From contig JAHCIA010000001.1 in the NCBI GenBank assembly GCA_026129465.1, positions 877,964 to 941,963 on the forward strand: a DNA stretch of 64,000 bases. The letters are read 5' to 3'. Numbering within the stretch: position 1 is the stretch's first letter; every line of letters starts with the position of its first letter. The notes under the pieces were generated by a model. That model saw only the letters and a program-made list of their open reading frames with translations. It did not search any database and had not been told where the DNA came from. This DNA is from Flavobacteriales bacterium (lineage in GTDB: Bacteria; Bacteroidota; Bacteroidia; Flavobacteriales_F; PHOS-HE28). Of the stretch, positions 1 through 64,000 are shown piece after piece. The position numbers and the translations under genes were made by a program.

Positions 1-1
1 C

Positions 2-529
2 GAGCTGCGCACGCTGGAGCGCTTCACCCACCGCACCTTCCAGCCGGTGGACCTGCGCCATTTCATCCGCGCGCTACGGCATCTGTACCAGCACCATGGC
101 GGGCTGGAGGGCGCTTTCTTGCTGGATGGCCAGGTGGGCGAAATGGCCGCCGCGATCGCCCGCTTCAAGGCACGCTTCTTCGCGATCCAACACCAGCCGC
201 GCACACGCAAGCACGTGGCCGATCCCGCCAAAGGCAGCAACGCCAAGCGCATCAACATGTTCCTGCGCTGGATGGTGCGCCCCGCCGACCGCGGCGTGGA
301 CCTGGGCCTGTGGAAGCGCATCGCACCCGCCGACCTGATGATGCCCCTGGATGTGCACACCGGTCGCATGGGCCGCGCACTGGGGCTGCTCACCCGAAAA
401 CAGGACGACTGGAAGGCCGTGGAGGAACTCACCGCCGCGCTGCGCGAATTCGATGCGCTGGACCCCGTGAAGTATGATATCGCGCTGTTCGGGTTGGGTG
501 TGGAGGGGAAGGAAACCCGATCTTCTTGA
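2..529 (+). CDS. TIGR02757 (DUF2400) family protein, 3' part
   Basis: The open frame enters from the left edge, so the N-terminus lies outside the window; a GTG at 47 is internal. The visible 175 residues match the conserved core of the TIGR02757/DUF2400 family as I know it: a FIRALRHLY segment, then PRTRKHVADP, KGSNAKRINMFLRWMVR, GLWKRI, PLDVHTGRMGRALGLL, RKQDDWKAVEELT and a terminal DPVKYDIALFGLG. Members are about 250 residues, so roughly the first third is missing. The biochemical role of the family is unknown to me. The gene converges on the minus-strand tracrRNA, whose hairpin at 550-582 could also terminate this transcript. Confidence 0.85.
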   Translation, partial: ELRTLERFTHRTFQPVDLRHFIRALRHLYQHHGGLEGAFLLDGQVGEMAAAIARFKARFFAIQHQPRTRKHVADPAKGSNAKRINMFLRWMVRPADRGVDLGLWKRIAPADLMMPLDVHTGRMGRALGLLTRKQDDWKAVEELTAALREFDALDPVKYDIALFGLGVEGKETRSS

Positions 530-547
530 CCTGAGCACATATGCTTG

Positions 548-643
548 AAAAAGACCGCGACCCGCCGTAAGGCGGGCCGCGGTGTTGGCCTGTTAGCCCA
601 GTTCTCACAACGGAATGATCCTTATTGTGAAAGACTTCAGGTC
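548..643 (-). ncRNA. tracrRNA of the type II-C CRISPR-Cas locus
   Basis: Read on the minus strand, the RNA would start with GACCUGAAGUCUUUCACAAU (643 down to 624). This is complementary to the first 21 positions of the CRISPR repeat in crRNA sense, with two G-U wobbles and a one-base bulge. It continues AAGGAUCAUUCCGUUGUGAG (623-604), which resembles the AAUAAGG..AUUCCGUUGUGA segment I recall from other type II-C tracrRNAs. It ends in a strong hairpin and a U run at 548-552. Size is about 95 nt. A promoter-like pair (648-676) places the start at the first anti-repeat base. The expected role is to pair with crRNA, allow RNase III trimming and load Cas9. The orientation is opposite to cas9 and the same as the proposed crRNA transcription. 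Confidence 0.88.
550..582 (-). terminator. Intrinsic terminator of the tracrRNA
   Basis: A 12-bp stem (571-582 with 555-566) closes on the four-base loop TTAC and is followed on the minus strand by TCTTTTTC. In minus-strand RNA the one irregular pair is G-U. In plus-strand RNA it would be an A-C mismatch, which favours the minus strand as the functional reading. It is also the 3' hairpin of the tracrRNA. Confidence 0.85.
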
Positions 644-647
644 GCCA

Positions 648-676
648 CGAATGTAAGCGCAGAAAGCTATTTTCAA
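648..676 (-). promoter_or_regulatory. Predicted tracrRNA promoter (TTG / 18 bp / TACATTCG)
   Basis: On the minus strand, TTG (676-674) and TACATTCG (655-648) are 18 bp apart. This fits the Bacteroidota pattern TTG - about 19 bp - TAnnTTTG, with the TTCG ending seen before several genes here. A start 5-7 bases downstream falls at 641-643, the first base of the anti-repeat. Inferred from pattern and position only. Confidence 0.55.
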
Positions 677-736
677 GCCCGCCCGCATAGACAAATCAAC
701 TGTGAGAGGTCGGACTCACCCATCAATCATACCAAT

Positions 737-3700
737 ATGGACAAGCAAGAGAAGATCATTGGACTGGATATCGGAAGCAACAGCGTAGGCTGGGCTGTGG
801 TGACCATGCGGGGCAATGACCTCGTGGAACTCCATGGCATGGGGTCACGGATCATCCCCAGCAACGACGACACCAAGAACTTCGAGCAAGGCAAGGCGCA
901 AACACGCAATGCCGACCGCAGGCGCTACCGCAGCATGCGACGCAACAACCACCGGTACAAGCTGAGGCGAGCCAACTTGGTGAAGGTGCTGAAGCTCATC
1001 GGTGCTTGGCCGGAGAAGCTCGGTGAACCCTTGACCAAGGATTCGCCCATGCTCACGGCGCTGGAGTTGTACGGTCTCCGTGCGCAAGCGGTGAAAGATG
1101 CTATCGGGCTGCCTGAACTCGGCCGTGTTCTCTACCACATGAATCAGCGACGCGGTTACAAGGATATCGGCGACCTGATGGACGAGCTTCAGGGCAAGGA
1201 GAAGGATGCCGAGGAGAAGGACAGCAACACGAACATCGAGGTGAAGCAAGTCACTATCGCCTCGTGTGAAGTGGAAGATGCCAAGGGCAAGAAGGAGATC
1301 CTGCGCATCCGGCTCGCGGATGGAACGGAGGGCACCACCATGCAGTCCAGCTTCAAAGAGATCGTTGGGCAGGAACTGTACATCCAGATCAAGACCAAGC
1401 GAACGGGCAAAGGCGACACCATCACCTTCTCCCGCGTGAGCGTGAGTGATTGGCTGAAGAACAAGGACGCCCTGGACGAGAAGCTGGCGGAGAGCGGCAA
1501 GCACCCCGGACAATACTTCTATCAGGAATTGCTCGACAACCCGGGCCAACCTCCGCGCTTCCGTGAGCGTGTGGTGCTGCGCGAACGCTACAAGGATGAG
1601 TTCGATGCCATTTGGGCCAGGCAAGCCAAGGAACACGCCGTGCTTCGGTATCCTGCCGTGCGCGAAACGGTCCTGGCGGCGCTCATCCCGAACAACCACG
1701 GGCTACGGCAGCAATGGGCCGACAAGGACCTGGGCACCATCGTGCGCGACTACGTCATCTACTACCAGCGCCCGCTGAAGTCGCAGGCAAAGAGCAAAGG
1801 CCAATGCCGCTTCGAGCGCAAACCTGTTGCGGCGGTGAGCTCTCCGGGCTACCAGCTCTTCCGCATCTGGCAGCAAGTGAACAACATCGTGCTGCGCGAC
1901 AAGTACATGCGTGAACGGCCGCTCACTAGCGACGAGCGCCTGGCCGTGGTGTGCCTTACGCTGGAGCAGGAAAAGGTGAGCGAAGCGGGTATCCTCAAAG
2001 CCATCAAAGTCAAGAAGAGCGAGTGGGAGACCAGTTTGCGTGCTGACCTTCCCGGCCATGTCACCCTCACCAAGCTCCGTAAGATCCTTGGTGAACATGC
2101 CTGCTGGCCACAGATCGAAGCCGAGGCACAGCAACTCAGCGGCATGGAGGGCACCCTGCTCTTCAAACTCTGGCATGCGCTGTACGCCGAGCCCAAACAA
2201 GAGCACCGGAAGACAACCGTGCGGAAACTGCTCGTGCTGACCGATGAACAAGCTGATGCACTTTCCAAGGTCCGCTTCGAGCGCAAGCACGGCGCGGTCT
2301 CGGCGCGGGCTGCGGCACGCATCACCCAGCTCATGGCATGCGGTGCGGCTTGGAGCCATGAGCAATGGCCACCGAGCTTGCAGCGCAGCGTGCAGCGCGT
2401 GATCGACAACCGGGGCGACGACAGTATGAAGGAGGAGATGCGCCGCGCTGTTGCGCACCTCACTTCCATCGAGCAATTCACCGGCCTGCAATACTGGGTG
2501 GCGGCCACCTTGGCCTACGGCGACCACCGCGCCATCTCAGGCAAACCCATCGAGAGGCCCGAGTGGATCAAGAGCATGCCCCGCGGATTCCTGCGCAACC
2601 CCACCGTGGAGCAAGTGGTGAATGAGGCGCTCATGGTGGTGCGCGACATCTGGAAGGAATACGGCAAGCCCGACAGCTTCCGGGTGGAGCTTGCGCGCTC
2701 ACTGCGGCAGAGCATCGATGAACGCCAACGTACCGACAAGCGCAATCGTGACCGCGAACGCGACCGCAAGAAGGTGGTGGACCGCCTCATGAAGGAGCAC
2801 AACAAAGCGCGGCCCACAGGAAAGGACATCGAGCGCTTCGAACTCTGGGAACAGCAGAAACACCAGTGCGTCTACAGCGGCCGCACCATCGAGGCCAGCC
2901 AGCTTTTCAGCCGCGAGGCCGATGTGGACCACATCATCCCGCGCAGCCTTTTCTACGACGATAGCCTGCAGAACAAGGTGCTCTGCCTGCGCACCGAGAA
3001 CGCCGGCGATGGAGCGAAGAACAATCAGCTCGCCGCCCCCTACATGAAAGGCAAGGGCGGTTCGGCCTATGAGGATTATGTGAAACGCATGAACGACTGG
3101 AACCTCCCTTTAGGGAAGCGGAAGTTCCTGCTGGCCGAAGAAGTGCCGGACAGTTTCATCAACCGGCAGATGAACGAGACCCGCTACATCGGCACCGAGC
3201 TGCGCAAGCTCCTGGAGCGCATAGCGCCGGTGAACACCACCGTGGGCCAGGTGACCGATGCCCTCAAGAACGAATGGGGCCTCACCACCGTGTACAAGGA
3301 AGTGCTGCTGCCTCGCTTCCGCAGGCTCGAAGGCATCGTGAAGCGCGACCTGATCCAGGAGATCCACCGCACCAATGGCGCGAAGCACGTGGACTACAAG
3401 ATCGAGGGCTACGACAAGCGCATCGACCACCGGCACCACGCGCTGGACGCCCTGGTGGTGGCGCTCACCCGACAGAAGTACATCCAGAAGATCGCGCAGT
3501 TGAAGCAGCGAGGCGAAGCCCTCACCCAAGAAGAAGCCGCTGGTAAGCTCACCTGGTGGCCCCTGCCCCACCGCGATCTGCGGACCATCGTCAAGCAGCA
3601 GTTGGAGCGCACCATCCCCAGCATCAAGAACCGTCAACGCCTGCTCACCAAAGCCAGCAATCGAACCGCTTACTACGACGCGGCCAATGGCAGGGTGATG

Positions 3701-4795
3701 GCCGGTAAGGACGGGCGCCCCCAGAAGATGAATGAGGGCCAACGCCTGCTCGCCGTTCGAGGCAAGCTGCATGAAGAGCAGCCCATGGGCGAGGTGCGCA
3801 GGCAGGAGCGCATGCCCATCGAGAAAGTGATGAAGCGCTTGGTGGAGATCAGCGGGAAGGAAGGTCCCCTCCATGAATTGCGCCCCATCGCCAAAGAAGA
3901 CCCCGCTTACCGGAATCGTTTCCTTTCACATGAGCGCGAACGTGCCTGGCTGGAAGAGCGCCTGGCCAAGTTCAACGGCGATACCAAGGCGGCGCTGAAA
4001 GACTGGAAGAAAGCACCACCGATGAACGGCAAGGCCGAGCCGGTGATGGCGCTCACCGTACTCGTGCCGTACTACGTGAGTACGCAACCCGTCGGTGGCC
4101 TTTCACCCAAGATGATGACCAAGGTGCTGGATACGCGCTTCGGCCGTGAGTTGGAGGACCATGTGAAGGCCTTTGATAACGACTATGAGAAGGCACTGAC
4201 GGACGACGGGCTGAATGCGCTGAACGACGGCCGAAACGTGCCAGTGAGGAGGATCCGTATCAAGAAGCACGATACCCCCATCTGGGATACTGACGGGCAC
4301 CGCAACATGCTGCGGCCCGATTCGCCGAATGAACGCATGCACATCAAGATGGGCGACAATTACGCCCTTGCGGTGCATGTACACGAGGAGAACGGCGAGC
4401 GCTCGTTCGAGATCATCTCCTTCTACGATGCCGTACAGCGGCAAAGGCAAGGCATGGAACTGGTTGATACAAAGCCGGGCCACCGCACCTTCCTACTGCG
4501 GAAGAAGGACCCGGTGTATGTGCCAAGGCCGGGAGAGCAGATCAGGGATATTCCCTGGGATGACCAGCAAGCGATTTGGGACAGGCTGTACATCACTATC
4601 CAGTTTTCCGGCAATCGCCACTACTTCAACCAATGTTCGTTGAGTTCGATTGCTCCTGGTTTCGAATCCGTCGAGCTTGGCTCGCAGAATTCAACGGAGT
4701 TCGTTGATCGCGACGAACCACGAACGAAAATTTCACCTGTTGCGATTCCTATCCGTGTCGATCGACTAGGCAGGGTAAGTCCCCTTTGGCCATGA
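737..4795 (+). CDS. cas9: Cas9 endonuclease, type II-C
   Basis: RNA-guided double-strand DNA nuclease of 1352 residues, within the size I expect for Bacteroidota II-C Cas9. RuvC-I is IIGLDIGSNSVGWAV with catalytic Asp11. The arginine-rich bridge helix follows (RNADRRRYRSMRRNNHRYKL). RuvC-II is FRVELAR (Glu651). The HNH domain has CVYSGRTIE and DVDHIIPRS (His732). RuvC-III is HRHHALDALVVAL (Asp904). All nuclease residues are present. The remainder to the C-terminus is expected to hold the PAM-interacting region. The frame is open back to 545, but the extension overlaps the tracrRNA and lacks Cas9 character, and RuvC-I starts right after the ATG at 737. cas1 overlaps its stop (ATGA). The absence of csn2 and cas4 makes the locus II-C. 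Confidence 0.97.
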   Translation: MDKQEKIIGLDIGSNSVGWAVVTMRGNDLVELHGMGSRIIPSNDDTKNFEQGKAQTRNADRRRYRSMRRNNHRYKLRRANLVKVLKLIGAWPEKLGEPLTKDSPMLTALELYGLRAQAVKDAIGLPELGRVLYHMNQRRGYKDIGDLMDELQGKEKDAEEKDSNTNIEVKQVTIASCEVEDAKGKKEILRIRLADGTEGTTMQSSFKEIVGQELYIQIKTKRTGKGDTITFSRVSVSDWLKNKDALDEKLAESGKHPGQYFYQELLDNPGQPPRFRERVVLRERYKDEFDAIWARQAKEHAVLRYPAVRETVLAALIPNNHGLRQQWADKDLGTIVRDYVIYYQRPLKSQAKSKGQCRFERKPVAAVSSPGYQLFRIWQQVNNIVLRDKYMRERPLTSDERLAVVCLTLEQEKVSEAGILKAIKVKKSEWETSLRADLPGHVTLTKLRKILGEHACWPQIEAEAQQLSGMEGTLLFKLWHALYAEPKQEHRKTTVRKLLVLTDEQADALSKVRFERKHGAVSARAAARITQLMACGAAWSHEQWPPSLQRSVQRVIDNRGDDSMKEEMRRAVAHLTSIEQFTGLQYWVAATLAYGDHRAISGKPIERPEWIKSMPRGFLRNPTVEQVVNEALMVVRDIWKEYGKPDSFRVELARSLRQSIDERQRTDKRNRDRERDRKKVVDRLMKEHNKARPTGKDIERFELWEQQKHQCVYSGRTIEASQLFSREADVDHIIPRSLFYDDSLQNKVLCLRTENAGDGAKNNQLAAPYMKGKGGSAYEDYVKRMNDWNLPLGKRKFLLAEEVPDSFINRQMNETRYIGTELRKLLERIAPVNTTVGQVTDALKNEWGLTTVYKEVLLPRFRRLEGIVKRDLIQEIHRTNGAKHVDYKIEGYDKRIDHRHHALDALVVALTRQKYIQKIAQLKQRGEALTQEEAAGKLTWWPLPHRDLRTIVKQQLERTIPSIKNRQRLLTKASNRTAYYDAANGRVMAGKDGRPQKMNEGQRLLAVRGKLHEEQPMGEVRRQERMPIEKVMKRLVEISGKEGPLHELRPIAKEDPAYRNRFLSHERERAWLEERLAKFNGDTKAALKDWKKAPPMNGKAEPVMALTVLVPYYVSTQPVGGLSPKMMTKVLDTRFGRELEDHVKAFDNDYEKALTDDGLNALNDGRNVPVRRIRIKKHDTPIWDTDGHRNMLRPDSPNERMHIKMGDNYALAVHVHEENGERSFEIISFYDAVQRQRQGMELVDTKPGHRTFLLRKKDPVYVPRPGEQIRDIPWDDQQAIWDRLYITIQFSGNRHYFNQCSLSSIAPGFESVELGSQNSTEFVDRDEPRTKISPVAIPIRVDRLGRVSPLWP

Positions 4796-5697
4796 TCAAG
4801 CGCACCATCCACATCGGCTCGCCCTGCACGCTACGCAGGCGCGAGCAGCAATTGGTGGTGCAATACCCCAAGGAATTGGGCATGGCCGATAAGACCGTGC
4901 CCATTGAAGACCTGGGTGTGGTGATCCTGGACCACGAGCGCGTGGTGGTGACCCAGATGCTGCTGGCCGCGCTGCTGGCCAACAACGTGGCCGTGATCAC
5001 CTGCAACGAGCAGCACATGCCCACGGGCATGCTCCTGAACCTCGATGGCCACACCACGCAGACGGAGATCTTCCGCGCGCAGCTGGAGGCCAGCGAACCC
5101 CTGCGCAAGAACCTGTGGATGCAATGCGTGCAGGCCAAGCTCCGCAACCAAGGCGCCGTGCTCGACCGCATCGGCATCGGCGGCGATGCGCTGCGCGAAT
5201 TCGCCCGCAACGTGCGCAGCGGCGATCCCGACAATTTGGAGGCGCGCGGAGCGGCGGTCTATTGGAAGAGCGTGTTCCCCGCCGCCATGAACTTCGTGCG
5301 GCACCGCCATGGCGAGCCGCCCAACAACCTGCTCAACTACGGCTACGCCATCCTGCGCGCCGTGGTGGCCCGTAGCCTGGTGGGCAGCGGACTCTTGCCC
5401 ACCTATGGCATCCACCACCGCAGCAAGTACAACGCCTATTGCCTGGCCGACGACATCATGGAGCCTTACCGCCCCTGGGTGGATGAGGCCGTGCTGGAAC
5501 TGCTGGTGAAGGAGCGCATCGACCCCAAGGAGGTGACCACTGAGATCAAGGGCCACTTGCTGAAACTGCCCACCAAGGATGTGCTCCTCGACGGCCAGCG
5601 CAGCCCGCTGCTGGTGGCCGTGCAGCGCACCACGGCTGCTTTGGCACGGTGCTTCCAAGAGGGGGAACGCAAAGGGCTTTGGCCCGAATTCACCTGA
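4792..5697 (+). CDS. cas1: CRISPR-associated endonuclease Cas1 (type II)
   Basis: Spacer-integration nuclease, 301 residues, acting with Cas2. It opens MIKRTIHIGSPCTLRRREQQ, as in type II Cas1 proteins. The C-terminal helical domain carries YWKSVFP, GIHHRSKYNAYCLADDIMEPYR and VDEAVLELL, which hold the conserved His and acidic metal ligands of the family. Its ATG overlaps the cas9 TGA (ATGA), implying translational coupling; a TTG two codons upstream is possible but less likely. It is followed by cas2 after 9 bp. Complete and apparently functional. Confidence 0.96.
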   Translation: MIKRTIHIGSPCTLRRREQQLVVQYPKELGMADKTVPIEDLGVVILDHERVVVTQMLLAALLANNVAVITCNEQHMPTGMLLNLDGHTTQTEIFRAQLEASEPLRKNLWMQCVQAKLRNQGAVLDRIGIGGDALREFARNVRSGDPDNLEARGAAVYWKSVFPAAMNFVRHRHGEPPNNLLNYGYAILRAVVARSLVGSGLLPTYGIHHRSKYNAYCLADDIMEPYRPWVDEAVLELLVKERIDPKEVTTEIKGHLLKLPTKDVLLDGQRSPLLVAVQRTTAALARCFQEGERKGLWPEFT

Positions 5698-5706
5698 ACG
5701 CGCCCC

Positions 5707-6039
5707 ATGGGCCGCCTCGATGAGTACCGCATCATGTGGGTCTTCGTCTTCTTCGACCTGCCCACCGAGAGCCGCCAGAACCGGCGCGATCATGCACGCT
5801 TCCGAAAGAACTTGAAAGAAGATGGCTTCACCATGATGCAGTACAGCATCTACACCCGGCACTGCAACAGCAGCGAGAACGCGGAGGTCCACATGAAGCG
5901 CGTAAAACGCCTGTTGCCGCCCGAGGGCGAGGTGATCGTGTTCACCCTCACCGACAAGCAGTTCGGCATGATGGAGTTCTTCAGGGGCCAGAAACCCAGT
6001 GAACGGCCGGATACCCCACAGCAACTCGAGCTCTTCTGA
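5707..6039 (+). CDS. cas2: CRISPR-associated Cas2
   Basis: Small partner of Cas1 in the spacer-integration complex, 110 residues. The N-terminal beta strand MWVFVFFDLPTES ends in the conserved Asp, followed by RRDHARFRKNLKEDGF and MMQYSIYTRHC, the usual ferredoxin-like layout of type II Cas2. The C-terminal tail (FFRGQKPSE onward) is polar. It is the last gene of the cas9-cas1-cas2 operon and sits before a bidirectional hairpin terminator and the array. Confidence 0.95.
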   Translation: MGRLDEYRIMWVFVFFDLPTESRQNRRDHARFRKNLKEDGFTMMQYSIYTRHCNSSENAEVHMKRVKRLLPPEGEVIVFTLTDKQFGMMEFFRGQKPSERPDTPQQLELF

Positions 6040-6043
6040 ACGA

Positions 6044-6075
6044 AAAGGCCCGTCACCTTTCGGCAACGGGCCTTT
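6044..6075. terminator. Bidirectional terminator between cas2 and the array
   Basis: Perfect 10-bp stem AAAGGCCCGT / ACGGGCCTTT with a 12-base loop. A/T runs lie on both sides: CGAAAA on the left, and a TTTTT run at 6085-6089 on the right. It can end the cas operon reading right and crRNA transcripts leaving the array reading left. Confidence 0.7.
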
Positions 6076-6144
6076 CGCGCTGTGTTTTTCGAATCGTCCG
6101 CTTGCGCCTTACCACCTCAGCCTCAGCTTGTTCTTGACACCTGT
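6076..6144. promoter_or_regulatory. Probable CRISPR leader
   Basis: Sixty-nine bases between the cas2 terminator and the first repeat, with no gene. This end is the likely site of new spacer insertion, because the repeats here are perfect while the opposite end carries the degenerate repeat. No promoter reading into the array on the plus strand was recognised. The role is inferred from position. Confidence 0.45.
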
Positions 6145-7923
6145 GATGTCACAGCTCGTCAAAGATCTTGACCTGAAAGCCTTTCACAACGCTGAACATG
6201 GGCGGCAGCGGCGGGTACTGGATGTCACAGCTCGTCAAAGATCTTGACCTGAAAGCCTTTCACAACGGCATCGACCACCGTGAAGGTGGCCATGGTGATG
6301 TCACAGCTCGTCAAAGATCTTGACCTGAAAGCCTTTCACAACGGGTGGCACCGGTGGCGACCTGGCCACCCTGATGTCACAGCTCGTCAAAGATCTTGAC
6401 CTGAAAGCCTTTCACAACAGTGGGCGCATTGGGGTCCACCCAGCACGGGATGTCACAGCTCGTCAAAGATCTTGACCTGAAAGCCTTTCACAACCTGCGG
6501 CAACGGTTCGCCGTTGGTGGCATCGATGTCACAGCTCGTCAAAGATCTTGACCTGAAAGCCTTTCACAACGCCGGGCTGCAATGCGGTGAAGACGGCTGT
6601 GATGTCACAGCTCGTCAAAGATCTTGACCTGAAAGCCTTTCACAACCAAGGCGCTGGCCATGGAGAAGTAGGTGGTGATGTCACAGCTCGTCAAAGATCT
6701 TGACCTGAAAGCCTTTCACAACACGGACCTGAACTACTCGAATGTGGTGACCGATGTCACAGCTCGTCAAAGATCTTGACCTGAAAGCCTTTCACAACGT
6801 GGCTGTTGCTGCTGGTGTCATTGGCCTTGATGTCACAGCTCGTCAAAGATCTTGACCTGAAAGCCTTTCACAACATACGAAAGGCATGTTTCAGGTGCTC
6901 TTCGATGTCACAGCTCGTCAAAGATCTTGACCTGAAAGCCTTTCACAACCGGGCGGCTGGACGGCCATACGCCAAGGCTGATGTCACAGCTCGTCAAAGA
7001 TCTTGACCTGAAAGCCTTTCACAACAATGCCATGATCACCGCCGTAGCGATCGGAGATGTCACAGCTCGTCAAAGATCTTGACCTGAAAGCCTTTCACAA
7101 CGGAGGCGAGCGTTGTGAAATTCGCCCCAAGGATGTCACAGCTCGTCAAAGATCTTGACCTGAAAGCCTTTCACAACCGCCACGCTGAAGGCTTGGCAGG
7201 GAGTTCGATGTCACAGCTCGTCAAAGATCTTGACCTGAAAGCCTTTCACAACCACATGCCCCACCTCTTTGCATTCGCTCGCGATGTCACAGCTCGTCAA
7301 AGATCTTGACCTGAAAGCCTTTCACAACGGGCCAAGACCACGCATATGTCCAGTTCCAGATGTCACAGCTCGTCAAAGATCTTGACCTGAAAGCCTTTCA
7401 CAACGGCCATGCAGAGCCACGGCCACAACCTGCGATGTCACAGCTCGTCAAAGATCTTGACCTGAAAGCCTTTCACAACATAAAATAGGCATGTGTCTCT
7501 GAAAATAGAGATGTCACAGCTCGTCAAAGATCTTGACCTGAAAGCCTTTCACAACGACTCGGGCGAGCTGGTGATCCGCAACGGAGATGTCACAGCTCGT
7601 CAAAGATCTTGACCTGAAAGCCTTTCACAACGGGAAGCACGGTGCTCGCCTTCCCTGCGTGATGTCACAGCTCGTCAAAGATCTTGACCTGAAAGCCTTT
7701 CACAACTGGCGATCAGCGTGGCGGGCGCGCGGCGTGGATGTCACAGCTCGTCAAAGATCTTGACCTGAAAGCCTTTCACAACCTCTTCCTCTGTCTTGGT
7801 GCGGTCCCTGACGATGTCACAGCTCGTCAAAGATCTTGACCTGAAAGCCTTTCACAACCGAAGGCGTCCGTGGGATGTGTCACCACGTGATGTCACAGCT
7901 CGTCAAAGATCTTGACCTGAAAG
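6145..7923 (-). CRISPR. Type II-C CRISPR array, 23 full repeats plus one truncated, 23 spacers
   Basis: The repeat is 46 bp. Written in crRNA sense (minus strand) it runs GTTGTGAAAGGCTTTCAGGT, CAAGATCTTTGACGAGCTGT, GACATC. Full repeats start at 6145, then every 75-76 bp to 7813, and I saw no base difference among them. Spacers are 30 bp except four of 29 bp (6875-6903, 7178-7206, 7405-7433, 7632-7660). The last unit (7889-7923) keeps only 35 bp and is cut at an inverted repeat. The orientation is set by the GTTGTG end and by complementarity to the tracrRNA. Long 46-47 bp repeats of this kind are known in Bacteroidota II-C loci. Spacer 18 (7480-7509) is AT-rich, unlike the others; no spacer is duplicated. 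Confidence 0.98.
7828..7857 (-). promoter_or_regulatory. In-repeat promoter (example in repeat 23; the same in every full repeat)
   Basis: Within each repeat on the minus strand, TTG at repeat positions 2-4 and GATCTTTG at positions 24-31 are separated by 19 bp. This matches the Bacteroidota arrangement TTG - 19 bp - TAnnTTTG with one mismatch (G for T). A transcript would start near repeat positions 37-39 and then read the adjoining spacer. In-repeat promoters are established for type II-C arrays of Neisseria meningitidis; here the assignment rests on motif and spacing alone. Confidence 0.5.
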
Positions 7924-7924
7924 T

Positions 7925-7995
7925 TGGCTTGCCCGCCAAAGTACCCTTTCGCCTTCCCGGAACTGCCGCCCGCGGGTACTTTGGCGGGCAAGCCA
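7925..7995. repeat. Perfect 22-bp inverted repeat abutting the truncated CRISPR repeat
   Basis: The arms are 7925-7946 and 7974-7995, the left beginning TGGCTTGCCCGCCAAAGTAC; they are exact complements around a 27-base loop. The element begins two bases after the point where the terminal CRISPR repeat stops matching, so it probably arrived as a unit or defines a deletion end. It has no U run, so it is a poor classical terminator. REP-like or other small palindromic mobile elements are plausible identities. No coding capacity was seen from 7924 to 8046. Confidence 0.85.
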
Positions 7996-8025
7996 GCCTC
8001 CGGCGGTGGGCCATAAGGTGTGTGC

Positions 8026-8044
8026 CACCGCGCTGCGCGCGGAT
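8026..8044. repeat. 19-bp hairpin repeat, left copy
   Basis: CACCGCGCTGCGCGCGGAT contains the stem CCGCGC / GCGCGG. A copy with one difference lies at 8482-8500, in the same orientation, so the two flank the MNT/HEPN fragment. Confidence 0.7.
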
Positions 8045-8046
8045 CG

Positions 8047-8118
8047 TTACAGGGCTCCGATCTCGGCGATCGCCACCAGGATGTCGTCAGACCAGTACTT
8101 GGTGCTTCGATCCGTCAT
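8047..8118 (-). pseudogene. Truncated HEPN-type (DUF86-like) toxin, N-terminal stub
   Basis: A 23-codon frame starting at ATG 8118 and ending in TAA (8049-8047) encodes MTDRSTKYWSDDILVAIAEI plus three residues. The YWSDDILVAIAEI segment resembles the beginning of HEPN proteins of the DUF86 kind (for example Y-L-x-D-I-L-E-A-I-x-x-I). The frame overlaps the 3' end of the MNT gene, which is the usual arrangement of MNT-HEPN toxin-antitoxin pairs. Normal HEPN partners are about 110-140 residues, so most of the protein, including the R-x4-6-H active site, is missing. The stub ends next to the hairpin repeat at 8026-8044. Confidence 0.6.
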
Positions 8119-8413
8119 AGATCAGCTCCTTGGTGCGTTCCACCTCGGCGCGCAGGTAGGGATTGCGCAGGGAACTCTCGGTCAGAAGGTCCACCGGGCG
8201 CTGGAACAGGTCCTCCAAGCCGTTCCAGATGTTGATGAGCATGCGGCCTGCCTCCTCATCGGGCGCATCCACCTCCACCAGCACGTCCACATCGCTTTCC
8301 GGGCCGAAGGGTCCGCGCACGCTGCTGCCGAAGGCATAGAGGCGGCTTACCTGGTTGGCGGCCAACAAGGCGCCTAAGGCGGCACGGTCGCGGGCAACAA
8401 GGTCCTTGAGCAT
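8087..8413 (-). CDS. MNT-type nucleotidyltransferase (antitoxin of an MNT-HEPN pair)
   Basis: A 108-residue minimal nucleotidyltransferase. The signature GSSVRGPFGPESDVDVLVEV begins at residue 29: Gly-Ser, then Asp41 and Asp43 as the metal-binding pair. Proteins of this class typically neutralise HEPN RNase toxins by adding AMP or by binding. Its usual partner, normally overlapping the 3' end, is reduced to a 23-codon stub here, so the protein is now an orphan antitoxin. An exact TAAGTTTG -7 box ends five bases before the ATG, suggesting a leaderless mRNA. It sits between the CRISPR array and unrelated housekeeping genes. Confidence 0.85.
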   Translation of the reverse strand: MLKDLVARDRAALGALLAANQVSRLYAFGSSVRGPFGPESDVDVLVEVDAPDEEAGRMLINIWNGLEDLFQRPVDLLTESSLRNPYLRAEVERTKELIYDGSKHQVLV

Positions 8414-8417
8414 GATC

Positions 8418-8425
8418 CAAACTTA
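8418..8425 (-). promoter_or_regulatory. -7 box TAAGTTTG of the MNT gene
   Basis: Exact match to TAnnTTTG on the minus strand, only four bases from the ATG at 8413. Transcription would begin at or next to the start codon. No TTG at the expected upstream spacing was seen. Confidence 0.5.
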
Positions 8426-8481
8426 CGGTGAAGGTCAGACGGCGGCATGTAGCCCAATAGTTGACTACACCGCAAGAACAG

Positions 8482-8500
8482 CACCGCGCTTCGCGCGGAT
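8482..8500. repeat. 19-bp hairpin repeat, right copy
   Basis: CACCGCGCTTCGCGCGGAT differs from 8026-8044 by one base, in the loop, so the CCGCGC / GCGCGG stem is kept. It lies upstream of the MNT gene. Confidence 0.7.
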
Positions 8501-8541
8501 AGGCACCGGTCTCCGCGCCGCGTCATGTAGTTTCGCACCCG

Positions 8542-10581
8542 ATGTCCTTTCTGCACCCGGCCTTCCTGTGGGCGCTCGCTGCCCTGGCCATCCCGGTGCT
8601 CATCCACCTTTTCCAGCTTCGTCGCTTCAAGCGGATCGACTTCACGCACACGCGCTTCCTGGCCGAGGTGACGAAGCAGACCCGCGCGCGCCGCAAGGTG
8701 CAGCACTGGCTCACCCTGTTGGCCCGCATGCTGGCGCTGGCCTTCCTGGTGTTCGCTTTCGCACAGCCCTACATCCCCGGCGAGGACAGCAGCGCCACGG
8801 CGGGCGATCGCGCCATCTCGCTTTACATCGACGACAGCTGGAGCATGGACGGCCAGAACGCGCAGGGCCGCCTGCTGGACCAGGCCCGCCGTGGGGCGCA
8901 GGAGGCCATCATGGCACATGCCGCCACCGATCGCTTCCAGGTGATCACCGGCCGCTTCGAGGGCCGCGAGCAGATGCTGCTGGGACTGGACGATGCCATG
9001 GAGGCGGCTTCCCGCGTGGATGTGGGGCCTTTCGCGCGGCCCCTCTCCCAGGTGATGACCAGGCAGCGTGAAGCGCTGGCCACCAGCGAGGCCGAGACGC
9101 GACGCGCCTTCCTCTTCACCGATCTGCAGCGCGGCATCACCGACGTGGAGCACTGGACCGACGACCCGGCCATCCCCACGGTGATCGTGCCCCTGCCACC
9201 CACCCGGCCGGACAACCTCAGCATCGACTCGGTGTGGTTCGAGACCCCCGTACGCCGCGCCTGGCAAGGCGAGGCCTTGCGTGTCCGCATTCGCAACCAC
9301 GGCGCGCAGGACCTGGTGAACGTGCCCCTGCGCCTGTCGCTGGCCGGGCAACAGCGCGCCATCGCCACCTTCAGCGTGGAAGCTTCGGCCACCGTGGATA
9401 CCGTGCTGCGCTTTTCGGGCGACGGCCCGGGCCTGGTGCACGGCGAAGTGTCCATCAGCGACCAGCCCGTGACCTTCGACGACCGCATGCACATCAGCTA
9501 CCGGGTGACGGACCGCCTGCGCGTGGCCGTGGTGAGCGGTGGCGATCAGGCGGGCGATCGCGCACTGGCGGCGGTCTTCGAAGGCGACAGCACGCATGTG
9601 TTCACCACCGTGGCGCACCGCATGGTGGACCTCGCCGCCTTGCAGAACCAGGACCTGGTGGTGCTGCAGGCCGTGCCGGATGTGCCCGGCGGTCTCCTCG
9701 AAGCGCTCGCCGCCTTCGTGGAGCAAGGGGGCAGCCTGGCGGTGTTCCCGCCGTCGCAAGGCGATCCCGCCGGCCATGCGGGGCTCTTCGGCCGCTTCGG
9801 TGCGGCACCGCCCACCAGGCTCGATACCGGCACCGTTCGCGTGGACCGGATCGACCTGGAGCAGCCCTTCTACCGCGATGTGTTCCAGACCATGCCCCGC
9901 AACGTGGATCTGCCCGTGGCCCGCGAACGATGGTCGTTGACACCCAAGCCGGGCAGCGACATCCTGTTGCGCGCGCAGGATGGCCGGCCCTACCTGTCGC
10001 GCACCCCGATAGGCTTGGGAGCGGTCTACCTCAGTGCCGTGCCGCTCGCCGAACGCGCGGGCAATCTGGTGCGCCATGCCCTCTTCGCCACCTCGCTGCT
10101 GCGCATGGCCGAACTGGCCAGACCCATGGGCGCCCTGTACCACAGCATAGGTGAGGAGGTACTGGTCCCTATGGAAGGCCTGGACCTGCCCGGCGAACGG
10201 CCGCCCACGGTGTCCGGTCCCGAGGGCACGGCCTTCACCCCTGAAGTGCGCCGCACGCCCGGCGGCACCGCGCTGGCCTTCCATGACCAGGACATGCGGC
10301 CGGGGCCTTACACGGTCATGGACGGTGGGGACACGCTCGCCGTCTTCGCGCTGAACCTCTCGCGCCGAGAAAGCGACCTGGCCACGCTGGATCCCGCCGA
10401 CCTGCGCGCCCTGCTTACCGAAAAGGGACTGACCACCTTCAGTGTGCTGGAGACCGGCACGGGCGATCTTTCGCTACGTTTGACCGAACTCGGCCAGGCA
10501 CCGAAACTGTGGAAGTGGTGCATCCTGCTCGCCCTGTTGTTCCTGGCCGCTGAAGTCTTCCTCTTGCGCGCATCGCGATGA
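8542..10581 (+). CDS. BatA-domain / von Willebrand A membrane protein
   Basis: A 679-residue membrane protein of the Bacteroidota BatA type. The N-terminus (MSFLHPAFLWALAALAIPVL) is the double-membrane-segment domain found in aerotolerance-operon proteins, followed by a second hydrophobic segment near residues 55-75. A vWA domain begins about residue 90, with the MIDAS-like DDSWSM at the end of a beta strand. The long middle part is beta-rich and periplasmic. The C-terminus has a last membrane helix (WCILLALLFLAAEVFLL). The role is unknown; homologues are expected to form envelope complexes. The stop overlaps the next gene's ATG (ATGA at 10578). A TAGTTTCG box lies at 8528-8535, seven bases before the start. 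Confidence 0.85.
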   Translation: MSFLHPAFLWALAALAIPVLIHLFQLRRFKRIDFTHTRFLAEVTKQTRARRKVQHWLTLLARMLALAFLVFAFAQPYIPGEDSSATAGDRAISLYIDDSWSMDGQNAQGRLLDQARRGAQEAIMAHAATDRFQVITGRFEGREQMLLGLDDAMEAASRVDVGPFARPLSQVMTRQREALATSEAETRRAFLFTDLQRGITDVEHWTDDPAIPTVIVPLPPTRPDNLSIDSVWFETPVRRAWQGEALRVRIRNHGAQDLVNVPLRLSLAGQQRAIATFSVEASATVDTVLRFSGDGPGLVHGEVSISDQPVTFDDRMHISYRVTDRLRVAVVSGGDQAGDRALAAVFEGDSTHVFTTVAHRMVDLAALQNQDLVVLQAVPDVPGGLLEALAAFVEQGGSLAVFPPSQGDPAGHAGLFGRFGAAPPTRLDTGTVRVDRIDLEQPFYRDVFQTMPRNVDLPVARERWSLTPKPGSDILLRAQDGRPYLSRTPIGLGAVYLSAVPLAERAGNLVRHALFATSLLRMAELARPMGALYHSIGEEVLVPMEGLDLPGERPPTVSGPEGTAFTPEVRRTPGGTALAFHDQDMRPGPYTVMDGGDTLAVFALNLSRRESDLATLDPADLRALLTEKGLTTFSVLETGTGDLSLRLTELGQAPKLWKWCILLALLFLAAEVFLLRASR

Positions 10582-11876
10582 ACGACCTGATCATCCGACA
10601 AGCCCGGGTGGTGGATCCCGGAGGACCGCATCATGATGCGGAGACCGATATTCTGGTGAAGGACGGCCGCGTGGCGCGCATCGGGAACCGGATCCCGGCG
10701 GGTGATGCGCAGGAGGTGAAACAGCCGGGCCTGCATGTGAGTCCCGGCTGGGTGGACCTGCGTGCCCATTTCCGCGACCCCGGTGAGGAGTGGAAGCAAG
10801 GTGTGGCCAATGGCCTGGACGCCGCCGCCGCCGGTGGCTTCACCGCCGTGGCCGTGCTGCCCAGCACCGAGCCCCCCACGGATGGACGATCGGGTATCGA
10901 GTATCTGCTGCGCAAGGGCCAGGGCCATGCGGTACGCCTGCTCCCCATCGGCGCCATCACCAAGGGCCTGAAGGGCAAGGAACTCGCGGAACTGCACGAT
11001 CAGCGTACCGCAGGCGCCGTAGCCTTCAGCGACGACCAGTACCCGCTGCGCAACAGCCGCCTGATGCTGCTGGCCCTGCAGTACGCCAACGGGCTGCCCG
11101 GCCAGACTGGACCGGTGATGGTCTATCCCAGCGATGCGGACCTGTGCGCGCGTGGCCAGATGCACGAAGGCCACATGAACGCCCGCCTGGGGCTGCGCGG
11201 CCTGCCGGCCATGGCGGAAGCCATCCAACTGGCGCGCGACCTGGCCCTGCTGGAATACGCCGGTGGCCACCTGCACGCCGCCACCATCTCCACCGCCGAG
11301 GCCGTGGAACTGGTGCGGCAGGCGAAGGCGCGCAAGCTGCGGGTCACCGCCAGCGTGGCCGCCTACAATCTGCTGCTGGACGACGGCTGCCTGCGCGGCT
11401 TCGAGTCATGCTACAAGGTGATGCCACCACTGCGCGACGCACACCACATCGAGGCGCTGCGCGAAGGTGTGAAGGACGGCACCATCGACGCCATCGTGAG
11501 CGACCACCGCCCGGAGGACCGCGAGCACAAGGTGGTGGAGTTCGGCCAGGCGGCCTTCGGCATCATCGGGCTGGACAGCTGCTTCGCCGTGGCGAACTCC
11601 GCGCTCAAAGGCCGCATGTCGTTGCGCCGCTTGATCGAGCGCTTCACACACGGGCCACGCGCCGTGCTGGGCCTGCCCCGCGTGCATGTGGAGGAAGGCG
11701 CATCGGAGCTGACACTCTTCGATCCCGAGGTCGCCCACGTGCTGCACGAGGAGGACCTCACCAGCCGCTCGCACAACACGCCCTTCATCGGGCAACCTTT
11801 CACCGGCCGCCCCGTGGGCATCGTGTCCGGTGGCCAGGTGGTGCTTCGGCAGGCCGCCACCGCGGCCACGCGTTGA
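10578..11876 (+). CDS. Dihydroorotase homologue, probably non-catalytic
   Basis: A 432-residue amidohydrolase of the class I dihydroorotase family. The fold markers are intact: AAAAGGFTAVAVLPSTEP, PIGAITKGLKGKELAEL, AVAFSDD, GLPAMAEAIQLARD and DGTIDAIVSDHRPED. Key metal ligands are altered. The HxH motif reads DLRAHFRDPG (Arg62 for the first His). The segment normally giving HxxHVST reads HLHAATIST, and the TPHHL histidine is lost (SVAAYNLL). The protein is therefore likely a scaffold or regulatory homologue, like the inactive dihydroorotases that support aspartate transcarbamoylase in some bacteria, and a second active enzyme should exist elsewhere. It is translationally coupled to the BatA-like gene. 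Confidence 0.85.
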   Translation: MNDLIIRQARVVDPGGPHHDAETDILVKDGRVARIGNRIPAGDAQEVKQPGLHVSPGWVDLRAHFRDPGEEWKQGVANGLDAAAAGGFTAVAVLPSTEPPTDGRSGIEYLLRKGQGHAVRLLPIGAITKGLKGKELAELHDQRTAGAVAFSDDQYPLRNSRLMLLALQYANGLPGQTGPVMVYPSDADLCARGQMHEGHMNARLGLRGLPAMAEAIQLARDLALLEYAGGHLHAATISTAEAVELVRQAKARKLRVTASVAAYNLLLDDGCLRGFESCYKVMPPLRDAHHIEALREGVKDGTIDAIVSDHRPEDREHKVVEFGQAAFGIIGLDSCFAVANSALKGRMSLRRLIERFTHGPRAVLGLPRVHVEEGASELTLFDPEVAHVLHEEDLTSRSHNTPFIGQPFTGRPVGIVSGGQVVLRQAATAATR

Positions 11877-11882
11877 TCCGGC

Positions 11883-12452
11883 TCAGCGTTTCGCGCTCTC
11901 TTCCGCCGCCCGCTCGGCCTCCTTGGCCTTGAAGCGTTCGATCAGCTCGGCGTCCGTGTAGTCGAGGTTCTCCAGCATCACGCGCGCATCGGCCGCGAAG
12001 GCATGGTCGGGAAAGAGGTTGATCACCTCCTCGTAGGCGCGTTTGGCCTCGCCCTTCTGTCCCAGGTCGCTGTCGATGGTGAAGGCCTTCATGTAATACA
12101 CGTCGGGCAGCCGCTCCCAGTAGGAGTAGTCCTGGATGATGCGGTCGTACAGCACGATGCTCTGGTTGGCGTCATACAGCACTTTGGCCACGCTGGCGGC
12201 ACGGAAGAGGTATTCGGGCGCCATGCTGTCGGTGGGGAAGGCGGCCACATAGGCCTTGTACACATCGAACAGGCCCTGAGCGCCACGCTGGTCGAAATTC
12301 ATCTTGGTGAACAACGAATCCTCCATGCCGGCGATGCGTTCGCGCATCACATCGGCCTTCGCGTCGCCGCCCTTCTCCTTGGTGCCGCAACCGGCGATGA
12401 GGAGCAGAGCGAACGGGAGGGATGTGTACCAGTGCTTCATGGTCATGGTCAT
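11883..12452 (-). CDS. Tetratricopeptide-type lipoprotein
   Basis: A 189-residue envelope protein. A short signal peptide ends in the lipobox LLIAGC (Cys near residue 22). The rest is helical, with pairs resembling TPR units (ERLPDVYYMKAFTIDSDLGQ, KRAYEEVINLFPDHAFAADA), a BamD-like pattern but much shorter than BamD. The function is unknown. It is the last gene of a minus-strand group with def; its ATG overlaps the def stop. A later ATG at 12440 (MKHWYTS) would give a tidier signal peptide. It ends 6 bp from the convergent dihydroorotase homologue. Confidence 0.75.
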   Translation of the reverse strand: MTMTMKHWYTSLPFALLLIAGCGTKEKGGDAKADVMRERIAGMEDSLFTKMNFDQRGAQGLFDVYKAYVAAFPTDSMAPEYLFRAASVAKVLYDANQSIVLYDRIIQDYSYWERLPDVYYMKAFTIDSDLGQKGEAKRAYEEVINLFPDHAFAADARVMLENLDYTDAELIERFKAKEAERAAEESAKR

Positions 12453-13033
12453 TTGGTCATGGGGAAACGCATGCGGTAGCGCGCGTCGGTCCTGCCCATG
12501 GAGATGTCGCGCAATTTCCCTTGCAGCAACCGGCGGCGCAGGGGATTCAAATGATCGGTGAAGAGGATGCCCTCCACGTGGTCGTATTCATGCTGGATCA
12601 CCCGCGCGGCGAAGCCTTCGAAGGTCTCCTGGTGTTCCTTGAACCGCTCGTCCTGGTAGCGCAGCACGATGCGCGGCTGGCGCTTCACCTCCTCGCGGAT
12701 GTTGGGGATGCTGAGGCAGCCCTCCTCGAAAGGCCACTCCTCCCCTTCCTCCTCCAGGATCTCCGGGTTGATGAACACGCGCTTGAAATCCTTCAAGGTC
12801 GGATCGTCCGCGGGTTCGCCGTCCTCACCGGCCTCCGCGAAAGGCGAAGCGTCCACGATGAACAACCGGATGCTCTGGCCCACCTGCGGTGCGGCGAGGC
12901 CCACACCACTGGCGGCGTACATCGTCTCGAACATGTCGGCGATCAATTGCTCCAGGCCTGGATGGCCGGGCTCTATCGCTTTCGCGCGGCGCTTCAGCAC
13001 AGGATCGCCGTAGGCTCTGATGGGGAGGATCAT
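12449..13033 (-). CDS. def: Peptide deformylase
   Basis: Removes the formyl group from the N-terminal methionine of new proteins; 194 residues. All three motifs are present: GVGLAAPQVG (residues 43-52), EGCLSIP with Cys106, and QHEYDHVEG with His148, Glu149 and His152 (metal and catalytic). An acidic insertion around residues 62-80 (EAGEDGEPADDP) is common in Bacteroidota. The start at 13033 gives MILPIRAYGDPVL, the usual beginning, and an exact TACTTTTG -7 box lies 13 bases upstream. The frame is open further upstream but carries no homology. Confidence 0.95.
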   Translation of the reverse strand: MILPIRAYGDPVLKRRAKAIEPGHPGLEQLIADMFETMYAASGVGLAAPQVGQSIRLFIVDASPFAEAGEDGEPADDPTLKDFKRVFINPEILEEEGEEWPFEEGCLSIPNIREEVKRQPRIVLRYQDERFKEHQETFEGFAARVIQHEYDHVEGILFTDHLNPLRRRLLQGKLRDISMGRTDARYRMRFPMTK

Positions 13034-13045
13034 CGCGGTGGGGCG

Positions 13046-13053
13046 CAAAAGTA
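13046..13053 (-). promoter_or_regulatory. -7 box TACTTTTG of def
   Basis: Exact TAnnTTTG match on the minus strand, 12 bases before the def ATG, giving a leader of only a few bases. It supports the start at 13033 and means def can be transcribed independently of ruvX. Confidence 0.5.
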
Positions 13054-13094
13054 GCCGTCCGACAGGCTTCCCGCCGGGCCGCTCCGATGAACGG

Positions 13095-13511
13095 TCACCG
13101 CCCCTGCCGCTCCAACCAGCTTTGGAGCAGAATGGTGGCGCTGATGCGGTCCACGGTGCCTTTGTCGCGGCGGGCCATGCGGCCGATGCCACTGGCCAGC
13201 ATCACCTCCTTGGCCATGCTGCTGGTGAAGCGCTCATCCACGGTCTCCACCCAGTGTTCCGGAAAGGCCTTCCGCAGACGCCCAAGGAAGCTGTGCACAT
13301 GCGGCGTGGCGTCCGTGGGTTTGCCGTCCAGCCCCATGGGCAGGCCCACCACGAAGCCATCCACGGCTTCCTTCTCCAAGTATCGCTTCAGGTGGTCGAT
13401 CACCTCAGCGGTGGGCACGGTATCCAATGCCGTGGCGATGATCCGCAGGGGATCGGTCACCGCAAGGCCGGTACGCTTGAGGCCGTGGTCGATGGCGATG
13501 ACGCGGGGCAT
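13095..13511 (-). CDS. ruvX: RuvX/YqgF family Holliday junction resolvase-like protein
   Basis: A 138-residue RNase H-fold protein of the YqgF family, implicated in pre-16S rRNA maturation and assigned as a putative resolvase. The start MPRVIAIDHGLKRTGLAVTD carries the catalytic Asp8. The second motif is VDGFVVGLPMGLDGKPTD, then ETVDERFTSSMA, and the final RDKGTVDRISATILLQSWL holds the last acidic residue. It is the first gene of a minus-strand group (ruvX, def, TPR lipoprotein) and diverges from dapD with 37 bp between the starts. Confidence 0.93.
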   Translation of the reverse strand: MPRVIAIDHGLKRTGLAVTDPLRIIATALDTVPTAEVIDHLKRYLEKEAVDGFVVGLPMGLDGKPTDATPHVHSFLGRLRKAFPEHWVETVDERFTSSMAKEVMLASGIGRMARRDKGTVDRISATILLQSWLERQGR

Positions 13512-13548
13512 GGGCGCGAAGGTCGGCAAGGGCACCCATCTTTGCCCC

Positions 13549-14355
13549 ATGCATGAACTGATCGAGAAAGCCTGGAACGACCGTTCGATGTTGCGCGATG
13601 AGGAGGTGGTGCTCGCCATCGAGGGCGTGATCGAAAAGCTGGACCGTGGGGAATTGCGTGTGGCGGAGCCCGAGGGTGACACGTGGCGCGTGAACGAATG
13701 GGTGAAGAAGGCCGTGCTGATGTACTTCCCCATCAAGGGCATGAAGACGATGGAGGCCGGTCCGCTGGAGTTCCACGACAAGATACCCCTGAAGCACCGC
13801 TACGCCGAACTGGGGGTGCGCGTGGTGCCGCATGCGATCGCCCGCCATGGCAGCTACCTGGCGCCGGGTGTGATCCTCATGCCCAGCTACGTGAACATCG
13901 GCGCTTACGTGGACAGCGGCACCATGGTGGACACCTGGGCCACGGTGGGCAGCTGCGCACAGATCGGCAAGGACGTGCACCTGAGCGGGGGTGTGGGCAT
14001 CGGCGGTGTGCTGGAGCCCGTGCAGGCCGCACCGGTGATCATCGAGGATGGCTGCTTCATCGGCTCGCGGGCCATTGTGGTGGAAGGCGTGCATGTAGGC
14101 CGGGAGGCGGTGCTCGGCGCCAACGTGGTGCTCACCGCCAGCACCCGCATCATCGATGTGACCGGGGCGGAACCCCGTGAGATGAAGCGCTATGTGCCAC
14201 CGCGATCGGTGGTGATCCCGGGTACGCTTCCGAAGCGATTCCCCGCCGGCGAATACGGCGTGCCCTGTGCGTTGATCATCGGCCAGCGCAAGGAGAGCAC
14301 GGACAAGAAGACCAGCTTGAACGAGGCCCTGCGCGAGCACCATGTGGCGGTGTGA
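13549..14355 (+). CDS. dapD: 2,3,4,5-tetrahydropyridine-2,6-dicarboxylate N-succinyltransferase
   Basis: Cytosolic trimeric acyltransferase of the succinylase branch of lysine and diaminopimelate synthesis; 268 residues, the normal size. After a helical N-terminal domain (EKAWNDRSMLRD) come the typical KKAVLMYFPIKGMKTMEAGP and VRVVPHAIARHGSYLAPGV segments. A left-handed beta helix of hexapeptide repeats follows (VNIGAYVDSGTMVDTWATVG). The start at 13549 (MHELIEKAW) matches the family; the upstream open frame is antisense to ruvX and is not used. Confidence 0.96.
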   Translation: MHELIEKAWNDRSMLRDEEVVLAIEGVIEKLDRGELRVAEPEGDTWRVNEWVKKAVLMYFPIKGMKTMEAGPLEFHDKIPLKHRYAELGVRVVPHAIARHGSYLAPGVILMPSYVNIGAYVDSGTMVDTWATVGSCAQIGKDVHLSGGVGIGGVLEPVQAAPVIIEDGCFIGSRAIVVEGVHVGREAVLGANVVLTASTRIIDVTGAEPREMKRYVPPRSVVIPGTLPKRFPAGEYGVPCALIIGQRKESTDKKTSLNEALREHHVAV

Positions 14356-14422
14356 CCCGGACCGGGCAACGAAGGTCCACGGCGAAGCGTCTACCGGGCG
14401 TCCTACCTTGACCCTATCGCCC

Positions 14423-16576
14423 ATGATGCGTTCCCTACCCCTGGCACTCGCCCTGGCGATGGCCACACCCTCCTCCGCCTTCGAGATCGTGGTGAACATC
14501 CAACACGCTGTTTGTGGCAACACCACAGGCAGCATGTGGGCCTACGCCGTGGGGGGCGCCATACCGTACACCTACCTGTGGAGCAACGGCTCCTCGAGCT
14601 CCACCCAATCGAACGTCCCACCCGGCGTGTACACGCTCACCGTGACGGATGCCCTGGGCACGCAAGCGTCCGTGGAAGTGGAACTGGTGCAGACCGATGC
14701 GCTGTTTCCGCCCTTCGCGCCACCGCAGGCCTGGTCCTGTGATGCGGATTGCAACGCGGGCTTCTACTACTACATCCCGCTCCCTGGCAATGGATTCCCA
14801 TACACGGTAGTGTTCGACCCACCGGGTCCCACGGGCGGCGCCAGCCCCAACGGACTGTACTTCAACGGCCTCTGCCCCGGTGAAACCTACATGGTGACAG
14901 TCAGCAACGCCAGCGGATGCACGGGTGTGGTGGGGCCGATCGAAGTACTCGGCGAGATGGCGCCCGAACTGCTTGCTTCCGAAGTCACCGGAAGCTGCCC
15001 AGGGGGCGCCACGGGATCGATGACCCTCACCTTCGACCAGGCCGATTCCATCTATGTGTATGGACCGAACGGATCTGTGTGGGCGCCCAGTGTGAACCCC
15101 TTTTCCCTTGGCAATCTTTCGCCAGGAGCGTACACCATCGATGTATTCGCCTCTCCAAGCGTGAACAACCCGCCGGGAAGTGCGAGCACCAGCTGCCATA
15201 GTGTGTTCCAGGTCACCATACCGGTGAGCAACGACCCCTGCGGCAGCATCAGTGGCACGCTGTACGCCGACCTGGACACGGATTGCGATCAGGGCGGCGC
15301 CGATCCCGGCATGCCATGGCGCGTGCTTACCATACAGCCAGGCGATCACCATGTGCTGAGCAACGGCAGCGGTGCATTCTACACGGAACTTTTCTATGGC
15401 GACTACGCGCTGAACACCACCCAGGCCGGCTACGCGCTGGTATGCCCTGGTCTGCCGGCCCCCTTCACGCTCGATGCCGGTTCACCCGCGGCCACGGTCG
15501 ACATCGCCCAGGAGCCCCTCTTCGGGCCGGATGCCCGCGCCTTCCTGGCCATGGGCATCCACCGGCCGGGCTTTGAAGTGGACTACCACGTGAGCGCGAC
15601 AAATGAAGGTCCCTTCAACTTCCCAGGCGCATCGCTCGACCTCTTCTTCGATCCCCTGCTTTCGATCGTGGACAACGGCGGTGGGTCGCTAGTGGGGGCA
15701 GGGCAGCTGCGGTGGGTATTGGGCGATCTGGCGCCATACAGTAGTGCCTCGTTCACCGTCACCCTTGCCGTACCGCCCAATGCCGCGCTCATCGGCACAC
15801 AAGTGACCGGTACCGCCACATTGGACCTGGCGGCGCCTGACAGCGACCCGGACAACGACAGCTACACGGTCACCGCCACCATCATCGGCGCATACGACCC
15901 CAACGACAAGCTCGTGCAGACCAGTTCGGCACTGAGCCCCCTGCAGTACTTCCTGGACCAGGACCTTTGGGTGGACTACACCATCCGCTTCCAGAACACG
16001 GGCACCGCGGAGGCGATACACGTTTACCTGCTGGACACCATCGCGCCGGAGTTCGACCTCACCTCGTTGCAGATCCTCGGAACCTCGCATGCGTTCACGG
16101 CCTCGCTGCATCCCGGGCGCGTGCTGCGCTTCGACTTTCCGGACATCATGCTGCCCGACAGCACCAGCGACTTCGCCGGCAGCCAGGGCTTCGCCAGCTT
16201 CCGCCTGCGACCTGTGGGTGGCCTGCCACTGGGCACGATCCTCTCCAACGCCGCGGACATCTACTTCGACTTCAACGAACCCATCCGCACCAACGACGCC
16301 GACCTGGTGATCGACATCTCCACCGGCGTCGCGGAGCGGACCACCGCTTTCATCCAAGTCCATCCCAACCCCACCGATGACCTGCTACAACTGCTGGTGC
16401 CCGATGGCCACTGGACTATCGAAGTGCTCGGCGTGGATGGCCGTCTGGCCCGCAGGGTCCGCATGAGTGGCGATCGCATGGCGCTGGATGTATCCGGATT
16501 GTCGCCCGGCACCTATCTGCTGCGGTTGACCGAAGCGAAGGGAACAGGCGTGGTGGGACGCTTCGTGAAGCGGTAG
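14423..16576 (+). CDS. Secreted protein with DUF7619-type domain and T9SS sorting signal
   Basis: A 717-residue exported protein. The signal peptide is MMRSLPLALALAMATPSSAF. Repeated PKD/SprB-like beta modules follow, for example YTYLWSNGSSSSTQSNVPPG and GVYTLTVTDALG. A section near residues 500-640 (AYDPNDKLVQ, IRFQNTGTAEA, GTILSNAADIYFDFNEPI) is the domain named DUF7619 in Bacteroidota. The C-terminal 80 residues form a T9SS type A sorting domain (IQVHPNPTDD, SGLSPGTYLLRL, GRFVKR). It should be exported by SecYEG and then T9SS to the surface or medium. No enzymatic motif was seen. The start is chosen for the signal peptide. Confidence 0.85.
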   Translation: MMRSLPLALALAMATPSSAFEIVVNIQHAVCGNTTGSMWAYAVGGAIPYTYLWSNGSSSSTQSNVPPGVYTLTVTDALGTQASVEVELVQTDALFPPFAPPQAWSCDADCNAGFYYYIPLPGNGFPYTVVFDPPGPTGGASPNGLYFNGLCPGETYMVTVSNASGCTGVVGPIEVLGEMAPELLASEVTGSCPGGATGSMTLTFDQADSIYVYGPNGSVWAPSVNPFSLGNLSPGAYTIDVFASPSVNNPPGSASTSCHSVFQVTIPVSNDPCGSISGTLYADLDTDCDQGGADPGMPWRVLTIQPGDHHVLSNGSGAFYTELFYGDYALNTTQAGYALVCPGLPAPFTLDAGSPAATVDIAQEPLFGPDARAFLAMGIHRPGFEVDYHVSATNEGPFNFPGASLDLFFDPLLSIVDNGGGSLVGAGQLRWVLGDLAPYSSASFTVTLAVPPNAALIGTQVTGTATLDLAAPDSDPDNDSYTVTATIIGAYDPNDKLVQTSSALSPLQYFLDQDLWVDYTIRFQNTGTAEAIHVYLLDTIAPEFDLTSLQILGTSHAFTASLHPGRVLRFDFPDIMLPDSTSDFAGSQGFASFRLRPVGGLPLGTILSNAADIYFDFNEPIRTNDADLVIDISTGVAERTTAFIQVHPNPTDDLLQLLVPDGHWTIEVLGVDGRLARRVRMSGDRMALDVSGLSPGTYLLRLTEAKGTGVVGRFVKR

Positions 16577-16630
16577 ACCAGCCACGTCCGTCATCGGCCA
16601 CCGGGCTAACTTGGCCCGGCCCAGCAGCCG

Positions 16631-17725
16631 ATGCCCAAGCAGTTCCTCGTCATCCAGACCGCCTTCCTTGGCGATGCCGTTTTGGTGACGGCCCTGCTGG
16701 AGAAGCTGCACGCCCGGTACCCTGATGCGATGATCGACCTGGTGGTACGCAAGGGGAACGAGGGGCTCTTCGGAGCGAGGGGTGCGAAGGAAGACCAAAG
16801 CGGCACGGAAGCACGGAGGGCACATGGGCCTGCCAATGCCGTGGCCCACACCCACCCCTTCCTGCGGCATCTGTTCGTGTGGGACAAGCGCCAGGGAAAG
16901 ACCCGCGCGTTGTTCCGGCTGATCGGCGAATTGCGGAAGACCGAATACGACCACATCATCAACGCCCAGCGCTTCCTCAGCACCGGGCTGATGACGATGC
17001 TGGCGCGCGGCAAGGAGAAGGTCGGCTACGACAAGAACCCGCTGAGCTTTCTGTTCACGCGGAAGGTGCCGCATGTGATCGGCGACCCCTCGGCCGCGCT
17101 CGGGGTGGCGCCGCACGAGGTGGACCGCCTCAACGCCTTGATCGAACACCTCACGGATGCCTCACGTCCCCTGCCCCGCCTGTACCCCGGCGAGCAGGCC
17201 CGCACGGAGTTCCAGGCGCACATGGGCACATGGGCACATGGGCACATGGCGCTCGGTCACGTATGCATCGCTCCCGCCTCCGTCTGGTACACCAAGCAAT
17301 GGCCCGAGCACAAGTGGGTGGAGCTGATCAAGGCCCTGCCTGCGGACCAGCAGGTGGTGTTGATCGGTGCGCCGGGTGATGTTCCGTTGTGCGAACGGAT
17401 CGCGATAGCCGCTGGTCGCGGCCAGACCCTCGCCGGCAAGCTCTCGTTGCTGGCCACCGCCGCCTTGATGGAGCGCGCCACCATGAACTACGTGAACGAC
17501 AGCGCACCGCTGCATATCGCCAGCGCGATGGACGCCCCGGTAACGGCCGTTTTCTGCAGCACCGTGCCCGCCTTCGGTTTCGGTCCGCTGAGGGAGAACG
17601 GCCGCGTGGTGGAAACGGCGGAGAAGCTGGACTGCAGGCCTTGCGGGCTGCATGGGTACAAGGCCTGTCCGAAGGGTCATTTCAAGTGTGCGGAGGAGAT
17701 CCTGGTCGCCACGGTCGCTTCCTGA
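16631..17725 (+). CDS. Glycosyltransferase family 9 (heptosyltransferase-like)
   Basis: A 364-residue GT-B enzyme resembling ADP-heptose:LPS heptosyltransferases. Motifs: FLVIQTAFLGDAVLVTALL at the N-terminus, APASVWYTKQWP in the middle, and NYVNDSAPLHIASAMDAPVTA with FGPL near the C-terminus. It probably transfers a sugar to lipopolysaccharide or a related glycan. Two oddities were seen. Residues about 48-75 are an insertion relative to the family, encoded by low-complexity DNA. Residues 197-206 are encoded by four copies of an 8-bp unit (17219-17249), so a copy-number change would shift the frame. A CRPCGLHGYKACPKGHFKC segment near the C-terminus is cysteine-rich, as in some relatives. Confidence 0.9.
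   Translation: MPKQFLVIQTAFLGDAVLVTALLEKLHARYPDAMIDLVVRKGNEGLFGARGAKEDQSGTEARRAHGPANAVAHTHPFLRHLFVWDKRQGKTRALFRLIGELRKTEYDHIINAQRFLSTGLMTMLARGKEKVGYDKNPLSFLFTRKVPHVIGDPSAALGVAPHEVDRLNALIEHLTDASRPLPRLYPGEQARTEFQAHMGTWAHGHMALGHVCIAPASVWYTKQWPEHKWVELIKALPADQQVVLIGAPGDVPLCERIAIAAGRGQTLAGKLSLLATAALMERATMNYVNDSAPLHIASAMDAPVTAVFCSTVPAFGFGPLRENGRVVETAEKLDCRPCGLHGYKACPKGHFKCAEEILVATVAS
17219..17249 (+). repeat. 8-bp tandem repeat inside the glycosyltransferase gene
   Basis: The unit CACATGGG occurs four times in a row, the last copy lacking one base. Eight is not a multiple of three, so gain or loss of a unit would switch the gene off. Confidence 0.9.
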
Positions 17726-17734
17726 CCAGCGGCC

Positions 17735-17742
17735 TACTTTTG
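17735..17742 (+). promoter_or_regulatory. -7 box TACTTTTG of the CCA-adding enzyme gene
   Basis: Exact TAnnTTTG match, 13 bases before the ATG at 17756, predicting a very short leader. No clear TTG at the expected -33 position. Confidence 0.5.
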
Positions 17743-17755
17743 CCGCCCTTCACCG

Positions 17756-19222
17756 ATGAGCCGCACATCGGCATATACCGTCGATCCCGCCCGCCTCGAA
17801 GGTGTGGTGCAGGAACCGCTCTTCGTGGCAGTGGCGGAGGAGGCCAAAGCGCGCGGCATACCGGCCTTCGCCATCGGCGGGCATGTACGCGATCTGCTGA
17901 TCGGCCGGGAGAGCAAGGACATCGACTTCGTGGTGGAGGGTGATGGCATCGCCTTCGCACAGGCTGTGGCGGAACGCTTGCAAGCGGGCCATGTGCACGT
18001 GTTCAAGAACTTCGGCACGGCCATGTTCCTCTGGAACGATGAACAGGTGGAGTTCGTCGGCGCCCGGAAGGAGAGCTACAGCCGCAACAGCCGCAAGCCG
18101 GAGGTGGAACCCGGCACCATCCGGGACGACCAGGAACGGCGGGACTTCACCATCAACGCGCTGGCCATCTCGCTCAACGAAGGCAGCTTGGGCGCACTGG
18201 TGGACCCCTTCGGCGGCATCCTCGACCTGGACCGTGGCCTGATCCGCACCCCGCTTGATCCGGACATCACCTTCAGCGACGATCCCCTGCGCATGCTGCG
18301 CGCCGTGCGCTTTGCCACACAGCTGGGCTTCGTGATCGATCCGCCCACCTTCGAGGCCATCCAGCGCAACGCCAAACGCCTGGAGATCATCAGCGCCGAG
18401 CGCATCCACACCGAACTCAACAAGATCATCGCCACGGCCAAGCCAAGCATCGGCTTCAACCTGCTGTTGCAAAGCGGGCTGCTCTCCGAGTTCTTCCCCG
18501 AATTCCTGGAGCTGAAGGGCGCCGAGGAGAAGTACGGCATCGGCCACAAGGACAACTTCCACCACACGCTGCAGGTGCTGGACAACGTCTGTGAGAAGAG
18601 CGACGACCTTTGGCTGCGCTGGGGCGCCATCCTGCACGATATCGCCAAGCCCGCCACGAAGCGCTTCATGCCCGGCCAGGGCTGGACCTTCCACGGCCAC
18701 GAGGACAAGGGAGCACGCATGGTGCCGAAGATCTTCCGCCGGCTGAAACTGCCGCTGGACGACAAGATGAAGTTCGTGCAAAAGCTGGTGGCACTGCACC
18801 TGCGTCCCATCTCACTCACCAAGGAAGAAGTGACGGACAGTGCGGTGCGCAGACTCCTCTTCGACGCGGGCGACGACATCGACGCGTTGATGATCCTGTG
18901 CCGTGCGGACATCACCAGCAAGAACGAGAAGAAGAAGGAGCGCTACCTGCGCAACTACGACCTGTTGATGGACAAACTGGCCGAAGTGGAGGCGAAGGAC
19001 CACGTGCGCAATTTCCAGCCCCCCATCACCGGCGAGGACATCATGGCCGTCTTCAACATCCCGCCCTGCAAGGCCATCGGCGACATCAAATCGGTGATCA
19101 AGGAGGCGATCCTGGACGGGGTGATACCCAATGACCGCGCCGCGGCCTGGCCCATGATGATCGCGGAGGGGCGGAAACTGGGGTTGGAGCCCGTGGCAGG
19201 CATGGAGGATCCGATCACGTGA
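17756..19222 (+). CDS. tRNA nucleotidyltransferase (CCA-adding) with HD domain
   Basis: A 488-residue class II nucleotidyltransferase that adds or repairs the 3' CCA of tRNA. The head domain has [20 protein letters not shown] (Gly-Gly and the Asp-x-Asp pair), then [31 protein letters not shown] and [10 protein letters not shown]. The second half has an HD-type domain ([27 protein letters not shown]), probably giving a phosphohydrolase or phosphatase activity, and ends near residue 475. Poly(A) polymerase is the alternative assignment within the same family, but the HD-linked form in Bacteroidota is usually annotated as CCA transferase. It ends 3 bp from the convergent secreted protein gene. 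Confidence 0.93.
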
Positions 19223-19225
19223 CGA

Positions 19226-20116
19226 TCACTCGACCACCAATCGGCCACGGCCGATCGCACCTGTGGAAGATGTCAAACTCCACATGTAGATGCCAACAGC
19301 AAGGTCTCCACGAGGGATCGGGTGGACCGTACCGGTCACTGGTTCATCGCGCGCCAGGCACCCATCGGCCCTGATCAATCTGAATCTCGTGCCCGGTAGC
19401 GCCGGAAGATCAAGTACCAGTTCCCCGCCCGCAACGAATGGCACCGGCCGCACCATGGCTCCTCCGGCAGGCAACGACACATCGGATACGGACACGGGCA
19501 TCACATTGATGAAGTACAATGGGGATGCGGTCGCTGTGCAACCGTAGCTGTCAGTACCGGTCAATGAATAGGCCGTGTACTCCGTCGGGAAAGCCCATGC
19601 CGTGAGCGAAGTGCTATCACTGAGGCTTTCGTTCGGGTGCCACACATAGGTAAAGGGCTCGTAGTCACCGGATACGTTGGAACCGAAAAAGAACTGGAAA
19701 CTGTCACCGGCCAAAATGGTGGCGGAAATGTATCCGAGGTGGGTTCCCAGGTTCGCCATACGCACGAAGACCGAGTCCTGGCATTGAGCGCCGAGCGCAT
19801 CCGTCACCGTCAGTTTGTAGTAGATCTCATCGAACGGATCCACCAACGTGGGGTTGGAAAGCGTGGTGTCATTCAAGAAGTCCGAGGCCGTGAAGTAATA
19901 GGTGTTGCTTCCCACGGTGTAAGAATGTTCGGCGCTCCATGCATAGCTATATGGGGGCGTTCCACCTGTGGCCGCTGGAATTCCCCCAAGCACTATCTGC
20001 GGGGTGTACATCCAGTTGTTGCATACGATCGTGTCCTGCCCAGCATGTGCGGCGCATTGTGCCATTGTCGCGAACGGCAAGGCCATGAACAGGGCGATCC
20101 AAAATGCGCGTATCAT
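19226..20116 (-). CDS. Secreted protein with PKD-like module and a T9SS-like C-terminus
   Basis: A 296-residue exported protein of unknown function. The signal peptide is MIRAFWIALFMALPFATMAQ. The mature part is beta-rich with PKD-like features (GGTPPYSYAWS, YKLTVTDALGAQCQDSV, YTAYSLTGTDSYGCTAT). The C-terminal 70 residues look like a weak type A sorting domain (LVLDLPALPGTRFRL, GDLAVGIYMWSL, GRGRLVVE). The start at 20116 is chosen for the signal peptide; the longer frame to 20302 has no export signal. The gap from 20117 to 20294 holds no gene. Confidence 0.75.
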   Translation of the reverse strand: MIRAFWIALFMALPFATMAQCAAHAGQDTIVCNNWMYTPQIVLGGIPAATGGTPPYSYAWSAEHSYTVGSNTYYFTASDFLNDTTLSNPTLVDPFDEIYYKLTVTDALGAQCQDSVFVRMANLGTHLGYISATILAGDSFQFFFGSNVSGDYEPFTYVWHPNESLSDSTSLTAWAFPTEYTAYSLTGTDSYGCTATASPLYFINVMPVSVSDVSLPAGGAMVRPVPFVAGGELVLDLPALPGTRFRLIRADGCLARDEPVTGTVHPIPRGDLAVGIYMWSLTSSTGAIGRGRLVVE

Positions 20117-20294
20117 CGAGCTTTCACACCAAGGTAGACAACCTTGCCGTCCACCACGCCGCTTTGGGTCATCCAAGTACCATTGCCGCGTGGACAACAT
20201 GGGACCATGCCTTGGGATGGACATGATCCCTAGGCTGTGCCTCGTACTTTCGCGCCACCCAACACGGACTCTCGTCCCTCCGGGTTCAAACACT

Positions 20295-20876
20295 ATGCGC
20301 ATCTACCGCTTCCGCGTCCTGATCGACCACGAGAGCGAGGCTTTCCGCGACATCGAGATCCGCTCGGACCAGACCTTCCTGGAATTGCATCAGGCCATCA
20401 AGGACGCCTTCGCCTTCCTGGGCCAGGAGATGGCCTGCTTCTACGTGAGCGACGAGGAGTGGAACAAGGGCGCGGAGATCCCCTTGGCGGACATGGGCTT
20501 CGCCGAGGAGGGCACCATACCGCCGCTGATGGCCGACACGCTGATCAGCGACCACATCCGCGGCACCGATCAGCGCTTCATCTACGCGTACGACTTCCTG
20601 CACATGTGGATGTTCATGGTGGAACTCATCGCCGCCACGGACCCCCTGCCCGGCGTGGCATACCCGCGTGTGGTGATGAGCATGGGCAACGCGCCCGATG
20701 AGCACAGCAAGGAGATGGACCTCGCGGATGGCATCCTGGAGGAGGAAGACCCTTACGCCACCGGCCCGGAGGAATATGGCTCCGACGATGACGAGGACGA
20801 CCTGTTCGGCGATGGTGAGGATGACGAGTTCGGCGGGCACGGCAACATCGATGATCTGGGGGAGGAATACAGGTAG
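20295..20876 (+). CDS. Plasmid pRiA4b ORF-3-like family protein
   Basis: A 193-residue cytosolic protein. The N-terminal 130 residues match the pRiA4b ORF-3-like family common in Bacteroidota (IYRFRVLIDHESEAFRDIEI, FLELHQAIKDAFAF, FIYAYDFLHMWMFMVELI). The last 50 residues are extremely acidic (EEEDPYATGPEEYGSDDDED onward). The function is unknown; the name records only the first member described. A TACTTTCG box lies 33-40 bases upstream of the ATG. The 63 bp to miaA contain a GT-rich low-complexity stretch with no gene. Confidence 0.85.
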   Translation: MRIYRFRVLIDHESEAFRDIEIRSDQTFLELHQAIKDAFAFLGQEMACFYVSDEEWNKGAEIPLADMGFAEEGTIPPLMADTLISDHIRGTDQRFIYAYDFLHMWMFMVELIAATDPLPGVAYPRVVMSMGNAPDEHSKEMDLADGILEEEDPYATGPEEYGSDDDEDDLFGDGEDDEFGGHGNIDDLGEEYR

Positions 20877-20939
20877 TTCAAGGTTGTAGTTCGTGGGCTG
20901 CAGGTTGATGGTTGGCTTGACCATGGAGGCGATCGGCTG

Positions 20940-21839
20940 ATGGAACCCACCCTCATCGTCATCAGCGGACCCACGGCAACGGGAAAGACCGCGGCGGCCG
21001 TGGCGTTGGCGAAGCACCTCGGCACCGAAGTGATCGGCGCGGATTCCAGGCAGTTCTACCACGCCATGCGCATCGGCACGGCGCGGCCCTCCGCTGAAGA
21101 TCAGGGCGGCATCGCCCACCATTTCATCGGTCACCTGGACCTCGAGACCACCTGGAGCGCGGGCACCTTCGCACGCCAGGCCGAACCCGTGTTGCAGAAC
21201 ATCCTCGCCACGAACGGTAGCGCCGTGATGGCCGGTGGCAGCGGACTCTACCTCGATGCCGTGCTGAAAGGCCTTGACCCGCTGCCCCAGACCGACCCCC
21301 GGCTGCGCGAAAAACTGCAGCGCCGTTCGGAGAAGGAAGGGCTGGCCAAGCTGGCGGAGGAGCTCCATCGTCTCGATGCCATCACCTGGGCCAGGATCGA
21401 CAGGAACAATCCGCATCGCGTGATCCGTGCCTTGGAGGTTTGCCTCATCACCGGCAGGCCCTTGAGTGCGCAACGCTCCACGCCGGTGGACCGCACGGAC
21501 CTCCGCATCGTGCGGATAGCGCTTGACGTGCCCCGCGAGGAACTCTATACCCGCATCGATGCCCGCGTGGACGCCATGGTGGCCGCCGGACTGGTCCAGG
21601 AAGCGCGTTCACTCCTGCCTTGGCGCCACCTGAACGCGCTGCGCACAGTGGGCTACCGCGAACTCTTCATGCATTTCGATGGCCACTTGGGTCTGGAGGA
21701 AGCCATCGCGCTGATCAAGCAGCATACACGCAATTACGCCAAGCGGCAGCTGACCTGGCTGCGGCGCGATGCGGGCTGGCGTTGGAAGGCACCATCGGAC
21801 ATCAAGGGTATGTTGGACCTGGTGCGGAACGCGCTATGA
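20940..21839 (+). CDS. miaA: tRNA dimethylallyltransferase
   Basis: Transfers a dimethylallyl group to N6 of adenine 37 in tRNAs reading UNN codons; 299 residues. The P-loop GPTATGKTAAAVALAK is at the N-terminus, followed by the conserved EVIGADSRQFYHAMRIGTAR, GGSGLYLDAVLKGLD, RDNPHRV-like RNNPHRVIRALEV, VGYRELFMHFDG and TRNYAKRQLTWLRRD. Complete. Its last six bases overlap the convergent SpoIIE phosphatase gene. Confidence 0.97.
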   Translation: MEPTLIVISGPTATGKTAAAVALAKHLGTEVIGADSRQFYHAMRIGTARPSAEDQGGIAHHFIGHLDLETTWSAGTFARQAEPVLQNILATNGSAVMAGGSGLYLDAVLKGLDPLPQTDPRLREKLQRRSEKEGLAKLAEELHRLDAITWARIDRNNPHRVIRALEVCLITGRPLSAQRSTPVDRTDLRIVRIALDVPREELYTRIDARVDAMVAAGLVQEARSLLPWRHLNALRTVGYRELFMHFDGHLGLEEAIALIKQHTRNYAKRQLTWLRRDAGWRWKAPSDIKGMLDLVRNAL

Positions 21840-23111
21840 TCGGATCTCCAGCCCGATCAACAGCACATCATCCACCTGCTCCAATTCCCCCTTCCACATC
21901 CGGAAGCGGTCGCTGATGGCCTGATGCTGCTCCGCCATGGGCAGATGCGCGGTGGACAGCAGCCATTCCTTCAGGCCGGCACTGCGCAGCTTTTTACCAT
22001 GCAGCCCGCCGAATTGGTCCTGTAGACCGTCGCTGAAGAGGTAGGCACGATCACCCGGCAACAAGTCCACCTCGGTCCGCTGGAAGGGCTTGATCCCGCC
22101 CTCATGCTGGCCGATGGGCATGCGGTCGCCCTTGTGCTCGATCAATTCGCCATCGCGGATGATGTAGAGTGGCGCATAGGCTCCCGCATAGGCCAAACGG
22201 CGGGTCTGGCGGTCGATGGCCACCAACGACACGTTCATCCCATCACGGAAGTCCGAACCGTCGCTGCGACCCAAGGCGTCGATCATGCCGGCACGGGCTT
22301 CATCCAGCACCCGGGCGGGATCGGTGATGCCACCATCCCTGACGATCTCCTGGAAGAGCGATACACCGATCAGGCTGAGCAGCGCGCCCGGCACACCATG
22401 GCCCGTGCAATCCGCAGCGGCCACGAGCACCCGTCCATCGCGCTCATGGAACCAATACAGATCGCCGCTGACGATGTCGCGCGGCCGGAACAGGATGAAC
22501 GAATCCGGGAAGTACGCTTCCAATTCTTCCGGATCGGGCAGGACCGCGCGTTGGATGCGTTGGGCATAGCGGATCCCCGCGAGCAGCTCCCGGTTCTTCT
22601 CACGCACCAGCGAACGCTCCTCCTCCACCGCCTGCTGCAAGGCGAGCCGCTCGCGGATGTCGCGCGCGAATAGGATCACCACGGGACGGCCCCGGTAGCT
22701 GGAGACCTTGATGCTCGATTCCACGGGAATGACGGTTCCATCCGATGCCAGAAGCGGTATGGTGTCATCGATCAAGCCTTGCTGCTCCCAGGCATCCGCG
22801 ATGCGGCGCGCACTGTCCTGGATCCTTTCCGGTGGATGGATGTCGCGCACGCTCATGGTCGCGAGCCGTTCGCGGTCATGGCCCAACAGGTCGGCCGCAT
22901 GATGGTTGGCGTGCAGGATGCGGCCATCCACGTAGTCGATCACGAAGAGCGCATCGTTGCTGCCTTCCATCACGGAGAGGTAGCTGTCCCGGTCGCGTTC
23001 GGCCCGCACGTACGAGGTCCGCAGGCGGTTGTAGGCGAAGGAGAGACCCGCCGTGGCCGCCAGGAGCACCACCGGCAGCCCGCCATACAACAACACGGTC
23101 ATCAGGTCCAT
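21834..23111 (-). CDS. PAS-domain SpoIIE/PP2C serine phosphatase, membrane-anchored
   Basis: A 425-residue signalling protein. One N-terminal membrane helix (VLLYGGLPVVLLAATAGLSF) leads to a short coiled coil, a PAS domain at about 45-160 (GSNDALFVIDYVDGRILHAN, LFARDIRER), a linker helix, and a SpoIIE-type phosphatase domain at about 185-425 (RDIVSGDLYWFHERDG, AADCTGHGVPGALLSLIG, FSDGLQDQFGG, DDVLLIGLEI), with the aspartates of PP2C enzymes. Likely substrates are phosphorylated anti-sigma-antagonist (STAS) proteins, but none is encoded nearby. The start overlaps the end of the upstream redoxin gene by 10 bases, implying coupled translation. Confidence 0.9.
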   Translation of the reverse strand: MDLMTVLLYGGLPVVLLAATAGLSFAYNRLRTSYVRAERDRDSYLSVMEGSNDALFVIDYVDGRILHANHHAADLLGHDRERLATMSVRDIHPPERIQDSARRIADAWEQQGLIDDTIPLLASDGTVIPVESSIKVSSYRGRPVVILFARDIRERLALQQAVEEERSLVREKNRELLAGIRYAQRIQRAVLPDPEELEAYFPDSFILFRPRDIVSGDLYWFHERDGRVLVAAADCTGHGVPGALLSLIGVSLFQEIVRDGGITDPARVLDEARAGMIDALGRSDGSDFRDGMNVSLVAIDRQTRRLAYAGAYAPLYIIRDGELIEHKGDRMPIGQHEGGIKPFQRTEVDLLPGDRAYLFSDGLQDQFGGLHGKKLRSAGLKEWLLSTAHLPMAEQHQAISDRFRMWKGELEQVDDVLLIGLEIRS

Positions 23112-24112
23112 GCCGGCTGGGCCACGGGCAGCCTTTCCAGGGCGCCGAAGATGAGCTCCGGGCGCAGGTACTCGCCCACCCGATCGGGCCGCGACACGTA
23201 GCGCACCACACCATCCACATCCACCAGGAAGGAGGCCGGGAGCGGAATGCCCTTCGTATAGTCCACGCCGATCTCCAGCGCGGGGTTGTTGTACACCACG
23301 CCATAACGGGCGGATACGCTTTGGTCCACATCGCTGAGCATGCCGAAACGCACCCCGATGCGCTCCACCATGTCCTTGTTCACGCTGATGTCGTCCGGGC
23401 CGATGCCGAGCACATGCACCCCTTTCTCCAGGAACGCGTGCCTGTTGCGTTCATAGGTGCGCAGCATCATGTGGCAGCCCGGGCACCAGTCGCCACGGAC
23501 GAAGATGAGCAGCACGGGGTGCTTGCCACGGAAGTCGCTCAGCCGGACGATCTTCCCATCCGCATCGGGCAGTTCGAGGTCCGGTGCTTCACGGCCCACC
23601 TGCACCTTGTAGCCGCCCTGTACGCTGCGCCGGATGTGCATGCCGTCCTGCACATAGCTGGCCGTGAGGCCGATGGCACCCAGGATGGGCAGCAGGGGCG
23701 GCAGCCAGAGGTCCCATACGAAGGGATCGCCCACGATGGCGAACAGGAAGATCCCTGCGGACAACAACGCCGTGCCCGAGTCCAGCCAGAGCAGGTTGAT
23801 GTAGGTGAAGCGCTGCATGTACTTCTGGCGGGCGATGGTGGCCATGGCGGCGAGCAGCAGGGAGGTGGTCACCAATGGCCACGCTTGGTGGCGCAGGTCG
23901 ATGGCGATGCCCAGGGCACAGGCGCTGAGCAGCAGCATGGCGAACTGGTAGTCGCTCGTGTACTTCTTGAATTCCATGGCCGTGGAGCCATAGGCCAGCA
24001 AGAGCAGCACGATGCCCATTTGTGGGTGGTCCAGCATGAAAAAGGGCGGTGCGGCGAGCAGCAGCAACAGGCCCAGGCTGGTGAAGGGGTGGATGTACTT
24101 CAGCATGCGCAC
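23102..24112 (-). CDS. Membrane-tethered thiol-redoxin (AhpC/TSA-type) protein
   Basis: A 336-residue protein. About five membrane helices occupy residues 10-155. A thioredoxin-fold redoxin domain covers residues 170-325 (REAPDLELPDADGKIVRLSD, VLLIFVRGDWCPGCHMM, PASFLVDVDGVVRYV). Cys210 and Cys213 form the CPGC active site. It may reduce disulphides or peroxides at the membrane, but the substrate is unknown. It is first in a two-gene operon with the PAS-SpoIIE phosphatase. The domain order, with the membrane part first, is unusual for this fold. Confidence 0.85.
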   Translation of the reverse strand: MRMLKYIHPFTSLGLLLLLAAPPFFMLDHPQMGIVLLLLAYGSTAMEFKKYTSDYQFAMLLLSACALGIAIDLRHQAWPLVTTSLLLAAMATIARQKYMQRFTYINLLWLDSGTALLSAGIFLFAIVGDPFVWDLWLPPLLPILGAIGLTASYVQDGMHIRRSVQGGYKVQVGREAPDLELPDADGKIVRLSDFRGKHPVLLIFVRGDWCPGCHMMLRTYERNRHAFLEKGVHVLGIGPDDISVNKDMVERIGVRFGMLSDVDQSVSARYGVVYNNPALEIGVDYTKGIPLPASFLVDVDGVVRYVSRPDRVGEYLRPELIFGALERLPVAQPAWT

Positions 24113-24284
24113 GCGGATACGCGCGAAAAGCCCCTCCGGTTACCGCCATGCAGCCCTTGGCACCCCTGCGAATACCACGATCGCGCGATACCCGGGGCCC
24201 TATCGGTCCGATACCTTCGCGGCCACCGGTGCGGCATGCCGTACTCCACCTTGGAACACATCGCCGCCGCCCCCCCATCCCGAC

Positions 24285-25316
24285 ATGCGCCCGATCCATA
24301 CCACCGCCACGCTGCTGCTCTTCACACTCCTGGCCTGTGAAGCACCCGCCCCTTCCGCGGAAGCCACGGAAGTGAACGTCTATACGCATCGCCATTATGC
24401 ATCGGACAAGCAATTGTTCGAGCGCTTCGCCGAACTCACCGGGATCCGTGTGAACGTGGTGCAGGCCGGCGATGATGAACTGATGGCGCGCCTGGAGGCC
24501 GAGGGGCGGAACAGCCCATGCGACGTGTTCATCACCGCTGATGCGGGCCGGTTGGGCCTGGCGAAGAACCGCGGCCTCTTGAGACCCGCCCGCAGCCAGG
24601 TCTTGGAGGCGAACATCCCCGCCGCGCTGCGTGATCCCGAAGGCCATTGGTACGGGCTCACCCGCCGCGCCCGTATGGTGGCCTACCACAAGGACAAGGT
24701 GGATGGCGCCTCCATCGCCACCTGGGACGATCTGACGAAAGCCGAGTGGAAAGGCCGGGTGCTGGCCCGCAGCGCGGAGAACATCTACAACCAGAGCCTC
24801 GTGGCGGCCATGATCGCGCATCAAGGCCCGGATGCCACGCTGGCCTGGGCCAGGGGCATCGTGGGCAATCTGGCGCGCGACCCGGTGGGTGGTGACACCG
24901 ACCAATTGCTGGCCGTGGCCGAAGGGATCGGCGATGTGGCGATCGCCAACTCCTACTATATCGCCAAACTCATGGCCAGCGACGACCCTGCGCACCAGAA
25001 GGCGAAGGCGGTGTTGCGCGTGGCGTTCCCCACCATCGGTGAGCATGGTGTGCATGTGAACGTGAGTGGTGGTGGCGTGGCCAAGCACGCCCCACATCCC
25101 GAAGCTGCTGTCCGATTGCTGGAGTTCCTCAGTGGACCAGAAGCGCAGGCGCTCTTCGCCCAGGGCAACAAGGAATATCCCGTGCTGCCTGATACGCCTT
25201 GGCCCGCGGAGTTGGAGGCCTTCGGTCCCTTCGAAGCCGATGGCCTGGGTTTGGATGCGCTGAACAAGTTCAACAGCGAGGCATCCAAAGTGCTTCAGGC
25301 CGCGGGATGGCGTTGA
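24285..25316 (+). CDS. fbpA: Ferric iron ABC transporter, substrate-binding lipoprotein
   Basis: A 343-residue binding protein of the FbpA/FutA type. The signal peptide ends in the lipobox TLLAC. The mature start EVNVYTHRHYASDKQLFERF is typical, followed by FITADAGRLGLAKNRG, LTRRARMVAYHKDKV, WDDLTKAEWKGRV and ANSYYIAKLM, where the paired tyrosines bind Fe3+. It would capture ferric iron and pass it to the FbpB permease. The ATG at 24285 is chosen because the signal peptide starts there. The permease gene overlaps its last 10 bases. Confidence 0.93.
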   Translation: MRPIHTTATLLLFTLLACEAPAPSAEATEVNVYTHRHYASDKQLFERFAELTGIRVNVVQAGDDELMARLEAEGRNSPCDVFITADAGRLGLAKNRGLLRPARSQVLEANIPAALRDPEGHWYGLTRRARMVAYHKDKVDGASIATWDDLTKAEWKGRVLARSAENIYNQSLVAAMIAHQGPDATLAWARGIVGNLARDPVGGDTDQLLAVAEGIGDVAIANSYYIAKLMASDDPAHQKAKAVLRVAFPTIGEHGVHVNVSGGGVAKHAPHPEAAVRLLEFLSGPEAQALFAQGNKEYPVLPDTPWPAELEAFGPFEADGLGLDALNKFNSEASKVLQAAGWR

Positions 25317-26893
25317 GTCGACCAGCATCACGCGTTCCACGCAGCAGGAAGCAATGGGGCATCTCCCTGCTGGCCATGCTGATGGCCGCGCCGCTGCTGG
25401 TGGTGGTCACCTCTCCCCTGCACGCTCCCGCACCGGAATGGGCACATGTGGCGCGCGAACTGCTTCCTGCGCACCTGCGGGAAACGCTCCTGCTGCTTGG
25501 CGGAACGCTCGCCCTGGCCCTTCTGGTGGCGGTACCCACCGCCTGGCTGCTGGCCCGTTTCGACCTGCCCATGCGTGGGATCTTCCGGTGGGCCCTGGTG
25601 ATGCCGCTCGCGCTTCCCACCTACATCAGTGCCTACACCTACGCCGCGATGCTGGGTCCCACCGGTTCCATCAGCGTGTGGACCGCGGCACATTGGGGCT
25701 TCAGGCCGGACATCATGGGACTGCCCGGCCTGTGTCTGGTGCTGGCCCTCGCGCTGTTCCCCTATGTCATGCTGCCGGTGCGCGCGGCCTTCTCCGTGGG
25801 CATGACCCCCCAACTGGATGCCGCGCGGCTGCTCGGTGCGCGGCCCCTGCGGCGTTTCGGCAAAGTGGCGCTCCCACTGGCCCGGCCCGCCATCGCGGGT
25901 GGTGCGTTGCTGCTGGCCATGGAAACACTCAATGACTATGGCGCCGTGAAATACTACGGCATCCGCACGCTCACTACGGGCATCTTCCGCAGCTGGGGCG
26001 GCCTCTACGATCCCGGTAGCGCGCTGCGGCTCGGGCTGGCGCTGATGGGCCTGGTGGCCCTGCTGATCTGGATCGAACGCCGCACGCGCCGGATGGCCCG
26101 GCAGGATACCGCGCAGGTGCGGGCGCGACGCGAAAAGCTGCGGGGCTGGCAAGCCTGGATGGCGACCGCGTGGTGCCTGCTTGTCTGGTGTGCCGCCGCT
26201 GGCCTGCCCTTGGGGAAACTGTTGTACGATGTGCTCCAGAGCACGGGTGATGCGATGCCGGATGGCGTGCTTTCCGCCATGGGCAACACGCTGTTGGTGG
26301 CCTCCCTGGCGGCGTTGGTCACCTTGGTGGTGGCCGTGCTCTTCGCCTATCGGGAACGCCACGGCGACGCGGGCGACCCGGCCATCCGGTTGGCGCGACT
26401 CGGCTACGCCATACCCGGTGCCGTCATCGCCGTGGGTGTCATGGCCCTGGCCGGTGCCATCGACCGGCAAGGCGTGCTGTTCTTCACCCTCATCGGCAGC
26501 CTGGGCCTGCTCACGTACGCCTTCGCCGTGCGCTTCGTGGCCGTGGGCACCCAGCCACTGCTGGACGGTCTTCGCCAGCAGGGCGCTGAACTGGACGAAG
26601 CGGCGCGCCTGATGGGCGCGTCCAGGCCACGCACCTTCCTCCGGGTGAACCTTCCCCTGCTTCGTCCGGCCATGGCAGCGGCCGCCACGCTGGTGGCCAT
26701 CGATGTGATCAAGGAACTCCCGCTGACGCTCATCCTGCGGCCATTCAATTTCCACACGCTCAGCACGCTCACCTACGAGATGGCCAGCATCGAGCAGCTT
26801 CGCGAAGCCTCATGGCCGGCCCTGCTCATCGTACTTTGCGGGCTGCTGCCAGTGCTGCTGTTGGAGCGGTCCCTGGCCCGAAGCCTGCGATGA
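25307..26893 (+). CDS. fbpB: Ferric iron ABC transporter, fused permease
   Basis: A 528-residue inner-membrane permease with two fused transport units, as in FbpB/FutB. Each half has about six membrane helices and a cytoplasmic EAA loop contacting the ATPase: QLDAARLLGARPLRRFGKVA in the first half, ELDEAARLMGASRPRTFLRV in the second. The ATG at 25307 overlaps the fbpA stop, and the TGA overlaps the fbpC ATG, so the three genes are translationally linked. The substrate is inferred from fbpA. Confidence 0.93.
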   Translation: MALSRPASRVPRSRKQWGISLLAMLMAAPLLVVVTSPLHAPAPEWAHVARELLPAHLRETLLLLGGTLALALLVAVPTAWLLARFDLPMRGIFRWALVMPLALPTYISAYTYAAMLGPTGSISVWTAAHWGFRPDIMGLPGLCLVLALALFPYVMLPVRAAFSVGMTPQLDAARLLGARPLRRFGKVALPLARPAIAGGALLLAMETLNDYGAVKYYGIRTLTTGIFRSWGGLYDPGSALRLGLALMGLVALLIWIERRTRRMARQDTAQVRARREKLRGWQAWMATAWCLLVWCAAAGLPLGKLLYDVLQSTGDAMPDGVLSAMGNTLLVASLAALVTLVVAVLFAYRERHGDAGDPAIRLARLGYAIPGAVIAVGVMALAGAIDRQGVLFFTLIGSLGLLTYAFAVRFVAVGTQPLLDGLRQQGAELDEAARLMGASRPRTFLRVNLPLLRPAMAAAATLVAIDVIKELPLTLILRPFNFHTLSTLTYEMASIEQLREASWPALLIVLCGLLPVLLLERSLARSLR

Positions 26894-27591
26894 ACGAGCC
26901 TCTGTTGCGGATACGTGGACTTTGCTTCGCCCACGGCGGCCACGCCGTGCTCAAGGACCTCGACCTCGATCTGGAGGAAGGCGGCATCCTGCTGGTGGTG
27001 GGACCGAGTGGCAGTGGCAAGAGCACCCTGCTGCGCACCATCGCCGGCCTGGCGCGACCCGGAGCCGGCAGCATCCACTTGGGCGGCCGCTGCCTGAGCA
27101 ACGAACGGACCTTCATCCTGCCCGAAGCGCGATCGGTGGGCATGGTGTTCCAGGGTCTCGCGCTCTTCCCCCATCTCACCGTGGCCGGCAACGTGGGCTT
27201 CGGCTTGCACGACCTGGATCGCGATGAACGCGGACGGCGCGTGCAGGAGGAATTGCGCAGTGTGGGTCTTGAAGGATTCGAGCGGCGCTACCCCCATGAG
27301 CTCAGCGGTGGGCAGCAGCAGCGCGTGGCCATCGCGCGCTCCCTGGTGATGCGTCCCGGCCTGCTGCTGATGGACGAACCCTTCAGCGACCTGGACAGCG
27401 AGACCCGTGTGCTGGTCAGACACGAGGTCCGGCGCATCCTGCTCGCCCACGGCGTCACCGCCATCATCGTGAGCCACGACCCCGAGGATGCGGTCCACCT
27501 GGGTGCGCGTGTGGCACGTATGGAGAACGGTCGCTTGCGCATGCTGGCCGTGACCGATGACGCCACACGCGGCCAGACCGCCACGCCATGA
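26890..27591 (+). CDS. fbpC: Ferric iron ABC transporter, ATPase
   Basis: A 233-residue ATPase. Walker A is GPSGSGKST (residues 38-46), the Q-loop is in GMVFQGLALFPHLT, the signature is LSGGQQQRVAIARS, Walker B is LLLMDEP, and the switch is VSHDPEDAV. The usual FbpC is about 340 residues and carries a C-terminal regulatory (TOBE) domain; that part is absent, so metal-responsive inhibition through it is not expected. It overlaps genes on both sides by ATGA. Confidence 0.92.
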   Translation: MNEPLLRIRGLCFAHGGHAVLKDLDLDLEEGGILLVVGPSGSGKSTLLRTIAGLARPGAGSIHLGGRCLSNERTFILPEARSVGMVFQGLALFPHLTVAGNVGFGLHDLDRDERGRRVQEELRSVGLEGFERRYPHELSGGQQQRVAIARSLVMRPGLLLMDEPFSDLDSETRVLVRHEVRRILLAHGVTAIIVSHDPEDAVHLGARVARMENGRLRMLAVTDDATRGQTATP

Positions 27592-27911
27592 GCGAAGAAC
27601 GGCTGGAGCAACTGCACGCGATGCTCGCCGAGGAACCGGGCGACGCCTTCCTGCGCTACGCCATCGCCCTGGAGCACAGGCGCCGCGGTGAGATGGAACA
27701 AGCCATCGCGGGCTTGGAGTCCCTGCTGGCGGACGACCCCGCGCACATCGCCAGCTACTACCAACTGGCGCTGTTGCTGGCCGATGCGGACCGCATCACC
27801 GAAGCGATCGCCGCGTGCGAGGCCGGCGCTCTTCGCTGCATCATCGCAGGAGAAAGAAAGGCCCGCGCCGAACTGCTCGCACTCAAAGCCTCGCTGGAGG
27901 ACGCCTTATGA
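27588..27911 (+). CDS. Small tetratricopeptide repeat protein
   Basis: A 107-residue, helix-rich protein with about two TPR units (DAFLRYAIALEHRRRGEMEQ, ASYYQLALLLADADRITEAI). It has no export signal. Homologues occur in many Bacteroidota, with unknown role. It is joined by 4-bp overlaps to fbpC before it and the ElyC-like gene after it, so it is co-translated with the iron transporter. Confidence 0.8.
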   Translation: MSEERLEQLHAMLAEEPGDAFLRYAIALEHRRRGEMEQAIAGLESLLADDPAHIASYYQLALLLADADRITEAIAACEAGALRCIIAGERKARAELLALKASLEDAL

Positions 27912-28831
27912 CGCGCCGGTGGCGAAGACCGCTCCTCGCCTTCACCAGCCTCACGGCCCTGCTCATCCTTTTCGCGCATCCCTGGTTCGCGATCACACGG
28001 CCCGTGGGTGGCGGCGTGCTGGTGGCCGAAGGTTGGATGCATCGCGACGGCCTGCTGCAAGCCAGGCGGATCTTCCTCGCCGGCGGCTACGATCGCTTGT
28101 ATCTCACCGGCACACTGCGCCCCTTCACCTACCAGTTGCACGGCGGTGAAAGCTTCACCATAAGCACCAGCCGGGACCTGCGTGAGGAGATCCGCTTCAA
28201 GACCACCGGACTGCCCGGCGCCCAATGGGCGATCCTGGGTGATGGTGACACACTGCATGCCGGCGCGGTGACGACACGGCTCGTGCGGCATCGCGTCACC
28301 TTGCCACGCGCCGTGCGCGAGATCCGCTTCGTGGAGACCAGTGGTGGCGGACCACCCGGAACGGCCGTGGTCTTCGTAGGGTCGATGACCGGCGATGGCG
28401 ATGACATGCACGCACTGGTGGACACCATGGTACTGCACCACGCCGATGGCGGCACAGAACCGGGGTGGCCCACACATGCCGAACATGCACGTGCGATCCT
28501 CCTGCGCGCGGGCATGCCCGACAGTCTGCTGCGTGCCGTACCCGTCCGTGCCGACCGTGCGCGTACACGGGCCTCGGCCAGGGCTTTCGCGTCACTCGCC
28601 AGGGTGGAGGGGATCGCACGTGTGGATGTGGCCACGCTTTCGGTCCATGCCCGCAGAACCCACCACGCCTTCGTCAAGGCCCTGGGACCGGCAAGCGAAA
28701 CGGGCATCATCGCACTGGAGGACCACCGCTGCCCTCGCTGGACCTGGTGGACGCGGCCATACGGCTGGCTCCAGGTGATGAAGGAAGTGGTGGCCGCGCC
28801 CTTCATGCTCATCCCCGATGAAGAAGGCTGA
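27908..28831 (+). CDS. ElyC/SanA/YdcF (DUF218) family protein with an inserted beta domain
   Basis: A 307-residue protein with one N-terminal membrane helix (LLAFTSLTALLILFAHPWFA). The DUF218 fold is split. The first part is VLVAEGWMHRDGLLQARRIF and GGYDRLYLTGT; the second part begins near residue 190 (HAEHARAILLRAGMPDSLLR, RTRASARAFASL, HARRTHHAFVKALG). Between them, residues about 78-165 are beta-rich and resemble a small carbohydrate-binding module. Family members act in envelope or glycan metabolism, with no firm reaction known. It is the last gene of the fbp operon, starting inside the TPR stop codon. Confidence 0.75.
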   Translation: MTRRWRRPLLAFTSLTALLILFAHPWFAITRPVGGGVLVAEGWMHRDGLLQARRIFLAGGYDRLYLTGTLRPFTYQLHGGESFTISTSRDLREEIRFKTTGLPGAQWAILGDGDTLHAGAVTTRLVRHRVTLPRAVREIRFVETSGGGPPGTAVVFVGSMTGDGDDMHALVDTMVLHHADGGTEPGWPTHAEHARAILLRAGMPDSLLRAVPVRADRARTRASARAFASLARVEGIARVDVATLSVHARRTHHAFVKALGPASETGIIALEDHRCPRWTWWTRPYGWLQVMKEVVAAPFMLIPDEEG

Positions 28832-28854
28832 AGGACCGTGTCTATCTTGTCCGC

Positions 28855-29388
28855 ATGGAACGGCAGGGCAAACCGGCGATCGAAGAAGTACCCCGTTTCT
28901 ACCAGGGCTATATGCGCCTGGCTGAAGGCGATGACGTGCTGGACGCTTTGCGCCGTGCGTCCGATCGCGCCTGGCGCACCGTGGAGCGGATGCCACCGGG
29001 CCACGATGGCTTCCGATACGCTCCTGGGAAGTGGAGCATCAAGCAGATCTTCCAGCATCTGATCGACAGCGAGCGCATCTTCGCCTACCGCGCGTTGCGC
29101 TTCGCCCGGAACGATGCCACCGAATTGCCTGGCTTCGAGGAGGACGCCTATGCCCTGCATGCCGATGTGGACCACCGCGGTTTCCACGAACTGATGGAGG
29201 AGCACGACCGGGTGCGCGCCGCCACCATCGCCCTCTTCGGCAGTTTCACGCCCGCGATGCTCGCGCGCGGCGGCCGGGCCAACGGGCAGGATATCGGCAC
29301 GCACGCCCTGGGCTGGATCATCGCCGGGCATGCCATGCACCACATGAAGATCATCCACGAACGCTACCTGCACCATGGCGAAGCGTAG
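28855..29388 (+). CDS. DinB family protein
   Basis: A 177-residue four-helix-bundle protein of the DinB/YfiT type. Possible metal-binding histidines occur in SIKQIFQHLIDSERI and in GHAMHHMKIIHERYL. Members include thiol-dependent transferases and hydrolases, but the substrate here is unknown. It is followed, with a 14-base overlap, by the DUF962 gene. A TATCTTGT sequence upstream resembles the -7 box weakly. Confidence 0.85.
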   Translation: MERQGKPAIEEVPRFYQGYMRLAEGDDVLDALRRASDRAWRTVERMPPGHDGFRYAPGKWSIKQIFQHLIDSERIFAYRALRFARNDATELPGFEEDAYALHADVDHRGFHELMEEHDRVRAATIALFGSFTPAMLARGGRANGQDIGTHALGWIIAGHAMHHMKIIHERYLHHGEA

Positions 29389-29836
29389 CATGCAAGAATG
29401 GTTCGACGCCTATGGCGTGAGCCACCAGAACCCGACCAACAAATTGGTGCACTGGGTCTGTGTGCCCACCATCTACTTCTGCGTGACAGGCCTGTTGTGG
29501 AGCATTCCCGTGCCAGGTGCCTCGGATGGCATCGTGGCCAAGGTGGTCGTGGCATTGGTGGGCATCTTCTACGCCCGGCTGTCCCTCTCCATCATGCTCG
29601 GCATGATGGCCTTCAGCATCGGCTGCCTCTTCCTCGCCGCCTGGATCGACCGCACCGCGCCGTGGCCGCTCTGGGCCGTGTGCCTCACGCTGTTCGTGCT
29701 GGCGTGGATCGGTCAATTCATCGGCCACAAGATCGAAGGGAAGAAACCCAGCTTCTTCGAGGACCTGCAGTTCCTGATGATCGGCCCGGCCTGGCTGATG
29801 GGCTTCATCTACCGGCGGCTGGGCATCGGCTACTGA
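29375..29836 (+). CDS. DUF962 (Mpo1-like) membrane protein
   Basis: A 153-residue protein with four membrane helices. The start MQEWFDAYGVSHQNPTNKLV, with its conserved His and Asn, matches the DUF962 family, as do GQFIGHKIEGKKPSFFEDLQ and LIGPAWL-like MIGPAWLMGFIYRRLGI. The yeast member Mpo1 is a dioxygenase of 2-hydroxy fatty acids; whether that holds here is unknown. It overlaps the DinB gene at its start and converges on the next gene with a 7-base overlap. Confidence 0.85.
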   Translation: MAKRSMQEWFDAYGVSHQNPTNKLVHWVCVPTIYFCVTGLLWSIPVPGASDGIVAKVVVALVGIFYARLSLSIMLGMMAFSIGCLFLAAWIDRTAPWPLWAVCLTLFVLAWIGQFIGHKIEGKKPSFFEDLQFLMIGPAWLMGFIYRRLGIGY

Positions 29837-30897
29837 GCCAGCGCGTGGAAATACTTCGGGCGGTGGCCTTGCAGGCGCTCCGGATGGAGGATGCGGCACA
29901 GGTCCAGCAGCACGGTATCCGGTTCCAGCAGCGCCTGGCCGAAGAGATCGCTCATCATGCTGTTGGCATGGAACCCGCTGCGCCGGGATGCGATGGCCTT
30001 CGCGATGCGCGTATCCCCACCTGCGACGATGGAAGCGTCCACCACCCCCGCATGGGCCACCACCTGCCCGAACCGATCCACCTTCAGCGCATGGTGCAGC
30101 ACCACCTCCCGGTCCAGCGCTATGTTCTCCGACCCTGTTTCGGCCAGGACATACGCGCCGCCCGCATGGTGGATCAGCGTGGCCATGTAGCTGTCCCCGC
30201 TCGGCGCATGCCATCGGTCCTGCCAGGAACTGCCGAAGAACACCGTGGGTCGCTGGAGGTCATCCCGCACGATCAGGTCGGTATAGCGGCCGGCGATGGT
30301 GCGGAACAGGCTGTCGGCCCTGGCCTCCACACCCAGCAACACACCGAAGAAGCGCAACCACTCGGCGCGGCCCAGCGGATGCTCCTCCAGGTACTCGGTG
30401 ATCTGGACCACCGGGACGCCCGCGGTCTCCAGACCGGGATCCTTTCGGCCAAAGGGATGGTCCAACAAGGCCTGCGGTCCCAACCGGAGGAGCAGCTCAC
30501 GATCGATCCCGGCCGCCGTGCCGATCTCCTCCACTGGTGGATCGCGATGCCGCCATCGATCGGCATGGTGCATCCGCCCCAGATGCGCCGCCCCTGCCAC
30601 GGCGTCGCTCGCACCCAAGGCCGCGATGTAGGCCAGATGCGTGGTGCTGGCCACGGCGATGCGCTTCAAGGGGAAGGCGAGTCCTTGTGGCGATTTACCA
30701 TAAACGCCGATCGTATCGTGGGCGCCGCCCGGCCCGAGCACCACCAGCAGCTTTTCCACTCCTCGCTCCCCGATGCGAAAGCGGGTGGCGTAGGCATTGT
30801 CCCGGTAGGTGATCGGCCCGCTGGCGGAGTCGCTCACCTCCGGGGTGGTGCAACCGCACGCCAGCAGCAAGGCCAGGATCGGAAAGCGGGCTTTCAT
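29830..30897 (-). CDS. BtuF-like ABC substrate-binding lipoprotein
   Basis: A 355-residue TroA/BtuF-fold lipoprotein with lipobox LLLACGC. Typical segments: KRIAVASTTHLAYIAALGAS, HRDPPVEEIGTAAGIDRELL, PVVQITEYLEEHPLGRAEWL, and a C-terminal TVLLDLCRILHPE. Ligands of such proteins are cobalamin, haem or siderophores; the sequence does not decide. No permease or ATPase is adjacent, so it must pair with a transporter elsewhere. Its ATG overlaps the stop of the upstream S41-like gene (ATGA), so the two are co-translated. Confidence 0.85.
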   Translation of the reverse strand: MKARFPILALLLACGCTTPEVSDSASGPITYRDNAYATRFRIGERGVEKLLVVLGPGGAHDTIGVYGKSPQGLAFPLKRIAVASTTHLAYIAALGASDAVAGAAHLGRMHHADRWRHRDPPVEEIGTAAGIDRELLLRLGPQALLDHPFGRKDPGLETAGVPVVQITEYLEEHPLGRAEWLRFFGVLLGVEARADSLFRTIAGRYTDLIVRDDLQRPTVFFGSSWQDRWHAPSGDSYMATLIHHAGGAYVLAETGSENIALDREVVLHHALKVDRFGQVVAHAGVVDASIVAGGDTRIAKAIASRRSGFHANSMMSDLFGQALLEPDTVLLDLCRILHPERLQGHRPKYFHALAQ

Positions 30898-32345
30898 CGC
30901 AATTCGCCCACGAGCTGCAGGACGGCTTCGCGGACGGTGTCGCGCCCCTTCACCAGCCCCACGGGCAGCGGCGTCAATTCATAGTGGGGCGATTCGCCGC
31001 GATCGGCCGGCCCCGTGGCGTTGCCTTCCGGCACATAGCGTATCAGCGGAATGCTGAAGCGCAGGCCCGCATGGGGCGTGGTCACGGTCAATTCCCTGCC
31101 ACCGGTGAAGCTGTGCGCGTTGGTGCCCGTTTCCTCGCCGATGATACGCCCCCGCCGTTCCCGCTTGACCATCATCACGAAGGTGGCACCCGCATCCCGT
31201 GTCATCCCATCGGCCACCACATACACCGCTCCTTCGAAGGCCTGGTTGGCGGGCGGTATGGGCAGCAGGCGCACGTCATCGGACCGCAGATGCGCGAACC
31301 CGGAGGGTGCTTCCACGAACTGGTCGCGCACGGTGGCATAGAACTCCGGCTGCGGCGTGGCCAGGTCGTAGCGCGCCGGAGGAGACAGGCTGCGCACGGT
31401 CATGTCGCGTACCACACGGAAGGGCTTCTGCGCGATGGCGGCGAATACCAATTCGGCCATCGCCAGCTCCCGGCCTCCCGCACCCCGCACATCCACGATC
31501 AGCGTCCGCGTCCTGGATCGCCGCAACTCCTTCATCAGGCCGGCGAGATATTTCTCCGGTCTTTGGCCCGACCTGGTGAGACTGTCCCTATCGAAGGTTC
31601 GGATGGTGAGCCAGAAGGCCGCCGATCCCTGGACCGGCACACCGCTCCATGGCGCCAACTTCTTGCCGGTGGGCTTGCGCACCCGGGACATTTCCTCCGC
31701 CGTGATGCCCATGATCATGCGTTCCTCAACGGTTCCATCCGGTGCGGCATAGCGGACCAGATGTTCATGGCCACTGGATACATGCCGCGCCAGGAGCAGC
31801 GGGAACTCCTGCTCGATGAGGCGGTGCTTGAAGGTGATGTTGGCCCCTTCGGCCACGACCGCGCCGCACAGTCGCTCAATGATCTCCGTGGCCGGAAGCC
31901 CATTGATGGAGATGATGCGAGCGCCCAATGGCAGGCTGCGGAAGCCCTTCAATTCCTCCTCCACGTACAGACCGTCCTCCAGAAGACGCACCCGCAGCGG
32001 GATCAACGGGGTGCCATTGTCCCATCCACCACTGGCCGCGGAAACGGTCGGCTTCAGCCGGGGATCGCCCACGGCATGGAACACGGGCATGATGGCCTTC
32101 AGGAAACCGACCGGGGTCATGGGCACATCCACCGAACGCCGGACGGAATCGACCACAGCATCGATGCGCTCCTTCGGCGTGAATCGATAGGGATCGGGAT
32201 GCGCTTCATGGATGAAGGAGCGCAGGACCTCCAGGTCGTCATGCAGGCGTTCCGGGTAGATGGCCGGGTTGCCCCCGGCTTTCTGGGCGTGTACCACCAA
32301 CATGGGCATGCCCATCAACACCAGACCGGATACCGCGCGCCACAT
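30894..32345 (-). CDS. S41 peptidase-like secreted protein, nucleophile apparently lost
   Basis: A 483-residue protein with signal peptide MWRAVSGLVLMGMPMLVVHA. A helical N-domain is followed by a PDZ-like part (YVEEELKGFRSLPLGARIIS) and the S41 fold (RTLIVDVRGAGGRE, VYVVADGM, GRIIGEETG). In active relatives the strand before the nucleophile leads to a G-x-S-F-S-x-x-S/A-E type motif; here the stretch reads GMTRDAGATF, placing Asp where Ser should be. It is therefore probably a non-catalytic relative. The start at 32345 is supported by the signal peptide and by a TACCTTTG -7 box at 32363-32370, which lies inside the alternative N-terminus from 32378. It is co-translated with the BtuF-like gene. 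Confidence 0.75.
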   Translation of the reverse strand: MWRAVSGLVLMGMPMLVVHAQKAGGNPAIYPERLHDDLEVLRSFIHEAHPDPYRFTPKERIDAVVDSVRRSVDVPMTPVGFLKAIMPVFHAVGDPRLKPTVSAASGGWDNGTPLIPLRVRLLEDGLYVEEELKGFRSLPLGARIISINGLPATEIIERLCGAVVAEGANITFKHRLIEQEFPLLLARHVSSGHEHLVRYAAPDGTVEERMIMGITAEEMSRVRKPTGKKLAPWSGVPVQGSAAFWLTIRTFDRDSLTRSGQRPEKYLAGLMKELRRSRTRTLIVDVRGAGGRELAMAELVFAAIAQKPFRVVRDMTVRSLSPPARYDLATPQPEFYATVRDQFVEAPSGFAHLRSDDVRLLPIPPANQAFEGAVYVVADGMTRDAGATFVMMVKRERRGRIIGEETGTNAHSFTGGRELTVTTPHAGLRFSIPLIRYVPEGNATGPADRGESPHYELTPLPVGLVKGRDTVREAVLQLVGELR

Positions 32346-32362
32346 GCCTGTTCGGAGGGTGT

Positions 32363-32370
32363 CAAAGGTA
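32363..32370 (-). promoter_or_regulatory. -7 box TACCTTTG of the S41-like gene
   Basis: Exact TAnnTTTG match on the minus strand, 17 bases before the ATG at 32345. It lies downstream of the alternative ATG at 32378, so it decides the start. Confidence 0.5.
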
Positions 32371-32405
32371 GGCCCCATGGATGCCCCGGAAGGCCCGGAA
32401 TGACA

Positions 32406-32440
32406 CGGCCCCCGCCACGGATGGTCCGCTGCGGGGGCCG
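32406..32440 (-). terminator. Hairpin after pckA
   Basis: Perfect 10-bp stem CGGCCCCCGC / GCGGGGGCCG with a 15-base loop, 18 bases past the pckA stop. No U run follows, as often in GC-rich Bacteroidota. Confidence 0.6.
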
Positions 32441-32457
32441 GTCGCTGCGATCCGCGA

Positions 32458-34071
32458 TCAGGCTTGGGCCGCCACCTTGGGCGCGGCCTCCAGGATCTCA
32501 GGGCCAGCGCCATCGGCGTATCGCTTGAAATTGTCCACAAAGGCCTTGGCGAGGCGCTCGGCCTGTTCCATGTACGCGCTCTCGCTCTTCCATGACTTGC
32601 GCGCATGCAGGATCTTGTCCGGCACGTTCGGGCAGGTGAGCGGGAATTTGAGCCCGAAGATGCGGTGCTCATCGTAGGCCACGTTGTCCAACTCGCCACG
32701 CAGCGCGGCGGTGATCATGGCGCGGGTGTATTTGAGCTTGATACGTTCGCCGATGCCGTAGGCACCACCGCTCCACCCGGTGTTCACCAACCAGATGCGC
32801 ACATCGTGCTTCTTCATCAACCCGCCCAGCATGTCGGCGTACTTCGTGGGATGCAGTGGAAGGAAGGGCGCACCGAAGCAGGCGCTGAAAACGGTCTTGG
32901 GCTCGGTGATGCCCGCTTCCGTGCCGGCCACCTTCGCGGTGTAGCCGCTGATGAACCAGTACATGGCCTGGCCCGGCGTGAGGCGGCTGATCGGTGGCAG
33001 CACGCCATAGGCGTCGCAGGTGAGGAAGAAGATGTTCTTCGGATGCCCTCCCATGCTGGGATGAGCGATGTTGTCGATGTGGTGGATCGGGTAGCTCACA
33101 CGCGTGTTCTCCGTGCGGGAGGCATCGGTGAAATCCACCTCCGTGCTTTCCCCCTTGAAGCCGATGTTCTCCAGGATGGCGCCGAACTTGATCGCGTCCC
33201 AGATCTGGGGCTCCTTTTCACGGCTCAGGTCGATGCACTTGGCATAGCAACCGCCTTCGAAGTTGAAGATGCCCTTGTCACTCCAACCGTGCTCGTCGTC
33301 CCCGATGAGGCGGCGATCGGGATCGGCGCTGAGGGTGGTCTTGCCCGTGCCACTGAGGCCGAAGAACACCGCCGTGTCGCCATCCTGGCCGATGTTGGCG
33401 CTACAGTGCATGCTGAGCACGCCACGTTCCTGGGGCAGTACGTAGTTGAGCACCGTGAAGATGCCCTTCTTGATCTCGCCGGTGTAGCCCGTGCCCCCGA
33501 TGATGATCATCTTCCTCGTGAAGCTGATGATGGCGAAGTTGTGCTGGCGCGTGCCGTCCTTCTCAGGGTCGGCGTGGAAGCCGGGCGCACAGACCACATG
33601 CCACTCGGGCTCGAAGTCGTCCAATTCATCGCGCGTGGGGCGCAGGAACATGTTGCCTGCGAACATGGCGCTCCAGGGGTACTCGGCCACCACACGCAGG
33701 TCCATCCGGTAGTCCGGGTCGGCGCAAGCCTGGGCATCCTTGATGTACACCTCACGGCCGGTGAGGTAGGCGCACATCTTTTCATACAGCGCATCGAACT
33801 TGGCCGGGTCGAAAGGGGTGTTCACGTCGCCCCACCACACGGTGTCGCGGGTCTTGTCGTCCTGCACGCAAAACTTGTCCTTCGGGCTCCGGCCGGTGAA
33901 TTCACCGGTCTCTATGGCGAGCGCGCCAGTGGAGGTGAGTACGCCCTGGCCGTGCAGGATCGCGTGCTCGACGAGTTCTGCGGGTTCCAGGTTCCAATAG
34001 GCGTCGCCCACGCGGCCCAGGCCGAGTTTTGAGAGGTCGGCGCGTTTCGGTTTCAGACCGAATTCGTTCAT
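32458..34071 (-). CDS. pckA: Phosphoenolpyruvate carboxykinase (ATP)
   Basis: Converts oxaloacetate and ATP to phosphoenolpyruvate, CO2 and ADP, the entry step of gluconeogenesis; 537 residues. Motifs: TGEFTGRSPKDKF near residue 52, MIIIGGTGYTGEIKKGIFTV, MHCSANIG, P-loop FGLSGTGKTTLSADP, GDDEHGWSDKGIFNFEGGCY (kinase-2 region), and WLVNTGWSGGAYGIGERI. Complete and of normal size. It is monocistronic, with its own -7 box (TAATTTTG, 34104-34097) and a terminator hairpin. Confidence 0.97.
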   Translation of the reverse strand: MNEFGLKPKRADLSKLGLGRVGDAYWNLEPAELVEHAILHGQGVLTSTGALAIETGEFTGRSPKDKFCVQDDKTRDTVWWGDVNTPFDPAKFDALYEKMCAYLTGREVYIKDAQACADPDYRMDLRVVAEYPWSAMFAGNMFLRPTRDELDDFEPEWHVVCAPGFHADPEKDGTRQHNFAIISFTRKMIIIGGTGYTGEIKKGIFTVLNYVLPQERGVLSMHCSANIGQDGDTAVFFGLSGTGKTTLSADPDRRLIGDDEHGWSDKGIFNFEGGCYAKCIDLSREKEPQIWDAIKFGAILENIGFKGESTEVDFTDASRTENTRVSYPIHHIDNIAHPSMGGHPKNIFFLTCDAYGVLPPISRLTPGQAMYWFISGYTAKVAGTEAGITEPKTVFSACFGAPFLPLHPTKYADMLGGLMKKHDVRIWLVNTGWSGGAYGIGERIKLKYTRAMITAALRGELDNVAYDEHRIFGLKFPLTCPNVPDKILHARKSWKSESAYMEQAERLAKAFVDNFKRYADGAGPEILEAAPKVAAQA

Positions 34072-34096
34072 GTCCTTGGGTTTGGTATGAGGGGGG

Positions 34097-34104
34097 CAAA
34101 ATTA
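34097..34104 (-). promoter_or_regulatory. -7 box TAATTTTG of pckA
   Basis: Exact TAnnTTTG match on the minus strand, 25 bases before the pckA ATG. A weak TTA-type element lies about 20 bases further upstream. Confidence 0.5.
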
Positions 34105-34125
34105 GCCCCGGCTGTTAACGCAGGG

Positions 34126-34527
34126 CTAACGCGCATCAGCCTTGCGCAGGGCCGTTATCAACAGCCAGGCCCAGCCCAGCATGAAGAGCAGGCCACCCAA
34201 GGGGGTGATCGGCCCCAGGATGGCGGCCGCGTGGTCCCAACCCACCAAGGTTCTGGTGCTCAACAGGTAAAGCGACCCACTGAAGCAGATGACACCGCCG
34301 ATGAAGGCGAACCGCACAACGCGATGGGTACGGTCGGGCAGCCGTTCCCCCAGGCTGGACAGCCCCAGCAACCCAAGAGCATGGATGAAATGGTAGAGCA
34401 CGGCGGTGTGCCATTGGTCCAGGGCGGCGGGTCCCAGCAGCGGCTTCAGGCCGTGCGCCCCGAAGGCGCCCAATGCCACACCGAGCAGCAGCAGGGCCGA
34501 TGCCCAAGCGAGTGATGCGCGATCCAT
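34126..34527 (-). CDS. DUF423 family membrane protein
   Basis: A 133-residue inner-membrane protein with four helices. The family signature is visible: LGVALGAFGAHGLKPLLGP, WHTAVLYHFIHALGLL, GGVICFSGSLYLL and ITPLGGLLFMLGWAWL. The function is unknown. The ATG at 34527 (MDRASLAW) is preferred over a TTG six codons upstream. Confidence 0.87.
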   Translation of the reverse strand: MDRASLAWASALLLLGVALGAFGAHGLKPLLGPAALDQWHTAVLYHFIHALGLLGLSSLGERLPDRTHRVVRFAFIGGVICFSGSLYLLSTRTLVGWDHAAAILGPITPLGGLLFMLGWAWLLITALRKADAR

Positions 34528-34558
34528 GGCGCGAAGTTCCGCCAAGCCGGAACAAGAA

Positions 34559-34584
34559 AGCCCCCCGGGTGGTACCGGGGGGCT
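34559..34584 (-). terminator. Terminator after the short LPP20-type lipoprotein gene
   Basis: Perfect 10-bp stem AGCCCCCCGG / CCGGGGGGCT with a 6-base loop, followed on the minus strand by TTCTTGTT. It lies 22 bases past the stop at 34606 and separates this gene from DUF423. Confidence 0.75.
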
Positions 34585-34605
34585 CTTGCGATGCGTTGTA
34601 GGCGA

Positions 34606-35202
34606 TCAGCGGCGAAGCTTGTCCATCTCCTTGTCGAAGGTCTCCTTGAACTTCTCGTAGTCGTAGTCGATGCGCAGACGCTCATCACTGGAAAGGCGCT
34701 CATTGTAAGCGCTGAGCAGGTCCTGGGCGCTGAGCTCGATGGCCACGTAGCTCTTGTAGTTGTTGGTGGCCGTCTTCATCATCTTCTCGCAGATGGTCTT
34801 CACACCGGAGAGGCGCTGGTCGACCACCTCGCGCATCAAGCTCTCATAGCGCTCGCCGACCTCTTCGCGGTTGTTCATCTCGCGGCTGTTCACGTAGTTG
34901 TCGATCACGCCCTTCACCTGCGTGTTGATGGCCTGGGCCAGGTCGGCGCGGGCGTTGCTCATGGCCTTCTTCTTGGCGGTGGCCTGGTCCATGCTTTCAC
35001 CCAGGTTGTTCGCGCGGAACACCTTGTCGTTGGTGAAGTACTCCGGGCCCGAGCAGGGGATGATCACTTCCACCTCACCGGCGGGCAAGGGATCGGGCTT
35101 CTCGGTGACTTTCTTCTTGCTCTTGCAGGCGGTCATGGCGCCGGACAGCATCAGCGCCGTCATCAGGACCGTCAGCGATCGGTTGGTGGTCAAGGTCTTC
35201 AT
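34606..35202 (-). CDS. LPP20-type lipoprotein (short)
   Basis: A 198-residue lipoprotein with lipobox SGAMTAC. The mature part has the LPP20-like pattern of an alpha/beta unit followed by helices: ATAKKKAMSNARADLAQAIN, VVDQRLSGVKTICEKMM, YKSYVAIELSAQDLLSAY. A lysine-rich stretch follows the lipid anchor (KSKKKVTEKP). It is probably exposed at the outer membrane as part of the cluster with CsgG-like and DUF4476 genes. The exact role is unknown. It ends at a strong terminator. Confidence 0.75.
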   Translation of the reverse strand: MKTLTTNRSLTVLMTALMLSGAMTACKSKKKVTEKPDPLPAGEVEVIIPCSGPEYFTNDKVFRANNLGESMDQATAKKKAMSNARADLAQAINTQVKGVIDNYVNSREMNNREEVGERYESLMREVVDQRLSGVKTICEKMMKTATNNYKSYVAIELSAQDLLSAYNERLSSDERLRIDYDYEKFKETFDKEMDKLRR

Positions 35203-35279
35203 GGTGGTTGGGACGTTGATGTTGTCTCTGGTGTGGGTTTGTCCAATCGCGTGCCAAACTACATCATCGCGCGGAGATC

Positions 35280-36662
35280 CTACATCAGCGCGGCGATCAG
35301 CGCGGGGATAAGGTCGCGGCGCATCTCCTGGGCGCCCCGCTTGTAGGCCTCTATGCCAGCACGCAGATCGTCCAGTTGCGTGCCTTTCACGCCCTGGCGG
35401 CCGCCCTCATGGATCACATGGCCCGTATCACGGTCGCGCATGGTATAGGTCATGTCCAGAAAGGCCGTATGGAAGCCGCTGGCCTCACCTCCCATGCGGG
35501 TGCTGCTGCGCAGATCAAGCAGCAGATCGGCATCGGTCTCCCGGTCCACGAAGCGGAAGCCGCGGCGGGTGAGCTCCTCGCGCATCACGGTGGCAAGTCC
35601 CACGTCGTTGGCCGGTCGCGACATGTTGGTCTCATCGGACCGCATGAACACGCGCGGCATCACCAGGTCTATGGGGGCGCGCTTCTCGGGTATGGTCAGG
35701 CTGGCCACGAGGGGCTTCACCAAGGCGGGTTCATGCTCTTTGCTCACCAGCGCCTGGATATCCAATCGGACGATGAGCTCGCGGCTCTGGGCCTCCACAT
35801 CCACACGTTGCACGGTGGTTCGCAGCTGGCCGGAGGCATCCGTGCTCCGCATCTCGGTGACCATGCCCGCCTGTCCGGGGTAGGTGATCACGAGCGGGAG
35901 TTGCACCAGATCGCGCCCGCCACCCGCTCCGTTGTGCTGGGCGCTGATGAGCATTTCCCGGCGGAAGGAGCGCGCATGCTCCAGCACGCATCGCTCCGGC
36001 AGGATGCCGAGCCGGATACCACTGGTGAGGGCCTGCAGATCGCCGTAGATCTCATTCACGAGCGAAATGTCGCGGCCGTCGAGTTCCACTTTGTCGTTCT
36101 CGCCCCAGTGATCGCGCATGGCCAGAAGGGCACGCAGGTCCTGATCGAAGGCCATCCGCAGGTCGCCCGCAGCGAGACTCTGCCGTGCGCGCAGCAACAG
36201 GTCCTTCGCCGATCCGATGGCGCGGGCCTTGCGCTCGGCCTTCAAGCGCGCATGTTCGCTCTTCGAAAGGCGGTAGTAGGTCCAATACTCGGTCTCATTC
36301 TCCCAAGTGCCCACCAGGTCGAAGCCTTCCAGTTGCTCACTGGTGCGTGTCTTGATCGTGCTGGTGAAGGACTCGTCGAAACGCACACGCTGGTCAAGCG
36401 TGTAGAGCAGGCTGTTGCCCTCCACCACCACGCTGATCTCGCTGGCCAGGTCGTTGAGCGCGTTCTTCTTGGCCGTTTCCTGGTGGTCGGGCCGGCTCTT
36501 GGAAGCCAGACCGATGCCGATGTAGTAGGCGGAACTCACCGGTCGCGAGCGCACCCAATCGGGCCGCGTGGACATGGTGTCCTCAGCGGGTGGCGGCACC
36601 ACCTGCCTGCTCCGGCATCCTGCCACCAGGAGCAATGCGGCCATGAACGCGATCCTGATCAT
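35280..36662 (-). CDS. LPP20-domain lipoprotein (long)
   Basis: A 460-residue lipoprotein with lipobox LLLVAGC. The N-terminal half holds the LPP20-like domain (PDWVRSRPVSSAYYIGIGLA, ETAKKNALNDLASEISVVVE, YWTYYRLSKSEHARLKAERK). The second half is beta-rich, then a domain resembling CsgG/LpoB-type nucleotide-binding folds (NDVGLATVMREELTRRGFRF, DADLLLDLRSSTRMGG). Its start overlaps the stop of the upstream CsgG-like gene (ATGA), so both are made together. It is likely part of an envelope assembly. Confidence 0.75.
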   Translation of the reverse strand: MIRIAFMAALLLVAGCRSRQVVPPPAEDTMSTRPDWVRSRPVSSAYYIGIGLASKSRPDHQETAKKNALNDLASEISVVVEGNSLLYTLDQRVRFDESFTSTIKTRTSEQLEGFDLVGTWENETEYWTYYRLSKSEHARLKAERKARAIGSAKDLLLRARQSLAAGDLRMAFDQDLRALLAMRDHWGENDKVELDGRDISLVNEIYGDLQALTSGIRLGILPERCVLEHARSFRREMLISAQHNGAGGGRDLVQLPLVITYPGQAGMVTEMRSTDASGQLRTTVQRVDVEAQSRELIVRLDIQALVSKEHEPALVKPLVASLTIPEKRAPIDLVMPRVFMRSDETNMSRPANDVGLATVMREELTRRGFRFVDRETDADLLLDLRSSTRMGGEASGFHTAFLDMTYTMRDRDTGHVIHEGGRQGVKGTQLDDLRAGIEAYKRGAQEMRRDLIPALIAALM

Positions 36663-38038
36663 GGGATGCGTTGGGCAAGTTCCTGTTGCACGGCGCCGGC
36701 CAGGCCGGAGGTGGCCTCCTCCAGCAACTGGTTGCCCAGTGCCGCGCTGGATTTCAGATCGCGTGGAGCGCCGAGCAGGCCGCGCAGATCGTTGCGCGCC
36801 CGGCTGCCAAGCTCCACGGTGTTGTTGCCCGACGCCGGGAAGAGCCGGTCGCGGTTGCCCTCATAGTGGGCGTAGTACATGTGGTCCTTGGCCTCGCGGT
36901 CCACCACCTTGCTCACAAGCACCTCGCCGGTCTCCAGGCTCACCAGGCGGTAGGAGAAGGACATGCGGGCCACGTTCTCTTGGAAGAACTCCGAGTACTT
37001 CACGGGCTTGTAGCGCGTCTCGAAATATTTTTCGCCGGTCTCCTGGTTGGTCATCTGCACGCTGTAGCTCTCGAAACCGTTCTTGGTACTGCGCCGCAAC
37101 TGGCCGGGGGATTCATTGTAGGACAGGAGTGTTCCGATGAGCACCGCCTGGGCGCCCATGAGGTTGCCCACGCGTACCGCGGTCTGTTCATCCACGATAC
37201 CGCTCAGGCCAAGGCGCTGCTCCTCCAGGATGCGGTCCATGTTCTCGCGGTCCACCACGCGCAGAAAAGGATCCGTGGTGCGTGTGAGCGAGGTCATGGC
37301 ATAGGCCTGGATCTTGGCCGCGACGTCATCGCGCTTGTTGGCGCTGGTGAACGGCAGCACGGCGATGGAGTAGCGGCCCTTGTTGAGGGCCTCCTGCCTC
37401 AGCGCAGAGGCGTCCTTGTAGCCGGCATCACGCTTCACGATCCGGTCGAACTCGTCGTAGGCCTTGCGGTAGCGGCCCGCCTCCAGATCGATCCTGCCGG
37501 CGCGGTAGAGCGGCTCCAGGTAGGCCAGCGTCTGCAGACTGCTCGCATCACGGTAGTTCGGCTCCAGCTTGGCGATCCGCGCGAACACCTTCTCCGCACC
37601 CATGAAGTCCTGCTCGGCCAGCCGGGCTTGTCCTTCCTCGTAGAGATCCAGCAGGTGTTCATCCTTCACCCGTGCGAAATCGGTCTGATAGTGTTCCGGT
37701 ATGGTGAGCATCACACCCATGCGCTGCACCCGGTCCCTGAACATCTCGGCTTCCTGGTAGGCCGCGACAGAAGCCGCCTTGTTCCCGCCGGTGGCCATCG
37801 AACGGAAGAAGGTCCCGAGCTTCTCGTCCAGCACGATCTGCCCGGTCTTCTTCAGGCCGATCTTGGCGTCCACGTTGCGGTTGTTCCGCATCAGCGATTG
37901 CAGGTACATCTCGGCGGCCTCGCTGTACATGCCGGCCGCATCCAGCTTGCCGGCCCGTTTGGCCATGGGTTTGGAACCCGTGCAGGCCAGCAGCAGGGCG
38001 GAGATCAGCAGCAGCGCTATGTGCGTCGTGTGGCGCAT
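36659..38038 (-). CDS. CsgG/HfaB-type lipoprotein with TPR-like N-domain
   Basis: A 459-residue lipoprotein with lipobox LLLACTGS. The first 210 residues are TPR-like helices (DAAGMYSEAAEMYLQSLM, GAEKVFARIAKLEPNY, GRYRKAYDEFDRIVKRDAGY). The next 150 residues resemble CsgG/HfaB, the outer-membrane secretion channel of curli-type systems (YSIAVLPFTSANKRDDVAAK, LRVVDRENMDRILEEQRLGL, RVGNLMGAQAVLIGTL). Unlike classical CsgG, the channel-forming segment is not obvious. It is coupled to the long LPP20-type gene. Confidence 0.8.
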   Translation of the reverse strand: MRHTTHIALLLISALLLACTGSKPMAKRAGKLDAAGMYSEAAEMYLQSLMRNNRNVDAKIGLKKTGQIVLDEKLGTFFRSMATGGNKAASVAAYQEAEMFRDRVQRMGVMLTIPEHYQTDFARVKDEHLLDLYEEGQARLAEQDFMGAEKVFARIAKLEPNYRDASSLQTLAYLEPLYRAGRIDLEAGRYRKAYDEFDRIVKRDAGYKDASALRQEALNKGRYSIAVLPFTSANKRDDVAAKIQAYAMTSLTRTTDPFLRVVDRENMDRILEEQRLGLSGIVDEQTAVRVGNLMGAQAVLIGTLLSYNESPGQLRRSTKNGFESYSVQMTNQETGEKYFETRYKPVKYSEFFQENVARMSFSYRLVSLETGEVLVSKVVDREAKDHMYYAHYEGNRDRLFPASGNNTVELGSRARNDLRGLLGAPRDLKSSAALGNQLLEEATSGLAGAVQQELAQRIP

Positions 38039-38069
38039 CGTGCAATGCTCGGTGGAGGATCGTCCCGGA

Positions 38070-39098
38070 TCAGCGCGTCTGGATGTACTTGTTCAGTTCA
38101 TCCACCGAACTGGAGAAGGTGAAGGCCTCGTTCACCTTGTAGTAGTTGCCGATGTCGTGCGTGCGGTCGTAGGCGTACTTGGCGAACTCGAGCTTGGTGT
38201 CCTCGAAGCTGAACACGCCCATGATGCCCTTGACCTGATCGGTGGTGAAGCAGCGGTCACGGCCGATCTGCCGCGCCAGGGTCATGCGGGTCTCCTCGAA
38301 GCTCTGGCCTTCGATGCTCTTGCGGGCATCGGCGAACTCGGTGCCGCTCATCGGCATGCCGCAACCCACCGGGCCGCTGTAGCCCGGCATGCGATAGACC
38401 TCGGGCTCGCGCACCGGTGCAGGGGCGGGTGTCACCGGCGCTGTGGTCACCGTTCCACCGGTGGTGGTGGTGGTGGTGGTGCGCGTGGTGGTGGTGGTCG
38501 TGGTGGAGGAACCGCCCATGCCCATGCCGTCGTCCACGCGTACGCCCATGTTGATGCCCATGCCGTTGATGCCCATGTTGATCTGGATGTTCTCGCCACC
38601 GGTGGTGCCGCTCTGCTCGACCACTGTCACGGACGTGGATTGCTCCACGCCACCGACGCCAACGCTCTGCTCCACGGTGGTGGCGGGCGCTGGGCTGGCC
38701 GCCGGTCTGTCGTCGGCGAAGCCTTCAGGACGGGGCTTCACGGGCGCTTCGGGTTTCGCCGTGCCCAATTCCGCTTCACCGGTGGGGCGCAGCACGCGCT
38801 CGCCTTTCTTGTTGGTGGTGATCATCACCGTGTACTCCTTGCCCAGCGGGAAATAGCCCGGCTTGCGCATCTGGGGGATGCCCGCATCGGCGAAACGCAC
38901 GATCACCACGGGCGATTCGTTGCGGATGCCGGTGGCCACCACGCGGGTGGCGGGTTCCTCGTTCTTCACGTCACCGTCCACCACCAGGGTGAACTTGGTG
39001 CCGTCGTCGGTGAAGAAGACCAGATCGCTGGTCTGTTGCGCCGCAAGAAACGTGGTGGTGAAGAACAGCGCGGCGGAGAGGGTAAGAAGGTGTTTCAT
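38070..39098 (-). CDS. DUF4476 domain protein, secreted
   Basis: A 342-residue exported protein with signal peptide MKHLLTLSAALFFTTTFLAA. An N-terminal beta domain (DLVFFTDDGTKFTLVVDGDV) is followed by a Pro/Ala- and Thr-rich low-complexity region, including runs of seven threonines encoded by repeated ACC codons (38459-38505), and a C-terminal DUF4476 domain (FADARKSIEGQSFEETRMTL, LARQIGRDRCFTTDQVKGIM, FSFEDTKLEFAKYAYDRTHD). The role of DUF4476 is unknown. It is the first gene of the minus-strand envelope cluster. Confidence 0.85.
   Translation of the reverse strand: MKHLLTLSAALFFTTTFLAAQQTSDLVFFTDDGTKFTLVVDGDVKNEEPATRVVATGIRNESPVVIVRFADAGIPQMRKPGYFPLGKEYTVMITTNKKGERVLRPTGEAELGTAKPEAPVKPRPEGFADDRPAASPAPATTVEQSVGVGGVEQSTSVTVVEQSGTTGGENIQINMGINGMGINMGVRVDDGMGMGGSSTTTTTTTRTTTTTTTGGTVTTAPVTPAPAPVREPEVYRMPGYSGPVGCGMPMSGTEFADARKSIEGQSFEETRMTLARQIGRDRCFTTDQVKGIMGVFSFEDTKLEFAKYAYDRTHDIGNYYKVNEAFTFSSSVDELNKYIQTR
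38459..38505 (-). repeat. ACC trinucleotide repeat coding for threonine runs
   Basis: Repeated ACC codons, interrupted by a CGC codon, encode two seven-residue threonine runs in the DUF4476 protein. The unit is a codon, so length changes stay in frame. Confidence 0.8.
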
Positions 39099-39255
39099 GG
39101 TGGTGCTGGTGGATGGTTGGCGAATTTAGGTCGTGGCGGCTGGGGGACAAGGGCCATGCCAAAGGACGGCGGCACCAAGCCGGACGCGGGCTTCCACCGC
39201 AACAAACCTGACCTTCGCATCTTCGCGGCCACAAAGGGCTTGTAGCCCATCATCC

Positions 39256-40596
39256 ATGCGCAAGATCCTTGTCCTCGGTGCCGGGCGATCGTCGTCGTCC
39301 CTGATCCGCTATCTCATCGGCAACGCATCGGCCCAGGATTGGCGGATCGCGGTGGCCGACCTGGATGTGGCCCAGGCCGCCAGTGCGATCGGCGATGGTT
39401 CAGCGGTGGCCGAAGCGGTGGCACTGGACGCGGGTGACCCGCGCAGCCGCCGCGCTTTGATCGGCGCGCACGACCTGGTGATCAGCATGCTGCCCGCCAC
39501 CATGCACCCGGATGTGGTGCGCGACTGTCTTTCCGAACGGCGGCACGCCATCACACCAAGCTATGTGAGCGACGCCCTGCGTGCGATGGACCCCGCCATC
39601 CGCGAAGCAGGCTTGATCATGCTGAACGAACTCGGTCTGGACCCGGGTATCGACCACATGAGCGCCATGCGCATCCTCGATCGTGTCCGCGGCGATGGTG
39701 GCGAAATGATCGCTTTCGAGAGCCACACCGGCGGTCTTGTGGCCCCGGAAAGTGACACCAACGCCTGGGGCTACAAGTTCAGCTGGAACCCGCGCAACGT
39801 GGTGCTGGCCGGGCAGGGCGGTGCCGCGAAGTACATCCGCGACGGACGTGTGAAGTACGTCCCCTACCACCGCCTCTTCAGCAGTGCGGGGCGCGTGGAA
39901 GTGCCGGGCTACGGTGCGTTCGACGCCTACGCCAATCGTGATTCCCTGAAGTACCGTGAGGTCTACGGCCTGGAGGGCATCCCCACGCTGCTGCGCGGCA
40001 CATTGCGGCGCCGGGGCTTCTGCGCCGCTTGGGACGTGTTCGTGCGTCTCGGCTGCACCGACGATGGATACCCGATGGAACTGCCGGCCACGGCCACCTG
40101 GCCTGAGTACCTGGCCGCCTTCCTGTCGGAGCATGGTCCAGGTTCGGTCCGCGAAGGTCTTGTCCAGCAATTGGGCATCGAGCCTGATGGACCGATCATG
40201 ATGAAGCTGGAGGAACTGGGCCTGTTCGGGAAGGACGCGATCGGTGTGGCGGGGCTGAGCCCTGCCGCCACCTTGCAGCATCTGCTGGAACAACGCTGGA
40301 AGCTGATGCCTGGGGACCGCGACATGGTGGTGATGTGGCACCACTTCCGTTACCGAATGAACGGCCGGGAACACGGACTGCAAGCTTCGTTGGTGGTGGA
40401 GGGGCAAGATGCCGTGGATACCGCGATGGCCCGAACGGTGGGCTTGCCGGTGGCGATGGCCGCCAAGCTGGTGCTCAACGGGGCGATCTCCGACCGCGGC
40501 GTGTTGCTGCCCCTGTCCCCTGCCATCCGCGATCCCATCCTCGATGAACTTGAAGGCTACGGCATCGTGTTCCAGGAGATCGGGGAAACACGCTGA
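39256..40596 (+). CDS. Saccharopine dehydrogenase family protein
   Basis: A 446-residue NAD(P)-dependent dehydrogenase. The Rossmann start is KILVLGAGRSSSSLIRYLI, then LVISMLPATMHPDVVRDCLS and LNELGLDPGIDHMSAMRILD. The C-terminal catalytic domain is typical of saccharopine reductases (FESHTGGLVAPESDTNAWGY, KFSWNPRNVVLAGQGGAAKY). The likely reaction is conversion of saccharopine to 2-aminoadipate semialdehyde and glutamate in lysine breakdown. The start at 39256 is chosen for the Rossmann motif. It ends 7 bp from the convergent trmN6 gene. Confidence 0.9.
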   Translation: MRKILVLGAGRSSSSLIRYLIGNASAQDWRIAVADLDVAQAASAIGDGSAVAEAVALDAGDPRSRRALIGAHDLVISMLPATMHPDVVRDCLSERRHAITPSYVSDALRAMDPAIREAGLIMLNELGLDPGIDHMSAMRILDRVRGDGGEMIAFESHTGGLVAPESDTNAWGYKFSWNPRNVVLAGQGGAAKYIRDGRVKYVPYHRLFSSAGRVEVPGYGAFDAYANRDSLKYREVYGLEGIPTLLRGTLRRRGFCAAWDVFVRLGCTDDGYPMELPATATWPEYLAAFLSEHGPGSVREGLVQQLGIEPDGPIMMKLEELGLFGKDAIGVAGLSPAATLQHLLEQRWKLMPGDRDMVVMWHHFRYRMNGREHGLQASLVVEGQDAVDTAMARTVGLPVAMAAKLVLNGAISDRGVLLPLSPAIRDPILDELEGYGIVFQEIGETR

Positions 40597-40603
40597 GGCA
40601 GGC

Positions 40604-41311
40604 TCAACGGTCCAGCAGGTCGGCCACCAACGCCTGCACCGCAGGGCTGCGGTCCCGGGCCGCATCCCCTTCCACCACCAGTTCCTCCCGCTCCACTACC
40701 AGTGGCCCATGGGAACATTCGAGCATGATCCGCTTCGCCGGACGGTGCGCGACGTAGCGCAAGGCGCATCGGCGTGCAGGCAGCAGACCCCGCCTTTCAG
40801 CGATCCCCAGGAACTCCACCTCCCTGTCGGCTGGGATGATCACGGCGAAGCGGCCTGCCGGGGCGAGCAGACGCGCCACGTGTTCCAACAACTGCTCGAA
40901 GCTGAGTTCAGCACCATGTTTCGCCACCCGCGTGCGTTCGTCGGCCGGGACCGACTGGCCGGGATAGTAGGGCGGGTTGCACACGACCAGGTCGAAGGGC
41001 CCATCACTTCGCATGCGCCGCACGTCCATGCGATGCGCACGCACCCGATCGCTCCAAGGGCTGGCGGCGAAGTTCTCCGCGGCCTGTGCTGCCGCATCAT
41101 CATCGATCTCCACCGCGTGGACCTCCGCTTCCGGTGCGCGCTGTGCCGCTATCAGGGCCAACAGACCGGTGCCGGTGCCGATGTCCAGAATGCGCATGGC
41201 GCCCGCGTGGCGCACCCAGGCCCCGAAGATGATCGCGTCGGTGCCCACCTTCATGGCGCAGCGGTCCTGCCGGATGCTGAACCGCTTGAAATGGAAAACG
41301 GACGCTGACAT
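40604..41311 (-). CDS. trmN6: tRNA1(Val) A37 N6-methyltransferase
   Basis: A 235-residue SAM-dependent methyltransferase of the YfiC/TrmN6 family. FHFKRFSIRQDRCAMKVGTD is the family start; the SAM site is RILDIGTGTGLLALIAAQR; the catalytic motif is NPPYYPGQSVPADER; RFAVIIPADR follows. It modifies A37 of tRNA1(Val). The ATG at 41311 is preferred; a TTG at 41323 overlaps the rimM stop. It is the last gene of the rpsP-rimM-trmN6 group. Confidence 0.9.
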   Translation of the reverse strand: MSASVFHFKRFSIRQDRCAMKVGTDAIIFGAWVRHAGAMRILDIGTGTGLLALIAAQRAPEAEVHAVEIDDDAAAQAAENFAASPWSDRVRAHRMDVRRMRSDGPFDLVVCNPPYYPGQSVPADERTRVAKHGAELSFEQLLEHVARLLAPAGRFAVIIPADREVEFLGIAERRGLLPARRCALRYVAHRPAKRIMLECSHGPLVVEREELVVEGDAARDRSPAVQALVADLLDR

Positions 41312-41319
41312 GGCTGGGA

Positions 41320-41847
41320 TCAACCCCGATACAGCTCGATCAGGCCAGGCGGGGTGCGCACGGTCAGCAGTCCGGCATCGGCGTCGATGTCCACGATCAT
41401 GTCCTCCACCAAGGGCACCATCACCTCGTGGCCGCCGTGCAGAATGGACAACACCGGATTGTCCGCGGTGCCTTCGATGCCGGTGACCTCGCCCAGTTCA
41501 CCGTGCTCCACATCGCGCACCAGCATGCCGATGAAACTCTCAGGGTCCCAGCTTTCATCACTGCCATCGGCCAGCAGTCCGGGTGGCGCGTACACATCGC
41601 GACCCACCAGTATGCCAGCCGCCTCCGGATCATGGAAGTCCTCGAATTTCACCAGTACGCCGGCCCGGCCCTGGTCGCGCAAGCTGGTGTAGCGGAAGGG
41701 GACCCGCTGGCCTTCGATGTCCACGAAGAGCCAGCCCTCATGCACCAGGTCGTCCAGGTCGTCAACCTCCAAACGAAGGCTCAATTCGCCCCGGTGGCCC
41801 CATGGTTTGCCCAAGCGGCCGATGAAATGCAGGCTTTCCGGGTCCAT
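41320..41847 (-). CDS. rimM: 16S rRNA processing protein RimM
   Basis: A 175-residue maturation factor of the 30S subunit head that binds protein S19. The start LHFIGRLGKPWGHRGELSLR is the RimM N-domain beta barrel, and the PRC-barrel half is clear (FIGMLVRDVEHGELGEVTGI, NPVLSILHGGHEVMVPLVED, VDIDADAGLLTVRTPPGLIE). Position after rpsP is the common arrangement; trmD and rplS, often next, are absent here. Confidence 0.94.
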   Translation of the reverse strand: MDPESLHFIGRLGKPWGHRGELSLRLEVDDLDDLVHEGWLFVDIEGQRVPFRYTSLRDQGRAGVLVKFEDFHDPEAAGILVGRDVYAPPGLLADGSDESWDPESFIGMLVRDVEHGELGEVTGIEGTADNPVLSILHGGHEVMVPLVEDMIVDIDADAGLLTVRTPPGLIELYRG

Positions 41848-41925
41848 GGGGGGTGGAAGTTAGGGGCTTCAGGGGTTGAGGACGGGGCACCTGCAGGCCT
41901 GGTGGTTAGCGGCCCCATGAAGCAG

Positions 41926-41956
41926 GAAGCCCGCGTCCGTGGTGGACGCGGGCTTC
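41926..41956 (-). terminator. Strong hairpin between rpsP and rimM
   Basis: Perfect 13-bp stem GAAGCCCGCGTCC / GGACGCGGGCTTC around a 5-base loop. It sits 20 bases past the rpsP stop, with no U run. It may separate rpsP expression from rimM. Confidence 0.6.
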
Positions 41957-41975
41957 GCGAATGGGTGCGGGTCGC

Positions 41976-42533
41976 TTACTCAGCGGCCGGAGCTTCCGGC
42001 GCAGCGGCTTCCTCGGCGGGCGGAGCGTCAGCTTCGGGGGCGGCCTCCTCGGCGGCCGGGGGTGGCGTGCTCGCCGCGGCGAGCTTGGCGCTCAGGGCGG
42101 CGGCCATCTCATCGGCCTTCTTGGTCTCGGCGGCGATGCGGGCCTTCAGGGCGTCGTCAGCGCTGGCGGCCAGGCGGGTCTTCTTGCCCTCGATCTTGGC
42201 GTTCTTCTCGTTCAGCCAAATGTCCAAACGGCGCTGGGCCTCGGCCTCGTCGAAGGCGCCCTTCTTCACCCCGTTGGCCAGGTGGTTGCGGTAGAGGATC
42301 CCCGTGTAGCTCAGGATGGCCCGGCAGGTATCGCTCGGCTGGGCGCCTTTCTGAAGCCAGTCGAACGCCTTGTCGCGGTCCAGTTCGATGAACGCGGGGT
42401 TCTGGTTGGGATCGTAGGCTCCGATCCTTTCGATGTACTTCCCGTCGCGCGGTGCGCGGGAGTCGGCCACCACCAAGTGGTAGTAAGGCCTGCCTTTCTT
42501 GCCCTTACGCTGAAGGCGGATGCGAGTCGGCAT
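41976..42533 (-). CDS. rpsP: 30S ribosomal protein S16, extended
   Basis: The N-terminal 80 residues are ordinary S16 (MPTRIRLQRKGKKGRPYYHL, YIERIGAYDPNQNP, FDWLQKGAQPSDTC). The total is 185 residues; the extra C-terminal part has a charged helix and then an Ala/Pro/Glu tail (AAASTPPPAAEEAAPEADAP onward). Tails of this kind are common in Bacteroidota S16. A CATCTTTG box (one mismatch to TAnnTTTG) is at 42571-42578, 37 bases upstream of the ATG. Confidence 0.95.
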   Translation of the reverse strand: MPTRIRLQRKGKKGRPYYHLVVADSRAPRDGKYIERIGAYDPNQNPAFIELDRDKAFDWLQKGAQPSDTCRAILSYTGILYRNHLANGVKKGAFDEAEAQRRLDIWLNEKNAKIEGKKTRLAASADDALKARIAAETKKADEMAAALSAKLAAASTPPPAAEEAAPEADAPPAEEAAAPEAPAAE

Positions 42534-42653
42534 GTCGCGTTGTTTTGGTTGTTCCCCGGAATTGGGGCCGCAAAGATGGGGTTTTGGCCCGACCTGACCA
42601 ACGGTGGATCATGATCCTTCGCCATGGACAAGGCATTGGGCATCTTTGGGGCG

Positions 42654-44906
42654 ATGCGCGCCGCCACTCCGCTCTTCCTGCTGCTGGCCACCCCTGCCCT
42701 GGCCCAACCCCCGACACAGGTGGACCTCATCCCACTGCCGGTCAGCCTCCAATACGAAGAGGGCGTTTGCACCCTCATCTGCCCCTGGCAACTGGAAGTG
42801 GACGAGGCCGCCTCGAAAGAGCTCTTCGACCTGCTGCACGCGGAGCTGATCCCCCTGCAACCGGCGCAACAAGTGCAATGCATCCTGCCCATCCGGATCG
42901 GATTCCGCCTGATGGACGTCGACACGCTGATGCCTTCGGAAGGGTACCGGCTCACCATCCGGCCCAACGAGATCGAGGTCATGGCCCCTTCGTCGGTAGG
43001 ACTTTTTCGCGGCAGCCGCACGCTGGTCCAATTGCTTGAACAGGGCCGCTCGCCCGGTGCCCTCCCCTGCCTCACCATCATCGACCACCCCCGCTTCCCC
43101 TGGCGCGGCATGCACCTGGATGTGTGCCGCCACTTCTTCCAGGCGGGCTTCGTGAAGAAGTACATCGACCTGCAGGCCCGCTACAAGATGAACACCTTCC
43201 ACTGGCACCTTACCGAGGACCAGGGCTGGCGGATCGAGATCAAGAAGCACCCGAAGCTCACCGAGGTGGGTGCGTGGCGCAGCGGCAGCCAGATAGGGCC
43301 CTACGCCGCGCAGACCTTCGACAACGAACGCTACGGTGGCTTCTACACGCAGGACGAGATCCGCGAGGTGGTGGCGCATGCGGCCCGACGGCATGTCACC
43401 ATCGTGCCGGAGATCGAGATGCCCGGCCACGCCATGGCGGCACTGGCCAGCTACCCACACCTGGGCTGCACCGGCGGGCCCTACGAAGTGCAGCGCGGCT
43501 GGGGCGTGTTCGACGATGTCTTCTGCGCTGGCAACGACAGTGTGTTCACCTTCCTGGAGGACGTGCTCACCGAGGTGATGGACCTCTTCCCCGGGGAGTA
43601 CATCCACATCGGCGGCGACGAGTGCCCCAAGACCCGTTGGAAGAGCTGCCCCAAGTGCCAGGCCCGCATGAAGGCCGAAGGGCTGAAGGACGAGCACGAG
43701 CTGCAGTCGTACTTCATCCGGCGGATCGAGCGGTTCGTGAACAGCAAGGGGCGGAAGATCATCGGCTGGGACGAGATCCTGGAGGGCGGCCTGGCACCCA
43801 ACGCGGCGGTGATGAGCTGGCGCGGCACCGAAGGCGGCATCGCGGCGGCGCGTGCTGGGCACCACGCGGTGATGAGCCCCGGCAGCCACTGCTACTTCGA
43901 CCATTACCAGGGCGACCCAGCCAATGAGCGTGTGGCAATCGGTGGCTACACCACGGTGCAGAAGGTATACGGCTACGAGCCCATCCCTGCGGAATTGAAG
44001 CCTGGGGAACAGCGCTACATCCTCGGCGCGCAGGGCAACGTGTGGACCGAGTACATCCTTTCACCGGAGCACGTGGAGTACATGGCTGTGCCACGTATGC
44101 TGGCGCTGGCCGAAGTATTGTGGACACCCGAGGAGAAACGCGATGAGGCGGACTTCCTCCGGCGGTTGGAGGCGGAGTTCCCGAGGCTGGATGACTTGGA
44201 TGTCCATGCGAGCAGAGCGGTCTACGAGGTGCGGATCAACCCTTCACAGGGTAGTGCACCTGGGAGGATCAGGATCGAGATGGTATCACCGCTCCAACGA
44301 CCGATCACCTATTCCATCATCCACGTTCCCGGCACCAGCACATATACGGGTCCGTTCGAGATCGACCGGGAGCGTGTCATTGGTGCCGGCCTGACGGAGC
44401 ACGAAGGAGGGGAACACCAACACCGCACGATCCGGAGCTTCCATTTCAACATGGCCACCGCAAGGCCGATCACCCTCAGCAGCCCACCGCATGAGCGGTA
44501 CAGTGGCTATGGCGCCTTCACCTTGGTGGACGGCGTACGCGGCGGTCCTGCACGAGGGGGCAACGAATGGCTGGCCTGGAAAAACGATGTGACCATCACC
44601 GTGGACCTTGGCGAAGAGAAGGACATCACACGCATCGGCATTGGTGCGCTGGGCGATACGCACAGCTGGATCCACCTGCCCCGGGAAGTGGTCTTCAGCA
44701 CCAGCTCGGATGGTACCCTTTTCACCACTGTGGGAACCGCACAGCCCAAGTCGGGCGACAGCGGGAAGGTGGAATTGGTTTCTTCGACGAGGACCAAAGC
44801 CCGGTATGTGCGAGCGGAGGTGCGCTCGGCGGGCGCGATCCCCGACGGCCTGCCTGGTGCGGGGCATCCGGCGTGGTTGTTCCTGGATGAGGTGGAAGTG
44901 AGGTAA
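42654..44906 (+). CDS. Beta-N-acetylhexosaminidase, GH20
   Basis: A 750-residue secreted glycosidase that removes terminal N-acetylhexosamine from glycans or chitin fragments. The signal peptide is MRAATPLFLLLATPALAQ, which sets the start at 42654. The GH20b N-domain precedes the catalytic barrel: FPWRGMHLDVCRHFF, MNTFHWHLTEDQGWRIEIKK, PEIEMPGHAMAAL, then IHIGGDECPKTRW with Asp322-Glu323 as the catalytic pair, and ILGAQGNVWTEYI. The C-terminal 140 residues look like an F5/8-type discoidin domain (ITVDLGEEKDITRIGIGALG) used for sugar binding. No T9SS signal is seen. Confidence 0.94.
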   Translation: MRAATPLFLLLATPALAQPPTQVDLIPLPVSLQYEEGVCTLICPWQLEVDEAASKELFDLLHAELIPLQPAQQVQCILPIRIGFRLMDVDTLMPSEGYRLTIRPNEIEVMAPSSVGLFRGSRTLVQLLEQGRSPGALPCLTIIDHPRFPWRGMHLDVCRHFFQAGFVKKYIDLQARYKMNTFHWHLTEDQGWRIEIKKHPKLTEVGAWRSGSQIGPYAAQTFDNERYGGFYTQDEIREVVAHAARRHVTIVPEIEMPGHAMAALASYPHLGCTGGPYEVQRGWGVFDDVFCAGNDSVFTFLEDVLTEVMDLFPGEYIHIGGDECPKTRWKSCPKCQARMKAEGLKDEHELQSYFIRRIERFVNSKGRKIIGWDEILEGGLAPNAAVMSWRGTEGGIAAARAGHHAVMSPGSHCYFDHYQGDPANERVAIGGYTTVQKVYGYEPIPAELKPGEQRYILGAQGNVWTEYILSPEHVEYMAVPRMLALAEVLWTPEEKRDEADFLRRLEAEFPRLDDLDVHASRAVYEVRINPSQGSAPGRIRIEMVSPLQRPITYSIIHVPGTSTYTGPFEIDRERVIGAGLTEHEGGEHQHRTIRSFHFNMATARPITLSSPPHERYSGYGAFTLVDGVRGGPARGGNEWLAWKNDVTITVDLGEEKDITRIGIGALGDTHSWIHLPREVVFSTSSDGTLFTTVGTAQPKSGDSGKVELVSSTRTKARYVRAEVRSAGAIPDGLPGAGHPAWLFLDEVEVR

Positions 44907-44925
44907 GGCCAGACCTACGCGAACG

Positions 44926-46671
44926 ATGCCGCTGCGACCCACCCTCCTGCTCTTGTACGTGGTCCCACTGGGCCTGTGTGGCCAATTGGGGAACACCATG
45001 AAGACCTTCACCCGCGCCGACACCCTGCGCGGCAGCATCGGCCCCGAACGCGCGTGGTGGAATGCGCTTCACTACGATGTGCGCGTGAAGCCCGACTTCG
45101 CTTCGCGCGGCATCCAGGGCCATACCACCATCACCTTCGAGGCGATCGATGAAGGAAAGCGCATGCAGATCGATCTGCAACAGCCTTTGGTGGTGGACAG
45201 CATCGTGGCGGAGATCAGCACCTTCTGGGACAGTGGCGGTGGTTACAGCACGCCGAAGCTGGACTTTGACCGCGAAGGCGATGTTCTTTGGGTGGACTTC
45301 CCGAAGGAACTACCGGCCGATGTGCGCATGCCGGTGCACGTGTACTACCACGGTGTACCCCGTGCCGCGAAGAACCCGCCTTGGGATGGCGGCTGGGTCT
45401 GGGCGAAGGACCCGAAAGGCCACCCCTGGATGACCGTGGCCTGCCAGGGACTCGGTGCCAGCGTGTGGTATCCCTGCAAGGACCACCAGAGCGACGAACC
45501 CGACAACGGCGCCACCCTGCGCATCACCGTGCCCGACAGCCTGCAAGCCATCGGCAATGGCCGCCTGAAGGGCATCATCAAGCATGGCGATGGCACCAGC
45601 ACCTGGCATTGGTCCGTCTCCTCCCCCATCAACACCTACAACCTGGTGCCCTACATCGGCAAATACAGCCACTTCGGCGAGGTGTACGATGGGCTGGACG
45701 GCCCGCTGGACCTGGACTACTGGGTGATCGCCGGCAACGAGGAGAAAGCGCGGAGGCAGTTCGCGCAGGTACCGGGCATGCTCGCCTGCTTCGAGGAGTG
45801 GTTCGGCCCCTTCCCCTTCTACAGCGATGGTTTCAAGCTGGTGGAATCGCCGCATCTGGGCATGGAACACCAGAGCGCCATCGCCTATGGCAACCGCTAT
45901 GTGAACGGCTACATGGGCCAGGATCTCAGCGGCACCGGCCATGGGCTGCACTGGGACTACATCATCGTGCATGAGAGCGGCCACGAATGGTACGGCAACA
46001 ACATCACCACGGCCGACATCGCCGACATGTGGGTGCATGAGGGCTTCACCATGTACAGTGAAGTGCTCCATGTGGAATGCACCAAGGGCCTGGAAGCCGC
46101 CCGGGAATACGCGCGCGGTGTGCGGCGAAACATCAGCAATGACGGCCCGGTGATCGGCCCCTATGGCGTGAACAAGGAGGGCAGTGGCGACATGTACCCC
46201 AAGGGTGCCAACGTGGTGCACATGGTGCGCCGCATCATGGATGACGACACGGCATTCAAGACCATGCTGCGCGATATGAACCGCGACCACCGCCACGGCA
46301 TCGTCACCAGCGCCATGATCGAGGCATACATGGACCAGCGAGAGACCTTCGACCTGCGCCCGCTCTTCGCCCAATACCTGCGCGATGTGCGGATCCCCAT
46401 GCTGCAATGGGGCCGCTACAAGGGCCGCGCCTACCTGCGCTGGACCAACACCATCGAAGGATTCAGCATGCCACTGCGGTTCCGGGCCGGGCGCGCCGAA
46501 GAGTTCCTGGAGATAACCACCCTCTGGTCCGCGCCCGAGGGTGGCATACGCCGGCGGGACCGCGTGGAGCCCGATCCCGACTGGTACATCGGTGTGGAGC
46601 GCATACCGACCAGGACGCTGAAGAAGGAGGTCTCCCTGGCGCCGAAGCGCTACATCAAGGTCAAGCCGTAG
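44926..46671 (+). CDS. M1 family metalloaminopeptidase
   Basis: A 581-residue zinc peptidase with a likely signal peptide (LLLLYVVPLGLCGQ). An N-terminal beta domain is followed by the catalytic domain: GMEHQSAIAYGNRYVNG provides the substrate-binding motif, and HESGHEW with His349, Glu350, His353 and the downstream Glu372 (VHEGF) form the HExxH-18-E zinc site. A helical C-domain common in larger members is reduced. It is expected to trim peptides in the periplasm or outside. It starts 19 bp after the GH20 gene, so the two may be co-transcribed. Confidence 0.93.
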   Translation: MPLRPTLLLLYVVPLGLCGQLGNTMKTFTRADTLRGSIGPERAWWNALHYDVRVKPDFASRGIQGHTTITFEAIDEGKRMQIDLQQPLVVDSIVAEISTFWDSGGGYSTPKLDFDREGDVLWVDFPKELPADVRMPVHVYYHGVPRAAKNPPWDGGWVWAKDPKGHPWMTVACQGLGASVWYPCKDHQSDEPDNGATLRITVPDSLQAIGNGRLKGIIKHGDGTSTWHWSVSSPINTYNLVPYIGKYSHFGEVYDGLDGPLDLDYWVIAGNEEKARRQFAQVPGMLACFEEWFGPFPFYSDGFKLVESPHLGMEHQSAIAYGNRYVNGYMGQDLSGTGHGLHWDYIIVHESGHEWYGNNITTADIADMWVHEGFTMYSEVLHVECTKGLEAAREYARGVRRNISNDGPVIGPYGVNKEGSGDMYPKGANVVHMVRRIMDDDTAFKTMLRDMNRDHRHGIVTSAMIEAYMDQRETFDLRPLFAQYLRDVRIPMLQWGRYKGRAYLRWTNTIEGFSMPLRFRAGRAEEFLEITTLWSAPEGGIRRRDRVEPDPDWYIGVERIPTRTLKKEVSLAPKRYIKVKP

Positions 46672-47119
46672 CGATCATCGCCTGGCGCAACCGGCTCGCC
46701 GCCATGCCCTGTACCTTCCGCTCCACGGCGGGTGTCCAGCCGAGCAATAGCCCGGACAGCCCCAGGGCCTGCCGGCTCCAGCGCCAGAAGTTGAAGCGAT
46801 CGCGCTGCGTATGGATGAGGCCTTCCTTGAAGGTGAAGTCCGACGTGATGATGTTGTGGACCTTTCGCTTCTTCCTGCCGAAAGTGTAGAAGGCTTCCCA
46901 GCGCGCACGACCGCCCTTTTCATTCTCATGTTCCACGGTGAAGCTGATACAGAGATCGGTATCACCGCTCAGCAACATGCGCCACATGGCCCGCACCTCC
47001 CCGGCATCCAGATCGGGAAAGACCGGATCACTGAACCGTGCTTCGCCGTGGTAGCAGGCGCCCATCACCGCGTGGTCGCGCTGCGCGAAGGCGGTATAGA
47101 AGGTGTGGAGCAGGGACAT
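46661..47119 (-). CDS. SnoaL/NTF2-like family protein
   Basis: A 152-residue small alpha+beta protein of the nuclear transport factor 2 fold. The pattern MSLLHTFYTAFAQRDHAVMG, CYHGEARFSDPVFPDL, RARWEAFYTFGRKKRKVHNI and DFTFKEGLIHTQRDRFNFWR is typical. The ligand or reaction is unknown. It overlaps the end of the convergent M1 gene by 11 bases. Confidence 0.8.
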   Translation of the reverse strand: MSLLHTFYTAFAQRDHAVMGACYHGEARFSDPVFPDLDAGEVRAMWRMLLSGDTDLCISFTVEHENEKGGRARWEAFYTFGRKKRKVHNIITSDFTFKEGLIHTQRDRFNFWRWSRQALGLSGLLLGWTPAVERKVQGMAASRLRQAMIATA

Positions 47120-47229
47120 GATGCGAAGATGACTCCAACACGGGCCATATCCCATAAGGGAAGCCGCGGCACGCTCGGAACCTCCATTCGCCGCCAGGAC
47201 CTGGCCCTTGTATAGAACGAAAGTTAGGT

Positions 47230-47260
47230 TGATATGGGCCTTTCGCGTGGATTCCTTTGA
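47230..47260 (+). promoter_or_regulatory. Predicted promoter (TTG / 20 bp / TTCCTTTG)
   Basis: TTG at 47230-47232 and TTCCTTTG at 47253-47260 (one mismatch to TAnnTTTG) are 20 bp apart, 32 bases before the T9SS cargo gene at 47293. Confidence 0.45.
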
Positions 47261-47292
47261 TAGGCACTTTCATTCACCAAAACCCATATATC

Positions 47293-49113
47293 ATGGCGAA
47301 CCGCTTCCACCCCAGCCTGCCGGTGCTGCTCATGCATATCTCCGCGGTCGTGGTCCATGGCCAGGTCCAGCATGATCTGATCGACATCAAGGAGTCCATC
47401 GTGGGTACCGGCACGAATTACTACGACCTGTATACGGACAACGCAGGGAACTCCTACGCGGTGGGCCTGATCAACGGCACGGTCGTCTTCGGGCCGGACA
47501 CCCTCATCTATTCCGGCGACAACAACCGGCGGCTGTTCGTGGTGAAGCACGATGCCGATCTGGAACTGATCTGGTACAGGACCATCGGTCCGGTGACCAT
47601 CTTCAGCGGCGACGGGTACTACGACTTCGCCCGCCATGAGGAGAATGATGAGGTCTTCGTGTCCCTGCAGATCAACAACGACAACCTGGTGATGAGCGGG
47701 AGCGATATCGCGGACACCACCGTGACCATGGCCACCAACGCCAAGGTGCTGCGCTTCGGCAACGACGGCACGCTCCTTCATGTGTATCCCATGGTCGCCT
47801 CGGCCAAGGTGGATGTCCGCGGGGAGCACCTGTACACCATGGACGGCAACACGAACCAGGTCATCCGAAGGATCCGGCTGGATGACGGTACCCAGGACTG
47901 GCAGACCACGCTTGGCAGCTCCTTCAAGGAGCATATCCGGGTGGCCGCTTCCGGGGAATACCTCTACGCGATCGCCAATCCGAACGGGAACACGAACATC
48001 ATCTCCTGCCAGGGACAGGTGGCGGGGCCGTTGCCGAACGGCATGGGCGTGGTGAAGCTGGATACCGCCGGTGTGTGCCAGTGGGTGAACATTTACGGCC
48101 CGTTCAACTTGGGCAGCGCCGGCACGTTCGATTGTGCCAGCGTCAGCATGGCCGATGACCGGCTCTTCGTCCTCGCCCGCAATCCCAATACGATCACTTT
48201 CGGCCCCGACGTCTTGCAGGGCGGCGGCAATGCGCAAGGCCATCTGGTGGCCATCGGCAACGACGGATCGGCGTTATGGGGCCGGTCCGTGAACGCCACC
48301 ACCACCGGCGGCTACATGCTGAAGCCCTATGATGCGGGCAGCTTCCTGCTCTCGATCCACATCAACAGCGCCCAGGTGACCATCGCCGACACCACGATCA
48401 CCATTCCCTTGGCCCAATCGGCCAATGCGGGGGTCGCCCGCTTCGGCATCAATGGGCAGCGGCTCTTCGCCGATTGCTCCTTCCGCGCATTGGACCCCGC
48501 GGCCTGCTGCCGCATGCCCAATGGCCGATACCTCATCGCCGGGCGCAAGACGAACACCACGACATTCGGCAACAGTTGCACCACTTGGACCGGTCTGCCC
48601 AATGGCCCCACGTTGGTCAAGGCCACGGAGGTGAGCGCGCTGGAGGATCCACCACCGGTGATCACGCAGAATGGCGCCGACCTCGTGGCCGAGACCTTCG
48701 GTGATGGCCCCTACACCTATGTGTGGCGTCGCAACGGGGTCGTCGTCGCCGGGGCCACCGAGGCCGTGTTCACCCCCACACAGAACGGCGGCTACACCGT
48801 CACGGTCACCAATCCCTGGGGCTGTAGCGCGCAGAGCGGGATCTTCGACCTGTTGAACGTAGGGACCATGGAGCTCGACCATGAGCATACGCTGTCGCTC
48901 TTCCCTGTACCGACGACCGGTATCCTGTTCTTCGCGACACCGATGCGCGCTGGACTTGTAGCCACCGTGCTGGATGGCCATGGCCGCGTGGTGATGCGCC
49001 CATCCGTACATGCCGGTTCGATCGATATCAGCCCGCTGGCCGATGGGCTCTACTTCGTGGGAGCAACGATCGATGGGCGGACATACATCCAACGTGTCAT
49101 GTTCCAACGGTGA
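47293..49113 (+). CDS. Secreted beta-propeller-like protein with T9SS sorting domain
   Basis: A 606-residue exported protein. The signal peptide is MANRFHPSLPVLLMHISAVV..HGQ, and the start at 47293 follows from it. The main part consists of repeated beta units of the SBBP/propeller kind (DNAGNSYAVGLINGTVVFGP, TNAKVLRFGNDGTLLHVYPM, GHLVAIGNDGSALWG). An Ig-like module follows (YTYVWRRNGVVVAGATEAVF). The C-terminal 80 residues are a type A sorting signal (SLFPVPTTGILFF, ISPLADGLYFVGATIDG, RVMFQR). The function is unknown. Confidence 0.85.
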   Translation: MANRFHPSLPVLLMHISAVVVHGQVQHDLIDIKESIVGTGTNYYDLYTDNAGNSYAVGLINGTVVFGPDTLIYSGDNNRRLFVVKHDADLELIWYRTIGPVTIFSGDGYYDFARHEENDEVFVSLQINNDNLVMSGSDIADTTVTMATNAKVLRFGNDGTLLHVYPMVASAKVDVRGEHLYTMDGNTNQVIRRIRLDDGTQDWQTTLGSSFKEHIRVAASGEYLYAIANPNGNTNIISCQGQVAGPLPNGMGVVKLDTAGVCQWVNIYGPFNLGSAGTFDCASVSMADDRLFVLARNPNTITFGPDVLQGGGNAQGHLVAIGNDGSALWGRSVNATTTGGYMLKPYDAGSFLLSIHINSAQVTIADTTITIPLAQSANAGVARFGINGQRLFADCSFRALDPAACCRMPNGRYLIAGRKTNTTTFGNSCTTWTGLPNGPTLVKATEVSALEDPPPVITQNGADLVAETFGDGPYTYVWRRNGVVVAGATEAVFTPTQNGGYTVTVTNPWGCSAQSGIFDLLNVGTMELDHEHTLSLFPVPTTGILFFATPMRAGLVATVLDGHGRVVMRPSVHAGSIDISPLADGLYFVGATIDGRTYIQRVMFQR

Positions 49114-49137
49114 CAGGGACGCTGAACAACATCCCGC

Positions 49138-51510
49138 TCAGAACCGAAGCGTGTACTGCAGCACCGGCAGCATCGCCAGTTGGTTGATGGTCTCGATGCG
49201 CTGTGTGCGGTTGTTGTAGTACTCGTACACGGGGGTCTGGGCGTTGAGGACGTTCTGCACATCGGCCTTGACCTCATGGCTCACACGGGCGCGGCCCACG
49301 CGGTAGGCCACCACCATGTCCACCTTGTGGATGGGGTCGCCCTTCACGCTCCAGGGATCGCCGCTTTCCTTGTGCGTGCCTGCCGCGATGCTGGCCTCCA
49401 GATCGATGGGCGTGCGCCACTGGCCGCCCATCACACTGTAGCGGATACCTGTGAGCAGCACCTTGTCCCTGGCTTCGCCGCCAAGTTTCCATTCCCTGCC
49501 GGCCAGCGCATTCGCCACGGCGCCCAGGTTGTAGCGTGAGTTGCGCCACACCCCGTCCATCGCCCTGTACTTCGACTCGAAGAGGGACACCGTGGCCAGC
49601 GCATGCCAACCGCGGGTGAAGAACTTCTCCAGGCCCAGCTCCAGGCCGGCATTGTAGGCGTCGCCTTCGTTCACCAGTGGCTTGGTGGTGAACCAGCCAT
49701 CGTAGTTGCCGAGCCAGAAGGCACTGGCAGGGTCGCTGGCCTGGCCGGCAGCCCGGTTCTCCACGGGTTGCCCGTAGAGCCGCTGGTAGTAGGCTTCGGC
49801 CTTGAACTGGATGTCCTCGGTGAGCATCTGCTCGTAGCCGAGTACGGCGTGCGCGGCGCGGCTGAGCCCCAGGTCACGATTCGGCTGGAACACCCGGCCG
49901 TCGGCATCCACATCCTGCGCCTGATAGGTCATCACGTTCTCGGTGCGGCTGTGGAGCCCGGCGCCGAGCGTGATGGCCCGTGAAGCGTCCACCTGATAGC
50001 GCAAGGCCGCGCGCGGTTCCACGCTGGTGGAATTGTTCATGGCATAGTGCAGCACATGCACCCCGCTGGTGATCGAGAGATGCTCGTTCAGCCGCCACTT
50101 CCAACTGCTGAAGGCCTGCAGTGTGGTGGCACCGCCGTCGCGGTCCAGCTGCCGGTCCAAGCGCTGGTCCTCGGCGTTCCAACTGTCCACCAGCATGCGG
50201 AACTGGTCATGGGAGACGATCACGCCGGAACGCAGCTTGTGCGCCGCGCTGACGCGGGTGTTGAGCGTGCTGGTGAACCGCCAGGTCCAACGGCGCAGAT
50301 CGTCCACATGGCGCTGTAGCAGGTCCGTTTCGCCCGGCGCATCGGTGGCGTAGTGGTCCGTTTCGCTGCCGTTTCCGCTGAGCGATAGTGTGGTGTAGAG
50401 GAAGTTGTTGTCGCTGATGAGCTTGGTGTGCGTGAGGCCCACGATGCCCATGCGCGATCCGAAGTCGGTGCGTGCGAAGGTGGTGTCGCCCGTCACACCC
50501 TTGTCCTCCTGCGCGATGCTGCTGCGCCCACCCAGGCCGAAGAGCGAGAAGGTCCCCACCTTCCCCGCAGGCAGTTTCACTTTGAAAGCGGCGTCCTGGT
50601 ACTTCGGCACACCTTGGAAATCGACGATGCCAGCGCCATCCAGCAGGGCCAGGGAGCTGTAGCGGTAGTTGGCGAGATAGCTTCCACCCTGAACGCCGGT
50701 GATCGGTCCTTCGGCGGTGAGGTCCGTGCCGAGCACGCCCACCTTGAGCGTGTATTCGCGCTTGCGGTCGTTGCCGTCACGCAGTTTCATGTCGAAGACG
50801 GCGCTGGTGACGTTGCCGTACTCCGCCGCGAAGGCCCCGGTGTAGAAGTCGCTGTTGTCGATCACATCGCTGTTGAGCACATTGATGGGACCGCCGGTGG
50901 CGCCATCATCCGAGAAGTGGTTGGGGTTGGGGATCTCCATCCCTTCCAGCCGCCACAGCACGCCTTTGGGCGAATTGCCCCGCACGATGATGGTGTTGTC
51001 GCCCGCCGGATCGTTGGCCACACCGGGAAAGGTGCTCACCATGCGGGAGGGGTCGTTGATGCCACCGGCGATGCGCGAGGTCTCCTCCACACTGATCTTG
51101 CGGGCGCTCATCACGGCCATGTCGTTGCGCACCTCGCCATGCCCCTTCCTCCCGCTGATCACCACCTCCTGCAACTGGGTCAGCGACTCCTGCATCTTCA
51201 CGTCGAGCACCAATTCCTTGGCGCTGTTCACAAGCAGGTTGGCCAGGACCTGCTCGTCATAGCCGAGCATGCGCACCTGCAGGGCGATGCGGCCCACAGG
51301 GACATGTTGAAGCGCGAAGCGGCCATCCAGATCGGTGGTGGTGCCGACCAGCGGATCGCTGTCCAGCAATACCACCGTGGCGCCGATCAAGGGTTGGCGG
51401 GTGTCACCGTCCACGATGGTGCCGCGGACGGTTTGTGTGTGGCCCTGGGCCATCAACAGGCCTGCGGTCAGCATCATGAGGATCGCCAGAGAGGAACGGT
51501 GCAGTGACAT
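49138..51510 (-). CDS. TonB-dependent receptor with carboxypeptidase-like N-domain
   Basis: A 790-residue outer-membrane protein. The signal peptide is MSLHRSSLAILMMLTAGLLM with AQG after it. The N-terminal 80 mature residues are a carboxypeptidase D regulatory-like module (VRGTIVDGDTRQPLIGATVV, GRFALQHVPVGRIALQVRML), then a plug (GVANDPAGDNTIIVRGNSPK, GVLWRLEGMEIPNPNHFSDD) and a 22-strand type barrel ending in LPVLQYTLRF. No SusD partner is adjacent, so it is not a classical Sus pair. The substrate is unknown. Confidence 0.9.
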   Translation of the reverse strand: MSLHRSSLAILMMLTAGLLMAQGHTQTVRGTIVDGDTRQPLIGATVVLLDSDPLVGTTTDLDGRFALQHVPVGRIALQVRMLGYDEQVLANLLVNSAKELVLDVKMQESLTQLQEVVISGRKGHGEVRNDMAVMSARKISVEETSRIAGGINDPSRMVSTFPGVANDPAGDNTIIVRGNSPKGVLWRLEGMEIPNPNHFSDDGATGGPINVLNSDVIDNSDFYTGAFAAEYGNVTSAVFDMKLRDGNDRKREYTLKVGVLGTDLTAEGPITGVQGGSYLANYRYSSLALLDGAGIVDFQGVPKYQDAAFKVKLPAGKVGTFSLFGLGGRSSIAQEDKGVTGDTTFARTDFGSRMGIVGLTHTKLISDNNFLYTTLSLSGNGSETDHYATDAPGETDLLQRHVDDLRRWTWRFTSTLNTRVSAAHKLRSGVIVSHDQFRMLVDSWNAEDQRLDRQLDRDGGATTLQAFSSWKWRLNEHLSITSGVHVLHYAMNNSTSVEPRAALRYQVDASRAITLGAGLHSRTENVMTYQAQDVDADGRVFQPNRDLGLSRAAHAVLGYEQMLTEDIQFKAEAYYQRLYGQPVENRAAGQASDPASAFWLGNYDGWFTTKPLVNEGDAYNAGLELGLEKFFTRGWHALATVSLFESKYRAMDGVWRNSRYNLGAVANALAGREWKLGGEARDKVLLTGIRYSVMGGQWRTPIDLEASIAAGTHKESGDPWSVKGDPIHKVDMVVAYRVGRARVSHEVKADVQNVLNAQTPVYEYYNNRTQRIETINQLAMLPVLQYTLRF

Positions 51511-51633
51511 GGTGAAGGAGTGTGATGGATGGGCATGGGACATAGGCATGCCGCGAAGTGTTACAGACGGATCGGTGGCGTTGTGTTGAGCGGTCATCGG
51601 CCGGGATGTTCGGAGGTTGATCCGTGACCGCGG

Positions 51634-52296
51634 TCAGAAGCGGCCCACCTTCACGCTGAGACCCATGTTGAAGCCGTGCAGCGCGTCCTTCGCCGTGGCG
51701 GGCAGGTCCAGGTCGCTGGTGTAGCGGTAGCTGGCACCCACGCCAAGCCGGAGCAGCGGGATCACATTGAACTCCAGTTCGATGCCGGGCTCCAACAGAA
51801 AGAAGGCCTGCACGTCCTCGCGGTAGTCGAGCTGCTCGATGCCTTCGGGGAAGCGGCTGTTCCAGGCATAGCCCACGCCACCGGCACCCACGATCAGGGG
51901 CAGTGTGATGTGCACCGGTGAGCGGTAGGCGATGACCGGCTCGATCAGCAGGCCAGCGTAGCCCATGTGCAGGTTGCTCTTGCGGCGGAGTTCCTCACCC
52001 GAAGCGATCAGGTGCGCATCGTACGCGACGTTCGAGACCGGTGTCACCAGGCCGTGGCCGGCGATGCCTATTGTGACGCGATGGTCGATGAGCCAGCCGC
52101 CTCGGGCGCCCACCAGCAGGGCGTCCTGGCCATTGATGCGCGTGTGGTGCGCGGTGGGCGCCCCCCAGCCGCCGTGGTGGAGCTGCTTGTCGCCGCCCAG
52201 CAGCGTGCGCATGGGCTGGTCGTCGGTAGGCTGTGCGCTGGCGGGCAGCGCCAGGATCGCCGCGGCGATCAGTGTATGAAGATGCTGTAAGGTCAT
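51634..52296 (-). CDS. Outer-membrane beta-barrel protein
   Basis: A 220-residue exported protein. The signal peptide is MTMTLQHLHTLIAAAILALP, cut before QPTDD. The mature part has alternating beta strands with aromatic residues (LVGARGGWLIDHRVTIGIAG, LHMGYAGLLIEPVIAYRSP, LLRLGVGASYRYTSDLDLPA) and ends MGLSVKVGRF with a terminal Phe, as in barrel proteins. The role is unknown. It precedes the TonB-dependent receptor gene by 123 bp on the same strand and could share its transcript. Confidence 0.75.
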   Translation of the reverse strand: MTLQHLHTLIAAAILALPASAQPTDDQPMRTLLGGDKQLHHGGWGAPTAHHTRINGQDALLVGARGGWLIDHRVTIGIAGHGLVTPVSNVAYDAHLIASGEELRRKSNLHMGYAGLLIEPVIAYRSPVHITLPLIVGAGGVGYAWNSRFPEGIEQLDYREDVQAFFLLEPGIELEFNVIPLLRLGVGASYRYTSDLDLPATAKDALHGFNMGLSVKVGRF

Positions 52297-52386
52297 GGTC
52301 GTCACGTTTCGTTTCCCCTGTGACAACCAGCAGTTCCGATACCCCTACGACATGGTGATGGAACGTTTCGTCATGTGAGAGGTAAT

Positions 52387-52437
52387 GCGAGCGTGCGAAG
52401 GGCAAGCTTGCGAGGCGATCGACGCTCGCACGCTCGC
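52387..52437. terminator. Inverted repeat after the STN/LA_2272-type gene
   Basis: Perfect 12-bp arms GCGAGCGTGCGA / TCGCACGCTCGC with a 27-base loop, 25 bases past the stop of the minus-strand gene. No U run is present. It may be a terminator or a small palindromic repeat. Confidence 0.45.
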
Positions 52438-52461
52438 GACCTAGCTACCCTGTCCCATGCT

Positions 52462-54597
52462 TCAGAACCGCACCCCCGCTCCCGCCTTCCAGCCCCACCA
52501 GCCGTGTACCATGGTGGTGCCCGAGCGCTGCTGGTAAGGCGGTGCGGCCGGTGGCAACGCGCTCAGGTAGTCCCCTGTCTCCGCATCGCGCCAGTCGGTG
52601 GCCAGCAGATTGAACACCGGCCCGGCGAAGAGGAAGAAGCGGTCGGAGAAACGCCAGCCCGGTGTGAGACCGATCCGCCCAAGTACGTTCCAGGCGTCCA
52701 CCCAGGCACGCTGCTCCACCACCTGCTCCGCAGTGATGTCGATGTTGGCGAAGAAGTGTTCCCCGAACCGTGGCTCGAAGCCGATGCCGTAGAGGAAGCC
52801 CCAGCGCTCATCGGCGCTCACAGGCGGCGAGTAGCCCAGAATGTTGTGGAACGGGCGTGTACCGGTGCGGATGTGCAGGCTCAGGGGCATCACATCGCCG
52901 GTGACCAGATCGAAGCGGTGATAGCCCTTCAAGGAGATGGTGAGCAGGCCCACGGCACCGCCAGCCAGCGTATCGCTGAGGTTGATGAAGCCGACCTGGC
53001 CACCCAACGCCCGTCGTGCAAAGTTCAGCGCGCCCACCTGGCCGCCGCTGGCCGTGCCGGGCACCACGTTGGCACCGAAGGAGAACTGCCCGCCTGTGAC
53101 GTGGCCGGCGTAGTTGAGGCCGAAGCCCACCTGGCCGCCACTCACGGAATCGGGCACCACGTTCGCCCCGAAGGAGAACTGGCCACCCGAGACACTTCGC
53201 GCGTAGTTCGCCCCAAAGCCCACCTGTCCGCCACCGACATCGCCCAGTACCACGTTGACGCCGCCGGCGACCTGCCCTCCCCTCACGCTGTGCGCGTAGT
53301 TCACCGCACCGGCCACCTGCGCCTTGTCCACCGCGCCTTGCGCCACATTGACACCGCCGGTGATCTGTACACCATCCAGATCGCCCAGCGAGACATTGCC
53401 GGTGCCGGATACCTGTGTTCCGCTCATGCCGCGCTTCACCACGTTGACACCACCGGCCACCTGCCACCCCGTGAGGGTATCCCACACGGTGTTCGCGAGT
53501 CCAGCCAATTGCAGTCCCTCCAGCGAGCGCATGCTGTGGTTGATGGCCCCGCCGATCTGCACGCCACGTGTATGCCCACCGACCAGGTTGGCCAGGCCAC
53601 CGACCTGCAGGCCTTTCATGTCATCGCGCAGCATATTGAAACCACCGCCCACTTCCACACCTTCCACGCCTGCCGCGTAGCCGCCGATGATGTTCACGGA
53701 GAACCTGTTCACCATGGTCCCCGCGAGCGGGCCGTTGGTGCTGACGCTGGGGATCAGGGACAACTGGAAGGTGCGCCGCTCCGTGAGATCCAGGTTGGCG
53801 GCCTGGTCCATGCGCGCAACGGGTACGAGCAGTCGGGTCATGCCGAGATCCTCCACGGCGCACCGCTCGAACGCGCAGATGGTGGCGATCCGCTCCAGGT
53901 CCTCGAGGGGCCGCAACGCGATGCGCAAAACAGGACCCTCACGTGGCACATGCACGATGGTGTCACGATAGCCGTGACGGGCGACGAGCAATGGGGTGCG
54001 CTCCAGATCGCCCGTGAGTGGAATATGGAAAGCTCCCCGGTCATCGGTGGTGGCGACGCTGGTCCTGCCGGTCTCGAAGACCGTGGCCCCGGCGATCGGG
54101 GCATTGGTGCGGGCATCGGTCACATGGCCGCTGGCGGTGAATTTCCGCTTGCGGCCCGCGGCACCGGTGATGATGAGATGGCCGCCGCTTTCCTTCCAGC
54201 GCAGGCCAGCGGGCAACAGGCGCTTCAGCACAAGGTCCACCCGCTCATCGTCCGCGTGTATCGTCACGCTGCTGTCGCCCGGCACCGCGGCGGCGTTGTA
54301 GCTCAACCTGAACGAGCCCTCCCTGGCGATGAGCGACAGCGCACTGGAGAGACGCACCTGTTCCGCATGGACGGTGACGCGGCGCTGGAGGATGGGTTGG
54401 GCGTGGAGGAAGGAAGGGAAGAGGGTGAGAAAGGTGAGGGTAGTGAGAAAGGTGAAGGAGGAGAGAAGTGACCGGCGAGGGAGACGGCTTCGAAGAGCGA
54501 GGAGATCGGGCGTATCCGGTCCCGGGGTCCGCAGGGATGACGACCCGGAGTGACAGTACCGCTCAGCACCCATCACCATCGAGCGTATAGGATCCAT
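52462..54597 (-). CDS. STN-domain protein with LA_2272-type surface repeats
   Basis: A 711-residue exported protein. After a basic leader comes the hydrophobic LLSSFTFLTTLTFLTLFPSF and a cut near HAQ. Residues about 70-145 are an STN domain (VHAEQVRLSSALSLIAREGS, FRLSYNAAAVPGDSSVTIHA), the signalling domain of FecA-type receptors. A carboxypeptidase-like module follows (ASGHVTDARTNAPIAGATVF). Residues about 330-560 are tandem units of the form GxQVxGxxNxx, for example GLQVGGLANLVGGHTRGVQI, resembling the LA_2272 surface-repeat family. A barrel-like C-terminus ends in GAGVRF. No TonB-type plug is seen. The start overlaps the fecR stop. Confidence 0.75.
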   Translation of the reverse strand: MDPIRSMVMGAERYCHSGSSSLRTPGPDTPDLLALRSRLPRRSLLSSFTFLTTLTFLTLFPSFLHAQPILQRRVTVHAEQVRLSSALSLIAREGSFRLSYNAAAVPGDSSVTIHADDERVDLVLKRLLPAGLRWKESGGHLIITGAAGRKRKFTASGHVTDARTNAPIAGATVFETGRTSVATTDDRGAFHIPLTGDLERTPLLVARHGYRDTIVHVPREGPVLRIALRPLEDLERIATICAFERCAVEDLGMTRLLVPVARMDQAANLDLTERRTFQLSLIPSVSTNGPLAGTMVNRFSVNIIGGYAAGVEGVEVGGGFNMLRDDMKGLQVGGLANLVGGHTRGVQIGGAINHSMRSLEGLQLAGLANTVWDTLTGWQVAGGVNVVKRGMSGTQVSGTGNVSLGDLDGVQITGGVNVAQGAVDKAQVAGAVNYAHSVRGGQVAGGVNVVLGDVGGGQVGFGANYARSVSGGQFSFGANVVPDSVSGGQVGFGLNYAGHVTGGQFSFGANVVPGTASGGQVGALNFARRALGGQVGFINLSDTLAGGAVGLLTISLKGYHRFDLVTGDVMPLSLHIRTGTRPFHNILGYSPPVSADERWGFLYGIGFEPRFGEHFFANIDITAEQVVEQRAWVDAWNVLGRIGLTPGWRFSDRFFLFAGPVFNLLATDWRDAETGDYLSALPPAAPPYQQRSGTTMVHGWWGWKAGAGVRF

Positions 54598-55645
54598 CCG
54601 GCGCGCGTTCCACCTGCAGCGAGAAGGTATCGGCGATCAATCCGAGAATGGTGTCGATGGTCTCGTCATCGAACTCGGCCGTGAGGGTGCAGCGTGCGAT
54701 GCCGTCGTGTCGCAAGCTGATGCGCACCTTGTAGATGCGTTGAAGCTGATCGGCCACCTGCCGCAGTGTGGCGCCCTCGAACTGCAGCACCCGCAGACCC
54801 CAGACCTCGGCCGGTGGTGCGGGCCTGCGCTCCAGGAAGTGGCGCTCCTTGTTGAAGCGGGCGTGTTCACCGGCGCCCAATTCCAAGGTCTCAACACCGG
54901 CCTCCACGCGCACACGGCCGCTGCGCACACGCACCTGGACGAACTCGGATGTGTCGTACGCGCTCACCTCGAAGGCGGTGCCCAGCACGGTGACCAGCAG
55001 ATCACCGGCTTCCACGGTGAAGGGCCGTTGCTCATCGCGCCGCACCTCGAAGTAGGCTTCACCTTCCAAGCGGATCGCGCGGCGCTTGCCCATGCGTTCC
55101 TCCATGCGCGAGCCCGGCGACAGCACGCCGCGGCTGTTGTCGGCCAGCAGCAGTTCCACCGCTTCGGCCTGCGCGACATGCTCCACGGCCTTGGGTTGCA
55201 GGAACCATCGCGCCGCGAAGACGAGGCCAGCCACCACGGCCGCAGCGGCCAGCCAGCGCGTCCAAGTGCCACTACCTCCTCTGATGGACCGTACGCGTCC
55301 CTTCCCTTCCGCCTCGGCAATGCGCGCCTCCACCCTGGCCCAGGCGCGATCCTCCATCAGTCGTGCCCGTGCCTCCGCCGCTGCGCCCAAGGCCCAGGCT
55401 CGATCCTCCGCCGCCTTCGCTTTGGCCATGGCTTCCGCACCGGTGGCCCAGGCCCGCATTTCCGCCGCGAAGGCGGTGGATCCCGCATCGGCGGTGATCG
55501 ACCAGATGCGCTGCATACGCTCCAACTCCTGCGCATTCGTCCGGCTCGCGCCCGCCCAGGCCTCCACTTGACCGCGCTGCCACGGATCGGCCTCCCCGGC
55601 AACGTACCGTGCCAGCAGATCGCTATCGATGCCGTGATGATCCAT
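54563..55645 (-). CDS. FecR-family anti-sigma factor with DUF4974
   Basis: A 360-residue inner-membrane regulator. The cytoplasmic N-domain (SDLLARYVAGEADPWQRGQV) should hold the neighbouring sigma factor. A long Ala-rich helix with three RAWA repeats follows, then a membrane helix (WLAAAAVVAGLVFAARWFL). The periplasmic FecR domain (GEAYFEVRRDEQRPFTVEAG, VTVLGTAFEVSAYD) and the C-terminal DUF4974 part (LQFEGATLRQVADQLQRIYK) complete it. The ATG at 55645 is chosen; a TTG lies six codons upstream. It lies 36 bp after the sigma gene, and its 3' end overlaps the STN-domain gene. Confidence 0.92.
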   Translation of the reverse strand: MDHHGIDSDLLARYVAGEADPWQRGQVEAWAGASRTNAQELERMQRIWSITADAGSTAFAAEMRAWATGAEAMAKAKAAEDRAWALGAAAEARARLMEDRAWARVEARIAEAEGKGRVRSIRGGSGTWTRWLAAAAVVAGLVFAARWFLQPKAVEHVAQAEAVELLLADNSRGVLSPGSRMEERMGKRRAIRLEGEAYFEVRRDEQRPFTVEAGDLLVTVLGTAFEVSAYDTSEFVQVRVRSGRVRVEAGVETLELGAGEHARFNKERHFLERRPAPPAEVWGLRVLQFEGATLRQVADQLQRIYKVRISLRHDGIARCTLTAEFDDETIDTILGLIADTFSLQVERAPDGSYTLDGDGC

Positions 55646-55681
55646 GTATCCTGTTGATGACAACCGACCTTGCGAATACCC

Positions 55682-56239
55682 CTATCCGCCCCCCTCCCCC
55701 AGCCAGAACAGCCAGGGCAGCAGGGACACCAGGTCCTTCAGCTCATGTCTCAGTGTCTTCAGGGCGCTGCCCATCTGGTTCTCCACGGTCTTCACGCTGA
55801 TACCCAGCCGCGCGGCGATCTCGTGGTACTTCAGCCCTTCGTAGCGGCTCAGCTTGAACACCTTCCTGCGCTCTTCCGGAAGGGCCTCGATCGCGGCCTG
55901 CACACGGGCGATGCGCTCAGCGTGCTCGTCCTCGCTCCGCTCCTCCTCTTCCAGCCGATCGTCCACCTCATCGTTCAACACGCGCACCTTGGAGCCGGCC
56001 TTCAACACGTTGAGGCAGCGGTTGCGCACCGAAGCGTAGAGGTAGGCCTTCACGCTGGTGGTGATGTTGACCTTCTCGCGATCGAGCCAAAGTCGGAAGA
56101 AGAGGTCCTGCACGAGGTCCTCGGCCTTGTCGCTGTCCTTCACATAGCCCATGGCGAAGACGCAGAGCGGCCGGTAGTGCAGGCGGAAAAGCGCCTCGAA
56201 GGCGGCACGGTCACCGGCGGCGATGGGTGCGAAGTCCAT
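55682..56239 (-). CDS. RNA polymerase ECF sigma factor
   Basis: A 185-residue sigma-70 factor of the Bacteroidota FecI-like group. Region 2 is FEALFRLHYRPLCVFAMGYV with DKAEDLVQDLFFRLW. Region 4 is IEALPEERRKVFKLSRYEGL, KYHEIAARLGISVKTVENQM. The start at 56239 is supported by a TACTTTCG -7-like box at 56250-56257. It should direct transcription of surface genes when released by the FecR-type partner encoded next. Confidence 0.94.
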   Translation of the reverse strand: MDFAPIAAGDRAAFEALFRLHYRPLCVFAMGYVKDSDKAEDLVQDLFFRLWLDREKVNITTSVKAYLYASVRNRCLNVLKAGSKVRVLNDEVDDRLEEEERSEDEHAERIARVQAAIEALPEERRKVFKLSRYEGLKYHEIAARLGISVKTVENQMGSALKTLRHELKDLVSLLPWLFWLGEGGG

Positions 56240-56290
56240 GGCGATGGGCCGAAAGTAGACCGGCAGCCGCACCAGGTGGCAGGCCCGTGA

Positions 56291-59200
56291 CTACTGCAAA
56301 TGGAAATAGCCCGCCCTGCTGATCACACTGCCGTCGGACCGCATGAGGTCGATGACGTAGTAGTACACCCCATCGGCGCAGGGCGTGCTGTTGCGGAAAT
56401 GCCGTCCATCCCAAGGTTTCACCAGCATGTCGCCCTCGTAGACCAGGTTGCCCCAACGGCTCCTGATCTCGGTCATGGCCTTGACGAAGCCACCGGAAGG
56501 GAACCAGGTGTCGTTGATGCCATCGCCATTGGGCGAGAATACGTTGGGGATGGTGATCTCGCAGTCCTCCTCCACCACCAATACCATGGCCTCCATGGCG
56601 CACCCGTTCGGATCGTGGGCCGTGACCGACAGCGCCATGCCGGTTGTGACCACCACGGACGGCGAGGTGCTACCATTGGACCACAGGATGCTGGAGAAGC
56701 CTCCCGGCAGGTTGAAGGTGACCGCACCACCTGTGCAAAGCATCACCTCTTCAGGCAGACTGGGATCCATGGGCACGAAAACAACGAGCGTGTGCTCCGC
56801 TGAAGGACCTGCGCAACCTTGGTAGAGCGCCACACAAGCGTACAGGCCCGCGTCATGCACCGTCACGGAGGGAATGTCGATGGCATCGCCTTGAACCGGT
56901 CCTGTCGGCGTGGACCACAGGTACGTGAGTGTATCCGACTCGAGGAGGGTCAGTAGGAATGGATCGCCCAGGCAAACGCTTGTTGGACCGGCAAGTATGG
57001 GCGCTTCGGGCCGAGGGGTCACAAGGAGGGTCACGGCTTGCGATCCACCCACACAACCATCCTGCTCCTGTTGGACATGGATCACCATGCTCTCCATGCC
57101 GGGCATGCTGATGGTGCCGCCTGTTCCGAGCCATTGCGTGAATGCCGCATCGGCGTACCAGACCATGGTGCCCGACCCCGTGGCGGTGAAGACCGCCATA
57201 TCGCCCTGGCAGACGGTATCACCCCAAGCGATGAGCGGTTCCGGGAACGCGACCTGCGTGATGATGATCGCCGCCGACGTATCCCGGCATCCGAATTCGT
57301 TGCTCACCACCACCTGGTAGGTTCCTGCAGCATCGATCCACAGACCACTTTCCGCGCCCGGTCCGGGCAGCCACTCGTAGCTGCCAGCGCCGGGTGCGGC
57401 CTGCAGCAGAAGACTGTCCTCCGGGCAAAGCGTGAACGGCCCTGGTGTGAGCAATTCAGCTTCAGCCGGTGCCAGGACCACCTCCACGCTCAATTGTGTG
57501 GTGATGCCACATGCCGACACACTGCATGCATAGATGCCCGGCGATGTCACCACTTGTGAAGGCGATGAACCGAAGAGTGGCGCGAGCCATTGGATCACCG
57601 AACCGGGTGCCGTCACCACTTGAATGGTCACGGCGTCGCCTGGGAAGCACATCACGGGCGGCACCGCGATATCGATGAAGGGCGTGCCGTAGTTCGAAAG
57701 CAGGACGCTATTGCTCGTGACCGGGCAACCTTGCACGATCATCGCCAGGGAATAGGATCCCGCCACATCCGTGGTGAGCGAGGGTCCTTGCCCGAAGATG
57801 GGTCCCTGCGGGCCGAACCAAAGGTGGTCCGCACCCTGCACGCTGGTGAAGATGGTGGCCGTTTCTCCAGGACAGATGATCCCGTCCGGAGGGTCGATCA
57901 GCAGCACGGGTCCCATGGGTTGTTGCACCACCACCGTGTCCATGTCCGAATACACGCATCCGAAACCGTCTTCCACTTGGGCCGTGACGATGAACATGCC
58001 GGCACTCCAGATCTGCACGGTAAGCCCATCGATCGGTTCGAAGGCCGGCCCCTGCCAAGTGAGCTCACCACATCCGGTACAATTGGCCACCACGGTGATG
58101 GTGTCTCCATCGCAGACCACCGACGGCCCGCTCAGATCCACCTGGATCGCCAATGGCGGATGCACCACCACGTAGATGCTGTCGATGGCGGAGAAGTACA
58201 AAGTGTCCTCACCGCAGGGACTGTTGTCCACCATCACGATGATCTCCAGCGCATACCAGCCCGTACCCTGCGGCACGAACGCGGATTGCTGTGGGCCGCT
58301 GTCCGCCACCTGGGTAGGCGGGTCGGGTGCCACGCCCCAATGGATGTGGAGGCCCGGTGGTAGCTCCTCCACCACTTCTCCATCCACGATCCAGGTGGGC
58401 ACATAAGCGTAGCCGACCGCCTCGTTGACGCAGACGAAGAGCGTGTCGTTCTGGTCCGTATCCTGCTCGAACACGATGTCGATCAGCACCTCGATGCTAG
58501 GCATGGGCAGTATGGGATCGTCCACCACCATCACGGGCACCAGGCGCACACAACCGAACTCGTTCATCACGTGGAAGGTGTAGACACCCGTGGTGTCCAC
58601 CTGGATGGAGTCGTTGAAGATCTGGGCGCCACCGCCAAAGGGCGTGGTCCACCAGAAGGTGGTTCCCGGTGGCATGTTCGTGCCCCACACCCATTGGGTC
58701 TGAGGATCGCAGAGATGGATCATCTCCGGCGCGGGTGTGCCGCTGTTCAGCACGATGTCGTCGTGGATCAGTGGGAAAGGCGGCAGGGGGTCCACCTGCA
58801 CCACGATGGTGTCGGTCCATTGCCAGCAACCGTTCAACGAGGTGATGGTGACCGAATAGGTGCCGCTGGTGGTGACCAGGATGTTGGTGCCCGTGCTGCC
58901 CGTGGACCAGAGGTATTGTACTGGCGGCCCCACGAAATGCGGAATTGGGTTGGTCACATGGGGAAACTTCAGCAGCACGCCCAAGGTGGTGCCCTGGCAT
59001 ACACTGATGGTATCCTGACAGACCGTGGAGGTCACAGCGCGGATGCAGGGTTCCAGTGCGGGCCGGTCACAGGCGCCTCCCTCCCGGATCCACCAGTCGT
59101 AGGGTTGGCGGCCCTGCACGTAGCCCCTGGCCACGAATCCGTCCATGCCGCCGGCGCCCACGCTCGCCGCGAATGCGCCGTAATCCTGGTCGCCGCAGAG

Positions 59201-60625
59201 GGCGCCGTTGCCCGTGCCCACCAGGCCGCCGCCGAAGGTGGCCACATCGGCCGTGAAGCCTGGTACCGCGGGGAACACCAGGGTCTGTTGGAATGATCCG
59301 CAGAACACCGCGTTCCCTTCCGGCATGAAGGCGATGGCGCCCGCCGCTTTGGCCGATCGTCCGCCGAATTGCTGCGCTTCGGTCAGGGCCAGGCTTCCCA
59401 AGGCATGCATGGACACGAACAGATCCTCGGTGCCGGTGGCCATGAAGAGGCCGGCGCCGTTGTACAAGGCGCTCAGTCCGGTGAACTGGCAATCGAACTC
59501 CCCGACCACCGCCACAGTGGAGGCACGCACCGCGATGCCCCGCACGGTGACGCCCTCGGCGGATCCCATCGTGCTGTGGCTTGCCAGTTGACCGCTGCTA
59601 TTCACCGACAACAGATAGTAGGCGTAGGTCTGCGTGGCGGCCACATTCACCGAAGGCGGACCGACGTAGGTCATCTGGCCCTGCAGATCGCCGGTGAGCA
59701 GGATCTCACCACCGGGACCGATGGTCATGTCGCGCACATGGTTGAAAACACCGCCGCCGAAACGACGGAACCAGACGTCATTGCCCGCCGCATCCAGCCG
59801 AAGCAGGAAGCTGGCATTGATCATCGGGTTGGCGTAGGTCTGGCCGAAGGTGATGTCGTGGCTGAACTGGCCGGTGACGAGGATGTTGCCTCCGGCATCG
59901 TGTACCACCTCCACCACGTGGTCATTGGCCGGAGCGGAACCGTGCTTCAACCAGAGCAATGCACCGGCCGGGCTGTAGGTGGCGATGAAAATGTCCGCGC
60001 CGGGTTGGCTGGTGCCCGGATCGATCATGCTCGTGAGCGAACTCCCTTCCCATTGCGCGGTGCCCCGGAACTCACCCGCCACCGTCACCCGGCCATCCGC
60101 GCCCACGCTCACCCCGCCGGGGCTGTCCGTGCCTGTGGCACCACCGCCTTGCCGGATCCAGATCGGGTCGCCTGTGGTCTTGTCCAGCAGTGCCACGAAC
60201 ATGTCGGCCGTGCCGCCCGCGCTGGTCAGCGCGGTGCCGAACAGATCCGCCTGGCCCATGAACTCACCGGCCACGGCCAGGGTGCCTGCCGCTCCCAATG
60301 CCAGCTTCCTGCCCCGGTCGATGCTCGACCCTCCGCCCTGCTTGAACCACAGCACGGCACCTGTGGGCGAAAGGCGCGCCGCGAAGGCATCTATGCCGCC
60401 GATGCTCACATAGGACTGCCCACCGAATTGGATCGTGCCACCGAACTCACCCACGACGTAGACCGATCCATCCAGATCCACCTTCACATCGGCCACATGC
60501 TCATTGCCCACACCGCCCACATCCTGCACCCAGTAGGGTTGCGCCAGTACCTCGGAGAAGGGGTCCGCCGCCCCGGCCAACATGGCCATCCATGTCAGGA
60601 CGGTAGATCGTGGGGGCCAACTCAT
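56291..60625 (-). CDS. Large gliding-type adhesin with T9SS type B sorting domain
   Basis: A 1444-residue exported surface protein. A hydrophobic leader precedes an N-terminal region of SBBP-like repeats (VADVKVDLDGSVYVVGEFGG, ALGAAGTLAVAGEFMGQADL), then a long series of Ig/PKD-like modules (VQYLWSTGSTGTNILVTTSG and many like it). The C-terminal 90 residues are the gliding-motility-associated domain: ITIPNVFSPNGDGINDTWFP, FVKAMTEIRSRWGNLVYEGD, DGVYYYVIDLMRSDG. Such proteins are exported by T9SS and anchored or released, often in gliding or adhesion. It lies upstream of the ECF sigma gene on the same strand. Confidence 0.9.
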   Translation of the reverse strand: MSWPPRSTVLTWMAMLAGAADPFSEVLAQPYWVQDVGGVGNEHVADVKVDLDGSVYVVGEFGGTIQFGGQSYVSIGGIDAFAARLSPTGAVLWFKQGGGSSIDRGRKLALGAAGTLAVAGEFMGQADLFGTALTSAGGTADMFVALLDKTTGDPIWIRQGGGATGTDSPGGVSVGADGRVTVAGEFRGTAQWEGSSLTSMIDPGTSQPGADIFIATYSPAGALLWLKHGSAPANDHVVEVVHDAGGNILVTGQFSHDITFGQTYANPMINASFLLRLDAAGNDVWFRRFGGGVFNHVRDMTIGPGGEILLTGDLQGQMTYVGPPSVNVAATQTYAYYLLSVNSSGQLASHSTMGSAEGVTVRGIAVRASTVAVVGEFDCQFTGLSALYNGAGLFMATGTEDLFVSMHALGSLALTEAQQFGGRSAKAAGAIAFMPEGNAVFCGSFQQTLVFPAVPGFTADVATFGGGLVGTGNGALCGDQDYGAFAASVGAGGMDGFVARGYVQGRQPYDWWIREGGACDRPALEPCIRAVTSTVCQDTISVCQGTTLGVLLKFPHVTNPIPHFVGPPVQYLWSTGSTGTNILVTTSGTYSVTITSLNGCWQWTDTIVVQVDPLPPFPLIHDDIVLNSGTPAPEMIHLCDPQTQWVWGTNMPPGTTFWWTTPFGGGAQIFNDSIQVDTTGVYTFHVMNEFGCVRLVPVMVVDDPILPMPSIEVLIDIVFEQDTDQNDTLFVCVNEAVGYAYVPTWIVDGEVVEELPPGLHIHWGVAPDPPTQVADSGPQQSAFVPQGTGWYALEIIVMVDNSPCGEDTLYFSAIDSIYVVVHPPLAIQVDLSGPSVVCDGDTITVVANCTGCGELTWQGPAFEPIDGLTVQIWSAGMFIVTAQVEDGFGCVYSDMDTVVVQQPMGPVLLIDPPDGIICPGETATIFTSVQGADHLWFGPQGPIFGQGPSLTTDVAGSYSLAMIVQGCPVTSNSVLLSNYGTPFIDIAVPPVMCFPGDAVTIQVVTAPGSVIQWLAPLFGSSPSQVVTSPGIYACSVSACGITTQLSVEVVLAPAEAELLTPGPFTLCPEDSLLLQAAPGAGSYEWLPGPGAESGLWIDAAGTYQVVVSNEFGCRDTSAAIIITQVAFPEPLIAWGDTVCQGDMAVFTATGSGTMVWYADAAFTQWLGTGGTISMPGMESMVIHVQQEQDGCVGGSQAVTLLVTPRPEAPILAGPTSVCLGDPFLLTLLESDTLTYLWSTPTGPVQGDAIDIPSVTVHDAGLYACVALYQGCAGPSAEHTLVVFVPMDPSLPEEVMLCTGGAVTFNLPGGFSSILWSNGSTSPSVVVTTGMALSVTAHDPNGCAMEAMVLVVEEDCEITIPNVFSPNGDGINDTWFPSGGFVKAMTEIRSRWGNLVYEGDMLVKPWDGRHFRNSTPCADGVYYYVIDLMRSDGSVISRAGYFHLQ

Positions 60626-60984
60626 GCGCAGGGATCGGGAATGATCGCCGCATCACATTCCCACGACAAGATATCCCTGAAGGCCGAATCGCTGCCTGGG
60701 GATGTCACATGGGGTCATCCCGTGGCGGACAGTAAGGCGCATCGGCACTCGGTACTTGGGACTTTCTGGCACCGCACACGATCCTCACCTGCCACTTCTG
60801 CCGGTTCCACCCAACGGATCGATGCTTGAGAAGCCCGAAGTCGTTGTCAGTTGGCCGTTGTCGGTTGTCGGTCTCACGACCCAACGCACGAATACCACGA
60901 CAGCCAGACAACTGAGAACCGACAACCACCGAGGACACCAACCCTCAACTTCATCAACCTGCAACCCCCAACCGTCCGCTTAAC
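60626..60984. other. Gene-free region with low-complexity repeats
   Basis: No gene was recognised. It holds a small hairpin GGGATG / CATCCC near 60699-60721; a stretch around 60740-60780 with ACTCGGTACTTGGGACTTTC; GT-rich DNA with repeated GTTGTCGG units at about 60842-60872; a partly inverted counterpart with ACAACTGAGAACCGACAAC at about 60908; and CA-rich DNA up to the clpB start. The stretch must also hold the promoters of clpB and of the adhesin gene, but no exact TAnnTTTG box was found. Confidence 0.6.
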
Positions 60985-63630
<2,646 letters not shown>

Positions 63631-63657
63631 GCGCGCTGCCCGTATCTTCGTCATGTC

Positions 63658-63855
63658 ATGCACGCCTCAGAGCACAATCTACCGATCTCCATCAGCCAGG
63701 TGCTGGCGTGGATCCGGCAATGCTCCACCCAGGAGAAGAAGGTGCTCCTGAGGGAACTTCTCGATGACACGGCAGCCCTGACCATTGCCAGCGAGCCGAG
63801 CCTGAGCAAGGATTGGGAGAGCGAGGAGGAGGACCAAGCGTGGGCCGGGCTATGA
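63658..63855 (+). CDS. Putative antitoxin of a MazF/PemK-type pair
   Basis: A 65-residue acidic protein. The helical N-terminal part (SISQVLAWIRQCSTQEKKVL) is followed by a charged tail (WESEEEDQAWAGL). It resembles small antitoxins in Bacteroidota that precede PemK-like toxins rather than any well-defined DNA-binding family. The stop overlaps the toxin ATG (ATGA), the usual arrangement. A TATCTTCG box lies 14 bases before the ATG. Confidence 0.75.
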   Translation: MHASEHNLPISISQVLAWIRQCSTQEKKVLLRELLDDTAALTIASEPSLSKDWESEEEDQAWAGL

Positions 63856-64000
63856 AAGGCGATGTCGTCGTCATTCCCTTTCCATTCTCGGACTTGACCG
63901 GCAGTAAGCGTCGTCCGGCACTCGTTATAGCCGATTGGGGTGGTGATGACGTGATGCTCTGCCAGATAACCAGCCAAGCCAAACGCGACGGGCTGGAAGT
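63852..64000 (+). CDS. MazF/PemK-type endoribonuclease toxin, 5' part
   Basis: The frame runs off the window after about 49 codons. The visible sequence MKGDVVVIPFPFSDLTGSKR, RPALVIADWGGDDVMLCQIT is the beginning of the MazF/PemK fold: the GDVVVIPFPFSD strand and the KRRPALVI motif carrying the conserved Arg-Pro. Members cut mRNA at specific sequences. It overlaps the antitoxin gene by four bases. Confidence 0.9.
   Translation, partial: MKGDVVVIPFPFSDLTGSKRRPALVIADWGGDDVMLCQITSQAKRDGLE

Follow-up and report, generated by a model that had tools for sequence, protein, structure and literature searches.

A probable Bacteroidota-type -7 promoter box in the repeats of a Flavobacteriales type II-C CRISPR array

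Each repeat of a type II-C CRISPR array from a Flavobacteriales bacterium probably carries, on the minus strand, a core promoter for the housekeeping sigma factor of the Bacteroidota (sigma ABfr), with a TAnnTTTG-type -7 box, GATCTTTG, at repeat positions 24-31. The array lies in the window, by which we mean the whole 64,000-nucleotide stretch of DNA that was analyzed. The sequences of more than 100 related arrays say that the box in the window repeat is not likely to be an accident, and from sequence we infer the firing of the box, the start point and the processing of the transcripts.

By profile matches, the window locus is a complete type II-C CRISPR-Cas system, with cas9, cas1, cas2, the array and a predicted tracrRNA. 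The plus-strand cas9 gene (737-4795) encodes 1352 amino acids and matches TIGR01865 (426 bits), PF18541 and PF13395; on the same strand are a type II cas1 (4792-5697; TIGR03639, 287 bits) and cas2 (5707-6039; TIGR01573, 77 bits), and all three products score over the cut-offs. No csn2 or cas4 was found, and the interval from cas9 to the array has no space for an extra cas gene. In a Cas1 comparison, the closest relative with a name is an uncultured Flavobacteriales bacterium, and the host's order amounts to one genus, with 45 genomes, in the genome collection used. Adjoining the array is a minus-strand gene for an MntA-like nucleotidyltransferase (8087-8413; the NF047752 score is under the cut-off).

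A tracrRNA of about 95 nt is predicted on the minus strand upstream of cas9, at about 549-647 with ends that we infer, and it contains a 13-bp stem (583-554) followed by a T run; an Rfam search over positions 1-12000 gave no match. Its anti-repeat (624-643, minus strand) pairs with repeat positions 1-21 in a cofold of -33.6 kcal/mol, and positions 22-46 are unpaired in the predicted duplex. Because the pairing is with the minus-strand repeat, the crRNA strand is taken to be the minus strand. The predicted tracrRNA promoter has the -7 box TACATTCG at 648-655 on the minus strand and a TTG 18 bp away at 674-676.

The array (6145-7858) consists of 23 identical 46-bp repeats and 22 spacers of 29-30 bp. 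The minus-strand repeat unit, GTTGTGAAAGGCTTTCAGGTCAAGATCTTTGACGAGCTGTGACATC, has TTG at positions 2-4 and, after exactly 19 bp, GATCTTTG at 24-31, an arrangement that had been described in the sequence-only reading and that is exact in all 23 full repeats. On the forward strand the box lies at +15 to +22 from the repeat start in every copy, which places it at 6160-6167 in the repeat at 6145 (with its TTG at 6187-6189, within the anti-repeat duplex) and at 7828-7835 in the last full repeat. The same reading had counted one mismatch to TAnnTTTG, and indeed five of the six defined letters agree, the first T being replaced by G. The interval that it gave, 6145-7858, does span the 23 full repeats but misses the true end of the array, a 24th, distal terminal repeat at 7889-7923. 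This truncated copy keeps minus-strand positions 12-46, including the -7 box (7904-7911), and lacks positions 1-11, and with them the TTG and a large part of the anti-repeat half. At the other end, the gap between cas2 and the array (6040-6144) forms the leader side, which holds a hairpin at about 6044-6075 and would be on the 3' side with respect to crRNA transcription. That this cas2 side is the acquisition end is suggested by how the array is laid out, by the truncation of its far-end repeat and by published work on II-C systems (PMC8092290). The same leader-side layout is found in three loci of the same genus (L101-L103), and in same-genus arrays the leader-side gap contains a hairpin that has, in the crRNA sense, a T run. 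The leader side of L101-L103 also has a conserved inverted repeat, approximately GAACCGC-N9-GCGGTTTC, which is not seen in the leader of the window, and in the distal flank of L103, upstream of 1293, two copies of a type I-like repeat sequence, GTTTCAATCCGCGCCC, lie immediately past the II-C array.

Taken alone, the match in the window repeat is suggestive, with a chance of about 2%. When positions 18-46 are shuffled, the single-repeat chance is 0.023 for five of six letters or better at a spacing of 18-21 bp, 0.007 at exactly 19 bp and 0.012 for any strand and any TTG; the 23 identical repeats count as one observation, and their use as 23 independent ones was rejected. A scan for E. coli-type promoters gave one site in the array (7457-7486, plus strand), within the number expected from shuffles. 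The 2% figure and the missing T of TA leave some room for a functionless chance match in the window repeat, even if other lineages use the box. We regard such a coincidence as quite unlikely: the box is unchanged in the three same-genus arrays L101-L103, another repeat type of the genus (L099, L100) has a five-of-six box, TTCCTTTG, at 18 bp, and GATCTTTG recurs 19 bp from TTG in other families (L067, L185, L215, L236).

The wider comparison drew on Bacteroidota genomes, from which arrays neighboring cas9 or cas1 were taken. The rule, formed on a first set, called for five of six letters of TAnnTTTG or better, 18-21 bp after TTG at positions 2-4, in repeats of at least 44 nt; a second set, collected later with a different tool, was scored by the unchanged rule. 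The box was found in 28 of 43 clusters of the first set, against 3.4 for the null (maximum 12 in 2000 shuffles), with 12 exact boxes against 0.28, and in 17 of 37 clusters of the second, against 2.8, with 15 exact boxes against 0.27; kinship among the sequences makes the shuffles overstate the significance of these counts, which clustering at 80-85% lessens and does not remove. Of 111 distinct long repeats, 38 have an exact box at the proper spacing on the crRNA strand, and none has one on the opposite strand. Two other measures were set aside. Type I arrays of the phylum were uninformative as a control, since the spaced motif does not fit into their repeats, which are mostly 29-33 nt; substitution rates among related repeats (0.195 in the box, 0.390 in the following sequence) are blurred by pairs with shifted boxes.

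A question raised by the sequence-only reading was whether the two elements are conserved among related repeats above what pairing with the anti-repeat requires, and the answer differs between them. Across 87 long repeats, repeat and anti-repeat agree at 0.9-1.0 through most of positions 1-17; from around position 27 onward the agreement is down to about 0.3-0.5, near the chance level when G-U pairs are tolerated. The -7 box thus lies at the edge of, or outside, the duplex and by these alignments is conserved beyond pairing needs. TTG at positions 2-4 is near-invariant because it lies inside the duplex, and it therefore provides no independent promoter evidence. It is also rare in tRNA promoters of the host: among the tRNA genes of the window genome that have a good box, 1 of 22 has a TTG at the right distance. 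The informative element is accordingly the -7 box.

That TAnnTTTG serves as a promoter box in this genome was read from 30 tRNA loci, of which 16 have it exactly and several more have TAnnTTCG. The genome is GC-rich, and the -33 element seems weak or absent from its promoters, as has likewise been noted for F. johnsoniae (PMC7366714). The tRNA genes of Sphingobacterium olei and of one Chitinophagaceae genome show the box as well. Ahead of tracrRNA genes, a box of five of six letters or better is present in 100 of 131 loci, most commonly 12 bp before the anti-repeat, and TTG prefers a distance of 18-20 bp from it. The tracrRNA boxes of the window genus keep the first T of TA and the repeat box does not; at one tRNA gene of the window genome (L350), the promoter place is occupied by GATCTTCG, so the box may tolerate a G as its first letter.

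The repeat box is not universal, being shifted or missing in several lineages and lacking the first T of TA in the window genus. Chitinophagaceae repeats have TAnnTTAG, 22-23 bp after TTG; Sphingobacteriaceae repeats have TTCTTTGA without the TA, Ignavibacteria repeats have TTTCTTTG or GTTCTTTG, and neither group has a good box at this place. The recurrence of TCTTTGA without a preceding TA in these last two groups, and the near-palindrome GTCAAGATCTTTGAC that surrounds the TCTTTG stretch in the window genus, could mean that the stretch is kept for some other reason, such as repeat recognition by Cas1-Cas2 at spacer insertion or crRNA processing, and resembles a promoter by chance. This explanation is very unlikely in our judgment. 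It does not account for a match to the six letters that define the promoter box of the phylum, at promoter spacing and on one strand only, nor for the same box ahead of tracrRNA and tRNA genes in the same genomes, and the palindrome was not seen outside the window genus among the repeats compared.

Part of the exceptions fit a second register, with TTG at positions 9-11 and the box at 31-32, an exploratory assignment that was set after seeing the data. Similarly, among 20 clusters of repeats 36 nt long, 9 have [TG]AnnTT at the end and a TTG at 9-11 exactly 19 bp ahead, against a null of 0.5, in an analysis that was again exploratory and post hoc. A broader proposal, which we offer tentatively and would not yet favor, is that the II-C repeats of Bacteroidota have become promoters for the sigma factor of the phylum itself, in two or more layouts. 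In repeats of 44-48 bp, the 3' half outside the anti-repeat would exist to carry TAnnTTTG 18-21 bp after TTG; in 36-bp repeats, TTG at 9-11 would be followed after 19 bp by [TG]AnnTT at the junction with the spacer, the place that TACAAT occupies in Neisseria. If this were true, promoter needs, beside Cas9 or Cas1-Cas2, would set the length and sequence of the phylum's repeats. A Neisseria-like repeat (GTTGTAGCTCCC...GGCTACAAT) was met at L179:5033-6208, on a contig binned with a Bacteroidota-class genome that also has a second cas1, of the usual kind; contamination or transfer may account for it.

The sequence-only reading had also supposed that transcripts would arise without a leader promoter. 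A TTG-TAnnTTYG promoter within 250 bp upstream was found in 0 of 63 arrays, against a null of 0.9, a small difference in a test of sequence only; more distantly, the window has an exact -7 box, TAAGTTTG, at 8418-8425 on the minus strand, ahead of the nucleotidyltransferase gene, which could read toward the array. One long precursor might accordingly be made from an outside promoter such as this one, which is upstream on the correct strand, and the repeat box, off-consensus at its first T in the window genus, would then be a relic or too weak. We consider this unlikely in view of the 0 of 63 comparable arrays and of the inverted repeat, with arms of about 25 bp, that stands between the nucleotidyltransferase gene and the array. 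An outside promoter would also leave the conserved box of other lineages without explanation, and RNA-seq of F. columnare, with eight reads, was read as starts within the array (PMC8092290). The inverted repeat (7924-7998) abuts the truncated repeat at the far end; the idea that it belongs to a mobile family was rejected, as it is single-copy.

The far ends of related arrays give some supporting evidence. About half of the long-repeat arrays have a cas2-distal repeat that has lost sequence from its anti-repeat half and mostly keeps its 3' half; the leader-side repeat is degenerate in 0 of 117. With correction for the detection limit, the whole box is kept in 24 of 30 cut terminal repeats against 18 expected (P 0.016); the uncorrected pattern looked stronger, partly as a result of that limit, and the corrected result is taken as supporting only. 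The pattern fits a first repeat that no longer needs to pair with tracrRNA but still has to start the first spacer, and neutral erosion from outside explains part of it.

If every repeat has such a promoter, transcription by RNA polymerase would begin about 5-7 nt past the box, near repeat positions 36-38, and the transcript would cross the following spacer into the next repeat, heading toward cas2 and the leader. The tracrRNA would then pair with positions 1-21 of that next repeat, and RNase III would cut. Since transcription would run toward cas2 and the leader, each new spacer would arrive with its own promoter. The suggestion of one short precursor per spacer is a guess; no terminator was found inside the array, so the transcripts probably overlap, and RNase III cleavage of such overlapping transcripts is equally possible. 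If true, the proposal would explain how Bacteroidota II-C arrays can do without a leader promoter even though spacers are acquired at what is the distal, 3' end of the transcript. It would also account for the length of many of their repeats, about 10 bp above the usual 36. Its prediction, a start at repeat positions 36-38, is exact and cheap to check against RNA-seq from cultured species. It also carries a warning: where the host has other sigma factors, these arrays may fail for want of crRNA transcription.

Like the window locus, the arrays of Neisseria meningitidis and Campylobacter jejuni are accompanied by cas9, cas1 and cas2 only and have a promoter motif in each repeat; the window array appears to be of this kind, with a crRNA-strand motif in every repeat that is kept in relatives and matches at five of six letters in the window itself. 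In Neisseria and Campylobacter the box is a sigma-70 -10 element (TACAAT, TAAAAT) at the 3' end of a 36-bp repeat, whereas the TAnnTTTG-type box of the window is followed by 15 more bp of its 46-bp repeat, and the start is therefore predicted inside the repeat. Individual crRNA starts from a promoter per repeat are known for both of these II-C systems (Dugar 2013, PMC3656092). Within the Bacteroidota, Riemerella anatipestifer CRISPR1 resembles the window in being a II-C locus with its array downstream of cas2 and an anti-repeat upstream of cas9 (PMC5006608). Its authors found no repeat promoters, the leader-scan tool cited being a general neural-network predictor (PMC5006608), and our reading contradicts the published statement that such repeats hold no promoter.

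The sequence-only reading had offered these repeats as a parallel solution, an idea that is not new, as promoters within the repeats of Flavobacterium II-C arrays had been put forward in 2021 and again in 2023 (PMC8092290, PMC10309648). For Flavobacterium columnare, a repeat-encoded promoter was proposed and RNA-seq, with eight reads, indicated transcription toward the leader (Hoikkala 2021, PMC8092290); the repeats there are of 36 bp, and only TTG was named, with no -7 box. For this 36-nt class, the better fit is the exploratory one of TTG at 9-11, 19 bp and [TG]AnnTT at the repeat end. The Fp2Cas9 array of Flavobacterium psychrophilum has 46-bp repeats, a TTG promoter element was proposed in each, and the array is transcribed, with no mapping of starts (PMC10309648); TAnnTTTG was assigned there only to the cas9 promoter and not to the repeat. 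A TAnnTTTG box named in repeats was not found in the literature searched, which included few subscription journals. The repeat-promoter idea is thus itself known, and what is new here is the -7 box in the repeats and its phylum-wide conservation.
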